This document shows positions 1 to 37,528 of a DNA stretch of 37,528 bases, in pieces. Position 1 is the first letter of the stretch, and every line of letters begins with the position of its first letter. The notes beneath the pieces were generated by a model. The model did no database searches and was not told the DNA's origin. It saw nothing but the letters and a program-made list of their open reading frames with translations. The position numbers and the translations under genes are program-made. This stretch comes from Bacteroidales bacterium. Lineage in GTDB: Bacteria; Bacteroidota; Bacteroidia; Bacteroidales; UBA932. The DNA is taken from NCBI GenBank assembly GCA_017619655.1, contig JAFZRV010000019.1:1-37528 (forward strand). Direction: 5' to 3'.

Positions 1-317
1 AGAAGATTATTTAGCAAAAAACACCTTACAAAACGGGTTTTTCAGGGAAATTGTCGGAATAATCGTTTTTCTCTGGGATTCAACATATTACAAATACGAA
101 TTAGAAGCATTAAGAACGCCTTGTAAGACAATCTTTCTTACGAGGCTTTTTCCATATTGGCAATTCGTTGATTTTCAACAGATTGTGGAATTGCCAAAAA
201 TGCTGTTTGTAAGATGCTTTTACTTGTCTGACGCGCAACATCCCCCGGTTTATTTGCATCTTTGCAATAAAACGCGATGCATTTTTTCAATGATAAACCT
301 TTTTTCACTATCACATC
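1..317. other. AT-rich non-coding lead-in with terminator and inverted repeat
   Basis: No convincing gene is seen here. Frame 2 is open from base 2 to about 400 but has no family signature, overlaps a clear terminator and runs into the next gene in another frame, so I treat it as chance. The stretch holds a terminator hairpin (118-151) and a perfect 10-bp inverted repeat, TTGGCAATTC at 157-166 and GAATTGCCAA at 188-197, which could be a mobile-element end or a second weak hairpin. No TAnnTTTG promoter box is evident before the gene at 318. Confidence 0.5.
118..151 (+). terminator. Rho-independent terminator of an upstream gene
   Basis: GCCTTGTAAGA (118-128) pairs with TCTTACGAGGC (136-146) over 11 bp with one T-G wobble and a 7-nt loop. 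Five T residues follow (147-151). It probably ends a plus-strand gene lying before the window. Confidence 0.7.
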
Positions 318-884
318 ATGAAACACAATCAGATTCTCTTTGGCCTTCTGACCATCACGCTCCTGTTGGGAGCAACAACCTCCAGCTCTGCGCAGGATAA
401 AGGACATTTTCAAGGAAACCTCAAAGGCAGCGCCCTTCCAGGCATCTACTGGGATCCTCATTACATGGCAGACCTTTCCCTAGGCTGGCGCTTCAATGAA
501 AAACGCTTCCTCGGCGTGGGCACCGGTTGCCACTGGATCAAACAGTGGGACGATTCCGATCCCAATCGCTCGAATGGTTTTGTGCCGGCTATCCCTCTCT
601 TTGCAGACTATGTCCGGTATTTCCCGTTCGCCAAGCATCCCCGCAATGCGTTCTTTCTGGGATTGGAAACCGGCGGTGCCTACTATGTGGATGAATTGCC
701 GCTCAAGGGCCAAACCAAACGGCTGTTCCCTTACCTGAACGGCAAACTAGGCTTCGATTTCAGCATCTACAAGAACCTTGGCGTCAACATCGGCTGTAAC
801 CTCATCTGGGGTTGCTATCATGGAATGTCCATGACTGGCGGCGGAGGTCACGGTATTGCCTTGACAGCTGGCTTCAGATTTTAG
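318..884 (+). CDS. Small exported outer-membrane-type protein, unknown function
   Basis: A 188-aa protein not recognised as a named family. Residues 1-26 form a signal peptide: Lys/His start, a hydrophobic stretch LFGLLTITLLLG, then an SSSAQ cleavage region. The mature part is rich in Gly and aromatic residues in alternating patterns, for example LSLGWRF, FFLGLETGGAYYV, LNGKLGFDFSIY and LGVNIGCNLIWG. It ends in GFRF, and a terminal Phe is common in outer-membrane beta-barrels. An 8-strand barrel of the size of small Bacteroidetes porin-like proteins is inferred. The start follows a short AT-rich leader. The downstream TlpA-like gene begins 24 bp later on the same strand, so the two may be co-transcribed, although their base composition differs sharply. 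Confidence 0.6.
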   Translation: MKHNQILFGLLTITLLLGATTSSSAQDKGHFQGNLKGSALPGIYWDPHYMADLSLGWRFNEKRFLGVGTGCHWIKQWDDSDPNRSNGFVPAIPLFADYVRYFPFAKHPRNAFFLGLETGGAYYVDELPLKGQTKRLFPYLNGKLGFDFSIYKNLGVNIGCNLIWGCYHGMSMTGGGGHGIALTAGFRF

Positions 885-908
885 GGGACAAAAACTGCGC
901 AACAAATA

Positions 909-2384
909 ATGAAAAGACTAATAATATATTATTCCTTGATGCTTGCTATTGCTGTTTCTTGTAGCATTAATACCTCTTCAATTGGCACGAGCAAAGCAGA
1001 TGACGTAGTTCTTATTTTCAAAGATACTCCTGATCAGTCTTCAACGAACAAGATAACAGGTATTATTACAAATTTATCATACGAGACGATCTCATTTATT
1101 AATAGTGATGGATACTTTGAATCTTATACGCCCGAGCAAGCTGGTTACGATACTTTGATTATTCCTGCGTATCAAGGTTTCGTAGAAATCATGCATTTAT
1201 ACCAAGCCATCGAATATGATTATTACCTTTTCCCCGCTGGGGATACTATTCTCTTTACTTACTCTTCTAATTGTAGGCCATATGCACGCAGTTTGAAATC
1301 AGACAAACACACTTTCTTTTATAATTTACCCTATCACTTACCTCATTCTCTTCATTCAAATGGTTTTACGAATAAAACCATCATTAATGATCCATATTAT
1401 AATAAATTGTTCTCACTTCTCTCTTCAAATGTTAAAGCGGATGCAAATCAATCAATAGTCAATAAATATAAAAGAATTGCAATTGACCTTGATTCGCTGA
1501 AGATGGAAGATCTTGCATATGAAGAAGAAATGAGAAAGGTTGTAGATTCGTTACAGTCAACAGGAGAGTGGGGCTCTTTATATGCCAATTATTATCTTCA
1601 GAGGTTCCTTAATAAAGAACCAATTGAGAATGTTATCCAATCAGATAGCTTGATGCACTATATCTTCTACTATATCGTCGCACAGAACTATCCTAAAGGG
1701 GACAATTCCTTTGAACGCTTCGACAATATTGTTAGCGACTCCATGGTTTCTCCTCTAACAAGAAAGAGTATTCTTAAAAGGTTAATTAATGAAATACTTG
1801 GAGGAAATAACGGAAAAATGGCTGTTGTTTCAGATGAATTAAAAAATGAGTATCTAAATCGTTATATTGTTGCTACCGAAGATACTGGCATTGTCTTTCG
1901 TCAGACAAAACCAAAAAGAGAGAAGAATTATACTTTTGATTTGATGCTTGAGGATTTTAATGGAGAACAAGTACTGCTACAACAAGTAGTTGAACGCTAT
2001 AGTGGTAAAAATGTTTACGTTGATCTCTGGGCATCATGGTGCAGCCCATGTATAGCGGAGATGCCCTTCTCTAATCGAATTCAGTCTTTGTATAATGATA
2101 AAGATGTAGAGTTTATATTCATCTCAACTGATAAGAACAGAGCGAACTGGAAAAGAGCAATATCAGATAATTCGGTGATGGGAACAAGTAATCACTTTAG
2201 AGTTGTGGAGGCTTCTAAATCTCAATTTTTGCAACAAATCAATTTCCGTACGATCCCTCGTTACTTTTTATTAGGCAGGAATGGCGAAATGATAGATTCT
2301 GATGCCCCAAGACCTTCGGCAATTACTCAACTAACACAACTAATAAATGAGCAAATTCATGAAACGCCGATTGATAAAGAATAA
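909..2384 (+). CDS. TlpA/thioredoxin-family lipoprotein (thiol-disulfide oxidoreductase)
   Basis: A 491-aa predicted lipoprotein. The signal peptide ends in a lipobox with Cys18 (LAIAVSC). The long N-terminal region (about 20-340) is poorly recognisable and looks like the helical and beta-rich N-terminal domain of Bacteroidetes TlpA/DUF4369-type proteins. The C-terminal thioredoxin fold is clear: VYVDLWASWCSPC gives the CxxC active site at Cys378/Cys381, and TIP with Pro450 is the cis-proline loop. Proteins of this type reduce or isomerise disulfides in the periplasm; the partner is unknown. Base use is strikingly AT-rich (many AAT, TTA and ATA codons) compared with the GC-rich genes downstream, which suggests recent transfer. 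It lies beside the repeat-flanked toxin-antitoxin-like pair. Confidence 0.82.
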   Translation: MKRLIIYYSLMLAIAVSCSINTSSIGTSKADDVVLIFKDTPDQSSTNKITGIITNLSYETISFINSDGYFESYTPEQAGYDTLIIPAYQGFVEIMHLYQAIEYDYYLFPAGDTILFTYSSNCRPYARSLKSDKHTFFYNLPYHLPHSLHSNGFTNKTIINDPYYNKLFSLLSSNVKADANQSIVNKYKRIAIDLDSLKMEDLAYEEEMRKVVDSLQSTGEWGSLYANYYLQRFLNKEPIENVIQSDSLMHYIFYYIVAQNYPKGDNSFERFDNIVSDSMVSPLTRKSILKRLINEILGGNNGKMAVVSDELKNEYLNRYIVATEDTGIVFRQTKPKREKNYTFDLMLEDFNGEQVLLQQVVERYSGKNVYVDLWASWCSPCIAEMPFSNRIQSLYNDKDVEFIFISTDKNRANWKRAISDNSVMGTSNHFRVVEASKSQFLQQINFRTIPRYFLLGRNGEMIDSDAPRPSAITQLTQLINEQIHETPIDKE

Positions 2385-2429
2385 TGAAGATGAAATCGTC
2401 AAGATACTGTTAGGGTTTTCCAGAAGAGG

Positions 2430-2603
2430 ATGATTGCCCTCAGCTGGCACAATGCCGCGACAGCCCATGAAATCTGCGAAGGGATTATTTCTCCGATTCT
2501 TCTCTGGGACATTGTCAAATGCTGTCTGGTTACCTTCATCTACAGCCAGATTATCTACCTCGTCTCGCTTATTATCCGGATAGTCCGAATACCCCATCTG
2601 TAA
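2430..2603 (+). pseudogene. 57-codon hydrophobic ORF, possible membrane-protein remnant
   Basis: A short open frame runs from ATG at 2430 to TAA at 2601-2603. It encodes a peptide with two hydrophobic stretches, IISPILLWDIVKCCLVTFIY and IIYLVSLIIRIV. This pattern (a helix with a central charged D-x-x-K, then a second helix) resembles the C-terminal end of a transporter subunit such as an ECF S component, but I cannot assign it. GAAGAGG lies directly against the ATG, too close for a good ribosome-binding site. It is either a decayed gene end stranded between the TlpA gene and the repeat block, or chance. Confidence 0.3.
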
Positions 2604-2635
2604 GAGATTACCATCATCGTTACCTCGCTAGCTGT

Positions 2636-2850
2636 GGAAGCGCTTCGGGCTGGTCCAAGACCCACCCGAAGCCCTTCCACATCTGTTTTCACCCCAACCC
2701 CTCAAGGGTGACTCCGCACCGCACCAGGCGTTGCGGAGCCTTCGGCAGGGCCGCCTCCAGTCGGTTTCTGATTGTCGGGGACAGGCCCACTCCAAACAGA
2801 AACCGCCCTCCGGCAGCAAGGCATTGTGTTTGTCCGGCCTCCGGCCGGAA
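2636..2850. repeat. Composite GC-rich palindromic repeat, copy 1
   Basis: The block contains GCTTCGGG paired with CCCGAAGC near its start. A 33-bp segment (2690-2722) is repeated almost exactly at 4190-4222, and a 42-bp segment (2807-2848) is repeated at 4240-4280. The second segment ends in the palindrome CCGGCC-TCC-GGCCGG. Between the two segments, copy 1 has about 65 extra bases including a 9-bp inverted repeat, CGGTTTCTG and CAGAAACCG, so a second hairpin element seems nested inside. No coding potential fits. Confidence 0.75.
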
Positions 2851-2873
2851 ATCCGCGCATGGACCGCTTACCG

Positions 2874-3551
2874 TCAATGCTCGTTTTCCATCACAGCCTT
2901 GATGTAGTCCCGGATTTCCTCAGGTGATATGTCTTCGGCAGGTGACATCCGTTGGAAGTCTTCATCCTTGCGGAATAGTTGAGGCGAGAGGAGTTTCGTG
3001 TACATCGACTTGGAGCGGATGGTATGGCGGGAAAGGTAGCTGGCGTAGCTCACGGCTTCCGTCAGGTTGCAACCGGCTTTCAGGAGGCAATAGATGTCAT
3101 AATAGTCCCTGAACACAGTCCGCACACAGATGGCATAGACCTTCATCCCCAGCAGTTCCTGCAGCGTGGGAATCTTCAGATTGTTGTGTTGCCAGCCGAC
3201 TTTCATCGTTTTCACCGGGTTTTCCGGCCGGAAGAACGACAGCTTCACCCGACCCTCGTTGATGAACACAAGGAAATGGTCTTCTCCCAGGATCTCCTCC
3301 CGTGCGTCGGGAAACTTCGACTTGATTTCGCCGAGAATGGCACCGAAATCCAGCTCCGGCCTTTCTTTCCGCAGGCCGATGAGTTCAAAATCCAGATCTT
3401 CGCTCAGACGATGATTCATCTGGAGTGACTGGCCTGTGCCTCCGCAGAGAAACAGATCCTTGATACAATCCAGTTGGGAGACCTGCTCGAACACTTCCTG
3501 CGTAGCAGGCGTCAGTCCCGTAATTTCCGACACGTTGTTTTCAGTGGGCAT
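2874..3551 (-). CDS. AbiEii/AbiGii-type nucleotidyltransferase, toxin-like
   Basis: A 225-aa protein of the DUF1814/AbiEii nucleotidyltransferase family. The family hallmarks are visible: LFLCGGT followed by HRLSEDLDFEL gives the GGT...S-x-D-x-D catalytic motif (about residues 36-56), and FRDYYDIYCLL matches the R/K-D-x-x-D-x-x-x-L motif in the C-terminal half. Characterised relatives transfer nucleotides, for example to tRNA acceptor ends, and act as toxins in type IV-like abortive-infection or toxin-antitoxin modules. The start ATG overlaps the end of the upstream regulator gene by 11 nt, so the two are translationally coupled. The role as toxin is inferred from family and context. Confidence 0.82.
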   Translation of the reverse strand: MPTENNVSEITGLTPATQEVFEQVSQLDCIKDLFLCGGTGQSLQMNHRLSEDLDFELIGLRKERPELDFGAILGEIKSKFPDAREEILGEDHFLVFINEGRVKLSFFRPENPVKTMKVGWQHNNLKIPTLQELLGMKVYAICVRTVFRDYYDIYCLLKAGCNLTEAVSYASYLSRHTIRSKSMYTKLLSPQLFRKDEDFQRMSPAEDISPEEIRDYIKAVMENEH

Positions 3552-4110
3552 AGCGAATCAAGTAATGATCGGGATGTCTGACCCCGAACAGTTTAACGGC
3601 TAAGATATAATTCAGGATATTCATTCTCTTTCCCTGGCTGACGAGGCGTTCCTTCCAGACCCGCTTCAGATGCGACTTGCTCCAGATCTTGAGCAGCATC
3701 GGCAAGTCTTCCAGCTCCAGATGAACCAGCGCGGCCTCGATGATGTCGTCATCGTCCAGATGCTCCGGAATCCCCTGATACGACCAGAAACCGCCCGCCG
3801 CCTTGATTTTCTCCAAAACAGCCCTTTTCCGACTTTGCATATCCTGGACATTCTGGCGCTGCATCTCCTTCGACACCAAATACCTGGCCTGCGCAACCGC
3901 AACGGTTCCCTGATCCAGTTCCAGGGCATAGTCGAGCTTCACGGAGAGGGGGATGGGGATTTCCCGCTGTCCGTTCAAGATGGCAGAAATGACCTGGACG
4001 TGTTCGCCGCAGCGATTCGCCAGCTCCACCTGGCTCATCCCCATACTGGCCAACCGTCCCCGGATCATCTCCCCGGCCGCTTGCACATCATATTGTCTTT
4101 GCTCGATCAT
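3541..4110 (-). CDS. Xre-family HTH regulator, probable antitoxin partner
   Basis: A 189-aa protein with an HTH_3/Xre domain near the N terminus: MIRGRLASMGMSQVELANRC then HVQVISAILNGQREIP. The longer frame could open at 4350, but its first 80 codons run back through repeat DNA and read as low-quality protein. ATG at 4110 (MIEQRQ) gives the natural domain start. The C-terminal half is mostly helical and ends in a KRVWKERLVSQGKR segment followed by LFGVRHPDHYL, a pattern I associate with regulators that sit before AbiEii-type genes. It is first in the two-gene operon and probably represses it and neutralises the nucleotidyltransferase. Partner and mechanism are inferred. Confidence 0.78.
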   Translation of the reverse strand: MIEQRQYDVQAAGEMIRGRLASMGMSQVELANRCGEHVQVISAILNGQREIPIPLSVKLDYALELDQGTVAVAQARYLVSKEMQRQNVQDMQSRKRAVLEKIKAAGGFWSYQGIPEHLDDDDIIEAALVHLELEDLPMLLKIWSKSHLKRVWKERLVSQGKRMNILNYILAVKLFGVRHPDHYLIRYAH

Positions 4111-4188
4111 CACCCGCAAAAATAAACAATACAAAAATAATAAACAAATTTGTTGATAATAATCATTCTCTCCACATTTCTTTCCGTC

Positions 4189-4280
4189 CTCACCCCAAAC
4201 CCTCAAGGGTGACCCCGCACCGCTCCGGCGCTGCGGTGCCTCCGGCAGCAAGGCATTGTGTCTACCGGCCTCCGGCCGGG
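4189..4280. repeat. Composite GC-rich palindromic repeat, copy 2
   Basis: This is a second, shorter copy in the same orientation as the block at 2636-2850. Segment 4190-4222 matches 2690-2722 with two or three changes, and 4240-4280 matches 2807-2848. Here the two segments are almost adjacent. The copies bracket the regulator/nucleotidyltransferase operon. Confidence 0.78.
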
Positions 4281-4328
4281 GAAACCTGTGCGGCGTCGAT
4301 GTGCAGTAAGATGAAGAGAATAACGGAG

Positions 4329-4426
4329 ATGCCCGGTCGGGGCCGGGCATGACGAATGGAAAAGATGCCGGGTCAAGCCCGGCATGATGGAAAGGGTCAA
4401 GGCATGACGTGAGGTCATGCCTTGAC
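4329..4426 (-). repeat. Three tandem palindromes after the M20 dipeptidase gene; likely transcript end
   Basis: There are three hairpins: ATGCCCGG/CCGGGCAT (4329-4350), ATGCCGGG/CCCGGCAT (4365-4385) and GTCAAGGCATGAC/GTCATGCCTTGAC (4396-4426, perfect 13 bp, loop 4409-4413). The third begins within the dipeptidase stop codon on the minus strand. The second is followed on the minus strand by CTTTT, so the group may act as terminators. The ATGCCCGGCTTGAC unit recurs inside hydF at 19031-19077. Confidence 0.7.
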
Positions 4427-5772
4427 TAGAAATATTTGTAGAACAGCGCAATCGACTCCATTCCCTTGAAGAGCTGGTCCAGGAGATAGCTCTCGTTGGG
4501 AGAGTGGATGAAGTCGCGTTCGAGGCCGAAGCCCATCAGCAGCGGATCCGCCTTGAGCGCACGCTGCATCTCCGCCAGGATGGCGATGCTGCCGCCGCCG
4601 CGGCTCGGCACCGGCTCGATGCCGTAGACCTCGCCCATGGCCTTCGACGCCGCCTTGTAGGCCTTCGACGAAATCGGGATCAGGAAGCCGTCGCCGCCAT
4701 GGCGCTCTTCGACCTCGACCGTCACACCCTTCGGCGCAATGGCCTTGAAATGCTTCGTGAACAGCTTCGCGATGGTCTTCGAATCCTGGTTCGGCACCAG
4801 GCGCATCGAGATCTTGGCGTGCGCCTCGCTCGGGATCACCGTCTTCGAGCCTTCGCCCGTGTAGCCGCCCCAGATGCCGTTGACGTCGAGGCAGGGACGG
4901 ATGCCGATGCGCTCCAGCGTGGTGTAACCCTTCTCGCCTGTCAGCGCCTTGACGCCCAGGTTGTCCATGAATTCCTTCGCATCGTACGGCGCCCGGCCCA
5001 GCATGCGGCGGTCCTTGCGGCTGAGTTCGATGACGTCGTCATAGAAGCCCTTGACCGTGATGTGCCCGTTCTCGTCGATCAGCGAATCGATCATCTTGCA
5101 AAGCGTGTTGATCGGATTGTAGACCGCGCCGCCGTAGTGGCCGGAATGCAGGTCCTTGGCCGGACCCTTGACCGTGACTTCCATGTAGGTGATGCCGCGC
5201 ATGCCGCAGTTGATGGACGGGATCTTCTCGTTGAGCATCGTCGTGTCGGAGACCAGCATGATGTCGCAGGCCAGCAGCTTCTTGTGCGTCTTGATCCACT
5301 TCGAGAGCGCCGCGGAACCCATCTCTTCCTCGCCCTCGAAGATAAACTTGATGTTGTGGCGCAGCTTCTTCTCCCGCACCATGTATTCGAAGGCCTTGAT
5401 GTGCATGAAGGTCTGGCCCTTGTCGTCGTTTGCGCCGCGGGCGTAGATGGCGCCGTCGCGGATCTCCGGCTCGAAAGGCGGGGAGACCCAGAGATGGAGC
5501 GGATCGACCGGCATCACGTCGTAGTGGCCGTAGACCAGCACGGTCGGCAGCTTCGGGTCGAGGATTTTTTCGCCGTAGACCACCGGATGGCCGGTCGTCT
5601 CGTAGACGGCGGCCTTGTCGGCGCCGGCTTCCAGCAGCAGCTCGGTCAGGCGCTTCGCGCAACGGACCATGTCGGGCTTGTGCGCCTCTTCGGAACTGAT
5701 GGAAGGAATGCGGAGCAGCGAGAACAATTCGTCCAGAAAACGCTCGCGATTTTTTTCAATGTATTGTTTCAT
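4426..5772 (-). CDS. M20-family dipeptidase/metallopeptidase
   Basis: A 448-aa cytosolic zinc peptidase of the M20 (PepV/CPG2-like) family. Metal and catalytic signatures are visible: YGHYDVMPVDP (His83, catalytic-type Asp85), ARGANDDKGQ with the bridging Asp116, and FEGEEEMGS with the acidic cluster at 148-150. The bacterial dimerisation (lid) domain follows with an HSGHYGG segment, and a late FIHSPNE motif gives a further metal-binding His. These enzymes cleave dipeptides or acylated amino acids; the exact substrate cannot be read here. It is transcribed divergently from tig, with a TATATTTG box 25 bp before its ATG. Full length, no anomalies. Confidence 0.88.
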   Translation of the reverse strand: MKQYIEKNRERFLDELFSLLRIPSISSEEAHKPDMVRCAKRLTELLLEAGADKAAVYETTGHPVVYGEKILDPKLPTVLVYGHYDVMPVDPLHLWVSPPFEPEIRDGAIYARGANDDKGQTFMHIKAFEYMVREKKLRHNIKFIFEGEEEMGSAALSKWIKTHKKLLACDIMLVSDTTMLNEKIPSINCGMRGITYMEVTVKGPAKDLHSGHYGGAVYNPINTLCKMIDSLIDENGHITVKGFYDDVIELSRKDRRMLGRAPYDAKEFMDNLGVKALTGEKGYTTLERIGIRPCLDVNGIWGGYTGEGSKTVIPSEAHAKISMRLVPNQDSKTIAKLFTKHFKAIAPKGVTVEVEERHGGDGFLIPISSKAYKAASKAMGEVYGIEPVPSRGGGSIAILAEMQRALKADPLLMGFGLERDFIHSPNESYLLDQLFKGMESIALFYKYF

Positions 5773-5796
5773 AGAGATTTTGTTAGCGATTTCCTA

Positions 5797-5804
5797 CAAA
5801 TATA
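5797..5804 (-). promoter_or_regulatory. Bacteroidetes -7 box for the M20 dipeptidase gene
   Basis: On the minus strand this reads TATATTTG, an exact TAnnTTTG match, 25 bp before the start at 5772. No good -33 TTTG partner is visible. Confidence 0.5.
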
Positions 5805-5816
5805 GCTAAATTTTTA

Positions 5817-5824
5817 TAACTTTG
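5817..5824 (+). promoter_or_regulatory. Bacteroidetes -7 box for tig-clpP-clpX
   Basis: TAACTTTG is an exact TAnnTTTG match, 48 bp before the tig ATG. It lies back to back with the divergent dipeptidase box. A -33 element is weak (TTTC at about 5790). Confidence 0.5.
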
Positions 5825-5871
5825 CATCCCTTTACGGCAAACCCTCGTATAGAAAATATTAAAAAACCCAT

Positions 5872-7191
5872 ATGAAAGTTACGAAGAAAAAGATTGACGA
5901 GCTCAACATGACCGTCAACATCGCCCTCGAAAAAGAAGATTGGGCCGAAGCTAAAAAGAAGAAACTCAACGAGTACCGTCGCAATGCCGACATCCGCGGC
6001 TTCCGTCGCGGCATGGCCCCGATGTCGCTGATCGAGAAGATCCACGGCGGCCAGGCGCTGGCCGAGGTGATCAACAAGCTCGTCACCGACGAACTCAACA
6101 AGTTCATCGAGGACAACAAGCTCAACATCCTCGGCGAACCGCTGCCGAGCGAGAAGCCCGTCGAGAACGACTGGGACAACCCGGACCGCTTCAGCTTCGA
6201 CTTCGACCTGGCCGTGGCGCCCGAAGTCAGGCTCGACGTCACCGCCGAGGACAAGATCCCGTACTACAACGTGACCGTCACCAAGGAAGCCCTCGCCGAC
6301 TACAAGAAAGGCCTGCTGAAGCAGTTCGGCCAGCTGGAGAGCGGCGAAAGGGCCGGTGCCGACGACTTCGTGATCGCTGACTTCGTGAGCGGCGAGCAGA
6401 AGGTGGAAGGCGCCTACGTGGCCCTGCGCAGCATGTCCGACGACGTGAAGAAGAAATTCGTCGGCCTGAAGAAGGGCGACACCAAGCAGGTGGACATCGT
6501 GAAGAGCTTCCCCAACGAGGCCGACCGCGCCGCCATGTTCCACGTGAAGAAGGAAGAACTCGACACCCTTCCCGCGAAGTGGACGATGACCGTCAACGAC
6601 GTGAAGACCTTCGTGGACGCCCCGCTGACCCAGGCCACCTTCGACCAGGTGTTCGGCGAAGGCAGCTGCAAGGACGAAGCGGAATTCGACGCCAAGGTGA
6701 AGGAACGCCTCCAGGCCGAATACGCCCAGGAAAGCGACTACCGCTTCATGATCGACGCCAAGGAGTACCTCCTGGACAAGGCGGCCATCCAGCTGCCCGA
6801 CGCCTTCATGAAACGCTGGATCAAGTTCGCCAACGACGACAAGTTCACGATGGAGCAGATCGAGGCCGAGTACGATCTCTTCGCCAAGGACTTCCGCTGG
6901 AACATGATCCGCACCAAGATCATGAAGGACCAGGACCTGAAGGTCTCGAAAGAAGACGTGATGAACCAGGCCAAGAGCATGGCCGCCTACCAGTTCGCCA
7001 TGTACGGCATGCAGAACGTGCCGGAAGAGCACCTGACCAAGTATGCGGAGCAGCTGCTCGCCGACCGCCAGCAGGCCGACCGCATCATCGAGAAGGTGGA
7101 GGACGACATCGCCCTCAGCTGGGTGCGCAAGACCGCTACCATCGAAAAGAAGAAGATCTCGCTCGACAAGATGCGCGAGCTCACCAAATAA
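5872..7191 (+). CDS. tig: Trigger factor, ribosome-associated chaperone
   Basis: A 439-aa chaperone that binds at the ribosome exit tunnel and shields nascent chains. The N-terminal ribosome-binding domain is clear: GFRRGMAP (about residues 43-50) matches the trigger-factor signature GFRxGxxP. The middle region is a divergent FKBP-like domain (about 150-240) and the rest is the helical substrate-binding C-terminal domain. The length is usual for the family. It heads an apparent operon with clpP (9-nt gap) and clpX, a widely conserved order that links folding and proteolysis. The start at 5872 gives the expected N terminus (MKVTKKKIDELN). Confidence 0.93.
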   Translation: MKVTKKKIDELNMTVNIALEKEDWAEAKKKKLNEYRRNADIRGFRRGMAPMSLIEKIHGGQALAEVINKLVTDELNKFIEDNKLNILGEPLPSEKPVENDWDNPDRFSFDFDLAVAPEVRLDVTAEDKIPYYNVTVTKEALADYKKGLLKQFGQLESGERAGADDFVIADFVSGEQKVEGAYVALRSMSDDVKKKFVGLKKGDTKQVDIVKSFPNEADRAAMFHVKKEELDTLPAKWTMTVNDVKTFVDAPLTQATFDQVFGEGSCKDEAEFDAKVKERLQAEYAQESDYRFMIDAKEYLLDKAAIQLPDAFMKRWIKFANDDKFTMEQIEAEYDLFAKDFRWNMIRTKIMKDQDLKVSKEDVMNQAKSMAAYQFAMYGMQNVPEEHLTKYAEQLLADRQQADRIIEKVEDDIALSWVRKTATIEKKKISLDKMRELTK

Positions 7192-7200
7192 CACGGACCC

Positions 7201-7884
7201 ATGACCGAATTTGAAAAATACGCCATCCGCGGCCGCGGCATCAGCTCGCTCAGCCTGCATCGGTTCAACTCGCTGTACGCCAGCTATATGAATCCGATGA
7301 TCATCGAGGAGCGCCAGCTCAACGTCGCGCAGATGGATGTGTTCAGCCGCCTGATGATGGACCGCATCATCTTCCTGGGCTGTCCCATCAACGACGATGT
7401 GGCCAACATCATCCAGGCCCAGCTCCTCTTCCTGGAGAGCAACGACCCGAAGGCCGACATCATGCTCTACATCAACTCGCCGGGCGGCGTGGTCTATTCC
7501 GGCCTGGGCATCTACGACACGATGCAGACCATCCAGCCCGACGTGGCCACGATCTGCACCGGCATCGCCGCCTCCATGGCCTCGATCCTGCTGGCGGCCG
7601 GCGCTCCGGGCAAGCGTTCCGCGCTCCCGCACTCGCGCGTGATGATCCATCAGCCGATGGGCGGCGCCGAGGGCCAGGCTTCCGAAATGGAAATCACCGT
7701 CCGGGAGATCCTCAAACTCAAGCAGGAACTGTATCAGATCCTTTGCGACCACACCGGCAAGTCCATGGAAGAGGTCGTCAGGGATGCCGACCGCGACTTC
7801 TGGATGACCGCCGAAGAAGCGGTGAAGTACGGTATGGTGGACCGCATCGTGGAAAAGAACAAGCATGGCAAAGAAGAAAGATAA
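7201..7884 (+). CDS. clpP: ATP-dependent Clp protease proteolytic subunit
   Basis: A 227-aa serine protease that forms the tetradecameric degradation chamber used by ClpX. The catalytic triad is visible: Ser125 in GIAASMAS, His150 in [10 protein letters not shown], and Asp199 in [17 protein letters not shown] forms the oxyanion and handle region. A roughly 30-residue N-terminal extension precedes the conserved core. It sits 9 nt after tig and its last 20 nt overlap clpX, so the protease and its unfoldase are translationally coupled. Confidence 0.95.
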
Positions 7885-9118
7885 CCAGGAAGGCTCGGAC
7901 CATTGCGCTTTCTGTGGCCGCGGACCGGACGAGGTGGAACTGATGATCTCCGCGGGAGACGTCTCCATCTGCTCGGACTGCGCCCGCATGGCCTACGAAT
8001 ATGCCAAGGAGGCCCTGAACCAGGGCGGTGAGGAGCACATCCGCACCAACGGCAAGATCGTAGGGGAGAGCAGGCTCTACAAGCCGGCCGAGATCAAGGC
8101 CTTCCTCGACGAATACGTCATCGGGCAGGACGAAGCCAAGCGCTTCCTGGCCGTGGCGGTCTACAACCACTACAAGCGCATCAACCTGAAGGACGACCTG
8201 ATCGAGAAGTCCAACATCCTGATGGTGGGACCCACCGGCACCGGCAAGACGCTGCTGGCGCGGACCATCGCCAAGATGCTCAACGTGCCCTTCGCCATCG
8301 TTGACGCCACGGTGCTGACCGAGGCGGGCTACGTGGGCGAAGACGTGGAGAGCATCCTCACGCGGCTCCTGCAGGATGCGGACTACGACGTGTCGAAGGC
8401 CGAGAAGGGCATCGTCTTCATCGACGAGATCGACAAGATCGCCCGCAAGAGCGACAACCCGTCCATCACGCGCGACGTGTCGGGCGAGGGTGTGCAGCAG
8501 GCGCTCCTGAAGATCCTGGAAGGCAGCATCGTGAACGTCCCGCCGCAGGGCGGCCGCAAGCACCCGGAGCAGCGCATGATCTCGGTCAACACCGAGAACA
8601 TCCTCTTCATCTGCGGCGGCGCCTTCGAGGGCATCGACCGCTACATCGCGCAGCGGCTCAACACCCAGGTGATCGGCTACGGCGCGCGCAAGAAGCACGA
8701 GATGATCGACACGGACAACCTGGTGCAGTACGTGGCGCCGCAGGACCTGCGTTCCTACGGCCTGATCCCCGAGATCATCGGCCGACTGCCGGTGCTCTGC
8801 CACCTCGACCCGCTGGATCGTCCGACGCTGCTGGCCATCCTGACGCGGCCGAAGAACGCGCTGGTGAAGCAGTATCAGGAACTCTTCGCGCTCGACGGCA
8901 TCAAGCTGAAGATCAAGCCCGAAGTGCTGGAATTCATCGTGGATACGTCCATCCAGTACAAGCTGGGCGCCCGCGGCCTGCGCTCCATCTGCGAGGCCAT
9001 CATGACGGACGCCATGTTCGACGCGCCGACCAGCCGCCGCAAGCAGCTGACGATCACGCTGGACTACGCGAAAGAGAAGATCGAGAAGTTCGCCGGCAAG
9101 ATGATCGGGCTGGAATAG
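7865..9118 (+). CDS. clpX: ClpX, ATP-dependent unfoldase of the Clp protease
   Basis: A 417-aa AAA+ unfoldase. The N-terminal zinc-binding domain has four Cys (14, 17, 36, 39) in CAFC...CSDC. Walker A is GPTGTGKT (122-129) and Walker B is IVFIDEID (183-190). GYVGED is the pore-loop motif and IGYGARKK occupies the position of the ClpP-contacting IGF loop. The C-terminal LGARGLRSI segment is the sensor-2 region. The ATG at 7865 lies inside clpP (20-nt overlap). The gene is followed by a strong hairpin terminator. Confidence 0.96.
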
Positions 9119-9134
9119 ACCTGGGATATAAATA

Positions 9135-9170
9135 AAGAAAGCCGCTGAATTTCAGCGGCTTTCTTGTTTT
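9135..9170. terminator. Bidirectional intrinsic terminator between clpX and the membrane-protein operon
   Basis: The near-perfect palindrome AAGAAAGCCGCTGAA (9135-9149) and TTCAGCGGCTTTCTT (9151-9165) is followed by GTTTT on the plus strand and has A/T flanks on the minus strand. It lies between the stop of clpX (9118) and the stop of the convergent minus-strand gene (9185), so it probably serves both. Confidence 0.88.
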
Positions 9171-9184
9171 ACAACGAAGCGGGG

Positions 9185-10288
9185 CTACGAAAGGTCGGCG
9201 CGGGCCATGGCGTCTTTGTAGTACTTCTGGTTGACGAAGACGTCCTGCTTGTACGGGTTGATGTGCCGCTTCTTCGACACGACGATGATATAGCCCAGGG
9301 CCACGATGTTGGTCACGAGCGCCAGGGCACTGATGAAGACCATCATCGAGGGATTGGCCGCCACGACGGACGGATCCACGGTCGTGCCCACGATACCGTC
9401 GACGGCAGCCTGGCCGCCGGCTTCGTACAGCTGCTGGATCGTGGCCGTTCCTTCCGGATAGAGGACGGGCAGCGTAGCCCAGGAGAACCACTGCTGGCCG
9501 TTCTTGAAGGTTTCCTGGAAGAGCGGGAACACCTGTGCGAACATGCACCAGATGGCCAGCGTGTTGGCGCGGTTCTGGATCCAGCCGCCACGGTTCCACA
9601 GGAGGGCGGCGATGGTCGGAGCGAGCAGCAGCGCGACACCGCAGTACCAGCTGTGCGTCGGCAGGCAGTTGTAGGTGTAGGCGAAGTTCCAGATGTCGTA
9701 GATCACGATATAGACCCAGGTCATGTCGGGCCAGAGCATATCCTGCTTGTTCTTGGAGGCGTAGACGCTCCACCAGGCCGTCATGCAGAAGATGTTGAAG
9801 AGACCGGCCACGCCGTTCATCACGTTGTGCCAGCCGCCGTACTGCCAGACACCTTCGGACGTGAGCCACCACTTGTTCCATCCCATCACGGCGCTCTCAA
9901 AATCGGAAACGCACGCAATCAGGATGTTGATGGCCACGATGATGAAGGGGAAGGGTTTGAACCAGTGCTTGGCGCCGATGCCCCATTTGTACTTGATCAT
10001 CATGAAACCGATGCAGCCCGCTGTGGCGGCGTATAGCTTGGCATAGTGGAACCAGCCCTGCATGTAGACATGGGTCTGGTTTTCCAGCGCCCAGCGTGCG
10101 CCGCTGCGGACACCGATCCAGATAGCCAGGAAATACACGGTCAGGATGACCGGAATGGCGAAAAACATGATGGCGCCGCCGGCCTTGGTCCTTCTCGCAA
10201 ACTCGTTGAGCAGGATCAGGCCCAGGAGGACCACCAGGAGCATTACCCACTGCGAGAGGGCATGCTCACCGTAAACTTGGAAAAACAT
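9185..10288 (-). CDS. Polytopic membrane protein of unknown function (DUF5692-like)
   Basis: A 367-aa integral membrane protein with about nine predicted hydrophobic helices, for example WVMLLVVLLGLILLNEF and ALALVTNIVALGYIIVVS. It is rich in Trp, His and Met, with conserved-looking segments such as WFHYAKLYAATAGCIGFM, NVMNGVAGLFNIFCMTAWW and DIWNFAYTYNCLPTHSWYCG. It resembles the family I know as DUF5692, found in gut anaerobes; no function is established. It is the last gene of a tight minus-strand operon behind hypB, a flavoprotein, hypA and a small membrane protein. This context suggests a role tied to hydrogen metabolism or metal supply, which is inference. It ends 20 bp before the shared terminator. 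Confidence 0.75.
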   Translation of the reverse strand: MFFQVYGEHALSQWVMLLVVLLGLILLNEFARRTKAGGAIMFFAIPVILTVYFLAIWIGVRSGARWALENQTHVYMQGWFHYAKLYAATAGCIGFMMIKYKWGIGAKHWFKPFPFIIVAINILIACVSDFESAVMGWNKWWLTSEGVWQYGGWHNVMNGVAGLFNIFCMTAWWSVYASKNKQDMLWPDMTWVYIVIYDIWNFAYTYNCLPTHSWYCGVALLLAPTIAALLWNRGGWIQNRANTLAIWCMFAQVFPLFQETFKNGQQWFSWATLPVLYPEGTATIQQLYEAGGQAAVDGIVGTTVDPSVVAANPSMMVFISALALVTNIVALGYIIVVSKKRHINPYKQDVFVNQKYYKDAMARADLS

Positions 10289-10312
10289 ACGATATGTGTT
10301 TTGGTAAAAAGA

Positions 10313-10621
10313 CTATTTCGTTGCCGGGGCCACTTTGCGGCGACGCTCCTTCACGAGGGCATAGACGGCCCATACGCCTGTCAGGACCACCGACATCGGC
10401 ACGCCGACCGTCAGCAGCTCGCGCAGGCTGAAGGTCAGGAGCTCGCCGTGGATGGCGTGGTCTACGAGCAGCACCACGGCACCGCCCCAGAGCATTTTTT
10501 CCAGCGCGGGAAGATGACGCATCAGTGCGCCTGCCTGGCCGGACTGGATCTTCTTTTCATGGTGACTGCGGACGATACTGGTTACGGCCGCTTGTGTCAA
10601 AGGAACTAAAAAACAAGACAT
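10313..10621 (-). CDS. Small two-helix membrane protein, unknown function
   Basis: A 102-aa protein beginning MSCFLVPLTQA. Two hydrophobic segments are visible, LWGGAVVLLVDHAIHGELL (about 44-62) and a second at about 69-90, with an Arg/Lys-rich tail. I believe I have seen proteins with this start next to DUF5692-type genes, but I cannot name a family. It lies 12 nt after hypA and 24 nt before the polytopic protein, so it is probably translated with them and may form a complex with the larger membrane protein. The His within helix 1 (DHAIHGE) could bind metal or haem; this is speculation. Confidence 0.7.
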   Translation of the reverse strand: MSCFLVPLTQAAVTSIVRSHHEKKIQSGQAGALMRHLPALEKMLWGGAVVLLVDHAIHGELLTFSLRELLTVGVPMSVVLTGVWAVYALVKERRRKVAPATK

Positions 10622-10633
10622 TGTAAAATTTAT

Positions 10634-10987
10634 CTAAATATTATCTTTAACTTCAATCTCCTTGATCTCCACCTCATTCCCATGCAGCAGCCAGGTGTTC
10701 GGACTGTTGCAGTAGGGGCAGATCTTGCCGTGGGGAACCGTCTCATAATCGCGGCCGCAGCCGTCGCAGCGGGTGACGGCGGGGATGGTGTTGATCTTCA
10801 GTTCGCAGCCCCGCAGCATGTCTTCCTTGTCCGCCGCCCAGCGCCAGCAGTCGAGGAGGTACTCCGGCACGATGGTGGACACCTCGCCGATGTTCATCAC
10901 CACGCCGGAGACGTGCTCCACGTGGTGCGCTTCGGCGGCTTCCTTGACGTCGCGGATGATGTAGAAGACGATGCCCAGCTCGTGCAT
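10634..10987 (-). CDS. hypA: HypA-type nickel metallochaperone
   Basis: A 117-aa protein. It starts MHEL, giving the conserved nickel-binding His2, and has the zinc-binding pair CDGC (74-77) and CPYC (90-93). HypA works with HypB to insert nickel into [NiFe] hydrogenases and sometimes urease. The longer frame opening at 11125 is rejected because its first 46 codons lie inside the upstream flavoprotein gene. ATG at 10987 shares one base with that gene's TAA (TAATG), a coupled start. A nickel chaperone is odd here, since the hydrogenase at 14663-18831 is an [FeFe] enzyme that uses no nickel. Confidence 0.9.
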   Translation of the reverse strand: MHELGIVFYIIRDVKEAAEAHHVEHVSGVVMNIGEVSTIVPEYLLDCWRWAADKEDMLRGCELKINTIPAVTRCDGCGRDYETVPHGKICPYCNSPNTWLLHGNEVEIKEIEVKDNI

Positions 10988-13818
10988 TATTTCTTCTTGT
11001 TGAAAATAATCTTTCCGGTACGCTTGATCATATAAGGCAGGATGCCGCTGAACTTGTCCTCGGAGGTGCGCATGACGCTGGCTTCCGGATGTTCGCGGTG
11101 CAGGTGGATGGCGTCGAAACCGCACTTGGTGGTGCAGACGCCGCAGCCGATGCAGCGGTTCTCGTCCACCACGGATGCGCCGCAGCTCAGGCAGCGGGCC
11201 GTTTCCCTGCGTACCTGCTCCTCCGTCAGGGTCATGTGGTATTCGCGGAACGGGTCCTTGGCTTCCGCCACGCCCTCGACCTGGCGGGAACCGCTGTCGT
11301 ACGATTCCACCCGGATATCGTTCTTGTCCAGCTCGATGAAGTCGCGGCGGTTGCGGCCGATGGTCATATGGCCGTGCTGCACGAAGCGGTGGAGCGATTC
11401 GGCGGCTTCCTTGCCGGCCGCGATGGCGTCGATGGCGAACTTCGGGCCTGTGAAGCAGTCGCCGCCCACGAAGATGTCGGGCTCGGCGGTCTGGTACGTC
11501 AGCTTGTCGGCCACGGGGTAGACACCGCGGAAGAACTCGACCTTCGTGTCCTTCAGCAGGTCCTTGAGGATCACCGTCTGGCCGATGGCGAAGACAACCA
11601 CGTCCGCATCCAGCGTAATCAAGTCATTTTCATCGTATTTCGGAGCAAATACACAATTTTCGTCAAAGACGGACGTGCATTTCTTGAAGACAATTCCGGA
11701 AACCTTGCCATCCTTGCCCAGCACTTCCTTCGGGCCCCAGCCCGGCTTGATCACCACGCCGTCCTCGCGGGCCTCGCGGCGTTCTTCCAGCGATGCGGGC
11801 ATGATGTCCTCGGTCTCGAGCGAGAGCATGGTGACGTCGGAGGCGCCGCTGCGCTTGGCCACGCGCGCCGCGTCGATGGCGACGTTGCCGCCGCCGACCA
11901 CCACCACCTTGCCGGAAACCTTCACCTGGCCGCAGTTCGCGTCGTGCAGGAAATCGATGGCCGTCGTCGTGCCGGCGAGCGTCTCGCCCGGAATGCCGGG
12001 CAGGCGGCCGCCCTGGCAGCCGATGGCTACGTAGAAGCCTTTGTAACCCTGTTCGCGCAGGCCGGCGATGGTGACGTCCTTGCCGACTTCCACGCCGGTG
12101 CGGATCTCCACGCCGATCTCGCGCATCACGTCGATTTCGGCGGCGATCACATTTTTCTCCAGTTTATAGGAAGGAATGCCGTAGCGGAGCATGCCGCCCG
12201 GCTCGGCGTTGCGCTCGAACACGGTGGGCTTGTAGCCCATCGTGGCCAGGTAGTAGGCGCAGCTCAGGCCGGCCGGGCCGCCGCCGATAATGGCGATCTT
12301 CTCGTCCCAGCGCTCCTGGACGTTCGAGCAGATGTTTACTTCCGGGATGAAGCGGGTCTCGGCGTTCAGGTCCTGCTCCGCGATGAATTTCTTCACCGCG
12401 TCGATGGCCACGGCCCGGTCGATGGTGCCGCGCGTGCAGGCGTCCTCGCAGCGGCGGTTGCAGATGCGCCCGCACACGGCCGGGAAGGGGTTCTCCCGCT
12501 TGATGAGCTCCAGCGCTTCGGTGTACTTGCCCTCCGCCGCCTTCTTCAGGTAGCCCTGGACCGCGATGTGCGCCGGGCAGGCCGTCTTGCAAGGCGAGGT
12601 GCCCGTGGGATAGCAGTTGATGCGGTTGCGGTCGCGGTAGTCCTCGTTCCATTTGTGCGGGCCCCACTTCGCCGCGTCGGGCAGCTCCTGCTTGGGATAG
12701 GTCTGCTCGCCGTGCTTCGTGCAGAGTTTCTGGCCGAGCTTCACCGCGCCGGCCGGGCAGTATTCCACGCAGCGGCCGCAGGCCACGCAGTTGGCCGGAT
12801 CGACCTTCGCGACATAGGCGCTGCGTGACATGTTGGGCGTATTGAAGAGCTGCGAGGTGCGCAGCGCGTTGCAAATCTTGACGTTGCAGTTGCAGATGGC
12901 GAAGATCTTGCCCTCGCCGTCGATGTTGGTGATCTGGTGGACGAAGCCGTGGTCCTCCGCCTTCTTCAGGATGGCCATCGCCTCGTCGTAGGTGATGTCG
13001 TGGCCGCGGCCGGTCTCCCGGCAATAGTCGGCCATGTCGCCCACGCCGATGCACCAGTCGCGGTAGTCGTCGGCGCAGCCCTCGTCCATTTTCTTGCGGC
13101 CGTAGCGGCAGGAGCAGATGCCCACGCCCAGATGGCCTTCATAGCGTTTGAGCCAGTAGGAGAGATGCTCGATGTCCACGGTCTGGTTCTCCATGCTGAT
13201 GGCCTTCTCCACGGGGATGACGTGCATGCCGATGCCGCTGCCGCCCATTGGAACCATGGGCGTGATCTTCTCCAGCGGGAGGAAGGTCATGCGCTCGAAG
13301 AACATCGCCAGCTCGGGATGGCGGTCCATCAGTTCCACGTTCATGTTCGTGTACTCGGCGCTGCCCGGCACGAACAACGGGACCCAATAGATGCGGTCTT
13401 CCCGGTTGTACGTCGTTCCGGGGACGGGGCCGTCCTTCGTGTATTTGTCACCGTAGTCGTATTCGATCAGGCCCAGGTAGGAAAGCTTGTCGATGAATGC
13501 GGCGAAGGCCTCGTCGCTCTCCACATAGTGCTTCTTCCGGTTCCATTCCAGCAGCTCGGGATACGGATGATGCTCGCGGACCTTGAAAGGTTTCTTGCAG
13601 ATGAGGTCCCAGAGGAAATCAAGCGCGGCCTCCCGGGTCTTTTCGTCCATTTCATCGTAGAAGAGGCAGGCGTAGCCCCAGTATTCCGGGGCTTCGGTGG
13701 TCATCTTGATCTTGCCGGGGACACGGTCCGTGATCTTGCGGACCAGGCGAATCAGCTTGGGATTGGGGTTCTTGTCACCATAATACTTGGGGACAAACTT
13801 CTTGGACATCTCAGGCAT
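10987..13818 (-). CDS. Large multi-FeS flavoprotein (GltD/NfnB-like NAD(P)H oxidoreductase fusion)
   Basis: A 943-aa fusion. Residues 1-330 form an Fe-S/redox domain with HPYPELL, GICSCRYGRKKMDEGC (234-248), DWC (254-256) and ICNCNVKIC (308-316). A ferredoxin motif CVACGRCVEYC follows (344-354). Residues 400-815 are a GltD-type flavoprotein: Cys clusters 402-414 and 449-461, the FAD site IAIIGGGPAGLSC (508-520), the NAD(P) site VVVVGGGNVAIDAA (638-651), and the second FAD segment VGGDC (784-788). The C terminus adds CLSCGA and CIGCGVCTTKC (876-899). It probably moves electrons between NAD(P)H and ferredoxin-type carriers. It lies 12 nt after hypB and overlaps hypA by 1 nt. The physiological partner is unknown; the neighbouring HydABC hydrogenase is the obvious candidate. 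ATG at 13818 or the Met4 codon at 13809 could be the start. Confidence 0.85.
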   Translation of the reverse strand: MPEMSKKFVPKYYGDKNPNPKLIRLVRKITDRVPGKIKMTTEAPEYWGYACLFYDEMDEKTREAALDFLWDLICKKPFKVREHHPYPELLEWNRKKHYVESDEAFAAFIDKLSYLGLIEYDYGDKYTKDGPVPGTTYNREDRIYWVPLFVPGSAEYTNMNVELMDRHPELAMFFERMTFLPLEKITPMVPMGGSGIGMHVIPVEKAISMENQTVDIEHLSYWLKRYEGHLGVGICSCRYGRKKMDEGCADDYRDWCIGVGDMADYCRETGRGHDITYDEAMAILKKAEDHGFVHQITNIDGEGKIFAICNCNVKICNALRTSQLFNTPNMSRSAYVAKVDPANCVACGRCVEYCPAGAVKLGQKLCTKHGEQTYPKQELPDAAKWGPHKWNEDYRDRNRINCYPTGTSPCKTACPAHIAVQGYLKKAAEGKYTEALELIKRENPFPAVCGRICNRRCEDACTRGTIDRAVAIDAVKKFIAEQDLNAETRFIPEVNICSNVQERWDEKIAIIGGGPAGLSCAYYLATMGYKPTVFERNAEPGGMLRYGIPSYKLEKNVIAAEIDVMREIGVEIRTGVEVGKDVTIAGLREQGYKGFYVAIGCQGGRLPGIPGETLAGTTTAIDFLHDANCGQVKVSGKVVVVGGGNVAIDAARVAKRSGASDVTMLSLETEDIMPASLEERREAREDGVVIKPGWGPKEVLGKDGKVSGIVFKKCTSVFDENCVFAPKYDENDLITLDADVVVFAIGQTVILKDLLKDTKVEFFRGVYPVADKLTYQTAEPDIFVGGDCFTGPKFAIDAIAAGKEAAESLHRFVQHGHMTIGRNRRDFIELDKNDIRVESYDSGSRQVEGVAEAKDPFREYHMTLTEEQVRRETARCLSCGASVVDENRCIGCGVCTTKCGFDAIHLHREHPEASVMRTSEDKFSGILPYMIKRTGKIIFNKKK

Positions 13819-13830
13819 ATAGACAGGTAT

Positions 13831-14505
13831 TTATGATTGTTTCCATTGTTTGACTTCCTGCAGCAGCCAGTCGGCGAAGACGTCCACGCCTTCGCCGGTT
13901 TTGGCGCAGATGGGGATGACCCGCGCCCTGGGGTTGCGCATATGCACGTAGGCTTTGCACTTCTCCAGGTCGAAGTCGAAGTAGGGCAGGACGTCGGTCT
14001 TGTTGACGATGACGGTGTCGCAGACGGAGAACATCAGGGGGTATTTCAGCGGTTTGTCGTCACCTTCCGGAACGGAGAGAATCATGGCGTTGCGCACGGC
14101 GCCGGTGTCGAATTCGGCCGGGCAGACCAGGTTGCCCACGTTTTCCAGGATGACCAGGTCGGCTTCGCCGAGGGCGATGTTGTCGAGCCCCTGGCGCGTC
14201 ATTTCCGCGTCGAGGTGGCACATGCCGCCCGTATGCAGCTGGATGGAAGGGATGCCGGTGGCTTCCTGGATCTTGACGGCGTCCACGTCGCTGTCGATGT
14301 CGGCTTCCATCACCGCGATGCGGATCTTGTCCTTGAGGCGATTGATGGTCTGAATAAGCGTGGTGGTCTTGCCGCTGCCGGGGGCGGACATCAGATTGAG
14401 GAGATAGACGCCTTTCTGTTTCAGCTCCTGCCGGAGCGCATCGGCATCCTTGTCGTTGTCGGCAAAAATGCTCTTTTTGATTTCGATGACCCTGATTTCG
14501 TCCAT
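13831..14505 (-). CDS. hypB: HypB, nickel-insertion GTPase
   Basis: A 224-aa SIMIBI GTPase. Motifs are clear: P-loop SAPGSGKTT, EADIDSDVDA, TGGMCHLDA, ENVGNLVCPAEFD (metal-binding Cys and switch region), and VNKTDV for guanine. No N-terminal His-rich nickel-storage stretch is present. The frame extends to a TTG at 14514, but the ATG at 14505 (MDEIRVIEI) is the likelier start. It heads the five-gene minus-strand operon and is divergent from hydB. Paired with HypA it normally supplies nickel to [NiFe] hydrogenase; hypC, D, E and F are not in the window. Confidence 0.93.
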   Translation of the reverse strand: MDEIRVIEIKKSIFADNDKDADALRQELKQKGVYLLNLMSAPGSGKTTTLIQTINRLKDKIRIAVMEADIDSDVDAVKIQEATGIPSIQLHTGGMCHLDAEMTRQGLDNIALGEADLVILENVGNLVCPAEFDTGAVRNAMILSVPEGDDKPLKYPLMFSVCDTVIVNKTDVLPYFDFDLEKCKAYVHMRNPRARVIPICAKTGEGVDVFADWLLQEVKQWKQS

Positions 14506-14662
14506 AATGAACAATTATAAGAAATATTTTTGAATTATTCAAATTTTTTCTCCGATTCAACATTCCGAACGATATTTTTGTTAGAAAATTGGCGTTAATT
14601 TAAAAAAGTGATTATATTTAAAGATTGAAATTTTCAATTTATAATTAGTCCTCAACCGTATA
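14506..14662. promoter_or_regulatory. Divergent hypB/hydB control region with paired palindromes
   Basis: 157 bp of AT-rich DNA between the hydrogenase operon and its divergent partner. It has two 13-bp palindromes of the same form, TTGAA-N3-TTCAA, at 14530-14542 and 14625-14637, 95 bp apart (about nine helical turns). Candidate promoters for hydB are TTG (14589-14591) with 21-bp spacing to TATATTTA (14613-14620, one mismatch to TAnnTTTG), and exact TATTTTTG boxes at 14573-14580 and 14525-14532. The second palindrome would sit near the start site of the first promoter, as a repressor site would. TATAATTG on the minus strand (14520-14513) is a near match for hypB. Confidence 0.55.
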
Positions 14663-16567
14663 ATGAAAATCAACTCAGCTGATGCCCTCGAAGGTATTCG
14701 ACGGAAAGCGGCCAAAGCGCTGTCCGTCAGGGAGACGAGCAAGCGTGTCGGCGCCATGAAGACCAGCGGTCTGGAGCAGGGGACCCCGCATATCCAGATT
14801 CTCTGCTGCGGCGGCACGGGATGCAAGGCCTCTGAAAGCGCCAAGATCGTGGAGAATTTCCACGCATCGATCGACGCCCACGGAATCGCCGACAAGGTGG
14901 ACGTGGTGGTGACCGGTTGCTTCGGTTTCTGCGAAAAGGGCCCGATCGTCAAGATTATGCCCGACAATACCTTCTACACCTCTGTCCGCCCCGCGGACGT
15001 GGAGGAGATCGTCACGTCGCACATCATCGGCGGCAACAAGGTCGAACGGCTCCTGTACCTCGACCCGGGCCTGGGCCGTCACGTGAGCGACGCCAAGCAC
15101 ATGAACTTCTACCGCAAGCAGATGCGCGTGGCGCTCCGCAACTGCGGTGTGATCGATCCTGAAAACATCGAAGAATACATCGGCCGTTACGGCTACCTGG
15201 CCCTGGCCGAAAGCCTCAAGCGGGACAGCCAGGAAGTCCTCGACGACATCAAGGCCTCCGGCCTGCGCGGCCGCGGCGGCGCGGGATTCCCGACCGGTAC
15301 CAAGTGGGAGATCGCCCGCAAGTTCAAGGCGGCCGACAAATATGTGGTGTGCAACGCCGACGAGGGCGACCCCGGTGCGTTCATGGACCGCTCCATCATG
15401 GAAGGCGACCCCAACTCGATCGTCGAGGCCATGACCATCTGCGGCTACTGCATCGAGGCGCACCACGGCCTCATCTACATCCGTGCGGAATATCCGCTGG
15501 CCGTCCATCGCCTGAAGATCGCCATCGAACAGGCCCGGGAATACGGCCTGCTCGGCAAGGACATCCTCGGCTCCGGCTTCGATTTCGACATCGAGATCCG
15601 GTATGGCGCCGGCGCCTTCGTCTGCGGCGAGGAAACGGCGCTCATCCACTCGATGGAAGGCAAGCGCGGCGAGCCGACGCTCAAGCCGCCGTTCCCCGCG
15701 GAGGCCGGTTACTTCGGCCATCCGACCAACGTCAACAACGTCGAAACCCTCGCCAACGTGCCCGTCATCCTGACGCGCGGACCCAAGTGGTTCTCGTCCA
15801 TCGGCACCGAGAAATCGAAGGGCACCAAGGTGTTCGCCCTGGCCGGCAAGATCAACAACGTGGGCCTGATCGAGGTTCCGATGGGCACGACGCTGCGCGA
15901 GATCATCTACGACATCGGCGGCGGCGTCAAGAACGGCAAGAAGTTCAAGGCGGTGCAGACCGGCGGTCCTTCCGGCGGCTGCCTCACCGAGAAGCATCTC
16001 GATATCCCCATCGACTATGAAAGCCTGACGGCCGCCGGCTCCATGATGGGCTCCGGCGGCATGATCGTGATGGACGAAGACGACTGCATGGTGTCGGTCG
16101 CCAAGTTCTATCTCGAGTTCACGGTGGGCGAGTCGTGCGGCAAGTGCACGCCCTGCCGCATCGGCAACAAGCGCATGCTCGAGATCCTGACCCGCATCAC
16201 CGAAGGAAAGGGCGAAATGGCCGACCTCGACAAGCTCCAGGAACTGGCCACGGTCATCAAGGACTCCGCGCTCTGCGGTCTCGGCCAGACCTCGCCGAAC
16301 CCGGTGCTTTCCACGCTGGCCAACTTCCGCGACGAGTACGTCGAGCACGTCCGCGCCCACAAGTGCCGCGCGAAGAAATGCAAGGCGCTGCTGACCTATA
16401 CCATCGACCCGCAGCGCTGCAAGGGCTGCTCGGCCTGCCTGAAATCCTGCCCCGCGCAGGCCATCATGGGCGAGAGCCGCAAACCCCACGTCATCAACCC
16501 GTATGTGTGCATCCGTTGCGGCATGTGCGTGTCGCGCTGCCATTTCGGTGCCATCTCCGTCATTTAG
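14663..16567 (+). CDS. hydB: [FeFe] hydrogenase beta subunit, NuoF-like (NAD/FMN)
   Basis: A 634-aa subunit of a HydABC-type electron-bifurcating hydrogenase. The N terminus is a thioredoxin-like [2Fe-2S] domain (ILCCGGTGC...GCFGFC). The NuoF core follows, with the FMN/NADH loops GRGGAGFPTGTKW and GAGAFVCGEETALIHS, then the [4Fe-4S] ligand motif ESCGKCTPCR. The C terminus has a 2[4Fe-4S] ferredoxin domain (CKGCSACLKSCP and CIRCGMCVSRC). This subunit exchanges electrons with NAD(H) and is the bifurcation centre in characterised homologues. It is first in the operon, 12 nt before hydA, and full length. Confidence 0.94.
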   Translation: MKINSADALEGIRRKAAKALSVRETSKRVGAMKTSGLEQGTPHIQILCCGGTGCKASESAKIVENFHASIDAHGIADKVDVVVTGCFGFCEKGPIVKIMPDNTFYTSVRPADVEEIVTSHIIGGNKVERLLYLDPGLGRHVSDAKHMNFYRKQMRVALRNCGVIDPENIEEYIGRYGYLALAESLKRDSQEVLDDIKASGLRGRGGAGFPTGTKWEIARKFKAADKYVVCNADEGDPGAFMDRSIMEGDPNSIVEAMTICGYCIEAHHGLIYIRAEYPLAVHRLKIAIEQAREYGLLGKDILGSGFDFDIEIRYGAGAFVCGEETALIHSMEGKRGEPTLKPPFPAEAGYFGHPTNVNNVETLANVPVILTRGPKWFSSIGTEKSKGTKVFALAGKINNVGLIEVPMGTTLREIIYDIGGGVKNGKKFKAVQTGGPSGGCLTEKHLDIPIDYESLTAAGSMMGSGGMIVMDEDDCMVSVAKFYLEFTVGESCGKCTPCRIGNKRMLEILTRITEGKGEMADLDKLQELATVIKDSALCGLGQTSPNPVLSTLANFRDEYVEHVRAHKCRAKKCKALLTYTIDPQRCKGCSACLKSCPAQAIMGESRKPHVINPYVCIRCGMCVSRCHFGAISVI

Positions 16568-16579
16568 AAGCCTCAGGAA

Positions 16580-18343
16580 ATGCAAAAGAAGATCAAGCTT
16601 ACCATCGATAAAATTCCGGTGTCCGTAGCGCCCGGAACGACGATCCTCGATGCTGCTAAATCGGTCGGCATCGTCATCCCTACACTCTGCCACATGGACC
16701 TCAAGGGCACCTGCGTGCAGAACAAGCCGGCCTCCTGCCGCATCTGCGTCGTGGAAGTGGAAGGCCGCCGCAACCTGGCTCCCTCCTGTGCCACGGCCTG
16801 TGCCGAAGGCATGGTTGTCTGGACCAACTCCGCCCGCGTGGTGCGCGCCCGCAAAACCATCGCCGAGCTCATGCTCTCCGACCATCCCAACGACTGCCTG
16901 ACCTGCCCGAAGTGCAGCGACTGCGAGCTGCAGCGCCTCGTCATGCGCTTCAACATCCGCGAAATGCCCTTCCAGGGCGGCGAGCAGTCCACCCGCAAGA
17001 AAGAAGTGACGGCCGCCATCTCCCGCAGCATGGACAAGTGCATCCTGTGCCGCCGCTGCGAAAGCGTGTGCAACAACGTGCAGTCCGTCGGTGTGCTGGG
17101 TGCGATCCGCCGCGGTTTCGACACCACCATCGCGCCGACGTTCGACCGGATGTTCAAGGATACCGACTGTACCTACTGCGGCCAGTGCGTGGCGGTGTGT
17201 CCGACCGGCGCGCTGACCGAGCGCGACAATACCGACCGCCTGCTGGAAGATCTCAACGACCCGAACAAGATCGTCATCGCGCAGCCGGCCCCGGCCGTGC
17301 GCGTGGCGCTGGGCGAAGAGTTCGGCATGGCGCCCGGTACCATCGTGACCGGCAAGCTCGCCACCGCCCTGCGGCATCTGGGCTTCACGAAAGTGTTCGA
17401 CACGGACTTCGCCGCCGACCTGACCATCATGGAGGAAGGGACGGAGATCCTGCATCGCCTCAAGGCCTTCCTGGCCGGCGACAAGAGCGTCAAGCTGCCG
17501 ATCATGACTTCCTGCTGCCCGGCGTGGGTCAATTTCTACGAGCACAACTATCCCGACCTCCTGGATTATCCGTCCACAGCCAAGTCGCCCGGCCAGATGT
17601 TCGGCGCCATCGCCAAGACCTGGTGGTGTGAGAAGCGCGGCATCGACCGCAAGAAGGTGGTCGTCGTCTCGATCATGCCCTGCCTGGCCAAGAAGTATGA
17701 ATGCGAGCGTCCTGAATTCTCGGTGGACGGCAGCCCCGACGTGGACTATTCGATTTCCACCCGCGAACTGGCCCGCCTGATCAAGCGCGCCAATATCGAT
17801 TTCGCCCAGCTGCCCGACAGCGATTTCGACACCCCGATGGGCGAGTCGTCCGGCGCGGGCGCCATCTTCGGCGCGACGGGCGGCGTGATGGAGGCGGCCC
17901 TCCGCACGGTGTACGAGGTGTATACCGGCAAGGAGCTTCCCAAGCTGGAATTCACCCAGGTGCGCGGTTTCGACGGCATCAAGGAGGCGGTCATCGACCT
18001 GGACGGTTTCCCGCTCAAGGTCTGTGTGGCGCACACGCTCGGCAACGCCCGGATCCTGATGGACAAGCTCCGCAAGGGCAAGCTCGATTACCATGTGGTG
18101 GAAGTGATGGCCTGCCCCGGCGGCTGCATCGGCGGCGCCGGCCAGCCGTACCACCACGGCCATATCGAGGTGCTCGACGCGCGCCGCGAGGCCATCTACC
18201 GGGAAGACGAGGGCAAGGCCATCCGCATGAGCCACAAGAATCCCGACATCGTCAAACTGTATGAAGAGTTCCTGGGCGAGCCGCTGGGCGAACGCTCCGA
18301 GGAGTTGCTCCACACACATTACTTCAACAAACAGATCCAGTAG
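16580..18343 (+). CDS. hydA: [FeFe] hydrogenase catalytic subunit HydA
   Basis: A 587-aa catalytic subunit. The N terminus has a [2Fe-2S] ferredoxin domain, then the His-Cys3 cluster in DHPNDCLTCPKC (101-112), then two [4Fe-4S] clusters (CILCRRCESVC and CTYCGQCVAVC). All three H-cluster signatures are intact: TSCCPAW (310-316, with the proton-relay Cys313), MPCLAKKYECERPE (366-379) and MACPGGCIGGAGQP (510-523). It therefore looks like an active, prototypical group A enzyme that makes or uses H2, not a sensory one. It lacks the additional C-terminal [2Fe-2S] domain of some HydABC enzymes. HydG and HydF in the window would build its H-cluster. Confidence 0.96.
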   Translation: MQKKIKLTIDKIPVSVAPGTTILDAAKSVGIVIPTLCHMDLKGTCVQNKPASCRICVVEVEGRRNLAPSCATACAEGMVVWTNSARVVRARKTIAELMLSDHPNDCLTCPKCSDCELQRLVMRFNIREMPFQGGEQSTRKKEVTAAISRSMDKCILCRRCESVCNNVQSVGVLGAIRRGFDTTIAPTFDRMFKDTDCTYCGQCVAVCPTGALTERDNTDRLLEDLNDPNKIVIAQPAPAVRVALGEEFGMAPGTIVTGKLATALRHLGFTKVFDTDFAADLTIMEEGTEILHRLKAFLAGDKSVKLPIMTSCCPAWVNFYEHNYPDLLDYPSTAKSPGQMFGAIAKTWWCEKRGIDRKKVVVVSIMPCLAKKYECERPEFSVDGSPDVDYSISTRELARLIKRANIDFAQLPDSDFDTPMGESSGAGAIFGATGGVMEAALRTVYEVYTGKELPKLEFTQVRGFDGIKEAVIDLDGFPLKVCVAHTLGNARILMDKLRKGKLDYHVVEVMACPGGCIGGAGQPYHHGHIEVLDARREAIYREDEGKAIRMSHKNPDIVKLYEEFLGEPLGERSEELLHTHYFNKQIQ

Positions 18344-18345
18344 TC

Positions 18346-18831
18346 ATGAGTGAGATGAAATTATCCTGCGAGGCCGTCCGCCAGGTGGAGGAGGTCTGCG
18401 AAAAATTCCATAACGATCCGGGTGAACTCATCGCCATCCTGCACGAATGCCAGGACCGGCTGGGCTATCTGCCCGAGCCGGTGCAGCGCATTATTGCAGG
18501 CAAGCTCTGCATTCCGGCTTCGAAGGTCTATGGCGTGGTGACGTTCTATTCGTTCTTCACGATGTCGCCGAAGGGCAAGCATCCCGTCTCGGTCTGTCTG
18601 GGCACGGCTTGTTATGTGCGCGGGGCGGACAAGTTGCTGGAGGAATTCAAGCGTGTGCTGGGCATCGACGTGGGGCAGACGACGCCCGACGGCAAGTTTT
18701 CGCTCGACTGTCTGCGCTGTGTGGGTGCCTGCGGTCTGGCGCCGGTGGCGACCATCGGCGACAAGGTCTATGGGCGTCTGAATCCGGCCGACATCAAGCG
18801 GATCATTTCCGAGTTCGAGGCCGAGGAATGA
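18346..18831 (+). CDS. hydC: [FeFe] hydrogenase gamma subunit, NuoE-like
   Basis: A 161-aa thioredoxin-fold [2Fe-2S] protein of the NuoE/HydC family. The four Cys ligands are in CLGTAC (about 85-90) and CLRCVGAC (about 125-132), with the LGYLPE segment earlier. It transfers electrons inside the HydABC complex. It starts 2 nt after hydA. Its last 29 nt (18803-18831) are antisense to the end of hydF, so the two operons converge and overlap. An intrinsic terminator for this transcript lies 57 nt further on, inside hydF. Confidence 0.93.
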   Translation: MSEMKLSCEAVRQVEEVCEKFHNDPGELIAILHECQDRLGYLPEPVQRIIAGKLCIPASKVYGVVTFYSFFTMSPKGKHPVSVCLGTACYVRGADKLLEEFKRVLGIDVGQTTPDGKFSLDCLRCVGACGLAPVATIGDKVYGRLNPADIKRIISEFEAEE

Positions 18832-20065
18832 CGACGCGGTCGAGGATGCCCTGCAGTTTGGCGAGGGCGATCCCGTAGTTTGTAAGGGGCACTCCGGCGA
18901 GGAGTGCCTTTTTTATGCGGCTGCGGACCAGCTGCCGGGAGGCGACGCAGGCGCCGCAATGGATGATGAGGTCGTATTGGGACAGGTCGTCGGGGAAGTC
19001 ATTCCCTGCTGCGATGTCGATCTGCAGACCGTCATGCCGGGCTTGACCATTGTCGTCATGCCCGGCTTGACCGGGCATCTCGCTTGCTTTGCTGCTCTGG
19101 TTTTTCGGACTGCGAGCAGAAAAATGCTCGCAGTCCGAAAAACCACCCGCAGCGTCGCTCGCTTTCATATTAATATGTTTGCGCAGCAGCGCGGGAATCT
19201 TGACGCGGCCGATGTCTTCGGTGTCGGGGACGTGGGTGCAGGCTTCGGCGATCAGGACGCGGTCGCCGGGTTTGAGGCGGTCGATGGCGCGGGCGCCTTC
19301 GACGAAGACGTCGATATCGCCTTTGGCGGCGGCCAGCAGGATGGAGAAGGAGGTGAGGGGACAGTTGGCCGGAAGATGGTCGTTGACGGAACCGAACACT
19401 TGTGAGTCGGTGATCGTCAGGGCGGGGAGTTCCTTGAGGGAGGCGAGGGCCCGGGACAGGGAGTCGGGCGTGCAGCACAGCGGGTTGCAGCCGCGGTCAA
19501 GCAGTTCCCGGAGGACCTGAACCTGCGGCAGGATCAGGCGTCCTTTGGGCGCTTCGCTGTCCTGCGGCATGACCAGCAGCACGGTGTCGCCGGCTTTCAC
19601 CAGATCGCCGGTCAGGTAGCGTTCTTCTTCCGCCGGCCGGGCTTCCCGGATGCGCCGGATCAGGGATTCGACCGACTCGCCGCGGGTGTATTCGATGACG
19701 GGAATGCCGGCCTGTGCCGCCAATGTCCCGATTTCGGGGACGTCAGGCGCAATAGCGCCCGTATTTTGGCGCTGATGTCCAACATTTTGGGACGGCAGAA
19801 GCACGACGGCTATGTCGGCCTCGTCGAGGACGGCCCGCGTGAGCCGCTGGCGCTCCGGACCCAGCACGCCCGCATCGTCGAGCCCCGCCGTGTCGATGAG
19901 CACGCAGGGGCCCAGGCCCGGCACTTCGATCGGTTTCCGCACCGGATCGGTCGTCGTCCCGGGAATCTCGCTGACAAGCGAGACTTCCTGTCCCGCGATG
20001 GCGTTGACCAGGGTCGACTTGCCGCTGTTGGTCGGGCCGAAGAAGGCGATGTGCAGCCGTTCCAT
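18803..20065 (-). CDS. hydF: [FeFe] hydrogenase maturation GTPase/scaffold HydF, with insertions
   Basis: A 420-aa scaffold that carries the H-cluster precursor to HydA. The GTPase domain has P-loop GPTNSGKS (10-17), GTTTD (36-40) and DTAG (58-61), but no NKxD motif follows: the expected place reads IPVIEYTRGES. Residues 92-109 near it look inserted. The C-terminal cluster motif is C276-T-H278 ... H369-C370-G-A-C373. The spacer between the two His is 90 residues, whereas I recall about 45-53 in the family. The surplus is about 45 residues (302-346) encoded by palindromic repeat DNA. The gene starts 2 nt after hydG. It may still be functional, as all cluster ligands remain. Confidence 0.88.
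   Translation of the reverse strand: MERLHIAFFGPTNSGKSTLVNAIAGQEVSLVSEIPGTTTDPVRKPIEVPGLGPCVLIDTAGLDDAGVLGPERQRLTRAVLDEADIAVVLLPSQNVGHQRQNTGAIAPDVPEIGTLAAQAGIPVIEYTRGESVESLIRRIREARPAEEERYLTGDLVKAGDTVLLVMPQDSEAPKGRLILPQVQVLRELLDRGCNPLCCTPDSLSRALASLKELPALTITDSQVFGSVNDHLPANCPLTSFSILLAAAKGDIDVFVEGARAIDRLKPGDRVLIAEACTHVPDTEDIGRVKIPALLRKHINMKASDAAGGFSDCEHFSARSPKNQSSKASEMPGQAGHDDNGQARHDGLQIDIAAGNDFPDDLSQYDLIIHCGACVASRQLVRSRIKKALLAGVPLTNYGIALAKLQGILDRVVIPRPRTRK
18888..18914 (+). terminator. Intrinsic terminator for hydBAC embedded in hydF coding sequence
   Basis: GGCACTCC (18888-18895), loop GGCGA, GGAGTGCC (18901-18908), then TTTTTT (18909-18914). This is a canonical terminator on the plus strand, 57 nt after the hydC stop. 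On the minus strand the same bases encode the KKALLAGVPL segment of HydF. There is no U-tract on the minus strand, so it should act only on the hydBAC transcript. Confidence 0.85.
19031..19165. repeat. Palindromic repeat insertion inside hydF
   Basis: About 135 bp, a multiple of three. It comprises the ATGCCGGGCTTGAC / ATGCCCGGCTTGACCGGGCAT unit (19034-19077, same family as 4329-4385), then a long hairpin: a perfect 20-bp inverted repeat with arms 19099-19118 and 19125-19144 and loop GAAAAA, extended by GCTGC/GCAGC outside. It is translated as an extra low-similarity segment, including MPGQAGHDD, between two conserved HydF blocks. Exact borders are estimated from protein alignment by eye. Confidence 0.8.
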
Positions 20066-20067
20066 GA

Positions 20068-21483
20068 TTAAAAACGGAAATCCCGTTCGCCGGCCTCGAT
20101 GCGGGCGAGGCGCTCGACGGTCTTTTCGCGCACCCGGCCTTCGGGAATGTCGCCCAGCGAAGCGGCGATGAGCCGTTCACCGGCCGCCCGCGTGGCGGGA
20201 GAAGCGTAGTCCATGAGGTATTCCTTCAGGGTCATCAGCGCGTTGGGCGTGCAGCAGAGGCTGATCTTGCCGCTCTTGCAGAGCGACATGAAGCGGTCGC
20301 CCGTGCGCCCTTCGCGGTAGCAGGCCGTGCAGAAGCTCGGGATGTGGTCCTGCTCCAGCAGCCAGCGCACCACGTCGTCGAGCGGGCGGGTGTCCGACAC
20401 GTCGAACTGCGCCGTCTCGTCGTGGCGCTCTTCGGTGGTATAGCCGCCCACGCTGGTGCGCGAGCCGCCGCTGATCTGCGACACGCCGCAGTGCAGGAGC
20501 TGCTCCCGCATGCGGGCCGATTCGCGCGTGGAGATGATCATGCCGGTGTAGGGCACGGCCACGCGGAGCACCGCCACGATCTTGCGGAAGATGCTGTCGG
20601 GCAGGGCGTCGGGGAAACTGTCGAGCGACACGTCGTCGGCGGGGCAGATGCGGGGCATGCTGATGGTGTGCGGGCCGACCCCGAAACGGGCCTCCAGGTG
20701 TTCGGCGTGCATCAGCAGGGCGGTGAGCTCGTAGCGGTAGCCGCCCAGGCCGAAAAGGACGCCGACGCCCACGTCGTCGCAGCCGCCTTCCTGCGCGCGG
20801 TCCATGGCCTCGGTGTGCCAGGCGTAGTTGCTCTTGGGACCGGTTGGGTGCAGGCTTTCGTACTGCTGCTTGTTGTAGGTTTCCTGAAAGAGGATATAGG
20901 TGCCGATGCCGGCGGCCTTGAGCTTGCGGTAGGATTCCACGTCCGTGGCGGCGATGTTGACATTGACCCGGCGGATGCTGTTGCCGCCTTCCCGGACCGA
21001 ATAAATGGTCTTGATCGAATCGAGGATGTATTCCAGCGGATTGTGCACGGGATCTTCGCCGGCTTCCACGGCGAGGCGCTTGTGGCCGGTGCGGATGAGG
21101 GCGCGCACTTCCGCGGCGATCTCTTCCTGCGAGAGTTTCTTGCGCGGGATGCTGCGGTTCTTGGCGTGGTAGGGGCAGTAGACGCAGCCGTTGATACAGT
21201 AGTTCGACAGGTAGAGCGGCGCGAAGAGCACGATGCGGTTGCCGTAGAAGCGCTGCTTGATCTCGCCGGCCAGCGCGTAGAGCCGCGCTTCGAGCGCCGG
21301 GTCGTCACAGTCGAGCAGGACGGCCGCTTCCCGGTGGCTCAGGCCCTTGCACAGGGCGGCCTTCTCCAGGATCTCGCTGACGCGCTGCGGGTTGCGGCTT
21401 TCGCGTTCGGCGGCGGCCAGGGTCTCGAGGACTTCGGCGTGGTCGATGAATTCTTCTGCGTGGGTGGATGAAGGATTGTACAT
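20068..21483 (-). CDS. hydG: [FeFe] hydrogenase maturase HydG (radical SAM)
   Basis: A 471-aa radical-SAM tyrosine lyase that makes the CO and CN ligands of the H-cluster. The SAM cluster motif is CINGCVYC (Cys96, 100, 103) in the CxxxCxxC form of the family. The C-terminal second cluster site fits CX2CX22C (Cys385, 388, 411) in FCTACYREG...LCC. The length is normal. ATG at 21483 lies only 15 nt beyond the tRNA-Lys terminator hairpin on the minus strand, so hydG-hydF either has a compact promoter there or depends on read-through. HydE, the third maturase, is not in the window. Confidence 0.95.
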   Translation of the reverse strand: MYNPSSTHAEEFIDHAEVLETLAAAERESRNPQRVSEILEKAALCKGLSHREAAVLLDCDDPALEARLYALAGEIKQRFYGNRIVLFAPLYLSNYCINGCVYCPYHAKNRSIPRKKLSQEEIAAEVRALIRTGHKRLAVEAGEDPVHNPLEYILDSIKTIYSVREGGNSIRRVNVNIAATDVESYRKLKAAGIGTYILFQETYNKQQYESLHPTGPKSNYAWHTEAMDRAQEGGCDDVGVGVLFGLGGYRYELTALLMHAEHLEARFGVGPHTISMPRICPADDVSLDSFPDALPDSIFRKIVAVLRVAVPYTGMIISTRESARMREQLLHCGVSQISGGSRTSVGGYTTEERHDETAQFDVSDTRPLDDVVRWLLEQDHIPSFCTACYREGRTGDRFMSLCKSGKISLCCTPNALMTLKEYLMDYASPATRAAGERLIAASLGDIPEGRVREKTVERLARIEAGERDFRF

Positions 21484-21490
21484 GGTATAG

Positions 21491-21524
21491 TAACAAAAAA
21501 TAGACTTAGCTCGCTAAGTCTATT
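21491..21524 (-). terminator. Intrinsic terminator of tRNA-Lys
   Basis: On the minus strand AATAGACTTAG, loop CGAG, CTAAGTCTATT forms a perfect 11-bp stem (plus-strand 21499-21524) followed by a T run. It separates the tRNA from hydG. Confidence 0.85.
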
Positions 21525-21528
21525 CTTG

Positions 21529-21601
21529 TGCTCCCTCAGGGGCTCGAACCCTGGACCCCAACATTAAGAGTGTCGTGCTCTACCAACTGAGCTAAGGAAG
21601 C
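21529..21601 (-). tRNA. tRNA-Lys (anticodon CTT)
   Basis: 73 nt without an encoded CCA. The acceptor stem GCTTCCT/AGGGAGC, D arm GCTC/GAGC, anticodon stem CGACA/TGTTG with loop CTCTTAA (anticodon CTT, plus-strand 21566-21568), and T arm CAGGG/CCCTG with loop TTCGAGC all pair. The discriminator base is A. It lies 60 nt after the rho stop on the same strand and is followed by its own terminator. Confidence 0.95.
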
Positions 21602-21661
21602 ATGTCCCTTTGTTTTGGGACTGCAAATGTAGAAACTTTTTTTCTACTTGCCAAAAAATAT

Positions 21662-23485
21662 TTAACTCAATTTGTCTCCGTTCATCGAGATCAGGAATTC
21701 TTCGTTGTCGCGGGTCTTTTCGAGGCGGCTCTTCATGAATTCCATGGCTTCCAGCGAGGTCATGTCGGCCAGGTGGTTGCGCAGGATCCAGATGCGGTTG
21801 ACATATTCGGGATCGTAGAGCAGGTCGTCGCGGCGGGTGGAGCTGAGCGTCACGTCGACGGCCGGGAAGATGCGGCGGTTCGAGAGCTTGCGGTCGAGCT
21901 GGAGCTCCAGGTTGCCGGTGCCCTTGAATTCCTCGAAGATCACGTCGTCCATCTTGGAACCCGTCTCGGTGAGGGCCGTGGCCAGGATGGTGAGCGAGCC
22001 GCCGCCTTCGATGTTGCGGGCGGCGCCGAAGAAGCGCTTGGGCTTGTGGAGGGCGTTGGCGTCCACACCGCCGGAGAGCACCTTGCCCGATGCGGGCTGC
22101 ACCGTGTTGAAGGCGCGGGCCAGGCGGGTGATCGAGTCGAGCAGGATCACGACGTCGTGGCCGCATTCCACCAGGCGCTTGGCTTTCTCCAGCACCATGT
22201 TGGCCACTTTCACGTGGTGGTCGGCCGGCTCGTCGAAGGTCGAGGCGATGACTTCCGCCTTGACGCTGCGCTGCATGTCGGTGACCTCCTCCGGACGCTC
22301 GTCGATGAGCAGGACGATCATGTACACTTCCGGATGGTTGTCGGCGATGGCGTTGGCGATGTCCTTGAGCAGCACGGTCTTACCGGTCTTCGGCTGGGCG
22401 ACGATCAAGCCGCGCTGGCCTTTTCCGATCGGGGTGAAGAGGTCCACCACGCGGACCGAGATGTTGCTGTTGTGCCCGTGTCCGGTGAGGTTGAATTTCT
22501 CGTCCGGGAAGAGGGGCGTGAGGAAATCGAAGGGCACGCGGTCGCGGATGAATTCCGGCGAACGGCCGTTGATGCGGTTGATCTTGACCAGCGGGAAATA
22601 CTTGTCGCCTTCGCGCGGCGGACGGATTTCGCCGAGGATGGTGTCGCCCGTCTTGAGGGCGTACATCTTGATCTGGTTCTGCGAGACGTAGATGTCGTCC
22701 GGCGAGTTCAGGTAATTATAGTCGGAGGAACGCAGGAAACCGTAGCCGTCGGGCATGATCTCCAGGACGCCGGTGGCCTCGACGATGCCCTCGAATTCGA
22801 TGCGGGGCTGTTTCGGCTGCTGCGGCTGCTGGTTCTGCTGATTCTGCTGCTGGTTTTGCTGCTGATTCTGGTTCTGGTTCTGCTGGTTCTGCTGTTTGCG
22901 CGGCTGCTGGTTCTGCTGATTCTGCTGCGGCTGTTTCGGCTGCTGCTGATTCTGCTGGTTCTGGTTCTGCTGCTGCGGCTGGGCCTCGGCCTTGGCTTCG
23001 GGCTGCTGGGCGGCGTCGGCCTTCTCAATGCGCGGACGCTGCTTCCGGCCGCCCTTCCGGCCCTGCTGCTTGTCGGACGCGGCTTCCGGATTTTCCGCGG
23101 CGGGAGCGGCCTCGGGGGCTGCCGCCTCGGCGGCGGGGGCTGCCTGTTCGGGTGCGGCTTCGGCACTCTTCTTGGGGCGGCCGCGTTTGCGCTTGGCAGC
23201 GTTTTCTCCGCCTTCCGGAGCGGGGGCGGGGGTATGGTCGGCCGGCGCGGCCTCGGCGGGCGCGGGGGTGGCGTTGTCGGCGTTGTCCGCCTTCTTGCCG
23301 CCTTTCTTCCGCTGCTGCTGCCGCTGCTTGACGGGCGATTCCTTGCTTTGGATGGCCTGCTCGTCGAGGATGGCATAGACCAGGTCGTCTTTGCTCAGCG
23401 AAGCCGGCTTGCGTACGTTCAGTTCTTTCGCAATTGCAACAAGGTCTTCCAGGCTCTTGCTGCTCAATTCAATTATGTCTAACAT
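21662..23485 (-). CDS. rho: Transcription termination factor Rho with long Q/N-rich insert
   Basis: A 607-aa hexameric RNA helicase. It has an N-terminal helical Rho-N segment (1-45), then a long disordered insert (about 50-227), the RNA-binding cold-shock domain ([20 protein letters not shown]), and the ATPase core with Walker A AQPKTGKT. The insert starts Ala/Pro/Glu-rich, has an AT-hook-like KRKRGRPKK (98-106), and ends in a strongly Gln/Asn-rich run (about 160-227). A comparable insert in Bacteroides Rho is known to drive phase separation. The frame can be read from 23542, but the promoter box covers that point, so ATG at 23485 (MLDIIELSS) is chosen. It lies downstream of lptD and upstream of tRNA-Lys. 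Confidence 0.95.
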
Positions 23486-23541
23486 CGAGTTGGATTGGAA
23501 ACCGGAGGGCAGGATGCGCGCCCCGGTCGGATTTGATACCA

Positions 23542-23573
23542 CAAAGATAGGGAATATTTTTTATTTATCCCAA
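23542..23573 (-). promoter_or_regulatory. rho promoter
   Basis: The minus strand shows TTG (23573-23571), 21 bp, then TATCTTTG (23549-23542), a full -33/-7 Bacteroidetes promoter. The -33 element is inside the end of lptD. The expected start point lies near 23535, which rules out translation from 23542 and supports ATG at 23485. Confidence 0.65.
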
Positions 23574-26326
23574 TAACTGGCGGATTTCTTGAACTGCAGG
23601 ATGTCGCTCAGGGCCGAGGCCTTGGCGGCGATGCGGAAGCTCCAGCTCTCCCACTGGCCGGTCGGGACCCACGACACGGAGATGGCGAAGCAGTGCAGGT
23701 CGTAGGTGGCGCTGATCTGCGTGGTGCTGAGCTTCATCTGGGTCAGGTCGAAACCCGTGTTGATGTTGAAGTTCAGGGCCTTGGTCAGGCGGACCTGGCC
23801 GGCCACGCTGAGGGTCTGGACGTGCTTGTGCTTGATGTCGAGCTGCTCGTTGGCGAACTGGTAGGAGCGCGAATAGGAGTAGTTGTAGTTGAAGCTCAGC
23901 GACCAGGGGATGTTCGGATTGAGGTAGTAGACCCAGCCGCCCGGAATGTATTCGCCCGTGATGGGGTGATAGTACACGCGGGCGTAGTCGGACCCTTCGC
24001 CGCCCTTGTTGCCGCCGCCCTGACCCTGGCCGTTGTGGCCGTCGTTGCCGTTGTACTTGCCGTCGCCGTTGATGGAGTAGGAGAGCGAGGCGCTGGCGTT
24101 GACCAGGCGGGCCGGGATGCCGGTCTTCAGCACGTTGAGCTTGTTGATGCGCTGGCCGTGCTCGTTGATGGCATAGGGGTCGAAGGCCATGTTGCCGTTG
24201 ATGCCGAGCTTGCCGAAGACCGTGGTGCTGGCCGTCAGGTTGATGTTCGACAGGCGCATGGAGTCGGCCAGGAAGTTGTAGGAACCGCTGAGGTTGAGCT
24301 GGTCGATCAGTTTCACCTTCTTGTACTTGTCCTTGGGATTGTCGGGCTCCTTGGCCATGGGGTCGGTGTTCTTCAGCACCTTGGCCTCGAGGTTGTTGGC
24401 GAAGCCGAACGAGAGCGAGGCGTTGCGGCCGGAGCTCGGCGGGGCGTAGAGCTGGCCCGCGTACTTGTTGTAGTCGATGGTGCGTACCACGCCGTCCTTG
24501 TCCGTATATGTATAGGAGGTGTAGCCGTTGAACTTCGTGGCCAGGTTCGGGGTGAACGAGAAACTCACGGTCGGCGTAATCATGTGCCGGATGGCCTGCA
24601 CCTTGCTCCGCTTGCCGAACTGGAACATGCCGTAGATGCGGGTGTTCATGGAGATGCCGCCCGAATAGGTGTGGGTGGCGCCGAAGGTGCTGAACTGGTC
24701 GCCCCAGACGGTTTCCACCTTGTCGGTCTCGGGGTTGTACTGGCGGGACTGCTCCCGGAAGAACCAGTTCATGCCGTAGCTCACGCTCGGGGTGAACTGC
24801 AGGTACTTGAAGAGCGAGAAACCGGGCAGGCCGATCGAGAAGGTGTGGTTCACGCCGTTCTGCATCCGGTTGAGCATGTCCTTGTTGAAGCCGAACTCGC
24901 TGGCCTTGAAGGCCACCTTGTTCTGCAGGGTCGCGCCGTAGCTGAAGGAGATCTGCTCGTAGAGGCGCTCCTTGCCCACGCGGTTCTTCCGCTTGAAGGG
25001 ATAGAAGCGGTTCACGTTGAAGGTGATGTTCGGCAGGGTGAAGCTGTAGGAGCTGTCGCGGGAGTTCTGGCTGTGCAGCAGGTTGGCCGACAGCGAGACG
25101 CCGCTCCAGGTCTTCGACCAGGAGATCGACGAGGAGGCCTGGTTCTGCAGCGCGTCGCTCACGCTGGTGGAGTTGTAGCGGTTGTTCGACGGGCTCGAGA
25201 AGTTGACCGAGGCGCGGAAGGAGGTTCCGGGGCGGGCCTTGGCGTCCTGGGAGTGGCTCCAGTTGATGCCGAAGTTCTTCGATTCGCTGAAGGTGTCGGT
25301 GCCGCGCTCGCCCGTGATGTCGTCGGAGTAGTTGATGGACAGCGAGCCGTCGAAGGCGTAGCGTTTCTTGTAGCGCGAGGTCAGGCGGGCCGCCCACGAG
25401 CCGTAGGAATAGATGTCGCCGGTCAGCGCCAGGTCGAGGTAGTCGCCGATCACCACGGAATAGCCGAAGTCGCGCAGATAGAGGCCGCGGGCGTTCTCCT
25501 CGCCGTAGCTCGGGATCAGGATGCCGCTGGCGCGGTCGGGGCGCTCCGGGACGAAGCCGAAGGGGATGACGACCGGGAGCGGGACGTCGGCGATCACGGC
25601 GTAGGCCGGGCCGAACATGGTGCGCTGCTTGGGCTTGGTCATGACCTTCGCCGCGGTCATCTTCAGGTAGTAGTGCGGGTGCTCGGCGTCGCAGACCGTG
25701 TATTTGCCGCCCGAGATGTTGATGGACTGGTCGGGCATCATCTTGAGCTTTTCGCCCACCAGCTTGCCTTCGTTCTGCTGCGTGGCCATGTTCTTGATGC
25801 GGGCCTTGCGCGTCTCGAAGTTGTAGAACACCTCGTCCATCTCGTAGCTCTTGCCGCCGGTGGTCATCACGGGCCGTCCCGTCACCTCGTTGGTGATGGT
25901 GTCGAGCGATCCTTTGGCGTAGACGACGTTGAGCTTGGTGTTGTAGGCCATGTAGTCGGCCTTGAGCTCCATGTCCTGGTACTTGGCCGTGACGTCGCCG
26001 AAATAGTAGATGATGTTGTTCTCGATGTCCTCCATCACGGAGTCGCGGGCCGTGGAGAAGGCCGGGCGGTCGATCATGCCCTTGGGCTGGACCAGGAGGG
26101 TGTCCGGAACCGGGCGTGCGGTGGAGTCGGGGAGGGCCGGCAGGGCCGTTTCGTCGAGGGTGTCGGGGGCGAATTCCTGTTCGAATACCAGCGAGTCGCG
26201 CACGGCTGCGCGCGTCAGGGTATCCGGCTCCTGGGCCAGGGCCGTCACGCTTCCGGCAAGGAGCAGGAGCAGGACGGCGAGCAGTCCGCGGCACGAGATT
26301 CCGGCTGATATGCTAGTATGGAACAA
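23561..26326 (-). CDS. lptD: LptD-like outer-membrane LPS assembly protein
   Basis: A 921-aa outer-membrane protein of the Bacteroidetes LptD/OstA type that inserts lipopolysaccharide into the outer leaflet. A signal peptide is visible (GLLAVLLLLLAGSVTALAQ). An OstA-like periplasmic domain follows (about 75-230: YYFGDVTAKYQDMELKADYM and similar beta repeats), then a large beta-barrel of alternating aromatic strands to the C terminus. A Gly/Asn-rich loop GKYNGNDGHNGQGQGGGNKG (about 760-780) is a probable extracellular or flexible loop. No ATG or GTG lies near the start; TTG at 26326 gives the natural signal peptide, with an in-frame stop just upstream. It diverges from the amidase gene. Confidence 0.88.
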   Translation of the reverse strand: MFHTSISAGISCRGLLAVLLLLLAGSVTALAQEPDTLTRAAVRDSLVFEQEFAPDTLDETALPALPDSTARPVPDTLLVQPKGMIDRPAFSTARDSVMEDIENNIIYYFGDVTAKYQDMELKADYMAYNTKLNVVYAKGSLDTITNEVTGRPVMTTGGKSYEMDEVFYNFETRKARIKNMATQQNEGKLVGEKLKMMPDQSINISGGKYTVCDAEHPHYYLKMTAAKVMTKPKQRTMFGPAYAVIADVPLPVVIPFGFVPERPDRASGILIPSYGEENARGLYLRDFGYSVVIGDYLDLALTGDIYSYGSWAARLTSRYKKRYAFDGSLSINYSDDITGERGTDTFSESKNFGINWSHSQDAKARPGTSFRASVNFSSPSNNRYNSTSVSDALQNQASSSISWSKTWSGVSLSANLLHSQNSRDSSYSFTLPNITFNVNRFYPFKRKNRVGKERLYEQISFSYGATLQNKVAFKASEFGFNKDMLNRMQNGVNHTFSIGLPGFSLFKYLQFTPSVSYGMNWFFREQSRQYNPETDKVETVWGDQFSTFGATHTYSGGISMNTRIYGMFQFGKRSKVQAIRHMITPTVSFSFTPNLATKFNGYTSYTYTDKDGVVRTIDYNKYAGQLYAPPSSGRNASLSFGFANNLEAKVLKNTDPMAKEPDNPKDKYKKVKLIDQLNLSGSYNFLADSMRLSNINLTASTTVFGKLGINGNMAFDPYAINEHGQRINKLNVLKTGIPARLVNASASLSYSINGDGKYNGNDGHNGQGQGGGNKGGEGSDYARVYYHPITGEYIPGGWVYYLNPNIPWSLSFNYNYSYSRSYQFANEQLDIKHKHVQTLSVAGQVRLTKALNFNINTGFDLTQMKLSTTQISATYDLHCFAISVSWVPTGQWESWSFRIAAKASALSDILQFKKSASYWDK

Positions 26327-26332
26327 AATTCG

Positions 26333-26340
26333 TATATTTG
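26333..26340 (+). promoter_or_regulatory. -7 box for the amidase gene
   Basis: TATATTTG is an exact TAnnTTTG match, 40 bp before the ATG at 26380. It faces the opposing box at 26353-26360. No clear -33 element. Confidence 0.45.
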
Positions 26341-26352
26341 CTAATTAAACGG

Positions 26353-26360
26353 CAAAAATA
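26353..26360 (-). promoter_or_regulatory. -7 box for lptD
   Basis: The minus strand reads TATTTTTG, an exact TAnnTTTG match, 26 bp before the TTG start at 26326. No clear -33 element. Confidence 0.45.
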
Positions 26361-26379
26361 TAAAAAATAAGCAAGTAGT

Positions 26380-27498
26380 ATGCCATCCTGCTCAAATAAA
26401 GCGCCGCTCCGGGCAGCATTGTGCCTGCTGGCCCTGATCGCGCTCCTGACGCTGCCCCGTCCCGTTTCCGCCCAGGAAAGCGGGCTTCGCCTCAAGACCG
26501 TGGTCATCGACGCCGGCCATGGGGGACACGACCCCGGCGCGGTGTCGAAGCAGAGCAAGCTGAGCGAGAAGCAGATCAACCTCGACCTGGCCCAGCGCCT
26601 GGGCGCCCGCATCCAGCAGGAATACCCTGACGTCAAGGTGATTTACACCCGCAAGACCGACAAGTTCGTGGAGCTGGCGGAGCGCGGCAACATCGCCAAC
26701 CGCAACCACGCCGACCTCTTCATATCCATCCACGTCAATTCCGCCAAGTCCACGGCGGCCTCGGGCACCGAGACCTTCGTCATGGGTACCGACAAGAGCG
26801 AGTCGAACATGGCGGTCTGCAAGCGCGAGAACTCCGTGATCCTGCTGGAGGAGGACTATTCCACGACCTACGAGGGCTTCGACCCCGACAACCCGGAGTC
26901 CTACATCATCTTCAACCTGATGCAGAACGCGCATTTCGAGCAGAGCATCGCCTTCGCGTCGCTCGTGCAGCAGCAGTTCATCAGCCAGGGCCCCATCAAG
27001 AAGAGCCGGGGCGTGCGCCAGGCGCCGCTCATGGTCCTCTGGCGGACCACGATGCCTTCCGTCCTGGTCGAGGTGGGCTTCCTTTCCAACAGTTCCGACC
27101 GGACGACGCTCAACAACGCCGACAACCGGCAGAAGATCGCCGACGACATCTTCAACGCCTTCGCCTCGTTCAAGCAGACCTATGATACCGACGGTTCCTT
27201 CTCCTTCGACCCCGCCGTTCTCGGCGGCGACGAGGAAACGGAAGCGGCGGAGGAGAAAGCGGCGGCCCCGGCGGCGGCCATCGTGGGCCCGCACTACGAA
27301 ATCCAGATCCTGGCCTCCTCGAAAAAGTTGAAAAACGGCTCTCCGGAGCTCAAGGGCGTGCTGGAATACCGGGTGCGGTTTATCAACGGTTTTTACAAGT
27401 ATTCTGTTGGTAACTATCCCACGAAAGAGGAGGCGGCGCGCCGTCTTCCGGGCATCCAGAAGAAGTTCCCCGGCGCCTTCGTCGTGAAGGTCGACTGA
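26380..27498 (+). CDS. N-acetylmuramoyl-L-alanine amidase with SPOR domain
   Basis: A 372-aa exported Amidase_3 enzyme (AmiABC family) that cuts the MurNAc-L-Ala bond, usually during cell separation. A signal peptide covers about 1-32. Zinc and catalytic motifs are VVIDAGHGGHDPGA (His47), LFISIHVNS, and SVLVEVGFLSN with the catalytic-type Glu. An Ala/Glu linker follows, then a C-terminal SPOR-like domain (YEIQILASS ... YKYSVGNYPTKEEAARRL) that would bind denuded septal glycan strands. The fused SPOR domain suggests targeting to the division site. It is upstream of dnaA with a 226-bp AT-rich gap. Confidence 0.92.
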   Translation: MPSCSNKAPLRAALCLLALIALLTLPRPVSAQESGLRLKTVVIDAGHGGHDPGAVSKQSKLSEKQINLDLAQRLGARIQQEYPDVKVIYTRKTDKFVELAERGNIANRNHADLFISIHVNSAKSTAASGTETFVMGTDKSESNMAVCKRENSVILLEEDYSTTYEGFDPDNPESYIIFNLMQNAHFEQSIAFASLVQQQFISQGPIKKSRGVRQAPLMVLWRTTMPSVLVEVGFLSNSSDRTTLNNADNRQKIADDIFNAFASFKQTYDTDGSFSFDPAVLGGDEETEAAEEKAAAPAAAIVGPHYEIQILASSKKLKNGSPELKGVLEYRVRFINGFYKYSVGNYPTKEEAARRLPGIQKKFPGAFVVKVD

Positions 27499-27724
27499 AC
27501 CCCTCGCGAATTTTAAGCATTGTTAGGGTGATAAGTCTATAAGCGTCAGTAAAATATGCGTTTTACAACTTGGCAAGTGTCTGATTATCAATATAAAACA
27601 AAAACAGAAAAATTTTTTTCTTGATTGTCAGCACCTTGCATCTTTTTTAAAAAAAACAACAAAAAAAAGTTTTTTTAATCCCCATTTTTTCCCCAATTTT
27701 GTTGTTGGAAAGTAACCTGAACCG
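27499..27724. other. AT-rich intergenic stretch before dnaA
   Basis: Long A and T runs at about 27641-27677 and small palindromes (GTAAAA/TTTTAC at 27549-27566; ACTTGGCAAGT at 27568-27578). I looked for DnaA boxes (TTATCCACA-like) and found no good match on either strand, so an origin here is not supported. The dnaA promoter probably lies here, but no exact TAnnTTTG box is seen. Confidence 0.5.
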
Positions 27725-29161
27725 ATGACTTCCGACAACCCCGTCATAGATGTTTGGAACCGCTGTCTGGAGATTCTCAGGGATAACCTGAACGAAGAGT
27801 CTTTCAAGACCTGGTTTGGCCCGATCAAGCCGATCGCGCTCGATGCGCAGCGGCTGACGATCGAGGTCCCTTCCGACTTTTGGCGCGAGTACATCGAGGA
27901 GCATTTCATCGGCATCCTGAGCAAAGTGCTCCGCCGGGAGATCGGCCCGGGCGTCTCGCTCGTCTACAAGGTCCGCATCCTCGACGACATCTACGTGGAG
28001 GAGCGTCCGAAGGGCGGCAAGCCGCGCAACGCCGAGATTCCTTTCCCCGACATGGGCGACCACTACACCGGCAGCCCCTACGTCATCCCCGGCCTGCGCA
28101 AGCTCAACATCGATCCCTGCCTCAATCCGATCTACAACTTCGAGAACTTCATCGAAGGCTCGTGCAACCGGCTCGGCCGTTCGGCAGGGGAGAGCATCGC
28201 CGCCAACCCCGGCCGCAGCACCTTCAACCCGCTGTTCATCTACGGCGGCCCCGGCCTCGGCAAGACGCACCTGGCCCAGGCCATCGGCATCGCGGTCAAG
28301 GCGCGCTTCCCCGAGAAAGTGGTGCTCTACGTCAGTGCGAACACCTTCCAGAACCAGTATATGAACGCCGCCTGTTCCGCCAAGAGCGCGAACAACGGCA
28401 ACAAGGTGGCCGACTTCCTGCGCTTCTACCAGCTCATCGACGTGCTGATCATTGACGACGTGCAGGATTTCGCCGAGAAGAAAGGCACCCAGGGCGCCTT
28501 CTTCCACATCTTCAACTACCTGCACCAGAGCGGCAAGCAGCTGATCCTCACCTCCGACAAGCCTCCCGTGGAGCTGCAGGGCCTCGACCAGCGCCTGCTT
28601 TCCCGCTTCAAGTGGGGCCTGAACGCGGAGCTGCTGCCGCCGGCCTATGAGACGCGCCTGGCCATTCTCCAGGCCAAATGCGCCCGCGAGGGCGTCACCA
28701 TCTCCGACGACGTGCTGGCCTTCGTGGCCCAGAGCGTCAAGACCAACGTGCGCGAGCTGGAAGGCATCCTCTATTCCCTGATCGCCAACGCCACCTTCAA
28801 CAAGCAGGAGATCACCATGGAGCTCGCCCAGCGCCTGGTCGACCGCGTGGTCACCGACCCGAAGAGCGAGATTACCGTGGGCAAGATCCAGGAAGCCGTC
28901 TGCAACTACTTCAACATCAGCGACGACGTCTTCCTCTCGAAGACGCGCAAGCGCGAGATCGTGCAGGCCCGCCAGATCGCGATGTATCTCAGCCGCAGCC
29001 TGACCAAGACCTCCCTTTCCTCCATCGGCGCCCAGCTGGGCGGAAAGGACCACGCCACCGTGCTCCACGCCTGCAACACGGTGAGCGACCTCATGGACAC
29101 CGACCGCAGTTTCCGCGGTTTCGTCCATGACATCGAGCGGCAGCTCAACAGCCCCGAGTAA
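27725..29161 (+). CDS. dnaA: Chromosomal replication initiator DnaA
   Basis: A 478-aa initiator that binds DnaA boxes at oriC and melts DNA. Domain I (1-90) contains SFKTWFGPIKP. The AAA+ domain has Walker A GGPGLGKTH and Walker B VLIIDDVQ. Domain IV carries the DNA-binding signature IGAQLGGKDHATVLHAC near the C terminus. Domain II is of moderate length. It is full length and in good reading frame. The gene sits between an amidase gene and pepD, away from the dnaN/recF neighbours seen in many other bacteria. Confidence 0.97.
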   Translation: MTSDNPVIDVWNRCLEILRDNLNEESFKTWFGPIKPIALDAQRLTIEVPSDFWREYIEEHFIGILSKVLRREIGPGVSLVYKVRILDDIYVEERPKGGKPRNAEIPFPDMGDHYTGSPYVIPGLRKLNIDPCLNPIYNFENFIEGSCNRLGRSAGESIAANPGRSTFNPLFIYGGPGLGKTHLAQAIGIAVKARFPEKVVLYVSANTFQNQYMNAACSAKSANNGNKVADFLRFYQLIDVLIIDDVQDFAEKKGTQGAFFHIFNYLHQSGKQLILTSDKPPVELQGLDQRLLSRFKWGLNAELLPPAYETRLAILQAKCAREGVTISDDVLAFVAQSVKTNVRELEGILYSLIANATFNKQEITMELAQRLVDRVVTDPKSEITVGKIQEAVCNYFNISDDVFLSKTRKREIVQARQIAMYLSRSLTKTSLSSIGAQLGGKDHATVLHACNTVSDLMDTDRSFRGFVHDIERQLNSPE

Positions 29162-29181
29162 CCAACCGCTAAACATAGTTT

Positions 29182-30615
29182 ATGATGAATACAGAAAAAG
29201 TCTTGCATTTTTTCCGTGAGATCACCCGTATCCCGCGTGAATCCGGTCATGAAGAAAAGATGGTCGCTTACTTGCAGGCGTTCGCGAAGGAGCGCGGACT
29301 CGAATGCAAGACCGACAAGGTCGGCAACGTGATGATTGCCAAGCCGGCCTCGAAGGGCTATGAGGACCGTCCGACGGTGGTGCTCCAAGGCCACACCGAC
29401 ATGGTGTGCGAGAAGAAGAGCACCTCCAACTTCGATTTCTCCAAGGATCCGATCCATTTCGTGATCGAGGACGGCTGGATGGTCGCCCACGACACGACGC
29501 TCGGCGCCGACAACGGCATCGGCGTGGCGTCGGCGATGGCCGTCCTGGACGACGACGCCATCGCGCATCCGCGCGTGGAGTGCCTCTTCACCGTATCCGA
29601 AGAAACGGGCCTGGACGGTGCCCGCGCCGTGAAGAAGGGCTTCATCACGGGCAAGACGCTCATCAACCTCGACGACGAGGACGAGGGCTATTTCTGCGTC
29701 GGCTGCGCCGGCGGCATGGATACGGTCGGTACCTTCACCTACCGTGAGAAAAAGCTGGCGCCGGGCGCCGTGGTGACGAAGTTCACCCTCGGCGGCGGCC
29801 TGGGCGGCCACAGCGGCGACGACATCGACAAGGGCCGTTTCAACGGCGTGCAGCAGGCAGCGCGTTTCCTCAACGAGATCTGGCCGCTCAACGTGGATCT
29901 CTGCAGCATCATCGCCGGCAACAAGCGCAACGCCATCGCGCGGGGCGGTCAGGTCATAGTGGCCATCCCGGCCCGCAACGAGGAGAAAGTCGTCGCGGTG
30001 TTCAACGATCTGGCGGCCCGGCTGAAAGCCGAATATGCCGTCACCGATCCGGGCCTGTATTTCCACGCGGAACCGGTTTCACGGCCGGCCTGCGCGATCG
30101 ACCGGGCGACGGCCGGCCGCGTGATCCGCGCCCTGCTGTCCATCCCGCACGGGGTGGTGGCCATGAGCGCCGACATCCCCGGCCTGATCGAGACCTCGAC
30201 CAATCTCGCCTCCGTCCGGATGGACAGCGGCCACAAGATCGTCGTCGGGACCATGCAGCGCAGCTCGGTCAACAGCCAGCGCGTCTTCCTGTCGCAGCGT
30301 GTTGCCGCAGTACTTGAGCTGGCCGGCGCAAAGGTCAAGCACTCTGATGGTTATCCTGGATGGAAACCGAATATGAATTCGCATGTCAAGGACGTCTGCG
30401 TGGCTTCCTACAAGCGGCTGTTCGGCCGCGAGCCGGTGGTCCGCGCCATCCACGCCGGCCTTGAGTGCGGCCTGTTCACGGAAAAGTTCCCCGACATGGA
30501 CATGATCGCTTTCGGCCCCACGCTCCGCGGCGTGCACGCCCCGGGCGAGAAGCTCGACCTGGCTTCGCTCGACCGTTTCTGGGCTGTCCTGCTCGACGTC
30601 CTTAAATCCCTGTAG
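29182..30615 (+). CDS. pepD: Aminoacyl-histidine dipeptidase (M20C, PepD)
   Basis: A 477-aa zinc dipeptidase of the PepD/Xaa-His family, cytosolic, with broad dipeptidase activity. Metal motifs are LQGHTDMV (His and catalytic Asp), LGADNGIGVA (bridging Asp), VSEETGLDGA (Glu-Glu acid/base and ligand), NLDDEDEG, and IHAGLECGLF near the C terminus. The length is normal. Two ATGs stand in tandem at 29182 and 29185. It follows dnaA by 20 nt and is 2 nt before rpe, so the two enzymes are probably co-transcribed. Confidence 0.93.
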   Translation: MMNTEKVLHFFREITRIPRESGHEEKMVAYLQAFAKERGLECKTDKVGNVMIAKPASKGYEDRPTVVLQGHTDMVCEKKSTSNFDFSKDPIHFVIEDGWMVAHDTTLGADNGIGVASAMAVLDDDAIAHPRVECLFTVSEETGLDGARAVKKGFITGKTLINLDDEDEGYFCVGCAGGMDTVGTFTYREKKLAPGAVVTKFTLGGGLGGHSGDDIDKGRFNGVQQAARFLNEIWPLNVDLCSIIAGNKRNAIARGGQVIVAIPARNEEKVVAVFNDLAARLKAEYAVTDPGLYFHAEPVSRPACAIDRATAGRVIRALLSIPHGVVAMSADIPGLIETSTNLASVRMDSGHKIVVGTMQRSSVNSQRVFLSQRVAAVLELAGAKVKHSDGYPGWKPNMNSHVKDVCVASYKRLFGREPVVRAIHAGLECGLFTEKFPDMDMIAFGPTLRGVHAPGEKLDLASLDRFWAVLLDVLKSL

Positions 30616-30617
30616 CC

Positions 30618-31277
30618 ATGCCCCGCGTCATTGCTCCTTCCATGCTTTCCGCCGACTTCGGCAACCTCGACCGGGATTGCCGCATGGTGAACCGCAGCGC
30701 GGCGGGCTGGTTCCATCTCGACGTGATGGACGGCATCTTCGTTCCGAACATTTCTTTCGGTTTCCCGGTGTGCCAGGCGATCGCCCGGGTGGCGCAGAAG
30801 CCGCTCGACGCGCACCTGATGATCATCGAGCCCTGGACCTATGTGGAGCGCTTCGCGAAGCTGGGCGTCCAGTACCTGAGTTTCCATTATGAGGCCTGCA
30901 ACAGCCGCCGGCTGCGTTCCACCATCCAGCTGGTCCGCGACTGCGGCATGGGTGTCGGCGTGGCCATCAATCCGGAGACGCCGGCCGAGGAGCTGATTCC
31001 CTGGCTGCGGCTGATCGACTATGTGGTCGTGATGGGCGTCCATCCGGGCTACAGCGGGCAGAAGTACATTCCGGAGACGACGGAAAAGGTAGGGGTCCTG
31101 GCGGAGATGATCGCCGCGCAGGGGGCCGACTGCTTCATCGAGGTCGACGGCGGCGTCGGCACGGCGAACATCGCCGAGCTCGAGCGCCTCGGCGCCGGCG
31201 TCTTCGTCGCCGGTTCCGCCGCCTTCTCCTCCGCGAACCCTCTCGCTGCCATCCGCGCCCTCAAGGCCGCGAAATAG
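30618..31277 (+). CDS. rpe: Ribulose-phosphate 3-epimerase
   Basis: A 219-aa TIM-barrel enzyme that interconverts ribulose-5-phosphate and xylulose-5-phosphate in the pentose phosphate pathway. Motifs are APSMLSADFGNL at the N terminus, WFHLDVMDGIFVPNISFG (metal-binding His and Asp), LDAHLMI, FHYEAC, MGVHPGYSGQKY, and IEVDGGV with the catalytic Asp, then FVAGSAAF for phosphate binding. Full length. It is probably co-translated with pepD and ends before a hairpin-rich non-coding block. Confidence 0.95.
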   Translation: MPRVIAPSMLSADFGNLDRDCRMVNRSAAGWFHLDVMDGIFVPNISFGFPVCQAIARVAQKPLDAHLMIIEPWTYVERFAKLGVQYLSFHYEACNSRRLRSTIQLVRDCGMGVGVAINPETPAEELIPWLRLIDYVVVMGVHPGYSGQKYIPETTEKVGVLAEMIAAQGADCFIEVDGGVGTANIAELERLGAGVFVAGSAAFSSANPLAAIRALKAAK

Positions 31278-31774
31278 CGTTTGCGATCGCTCCGGCAGGC
31301 GCATGACTGTGTCTGCTCCTCATGGTTCGCTCCGGGGGCGGAGCTGCGCTTCCGTCCCTTGACGGCTAACTCCTCCCTTTTAGCCTCGCCAAGGCGAGTC
31401 TAACGGTCGTCAAACAGACGCCGTCACGAGACGGGACTCCAGCTTGTCCGCCTTTCTCCCTCCGCTCACAAATCGTCGCATCCACAGTCATGCACTTGCC
31501 TCCGCTCAGCTACGCTTTTCCTACCGCGACACATCATTCCACGACTCATCCTACCGCGACACAACATACCGCGACACAGAAGATTCATCCGTCTCGTCTG
31601 TGTCGCGGGCGTTTTTTTGCGCTTTTCGGCCGAAATCTGCGATCGACACAGATGAAACGGCCTGTTCGTCTGTGTCGCCAACACCGCAACGGCGCACAGG
31701 CGAAATTCTTCGTCATTGTCGGGACGTATTTCGGGGAATCGTGTGTTTTATGTGCAGAAAGACGGAGAAAACAC
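31278..31774. other. Hairpin- and repeat-rich non-coding block
   Basis: 497 bp with no supported gene. Four short hairpins follow one another: GCTCCG/CGGAGC (31329-31344), CCGTC/GACGG (31352-31365), CTCGCC/GGCGAG (31385-31398) and CCGTC/GACGG again (31421-31434). Then TACCGCGACAC occurs three times (near 31522, 31552 and 31567). An inverted CGCGACACAG/CTGTGTCGCG (about 31569-31606) is followed by a T run at 31612-31618, and CGACACAGATGAA/TTCGTCTGTGTCG (about 31645-31678) closes the block. It may hold terminators, a small RNA or a repeat family. Confidence 0.6.
31569..31618 (+). terminator. Candidate terminator built from the CGACAC repeat
   Basis: CGCGACACAG pairs perfectly with CTGTGTCGCG across an 18-nt loop, followed by GGCG and seven T residues. 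It could end the pepD-rpe transcript. Confidence 0.5.
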
Positions 31775-32236
31775 ATGAAAACCTTTTATCAGATCATCGT
31801 GGTTGCTTTGGCGGGATTGCTGACCATGGCGTGTACGGACGTAGGAAGCGCTTATGGCGATTCGTCCTGGTATGGAGAATATGATGCCCGATACGTGGAC
31901 GGGGAGTTCTCGGTCTATACAGTAATGACTTCCATTTTGCTGACATTCTCGGAAGACGGGCAGGAATGCCGCGCTCTCTATGGATCGAAAGGCATAGACG
32001 GCATGATGTGTTACGATAATTATGATTATTTGGGCGCCTCGCAGAGTAAATATGTTGTTCTGTGGTCTTCCTGGAACTCGTTCACGCTTTCGATACCGCT
32101 CGTAGGTCAGCTCGATGGAAGTATGGAACAGGCGATCGTCGTGTATGCCGGAAAGATCACCGGCCGGAAGATGAAATTGGACCTGTTGAGTTGCGACCGG
32201 GTTGAACAGACGATAGAACTGAAGAAAACAGACTAA
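31775..32236 (+). CDS. Small exported lipoprotein, unknown function
   Basis: A 153-aa predicted lipoprotein: MKTFYQIIVVALAGLLTMAC with a lipobox Cys20, then a short Gly/Ser/Asp-rich tether and a beta-rich domain (for example YVDGEFSVYTVMTSILLTF and YVVLWSSWNSFTLSIPLVG). No family recognised. Frames reaching back to 31444 or 31490 run through repeat DNA and are rejected. The stop codon overlaps the -7 box of the sigma-factor gene. It may be a surface or periplasmic protein expressed from its own promoter. Confidence 0.7.
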   Translation: MKTFYQIIVVALAGLLTMACTDVGSAYGDSSWYGEYDARYVDGEFSVYTVMTSILLTFSEDGQECRALYGSKGIDGMMCYDNYDYLGASQSKYVVLWSSWNSFTLSIPLVGQLDGSMEQAIVVYAGKITGRKMKLDLLSCDRVEQTIELKKTD

Positions 32237-32241
32237 CTTTG
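32234..32241 (+). promoter_or_regulatory. -7 box for the ECF sigma operon
   Basis: TAACTTTG is an exact TAnnTTTG match and includes the stop codon of the preceding lipoprotein gene. It lies 29 bp before the GTG start at 32263. Confidence 0.5.
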
Positions 32242-32262
32242 CAGCGAATAATGACGTTGTAA

Positions 32263-32820
32263 GTGTATCAGGATCTTGATGAGCAGGCACTGGCCATCAG
32301 CTGCTCGAAGAAAGACAGGATGGCTGAAGAGGAGCTGTATAGAAGATATGCGGCGAGGGTGTTTACACTCTGCCGCCGGTACACCGACAGTCCCGACGAC
32401 GCCAAAGACCTGATGCAGGAAGCCTTGATCCAGGCACTGGACAAGATCGCAAGTTACAGGTATAGTGGAAAGGGCTCATTGTATGGCTGGATCAGCCGGA
32501 TCGCCATCAACCGGGCACTGAACCAGATCCGCCGGAAGCGCTGGAAGACGGTTTCGCTGGATCTGCGTGAAGACAGCATCCCGGACCCGACGGAAGAGGA
32601 GATGGCGCTGATCCCGCAGGAGAAGCTGTTGGAGTGGATAGCCAGGCTGCCGGATGTGCGAAAGGCCGTCTTCAACCTCTACTGCATCGATGGCTACTCC
32701 CACAAGGAGATTGCCGAGATGCTGAAAATCAGCGAAAAAGGGTCGGCCGGCATGCTGGCGAAAGCCCGGAAACAATTGAAAGAAGAAATAAACCGATATT
32801 TGAAGGACACGGAATCATGA
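32263..32820 (+). CDS. ECF-type RNA polymerase sigma factor
   Basis: A 185-aa sigma-70 family (ECF) factor. Region 2 is visible as EEELYRRYAARVFTLCRRYT with DDAKDLMQEALIQALDKI and GSLYGWISRIAINRALNQIR. Region 4 is RKAVFNLYCIDGYSHKEIAE with MLKISEKGSAGMLAKARKQL as the recognition helix region. The start is GTG at 32263, directly after a three-codon ATG-ACG-TTG-TAA mini-ORF (32251-32262). Its stop overlaps the next ATG (ATGA). It is presumably controlled by the membrane-anchored partner encoded next. Confidence 0.9.
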   Translation: MYQDLDEQALAISCSKKDRMAEEELYRRYAARVFTLCRRYTDSPDDAKDLMQEALIQALDKIASYRYSGKGSLYGWISRIAINRALNQIRRKRWKTVSLDLREDSIPDPTEEEMALIPQEKLLEWIARLPDVRKAVFNLYCIDGYSHKEIAEMLKISEKGSAGMLAKARKQLKEEINRYLKDTES

Positions 32821-34013
32821 AAAATTGGGAAGATAGCATCAAAGACCGTCTGGAAGGGTACGAAAGCCCGCTTCCGGAGGGCAGTCTTGCCGAGTTCCGC
32901 GCCCTTCGCGAGGGGAAGGCTGCAGCGCCTGCCAGGAAGCTCGCGCCCTGGATCTGGGGCCTGACGGCTGCGGCTGCGGCCGGCCTGGCCGCCGTCCTGT
33001 TCCTTCGTCAGCCCAGCGTGCCTGACGAGGGCATTCAACGCATCCAGCAGCCCGCAGCGCCGGTCGCCGTGGTGACCGATTCGGCGCCCGCGGCAGAAGC
33101 CTTGCCTTCCACGCAGCTGATCGCACAGGCGGTGGTGCCCAAAGCCGTTCCGCAGGTCACCGTGCGCACCCGCAAAACCATCCAGCCGGCGGAATCGGCG
33201 GAACCGGCAGAACCGACAGTAGCGGCAGAATTCGCAGAACCGGCAGAAGCAGCGGAAACGGCGGAGGCAGTACCCGCTGCTGCGCCTGACGAGGAAAGCG
33301 CCCAGCCTGTCTTCGCGAAGGAAGAATCATCGCCCTATATTCCTGAAAGAACCGTCAACCGGCCGGTGACCATGAAGGTTGGACCCGCTGCCGGCATCGT
33401 TGCCGGAAGCGGCCTGCTGGTAGGCTTGGTGATGCCGTTTCTTGGCGCGGGTTCTTCCACAATGCCGTCCCCGACTGCGCATCCATATCAGGACAACAGC
33501 TATCTCGGTTATTCTTCCATTATTATCGATGACAGCGCGGTTGACGAGAAGCATTATTTCCCGTTGAAAGTGGAGCTGACCACCCGGATTCCTGTTGCAA
33601 ACCGACTGTATGTCACAACAGGGTTGGAGTATTCGTTCTATGGATCCAGCATCTTCTTTGCCATTGCCGGTGAAAAGAAGCAGACAGCTCATTATATGGG
33701 CATTCCAATCCGCGCAGACTGGCTCATTGCTTCCGGCAAGGTACTCGACGTGTATGCGGGCGCCGGCGTGCAAGGGGATCTCTGCGTCGCGGCTACGTTC
33801 GATGGAAACAAGATCCAGAGAGACGGAGCCAGCCTCTCGCTGCTGGGCGCCGGCGGCATCCAGCTGAACATGACCAGGCACCTGGGCCTCTATGTCGAGC
33901 CGCAGTTGAGTTGGACCCTTCCTTCCGAGAACCTTACGCTGGAAACCTATCGGAGCGCGCATCCCCTGATGTTCTCCATGGCGGCCGGCCTCAGAATCAA
34001 CCTTGACAAATAA
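32817..34013 (+). CDS. Single-TM, linker and outer-membrane beta-barrel protein, sigma partner
   Basis: A 398-aa protein. The N terminus (1-42, MKNWEDSIKDRLEGYESPLP) is short and charged, as in Bacteroidetes anti-sigma-like proteins. One transmembrane helix follows (about 43-64: APWIWGLTAAAAAGLAAVLF). A Pro/Ala/Glu-rich linker runs from about 100 to 160, with repeats such as AEPAEPTVAAEFAEPAEAAE. The C-terminal half (about 185-398) alternates Gly and aromatic residues in an OMP beta-barrel pattern (LYVTTGLEYSFYG, LDVYAGAGVQGDL, LGLYVEPQLSWTL). The ATG overlaps the sigma stop by 4 nt. A frame from 32634 is a shadow. I infer that it senses envelope state and restrains the sigma factor. Confidence 0.78.
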   Translation: MKNWEDSIKDRLEGYESPLPEGSLAEFRALREGKAAAPARKLAPWIWGLTAAAAAGLAAVLFLRQPSVPDEGIQRIQQPAAPVAVVTDSAPAAEALPSTQLIAQAVVPKAVPQVTVRTRKTIQPAESAEPAEPTVAAEFAEPAEAAETAEAVPAAAPDEESAQPVFAKEESSPYIPERTVNRPVTMKVGPAAGIVAGSGLLVGLVMPFLGAGSSTMPSPTAHPYQDNSYLGYSSIIIDDSAVDEKHYFPLKVELTTRIPVANRLYVTTGLEYSFYGSSIFFAIAGEKKQTAHYMGIPIRADWLIASGKVLDVYAGAGVQGDLCVAATFDGNKIQRDGASLSLLGAGGIQLNMTRHLGLYVEPQLSWTLPSENLTLETYRSAHPLMFSMAAGLRINLDK

Positions 34014-34024
34014 ACCGTAAGGAT

Positions 34025-35257
34025 ATGAAACACATCGCATTATTGATTTCCGCGGCCATCCTGCTGATGGTTGGCGTTTCCTGTGAGAAACTCGAAAACG
34101 AAGAGACGGGGGATAATTCGCCCAAGCGTCTCGAACTGTCGACCAAATCGACCGAACTCGTCCGGCAGGGCCAGGATTTCGCGTTCGAATTCATCGACCG
34201 TGTGAACCAGTCGGAAAAGGACGATTTCATCATTTCTCCGCTCAGCATGCAGTTCCTGCTGGGTATGCTGCTGGACGGCGCCCAGGGTAAGACGTCGGAT
34301 GAAATCTGCCAGGTGCTGGGCTACGGCGCGGGAGAAGTCGAGGCCGTGAACGAGTATTGCCAGTCGATGATGACGCAGCTGCCCAAGCTGGACAAGAAGA
34401 CCAAGCTCAGCCTGGCCAACGCCATTTTCGTCAACAAACCGTATACGCTGCTGGACACGTACAAGTCTACGGTCGGCAAGTATTATCAGGCGGAAGTCTC
34501 CAACCTGGATTTCACGAAAAACGCCAGTTCCCTGAAGACTATCAACGGCTGGTGCTCCAAGAATACGAACGGGCTGATTCCGAAGGTTTTGGACAATGTG
34601 GATCCTTCCGCACTGGCCTATCTGCTCAACGCGCTCTATTTCAAGAGCGAATGGCAGAAACCATTCCCGAAGGCCAACACCGCCAAAGAGCCCTTCACGA
34701 TGGAAGACGGCAAGGTCAAGAAAGTTCCGATGATGAAAAACAACATCAAGGCGGCCGCGCAGGAAAACGATGACTGCTCGATTGTCCGGCTCACCTACGG
34801 AAATGGCGTCTACGCCATGCTGGTCATCCTCCCGGCGCAGGGCAAGAAACTCACCGACTTGACTGCCGCCATCCAAAAGCAGGGCTGGAGCAATTACTTT
34901 CCGCCGATGGTTTCCTGCGACGTGGATCTGTGGCTGCCGAAATTCGAGACGAAATACGAGATAAACCTCAATACCATCCTGTCCGACATGGGAATGCCCA
35001 GCGCCTTCACTCCCGCGGCCGACTTCAAGGCCATGTCGAACAGTGCGTTGTGCCTGAGCTTCGTGAAGCAGGATGCGATCATCAAGGTGGATGAAGAAGG
35101 GACGGAAGCCGCAGCGGTTTCCACGGCCGCCATGTATGCGACGGCATTGCTGCCCAACCAGAAAATCGTCTTCCACGCCGACCGCCCGTTCCTCTACCTG
35201 ATCACCGAAAGCAGCACCGGCGCCATCCTCTTCGCCGGCAAGTACAGCGGTAAATAA
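34025..35257 (+). CDS. Serpin-family protease inhibitor, lipoprotein
   Basis: A 410-aa secreted serpin anchored as a lipoprotein (lipobox Cys20, LLMVGVSC). Serpin landmarks are FIISPLSMQFLLGMLLDGA (helix B region), NALYFKSEWQKPF (strand s3A), KVDEEGTEAAAVS (hinge, Glu357-Gly359-Thr360) and FHADRPFLYLI with FAGKY at the C terminus. The hinge has small residues, as an inhibitory serpin should. Counting from the hinge places P1 near Thr373 and P1' at Ala374 (YATALLP), which would favour an elastase-like target; this is an estimate. It lies 11 nt after the beta-barrel gene, apparently in the same operon. Confidence 0.9.
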   Translation: MKHIALLISAAILLMVGVSCEKLENEETGDNSPKRLELSTKSTELVRQGQDFAFEFIDRVNQSEKDDFIISPLSMQFLLGMLLDGAQGKTSDEICQVLGYGAGEVEAVNEYCQSMMTQLPKLDKKTKLSLANAIFVNKPYTLLDTYKSTVGKYYQAEVSNLDFTKNASSLKTINGWCSKNTNGLIPKVLDNVDPSALAYLLNALYFKSEWQKPFPKANTAKEPFTMEDGKVKKVPMMKNNIKAAAQENDDCSIVRLTYGNGVYAMLVILPAQGKKLTDLTAAIQKQGWSNYFPPMVSCDVDLWLPKFETKYEINLNTILSDMGMPSAFTPAADFKAMSNSALCLSFVKQDAIIKVDEEGTEAAAVSTAAMYATALLPNQKIVFHADRPFLYLITESSTGAILFAGKYSGK

Positions 35258-35259
35258 TA

Positions 35260-35394
35260 GCGGGCAAGGTCCCCTAGCATAACGGGCAAGGTCTCTTTTT
35301 AATGCCGGGACCTTGCCCGTTGATTATTGGCCGGAAGTGCCTGCAACCCCATTTCGTCGGGCAAGGTATGCCTCACGAAATGAGACCTTGCCCG
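35260..35394. repeat. Cluster of five GGGCAAGGTC repeats; hairpin terminator
   Basis: Copies of CGGGCAAGGT lie on the plus strand at about 35261, 35283 and 35359, and on the minus strand at about 35310-35319 and 35385-35394. The second and third pair as ACGGGCAAGGTC / GACCTTGCCCGT across a T-rich loop, and the fourth and fifth pair similarly. The block separates serpin (+) and birA (-) ends, so it can terminate both. Confidence 0.65.
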
Positions 35395-35410
35395 CTCAGC
35401 GGAGCGATGG

Positions 35411-36175
35411 CTAGATGATGTACTTGATTTCCTTCGAGCCGTAGGGGTGGAGGGTGCCGTCGCGGTGCTCCAGCAGCAGCCGGGCTTCGGGATCGATGCC
35501 GAGGATGCGGGCCTGGATGCGACGGCCGGAGCGCTGCTCCGTCGGCACGTCGGTGGCGGGCATTTCTTCGAACTCGCGCCACTCGCCGCGCCGGTACAGG
35601 CAGGCCAGATACTCCGCGTCATAGCCGTTGCGGGCGTACGGCGAGCCGAGCTTGTCGCAGCGCGCGAAGATGGGCGCGAGCACGCGCGGGAGCGTTTCCT
35701 TTACGTCGTAGCGGCGCCCCGTGACCAGCCCCAGCGATGTGGGATTGGGCAGGGAAGGGTCGAAGTCCCGCTGGTTCAGGTTCAGGCCGATGCCGGCGAC
35801 CGCGGCGGAAACCCGCCCGCCCGAGAGCGTCGGCTCGATCAGCGTGCCGCAGATCTTCCGGTCACCCACGTAGATGTCGTTCGGCCACTTGATCGAGGCC
35901 GCCACGCCTTCGCCCCGCAGGAAATCGATCAGCCCCAGGGCCACCACCTGCGAGAGGATGAACTGCTCCCGGGCCGGGATGCCGTCCGGCTTCAGCAGGA
36001 AGGAGAACGTGAGGTTCTCTCCGGGACGGCTCTCCCAGCGGTTGCCCTTCTGGCCGCGGCCGGCCGTCTGGAACAGCGCGGCGTAGACCGTGCGGTCGGG
36101 GAGGCCGGCCTGATCTGCCAGCAGCCGGGTGTTGGTGGAGTCGATCGTGTCAAACCAGTGGATGGAATCTGCCAT
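35411..36175 (-). CDS. birA: Biotin--[acetyl-CoA-carboxylase] ligase, short form
   Basis: A 254-aa biotin protein ligase that attaches biotin to carboxylase carrier domains. The ATP/biotin loop is AGRGQKGNRWES, with FDTIDSTNTRL at the N terminus, NLTFSFLLKPD, SIKWPNDIYVGDRKICGTLIE and GIGLNLNQ. It lacks the N-terminal winged-helix repressor domain, so it is a monofunctional ligase. The frame can be opened at TTG 36211, but ATG 36175 (MADSIHWFD) fits the family better. It diverges from rsfS with overlapping promoters. Confidence 0.92.
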   Translation of the reverse strand: MADSIHWFDTIDSTNTRLLADQAGLPDRTVYAALFQTAGRGQKGNRWESRPGENLTFSFLLKPDGIPAREQFILSQVVALGLIDFLRGEGVAASIKWPNDIYVGDRKICGTLIEPTLSGGRVSAAVAGIGLNLNQRDFDPSLPNPTSLGLVTGRRYDVKETLPRVLAPIFARCDKLGSPYARNGYDAEYLACLYRRGEWREFEEMPATDVPTEQRSGRRIQARILGIDPEARLLLEHRDGTLHPYGSKEIKYII

Positions 36176-36219
36176 ATTTTCAGTTTCGGCCCGATGGCCG
36201 GATATTTGCAAGAAAGTTT

Positions 36220-36227
36220 TATCTTTG
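36220..36227 (+). promoter_or_regulatory. -7 box for rsfS-ftsH
   Basis: TATCTTTG, an exact TAnnTTTG match, 37 bp before the ATG at 36265. Confidence 0.5.
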
Positions 36228-36244
36228 TAAGTTCAATTACTACG

Positions 36245-36275
36245 CAAAGATAGTTCAATTATTGATGAAGACCAA
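36245..36275 (-). promoter_or_regulatory. birA promoter
   Basis: On the minus strand TTG (36275-36273), 20 bp, then TATCTTTG (36252-36245). It is in face-to-face overlap with the rsfS box, and its -33 element lies within rsfS codons 3-4. Confidence 0.55.
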
Positions 36276-36624
36276 GAGTGAAGTCGGCGTAATCGCCGAA
36301 GCGATGTTGGAGAAAAAGGCCCAGGATGTGGTTTCGCTCGACCTGACGAAGATCGGCACCGCCATCGCGGACCATTTCGTGATTTGCAACGCAGACTCGA
36401 CGACCCAGGTCGTCGCTATTTCCGACTATGTCGAAGAGATGATGGAGAAGGAGTGCGGCCGCAGCGTCCTGCGCAAGCAGGGCCGCGAGAACGCCTTCTG
36501 GGTCATTCTCGATTACAGTGATATCGTCGTCCACATTTTCCTGACCGACCAGCGCCTGTTCTACCGCCTGGAAGACCTGTGGGCCGACGCCGTGAAAACC
36601 ACTTATACCGATTCGAACGATTAA
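36265..36624 (+). CDS. rsfS: Ribosome silencing factor RsfS
   Basis: A 119-aa member of the RsfS/DUF143 family, which binds ribosomal protein uL14 and blocks subunit joining when nutrients are low. Typical segments are visible: LDLTKIGTAIADHFVIC, STTQVVAISDYVEE, GRENAFWVILDYSDIVVHIF and FYRLEDLWADA. The frame can open at TTG 36262; ATG at 36265 is the likelier start. It is 3 nt before ftsH, a common Bacteroidetes pairing. Confidence 0.93.
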   Translation: MKTKSEVGVIAEAMLEKKAQDVVSLDLTKIGTAIADHFVICNADSTTQVVAISDYVEEMMEKECGRSVLRKQGRENAFWVILDYSDIVVHIFLTDQRLFYRLEDLWADAVKTTYTDSND

Positions 36625-36627
36625 TTA

Positions 36628-37528
36628 ATGGCAGACAACAATATCTTTCCGCAGGATGGCAACCGCCAGCAACGCCCCCAGCGCCAGCCGCGCAGGGGCT
36701 TCAACTGGTTCTCGCTGATCTACATCTTCCTCCTGCTGGGCCTGGCCTACATGTGGTCCTCCTCGGGCACGGCCAATCCCCTGAAGAAGGAGTGGATCGA
36801 CGTGAAGGACGGCCTGCTCGTCAGCGGCGACGTCGACAAACTGGTCTACGTCCGCAACGAACACAAGGGCGAAATCTACCTGAAACAGGCTTCGCTCGAC
36901 AAATACAAGAACCTCTACGGCGGCCGCGAGCCCAAGGGCGGGCCGCATTTCTATTTCCTCGTGTCGGAGAAATTCGACGCCGAGGCCCAGCTCGACGCCC
37001 TCGTGGCGTCCCTGCCGCCCGAGAAGCAGTTCAAGGTGGTGGTCGACGAACATAAGAACTACTGGGGACCGATCATCGAATGGGTGATCTTCCCGCTGAT
37101 GCTGCTGGGCATGTTCTTCCTGTTCATGCGCCCGATGCGGGGCATGGGCGGCGGCGCCGGCGGCGGCATCTTCAACGTCGGCAAGTCGCAGGCCAAGCTC
37201 TACGAGAAGTCCAACAACGTGAAGGTCACCTTCAAGGACGTGGCCGGCATGGAAGAGGCGAAAGTGGAGGTGAAGGAGATCGTGGATTTCCTGAAGAACC
37301 CCAAGAAATACACCGCCCTGGGCGGCAAGATCCCCAAGGGCGCGCTGCTGGTAGGCCCTCCGGGCACCGGCAAGACCCTGCTCGCCAAGGCCGTGGCCGG
37401 CGAGGCCGACGTGCCCTTCTTCTCCATGTCGGGCTCCGACTTCGTGGAGATGTTCGTGGGCGTGGGCGCCTCCCGCGTGCGCGACCTGTTCCGCCAGGCC
37501 AAGGAAAAAGCCCCGTGCATCGTCTTCA
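36628..37528 (+). CDS. ftsH: ATP-dependent zinc metalloprotease FtsH (3' truncated by window)
   Basis: 300 codons of a membrane-bound AAA+ protease, open at the window end. The first residues are [19 protein letters not shown] transmembrane helix follows (about 26-43, [18 protein letters not shown]), then a periplasmic domain, a second helix ([16 protein letters not shown]), a Gly-rich hinge ([20 protein letters not shown]), and the AAA+ start [13 protein letters not shown]. Walker A is GPPGTGKT, and [22 protein letters not shown] contains the pore and adjacent motifs; Walker B is just entered (CIVF). The C-terminal HEXXH protease domain lies outside the window. Confidence 0.95.

Follow-up and report, generated by a model that had tools for sequence, protein, structure and literature searches.

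Among the described systems, the closest counterpart of the locus considered here is the isr operon of Acetobacterium wieringae, known from strains ISORED-2 and Y, where a set of genes was found to accompany IsrA (VUZ27132.1), a putative isoprene reductase (Kronen et al., 2023; PMC10134865). In Acetobacterium, the abundance of IsrA, one HypA and HypB, the latter two being typically hydrogenase maturation factors, was induced by isoprene, and isoprene hydrogenation was shown for the two A. wieringae strains and not for the tested relatives (PMC10134865). IsrA itself was called putative and biochemical tests were requested; its “cluster V” was likened to the Ni-containing A cluster but also to nickel-free P-type and double-cubane clusters, and electron bifurcation was raised (PMC10134865). 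For 988 “clade 9” IsrA homologues, the hosts of which include Bacteroidetes, co-occurrence was 0.73 for HypA, 0.56 for HypB and 0.4 for DUF5692 (PMC10134865). As such, the gene set reported below is not undescribed, as a first, sequence-only reading of this DNA had supposed, its association with IsrA-type oxidoreductases having been published in 2023 (PMC10134865). A literature search, covering few subscription journals, retrieved no later study of an IsrA-type system.

The DNA analysed, hereafter the window, is the whole 37,528-nt contig JAFZRV010000019.1 of assembly GCA_017619655.1, originating from a gut Bacteroidales bacterium (UBA932). As the sequence-only reading had it, five minus-strand genes separated by at most 24 nt form one operon (9185-14505) divergent from hydBAC, and all five could be located, namely hypB, the gene for a 943-aa flavo-FeS protein, hypA, the gene for a membrane protein of 102 aa and a DUF5692 gene of full length. 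The flavoprotein gene begins 12 nt after hypB and shares 1 nt with hypA, and the small gene and the DUF5692 gene follow after gaps of 12 nt and 24 nt, respectively. The features of the operon and its surroundings are:

13831-14505, minus strand: hypB, first gene of the operon, ATG at 14505, TIGR00073
10987-13818, minus strand: isrA-like flavoprotein gene, 943 aa, PF07992, PF14691 and Fer4 over cut-off
12871-13116, minus strand: codons of the N-terminal site cysteines C235, C237, C248, C256, C309, C311 and C316, probable counterpart of IsrA “cluster V”
11374-12615, minus strand: GltD/NfnB-like domain, residues 402-815, with FAD, NAD(P) and two Fe-S clusters by family
10634-10987, minus strand: hypA, 117 aa, PF01155, sharing 1 nt with the flavoprotein gene (TAATG)
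10313-10621, minus strand: small membrane protein gene, 102 aa, from conserved residues and hydropathy
9185-10288, minus strand: DUF5692 gene, 367 aa, polytopic membrane protein, PF18948
9165-9135, minus strand: terminator-like hairpin, 14-pair stem and T-rich tail, 3' of the last (DUF5692) stop
14506-14662, no strand: divergent AT-rich region between hypB and hydB, 157 bp, from the sequence
14663-18831, plus strand: hydB, hydA and hydC, [FeFe] hydrogenase, NF040763 at 875 bits (cut-off 765)
18803-21483, minus strand: hydF and hydG, H-cluster maturases, TIGR03918 at 438 bits and TIGR03955 at 824 bits, both over cut-off

Like the isr operon, the window combines hypA and hypB with a reductase gene, the ~900-aa product of which has an FAD/NAD(P) domain, 4Fe-4S sites and, in its N-terminal part, a CxC...CxC site (PMC10134865). 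While the isr operon has hypA in two copies and a distinct gene for a 4Fe-4S ferredoxin, the stretch 9185-14505 contains one hypA and no ferredoxin gene, and further differs by its gene order, the addition of the small membrane protein and DUF5692, and its Bacteroidales host. Respective to the 988 clade-9 neighbourhoods, the published account, as far as cited here, does not mention the small membrane gene or the order of the genes in Bacteroidales (PMC10134865). Four other Bacteroidales genomes share this order, as do most of 80 additional loci, which belong to the nearest relatives retrieved, 82-98% identical across the N-terminal 400 residues and stemming largely from ruminant-gut Bacteroidales. 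There, hypB precedes the flavoprotein gene in 75 of 78 loci and hypA follows it in 70 of 70, and where at least 1.7 kb was available beyond hypA (59 loci), DUF5692 is present in 53 and the small gene in 50. A plasmid of Clostridia (Subdoligranulum, OY725877.1) exhibits the order hypB-isrA-hypA-DUF5692, and the HypAB pair accompanies the flavoprotein in two phyla. Regarding recurrent extra neighbours, the largest family among those found in at least four loci occurs in 5 of the 80; as for viral carriage, no relative of IsrA or DUF5692 was found among 50 and 49 viral-contig stretches in a search limited to pattern matches.

The hypB product scores 239.1 bits against TIGR00073 (cut-off 121.2) and is a GTPase with a P-loop and a G-domain metal site (C96-H97...C128), without the Cys-rich N-terminal metal motif; the site residues are invariant in all nine aligned rows and the solved relatives, namely 4lps, 2hf8 and 2wsm, are all HypB. 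The hypA product scores 104.2 bits against PF01155 (cut-off 28.9) and 71.9 bits against the stricter NCBIfam equivalog TIGR00100, under its cut-off of 88.1; it possesses the MHE nickel motif and a CxxC...CxxC zinc site, with H2, E3, C74, C77, C90 and C93 invariant in 11 of 11 rows. While family and metal ligands are common to the HypA/HypB of [NiFe] hydrogenase and urease maturation, the window case differs in that neither a client hydrogenase nor HypD was found and in that its HypB belongs to a separate lineage, the 14 operon HypBs grouping together in a single clade (support 100/100) to the exclusion of 20 further HypBs from the order.

The occurrence of HypA and HypB beside an iron-only hydrogenase had been singled out as a puzzle, and it proves a real one. 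In the six genomes searched for nickel enzymes (five of them 95-98% complete, the window's own 60.65%), the NiFe hydrogenase large subunit (PF00374), HypD (PF01924), CODH/prismane and urease over cut-off were found in none; the isr operon is alike as far as NiFe hydrogenase and HypD are concerned (PMC10134865). HypA and HypB could nonetheless mature another nickel enzyme (NiFe hydrogenase, urease, CODH or lactate racemase) and merely adjoin the flavoprotein, which would agree with their typical function and with the incompleteness of the window's own genome, as well as with a LarA-type match over cut-off in G179, the only one among the six genomes, sub-threshold LarA-type matches in G000, G198 and G213, and sub-threshold urease-type matches in G000, G180 and G198. 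Against this stand the null results in the five near-complete genomes, the presence of the operon in G180 where no LarA match was found, the concomitant lack of the flavoprotein and of HypB over cut-off in G162, a genome of the same genus, and the persistence of the pair with the flavoprotein in two phyla; such a client is held to be highly improbable, and the proposal of a co-controlled nickel enzyme elsewhere gains little support. HypB over cut-off occurs in exactly those five of the six genomes bearing the operon and always adjoins it. Because NiFe hydrogenase and HypD were found in none of the six genomes, HypB tracks the operon and the order is kept in the 80 loci, HypA and HypB most likely serve the flavoprotein and not a hydrogenase.

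The flavoprotein is composed of an N-terminal Cys-rich domain, a ferredoxin motif, a GltD/NfnB-like FAD-NAD(P) domain and a C-terminal ferredoxin-type motif, an arrangement agreeing with that published for IsrA (PMC10134865), its residues 391-925 giving a PRK12771-type match of 433.5 bits, under the cut-off of 516. Twelve solved relatives of the GltD/NfnB-like domain (E up to 1e-20) all lie within positions 389-880 and include NfnA (9n5u), an Nfn subunit (5jca), GltD (6s6s) and dihydropyrimidine dehydrogenase (1gt8). The FAD domain of NfnB, GltD and dihydropyrimidine dehydrogenase is thus of the same family as residues 402-815, but profile and chain matches stop short of the N-terminal Cys-rich domain and a HypAB pair is not known to belong to these enzymes. 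Among the matches listed for the N-terminal domain, solved structures align with its ferredoxin motif only (stretches at 309-387). Its seven site cysteines are identical in 79 of 79 aligned rows; the CxC motifs C235xC237 and C309xC311 are spaced by 74 residues, and 35 residues separate the second from the 4Fe-4S motif (C344), both values equalling those of the published IsrA positions 180/182, 254/256 and 289. With a length of about 900 aa (here 943), PF14691 and PF07992, this CxC spacing and hypA/hypB nearby, the flavoprotein probably belongs to the clade-9 IsrA type, a placement made from the features described for IsrA.

The likeliest role of this putative enzyme would be the hydrogenation of an unactivated C=C bond as an electron sink. 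Electrons from NAD(P)H would enter the 943-aa protein at the GltD/NfnB-like FAD domain and pass along 4Fe-4S clusters to the Cys-rich N-terminal site, and at that site hydrogenate an unactivated C=C bond, probably a conjugated one; HypB and HypA would act as a nickel-delivery pair dedicated to that site, and DUF5692 with the small protein as a membrane unit docking the reductase or handling a hydrophobic substrate. Taken as a whole, i.e., an operon of the IsrA kind with a nickel-loaded reductase, its own HypAB and a membrane unit, this putative explanation is considered rather probable. Since other Acetobacterium species with homologues 47-49% identical to IsrA do not reduce isoprene (PMC10134865), the substrate in the window need not be isoprene.

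Respective to the metal, the N-terminal domain also occurs by itself. In G190, a hypA-hypB pair adjoins a lone homologue of this domain (~360 residues), which points to the N-terminal domain as the nickel client. In seven of eight loci with N-domain homologues, though, hypAB was not found in the fetched flanks (at most 1.5 kb), so that the presence of this Cys site does not by itself imply nickel. HypA and HypB could then handle another metal or Fe-S assembly around a nickel-free unusual Fe-S site, the flavoprotein being an Fe-S/flavin ene-reductase or an electron bifurcator; the same cysteines in stand-alone Fe-S proteins, mostly without hypAB in those flanks, and the published likening of cluster V to nickel-free clusters, with bifurcation raised (PMC10134865), are consistent with it. 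On the contrary, the nickel ligands are kept (His2/Glu3 in HypA, CH...C in HypB), and six of seven readable lone relatives, judged by eye, carry extra Cys around the CNC motif unlike the IsrA-type site, L092 being the one without. A nickel-free site is accordingly given a minor, if appreciable, probability.

Besides nickel, the neighbouring HydA is a group A6 [FeFe] hydrogenase, i.e., of the NADH-dependent kind, with hydB starting at 14663. The operon could belong to hydrogen metabolism, the flavoprotein and membrane pair linking HydABC to NADPH, ferredoxin or a membrane carrier, as hydABC adjoins it, in three different arrangements, in the window and in four loci (L110, L112, L117 and L137), and hydF and hydG are near it in G198. 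However, these four loci are all that was found among the 80 within the fetched DNA (2 among the 38 whose flanks are long on either side), hydABC is not near the operon in G180, and HypAB would be left unexplained. Such a link is regarded as improbable, and hydABC, although adjacent here, does not belong to the conserved operon; the connection was dropped to a side observation. Of the earlier proposal that HypAB and the membrane proteins fulfil a new role in hydrogen or metal handling, the association with the flavoprotein stands, while the link to hydrogen is weak.

The membrane proteins themselves are the added elements of the Bacteroidales operon. The small protein has a hydrophobic C-terminal half compatible with two helices, and its Cys3, Glu41, Trp45, Asp54 and His55 are identical in all 57 aligned rows; a scan of five members gave no Pfam family over cut-off, and MamI (18.1 bits, cut-off 80) and DUF5656 (15 bits, cut-off 23.3) were rejected as being under theirs. 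The DUF5692 product covers model positions 2-304 of 304 of PF18948 (431.6 bits, cut-off 27); a search for solved relatives at E up to 5 found none. Across eight members, some distant, many polar residues of DUF5692 are invariant, which would suit a metal or ion transporter supplying nickel to HypAB. Yet the same alignment contains no invariant Cys and one invariant His, 6 of the 59 operon loci lack DUF5692, and it stands alone (75-80% identity) in G001 and G120, both without HypB over cut-off, making such a transporter very unlikely indeed. From these two genomes it also follows that DUF5692 does not need IsrA, and a constant tie between both was ruled out, with DUF5692 occurring elsewhere in G001, G120, G080, G051 and a Latilactobacillus plasmid. 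Where the sequence-only reading had looked for evidence against itself, i.e., a [NiFe] hydrogenase with its maturases in the genome and DUF5692 in other neighbourhoods, the outcome is divided: neither NiFe hydrogenase nor HypD turned up, but genomes with a solitary DUF5692 gene do exist within the order.

The list of nickel enzymes is short, and biohydrogenation in the rumen consumes hydrogen which might otherwise end up as methane. If the chaperones do load nickel into a flavo-FeS reductase, it would be a new nickel enzyme acting on plain C=C bonds. As the relatives come largely from ruminant-gut Bacteroidales, their flavoproteins are concrete candidates for rumen biohydrogenation, and the literature search found no enzyme assigned to lipid or terpene hydrogenation as a hydrogen sink in rumen Bacteroidales. 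Going further, a new class of nickel enzymes could be envisaged, namely a membrane-docked, NAD(P)H-driven reductase the seven-Cys site of which is loaded by its own HypAB and which hydrogenates dietary unsaturated lipids or terpenes in rumen Bacteroidales; this extended proposal is speculative and rather unlikely. The lone ~360-residue N-domain protein beside hypAB in G190, which can be expressed by itself, narrows where nickel would go.

As for regulation, RNA elements in the window at gathering scores are limited to one tRNA, and the hypB/hydB divergent region holds promoter-like consensus matches only. The hairpin at 9135-9165 may terminate the operon, as a consensus match among 7 terminator-like sites found compared with 6.1 in shuffles. 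A shared regulatory site upstream of hypB was rejected, no dyad of the tested kind being present in more than 4 of 77 upstream regions. The words enriched in these 77 regions are ATCTTTG and AAAGATA, which presumably reflect an ordinary Bacteroidetes promoter.

The sequence-only reading had proposed a five-gene minus-strand operon joining HypA and HypB to a flavoprotein and two membrane proteins, and this is confirmed by coordinates, gaps and family matches:

14505-9185, minus strand: operon of hypB, a 943-aa flavo-FeS gene, hypA, a 102-aa membrane gene and DUF5692

From hypB to DUF5692, the intergenic gaps are 12, -1, 12 and 24 nt, and a hairpin with a T-rich tail lies 3' of the last gene. 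Divergent from the operon, across 157 bp, stands hydBAC, which by profile matches encodes an [FeFe] hydrogenase of the NADH-dependent group A6; hydF and hydG come next. The source assembly, in which the window is contig C7, measures 1.40 Mb and has an estimated completeness of 60.65%.

Residues 402-815 of the flavoprotein belong to the GltD/NfnB/dihydropyrimidine-dehydrogenase family, while a 4Fe-4S motif (C344 to C354) follows an N-terminal part of ~330 residues, for which no Pfam family was found in the window protein at E up to 1, and another Fe-S motif spans C876 to C899. Kronen et al. (2023; PMC10134865) describe in their main text a putative isoprene reductase, IsrA, from Acetobacterium wieringae. 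This 901-aa protein combines a FAD domain of the same kind with ferredoxin motifs toward its N- and C-termini and with a Cys6 site, which comprises the CxC pairs 180/182 and 254/256 ahead of a ferredoxin motif from 289. The window protein has its CxC pairs at 235/237 and 309/311, with an Fe-S motif from 344, so that spacings of 74 and 35 residues match in both proteins. In an alignment of 79 rows (73 loci whose frame spans 850 aa or more, from the best 80 of at least 552 relatives, plus the window and five others), C235, C237, C248, C256, C309, C311 and C316 are identical in 79/79, and H199, H218 and H294 are likewise constant; the window-type site thus has seven constant cysteines, whereas six are described for IsrA. 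Among 988 homologues of clade 9, i.e., the homologue group of IsrA, whose named hosts include Bacteroidetes, reported co-occurrence is 0.73 for HypA, 0.56 for HypB and 0.4 for DUF5692 (Kronen et al., 2023). Given this co-occurrence, the protein layout and the motif spacing, the window operon can, by these features, be assigned to the kind described in 2023 around IsrA. With the association already published, the operon is not the undescribed system for which it had seemed the best candidate; the small membrane gene and the Bacteroidales gene order find no mention in the main-text sections of that paper covered here.

A full match to the 400-residue N-terminal part was present in 5/79 genomes of the family and in 1/395 of the phylum (up to four candidates scored per genome); with the whole protein as query, the sole full-length match among 149 genomes of the order was in the window's own genome (up to five candidates scored per genome). 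Genome contigs contained at least 591 pattern-matching stretches, at least 552 of them relatives, of which the best 80 were kept and all analysed. Among these best 80, upstream sequence is sufficient in 78 loci, of which 75 have hypB immediately before the flavoprotein gene (the exceptions being L147, 203 nt off, L184, with a split copy, and L150, with none), and hypA comes next after the flavoprotein gene in 70/70. Where at least 1.7 kb was available beyond hypA (59 loci), DUF5692 is present in 53 and the small gene in 50, i.e., missing from nine; DUF5692 is absent from L109, L110, L111, L112, L123 and L146, the first four of which rank highest in likeness to the window. In one locus, hypA and the small gene are fused into a single frame (L170:9857-10531), and broken DUF5692 frames in L143 and L187 are possibly assembly errors. 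Of the record titles of these 80 loci, 29 name a ruminant or rumen compartment, 31 more are labelled RUG, which we take to mean rumen uncultured genomes, and 20 have no readable source; since these loci were picked by likeness to the window, the tally describes its kin and not all of clade 9.

For lack of a NiFe hydrogenase and hypCDEF in the organism, HypAB are argued to insert nickel into IsrA (Kronen et al., 2023). The other option, a nickel enzyme elsewhere in the genome, received little support: in six genomes (the window's own, four more of the same genus and one of the same family), NiFe large subunit, HypD and CODH/prismane were each found in 0/6, urease over cut-off in 0/6 (three weaker matches) and a LarA-type protein over cut-off in 1/6 (three weaker matches). 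HypB over cut-off occurs in the 5/6 genomes with the operon, each time located at it, and G162 has neither the flavoprotein nor HypB over cut-off. Across the order, HypB is over cut-off in 52/149 sampled genomes and, comparing two listings, PF00374 in 48 of these 52, a count to be read knowing that PF00374 matches are often partial and may include complex-I relatives; HypB without PF00374 over cut-off is seen in four: G000 (the window's own genome), G011, G035 and G142. In a tree of 34 HypB rows, the 14 operon copies, including one from a Clostridia plasmid, group as a single clade (100/100) that excludes the 20 others, one of which (L029) is flagged as a long branch, and PF00374 is over cut-off in the source genomes of 19 of these 20, G011 being the exception.

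Stand-alone homologues of the N-domain (~280-440 aa) exist in Bacteroidota. Eight such loci were looked at (L072, L087 to L093) and seven frames read (all but L091); all seven cysteines are kept in six, L092 having no counterpart of C256, and additional Cys surround the CNC motif in 6/7 (by eye). At L072/L189 (L189:2443-4555; contig C128 of G190, a genome of the same family, 76% complete), hypA and hypB directly precede a lone 360-aa Fe-S protein like the IsrA N-domain, with no FAD domain gene on the 5-kb contig, possibly a minimal HypAB-client pair; the fetched flanks (up to 1.5 kb) of the other seven loci hold no hypAB. The G190 HypB clusters with the operon copies (99/99), a grouping weakened by its long branch and unsettled bootstrap. 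In the isr operon, residues 1-270 of IsrA align with the N-terminal part of a ferredoxin, the gene of which adjoins a second HypA gene (Kronen et al., 2023). Taken together, the G190 pair, its HypB grouping and this ferredoxin suggest that HypAB follow the N-domain. Lone homologues are also plasmid-borne in Cetobacterium, with no annotated hyp gene within 4 kb, and in Acetoanaerobium, on a record lacking annotation, and another (L190, in G452) lies ~4 kb from an apparent NiFe hydrogenase large subunit (by eye).

As for the membrane genes, the window DUF5692 protein matches its Pfam model end to end and shows seven hydrophobic stretches by hydropathy count, the last two overlapping; eight members, some distant, have in common many polar residues, one His and no Cys. 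Copies 75-80% identical stand alone in unrelated surroundings in G001 and G120 (L012:8796-9887, L011:3080-4156), where neither HypB over cut-off nor a full-length IsrA-like gene was found, so DUF5692 has a use outside the IsrA context. Random DUF5692 neighbourhoods, together with a complete NiFe hydrogenase and hypCDEF elsewhere, had been named as telling against a new role; the lone copies bear out the former in part, and NiFe and HypD were found in none of the six genomes. Distant DUF5692 genes in L010 and L013 adjoin an apparent Crp/Fnr-like regulator gene (by eye), and clpX adjoins DUF5692 in G213, as in the window. In the small protein, Cys3, Arg18, Glu41, Trp45, Asp54, His55 and Glu60 are constant in 57/57 rows. 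The Clostridia plasmid (L107; OY725877.1, Subdoligranulum variabile), typed mobilizable, has hypB-isrA-hypA-DUF5692 but no small gene and is a possible route of operon transfer between phyla. Putatively, DUF5692 and the small protein would form a docking or substrate-handling unit for the reductase.

Regarding the substrate, 1,3-butadiene is a second one for strain Y, terpenes and other unsaturated hydrocarbons are proposed, and in A. woodii and A. fimetarium the clade-9 gene has an oleate hydratase gene nearby (Kronen et al., 2023). As the window's kin come largely from ruminant guts, fatty-acid or terpene hydrogenation is a candidate function worth testing; none of the three neighbour families recurring in at least 4 of the best 80 loci (of at least 552) fits lipid metabolism by eye, which counts against it.

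The suspected role in hydrogen handling finds little support, the link of the operon to the hydrogenase being mostly incidental: hydABC is inside the fetched DNA in 4 of the best 80 loci (of at least 552), is near in 2 of the 38 whose fetched flanks are long at either end, and is not near the operon in G180, one of four other genomes that carry it. In L110 and L112, hypB-isrA-hypA is followed in the same orientation by hydBAC, which takes the place of DUF5692 in most other loci; in L117, hydABC is divergent, as in the window. L137 has hydABC upstream in the same orientation, separated from the operon by hydF and hydG. Of the three remaining operon genomes, G213 and G179 have contigs that stop just past hypB, so that this side is not judgeable for hydABC, and G198 has hydF and hydG near the operon. 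Elsewhere in the window, 34025-35257 holds a gene (PF00079, 347 bits) for a serpin, a protease inhibitor family uncommon in bacteria.
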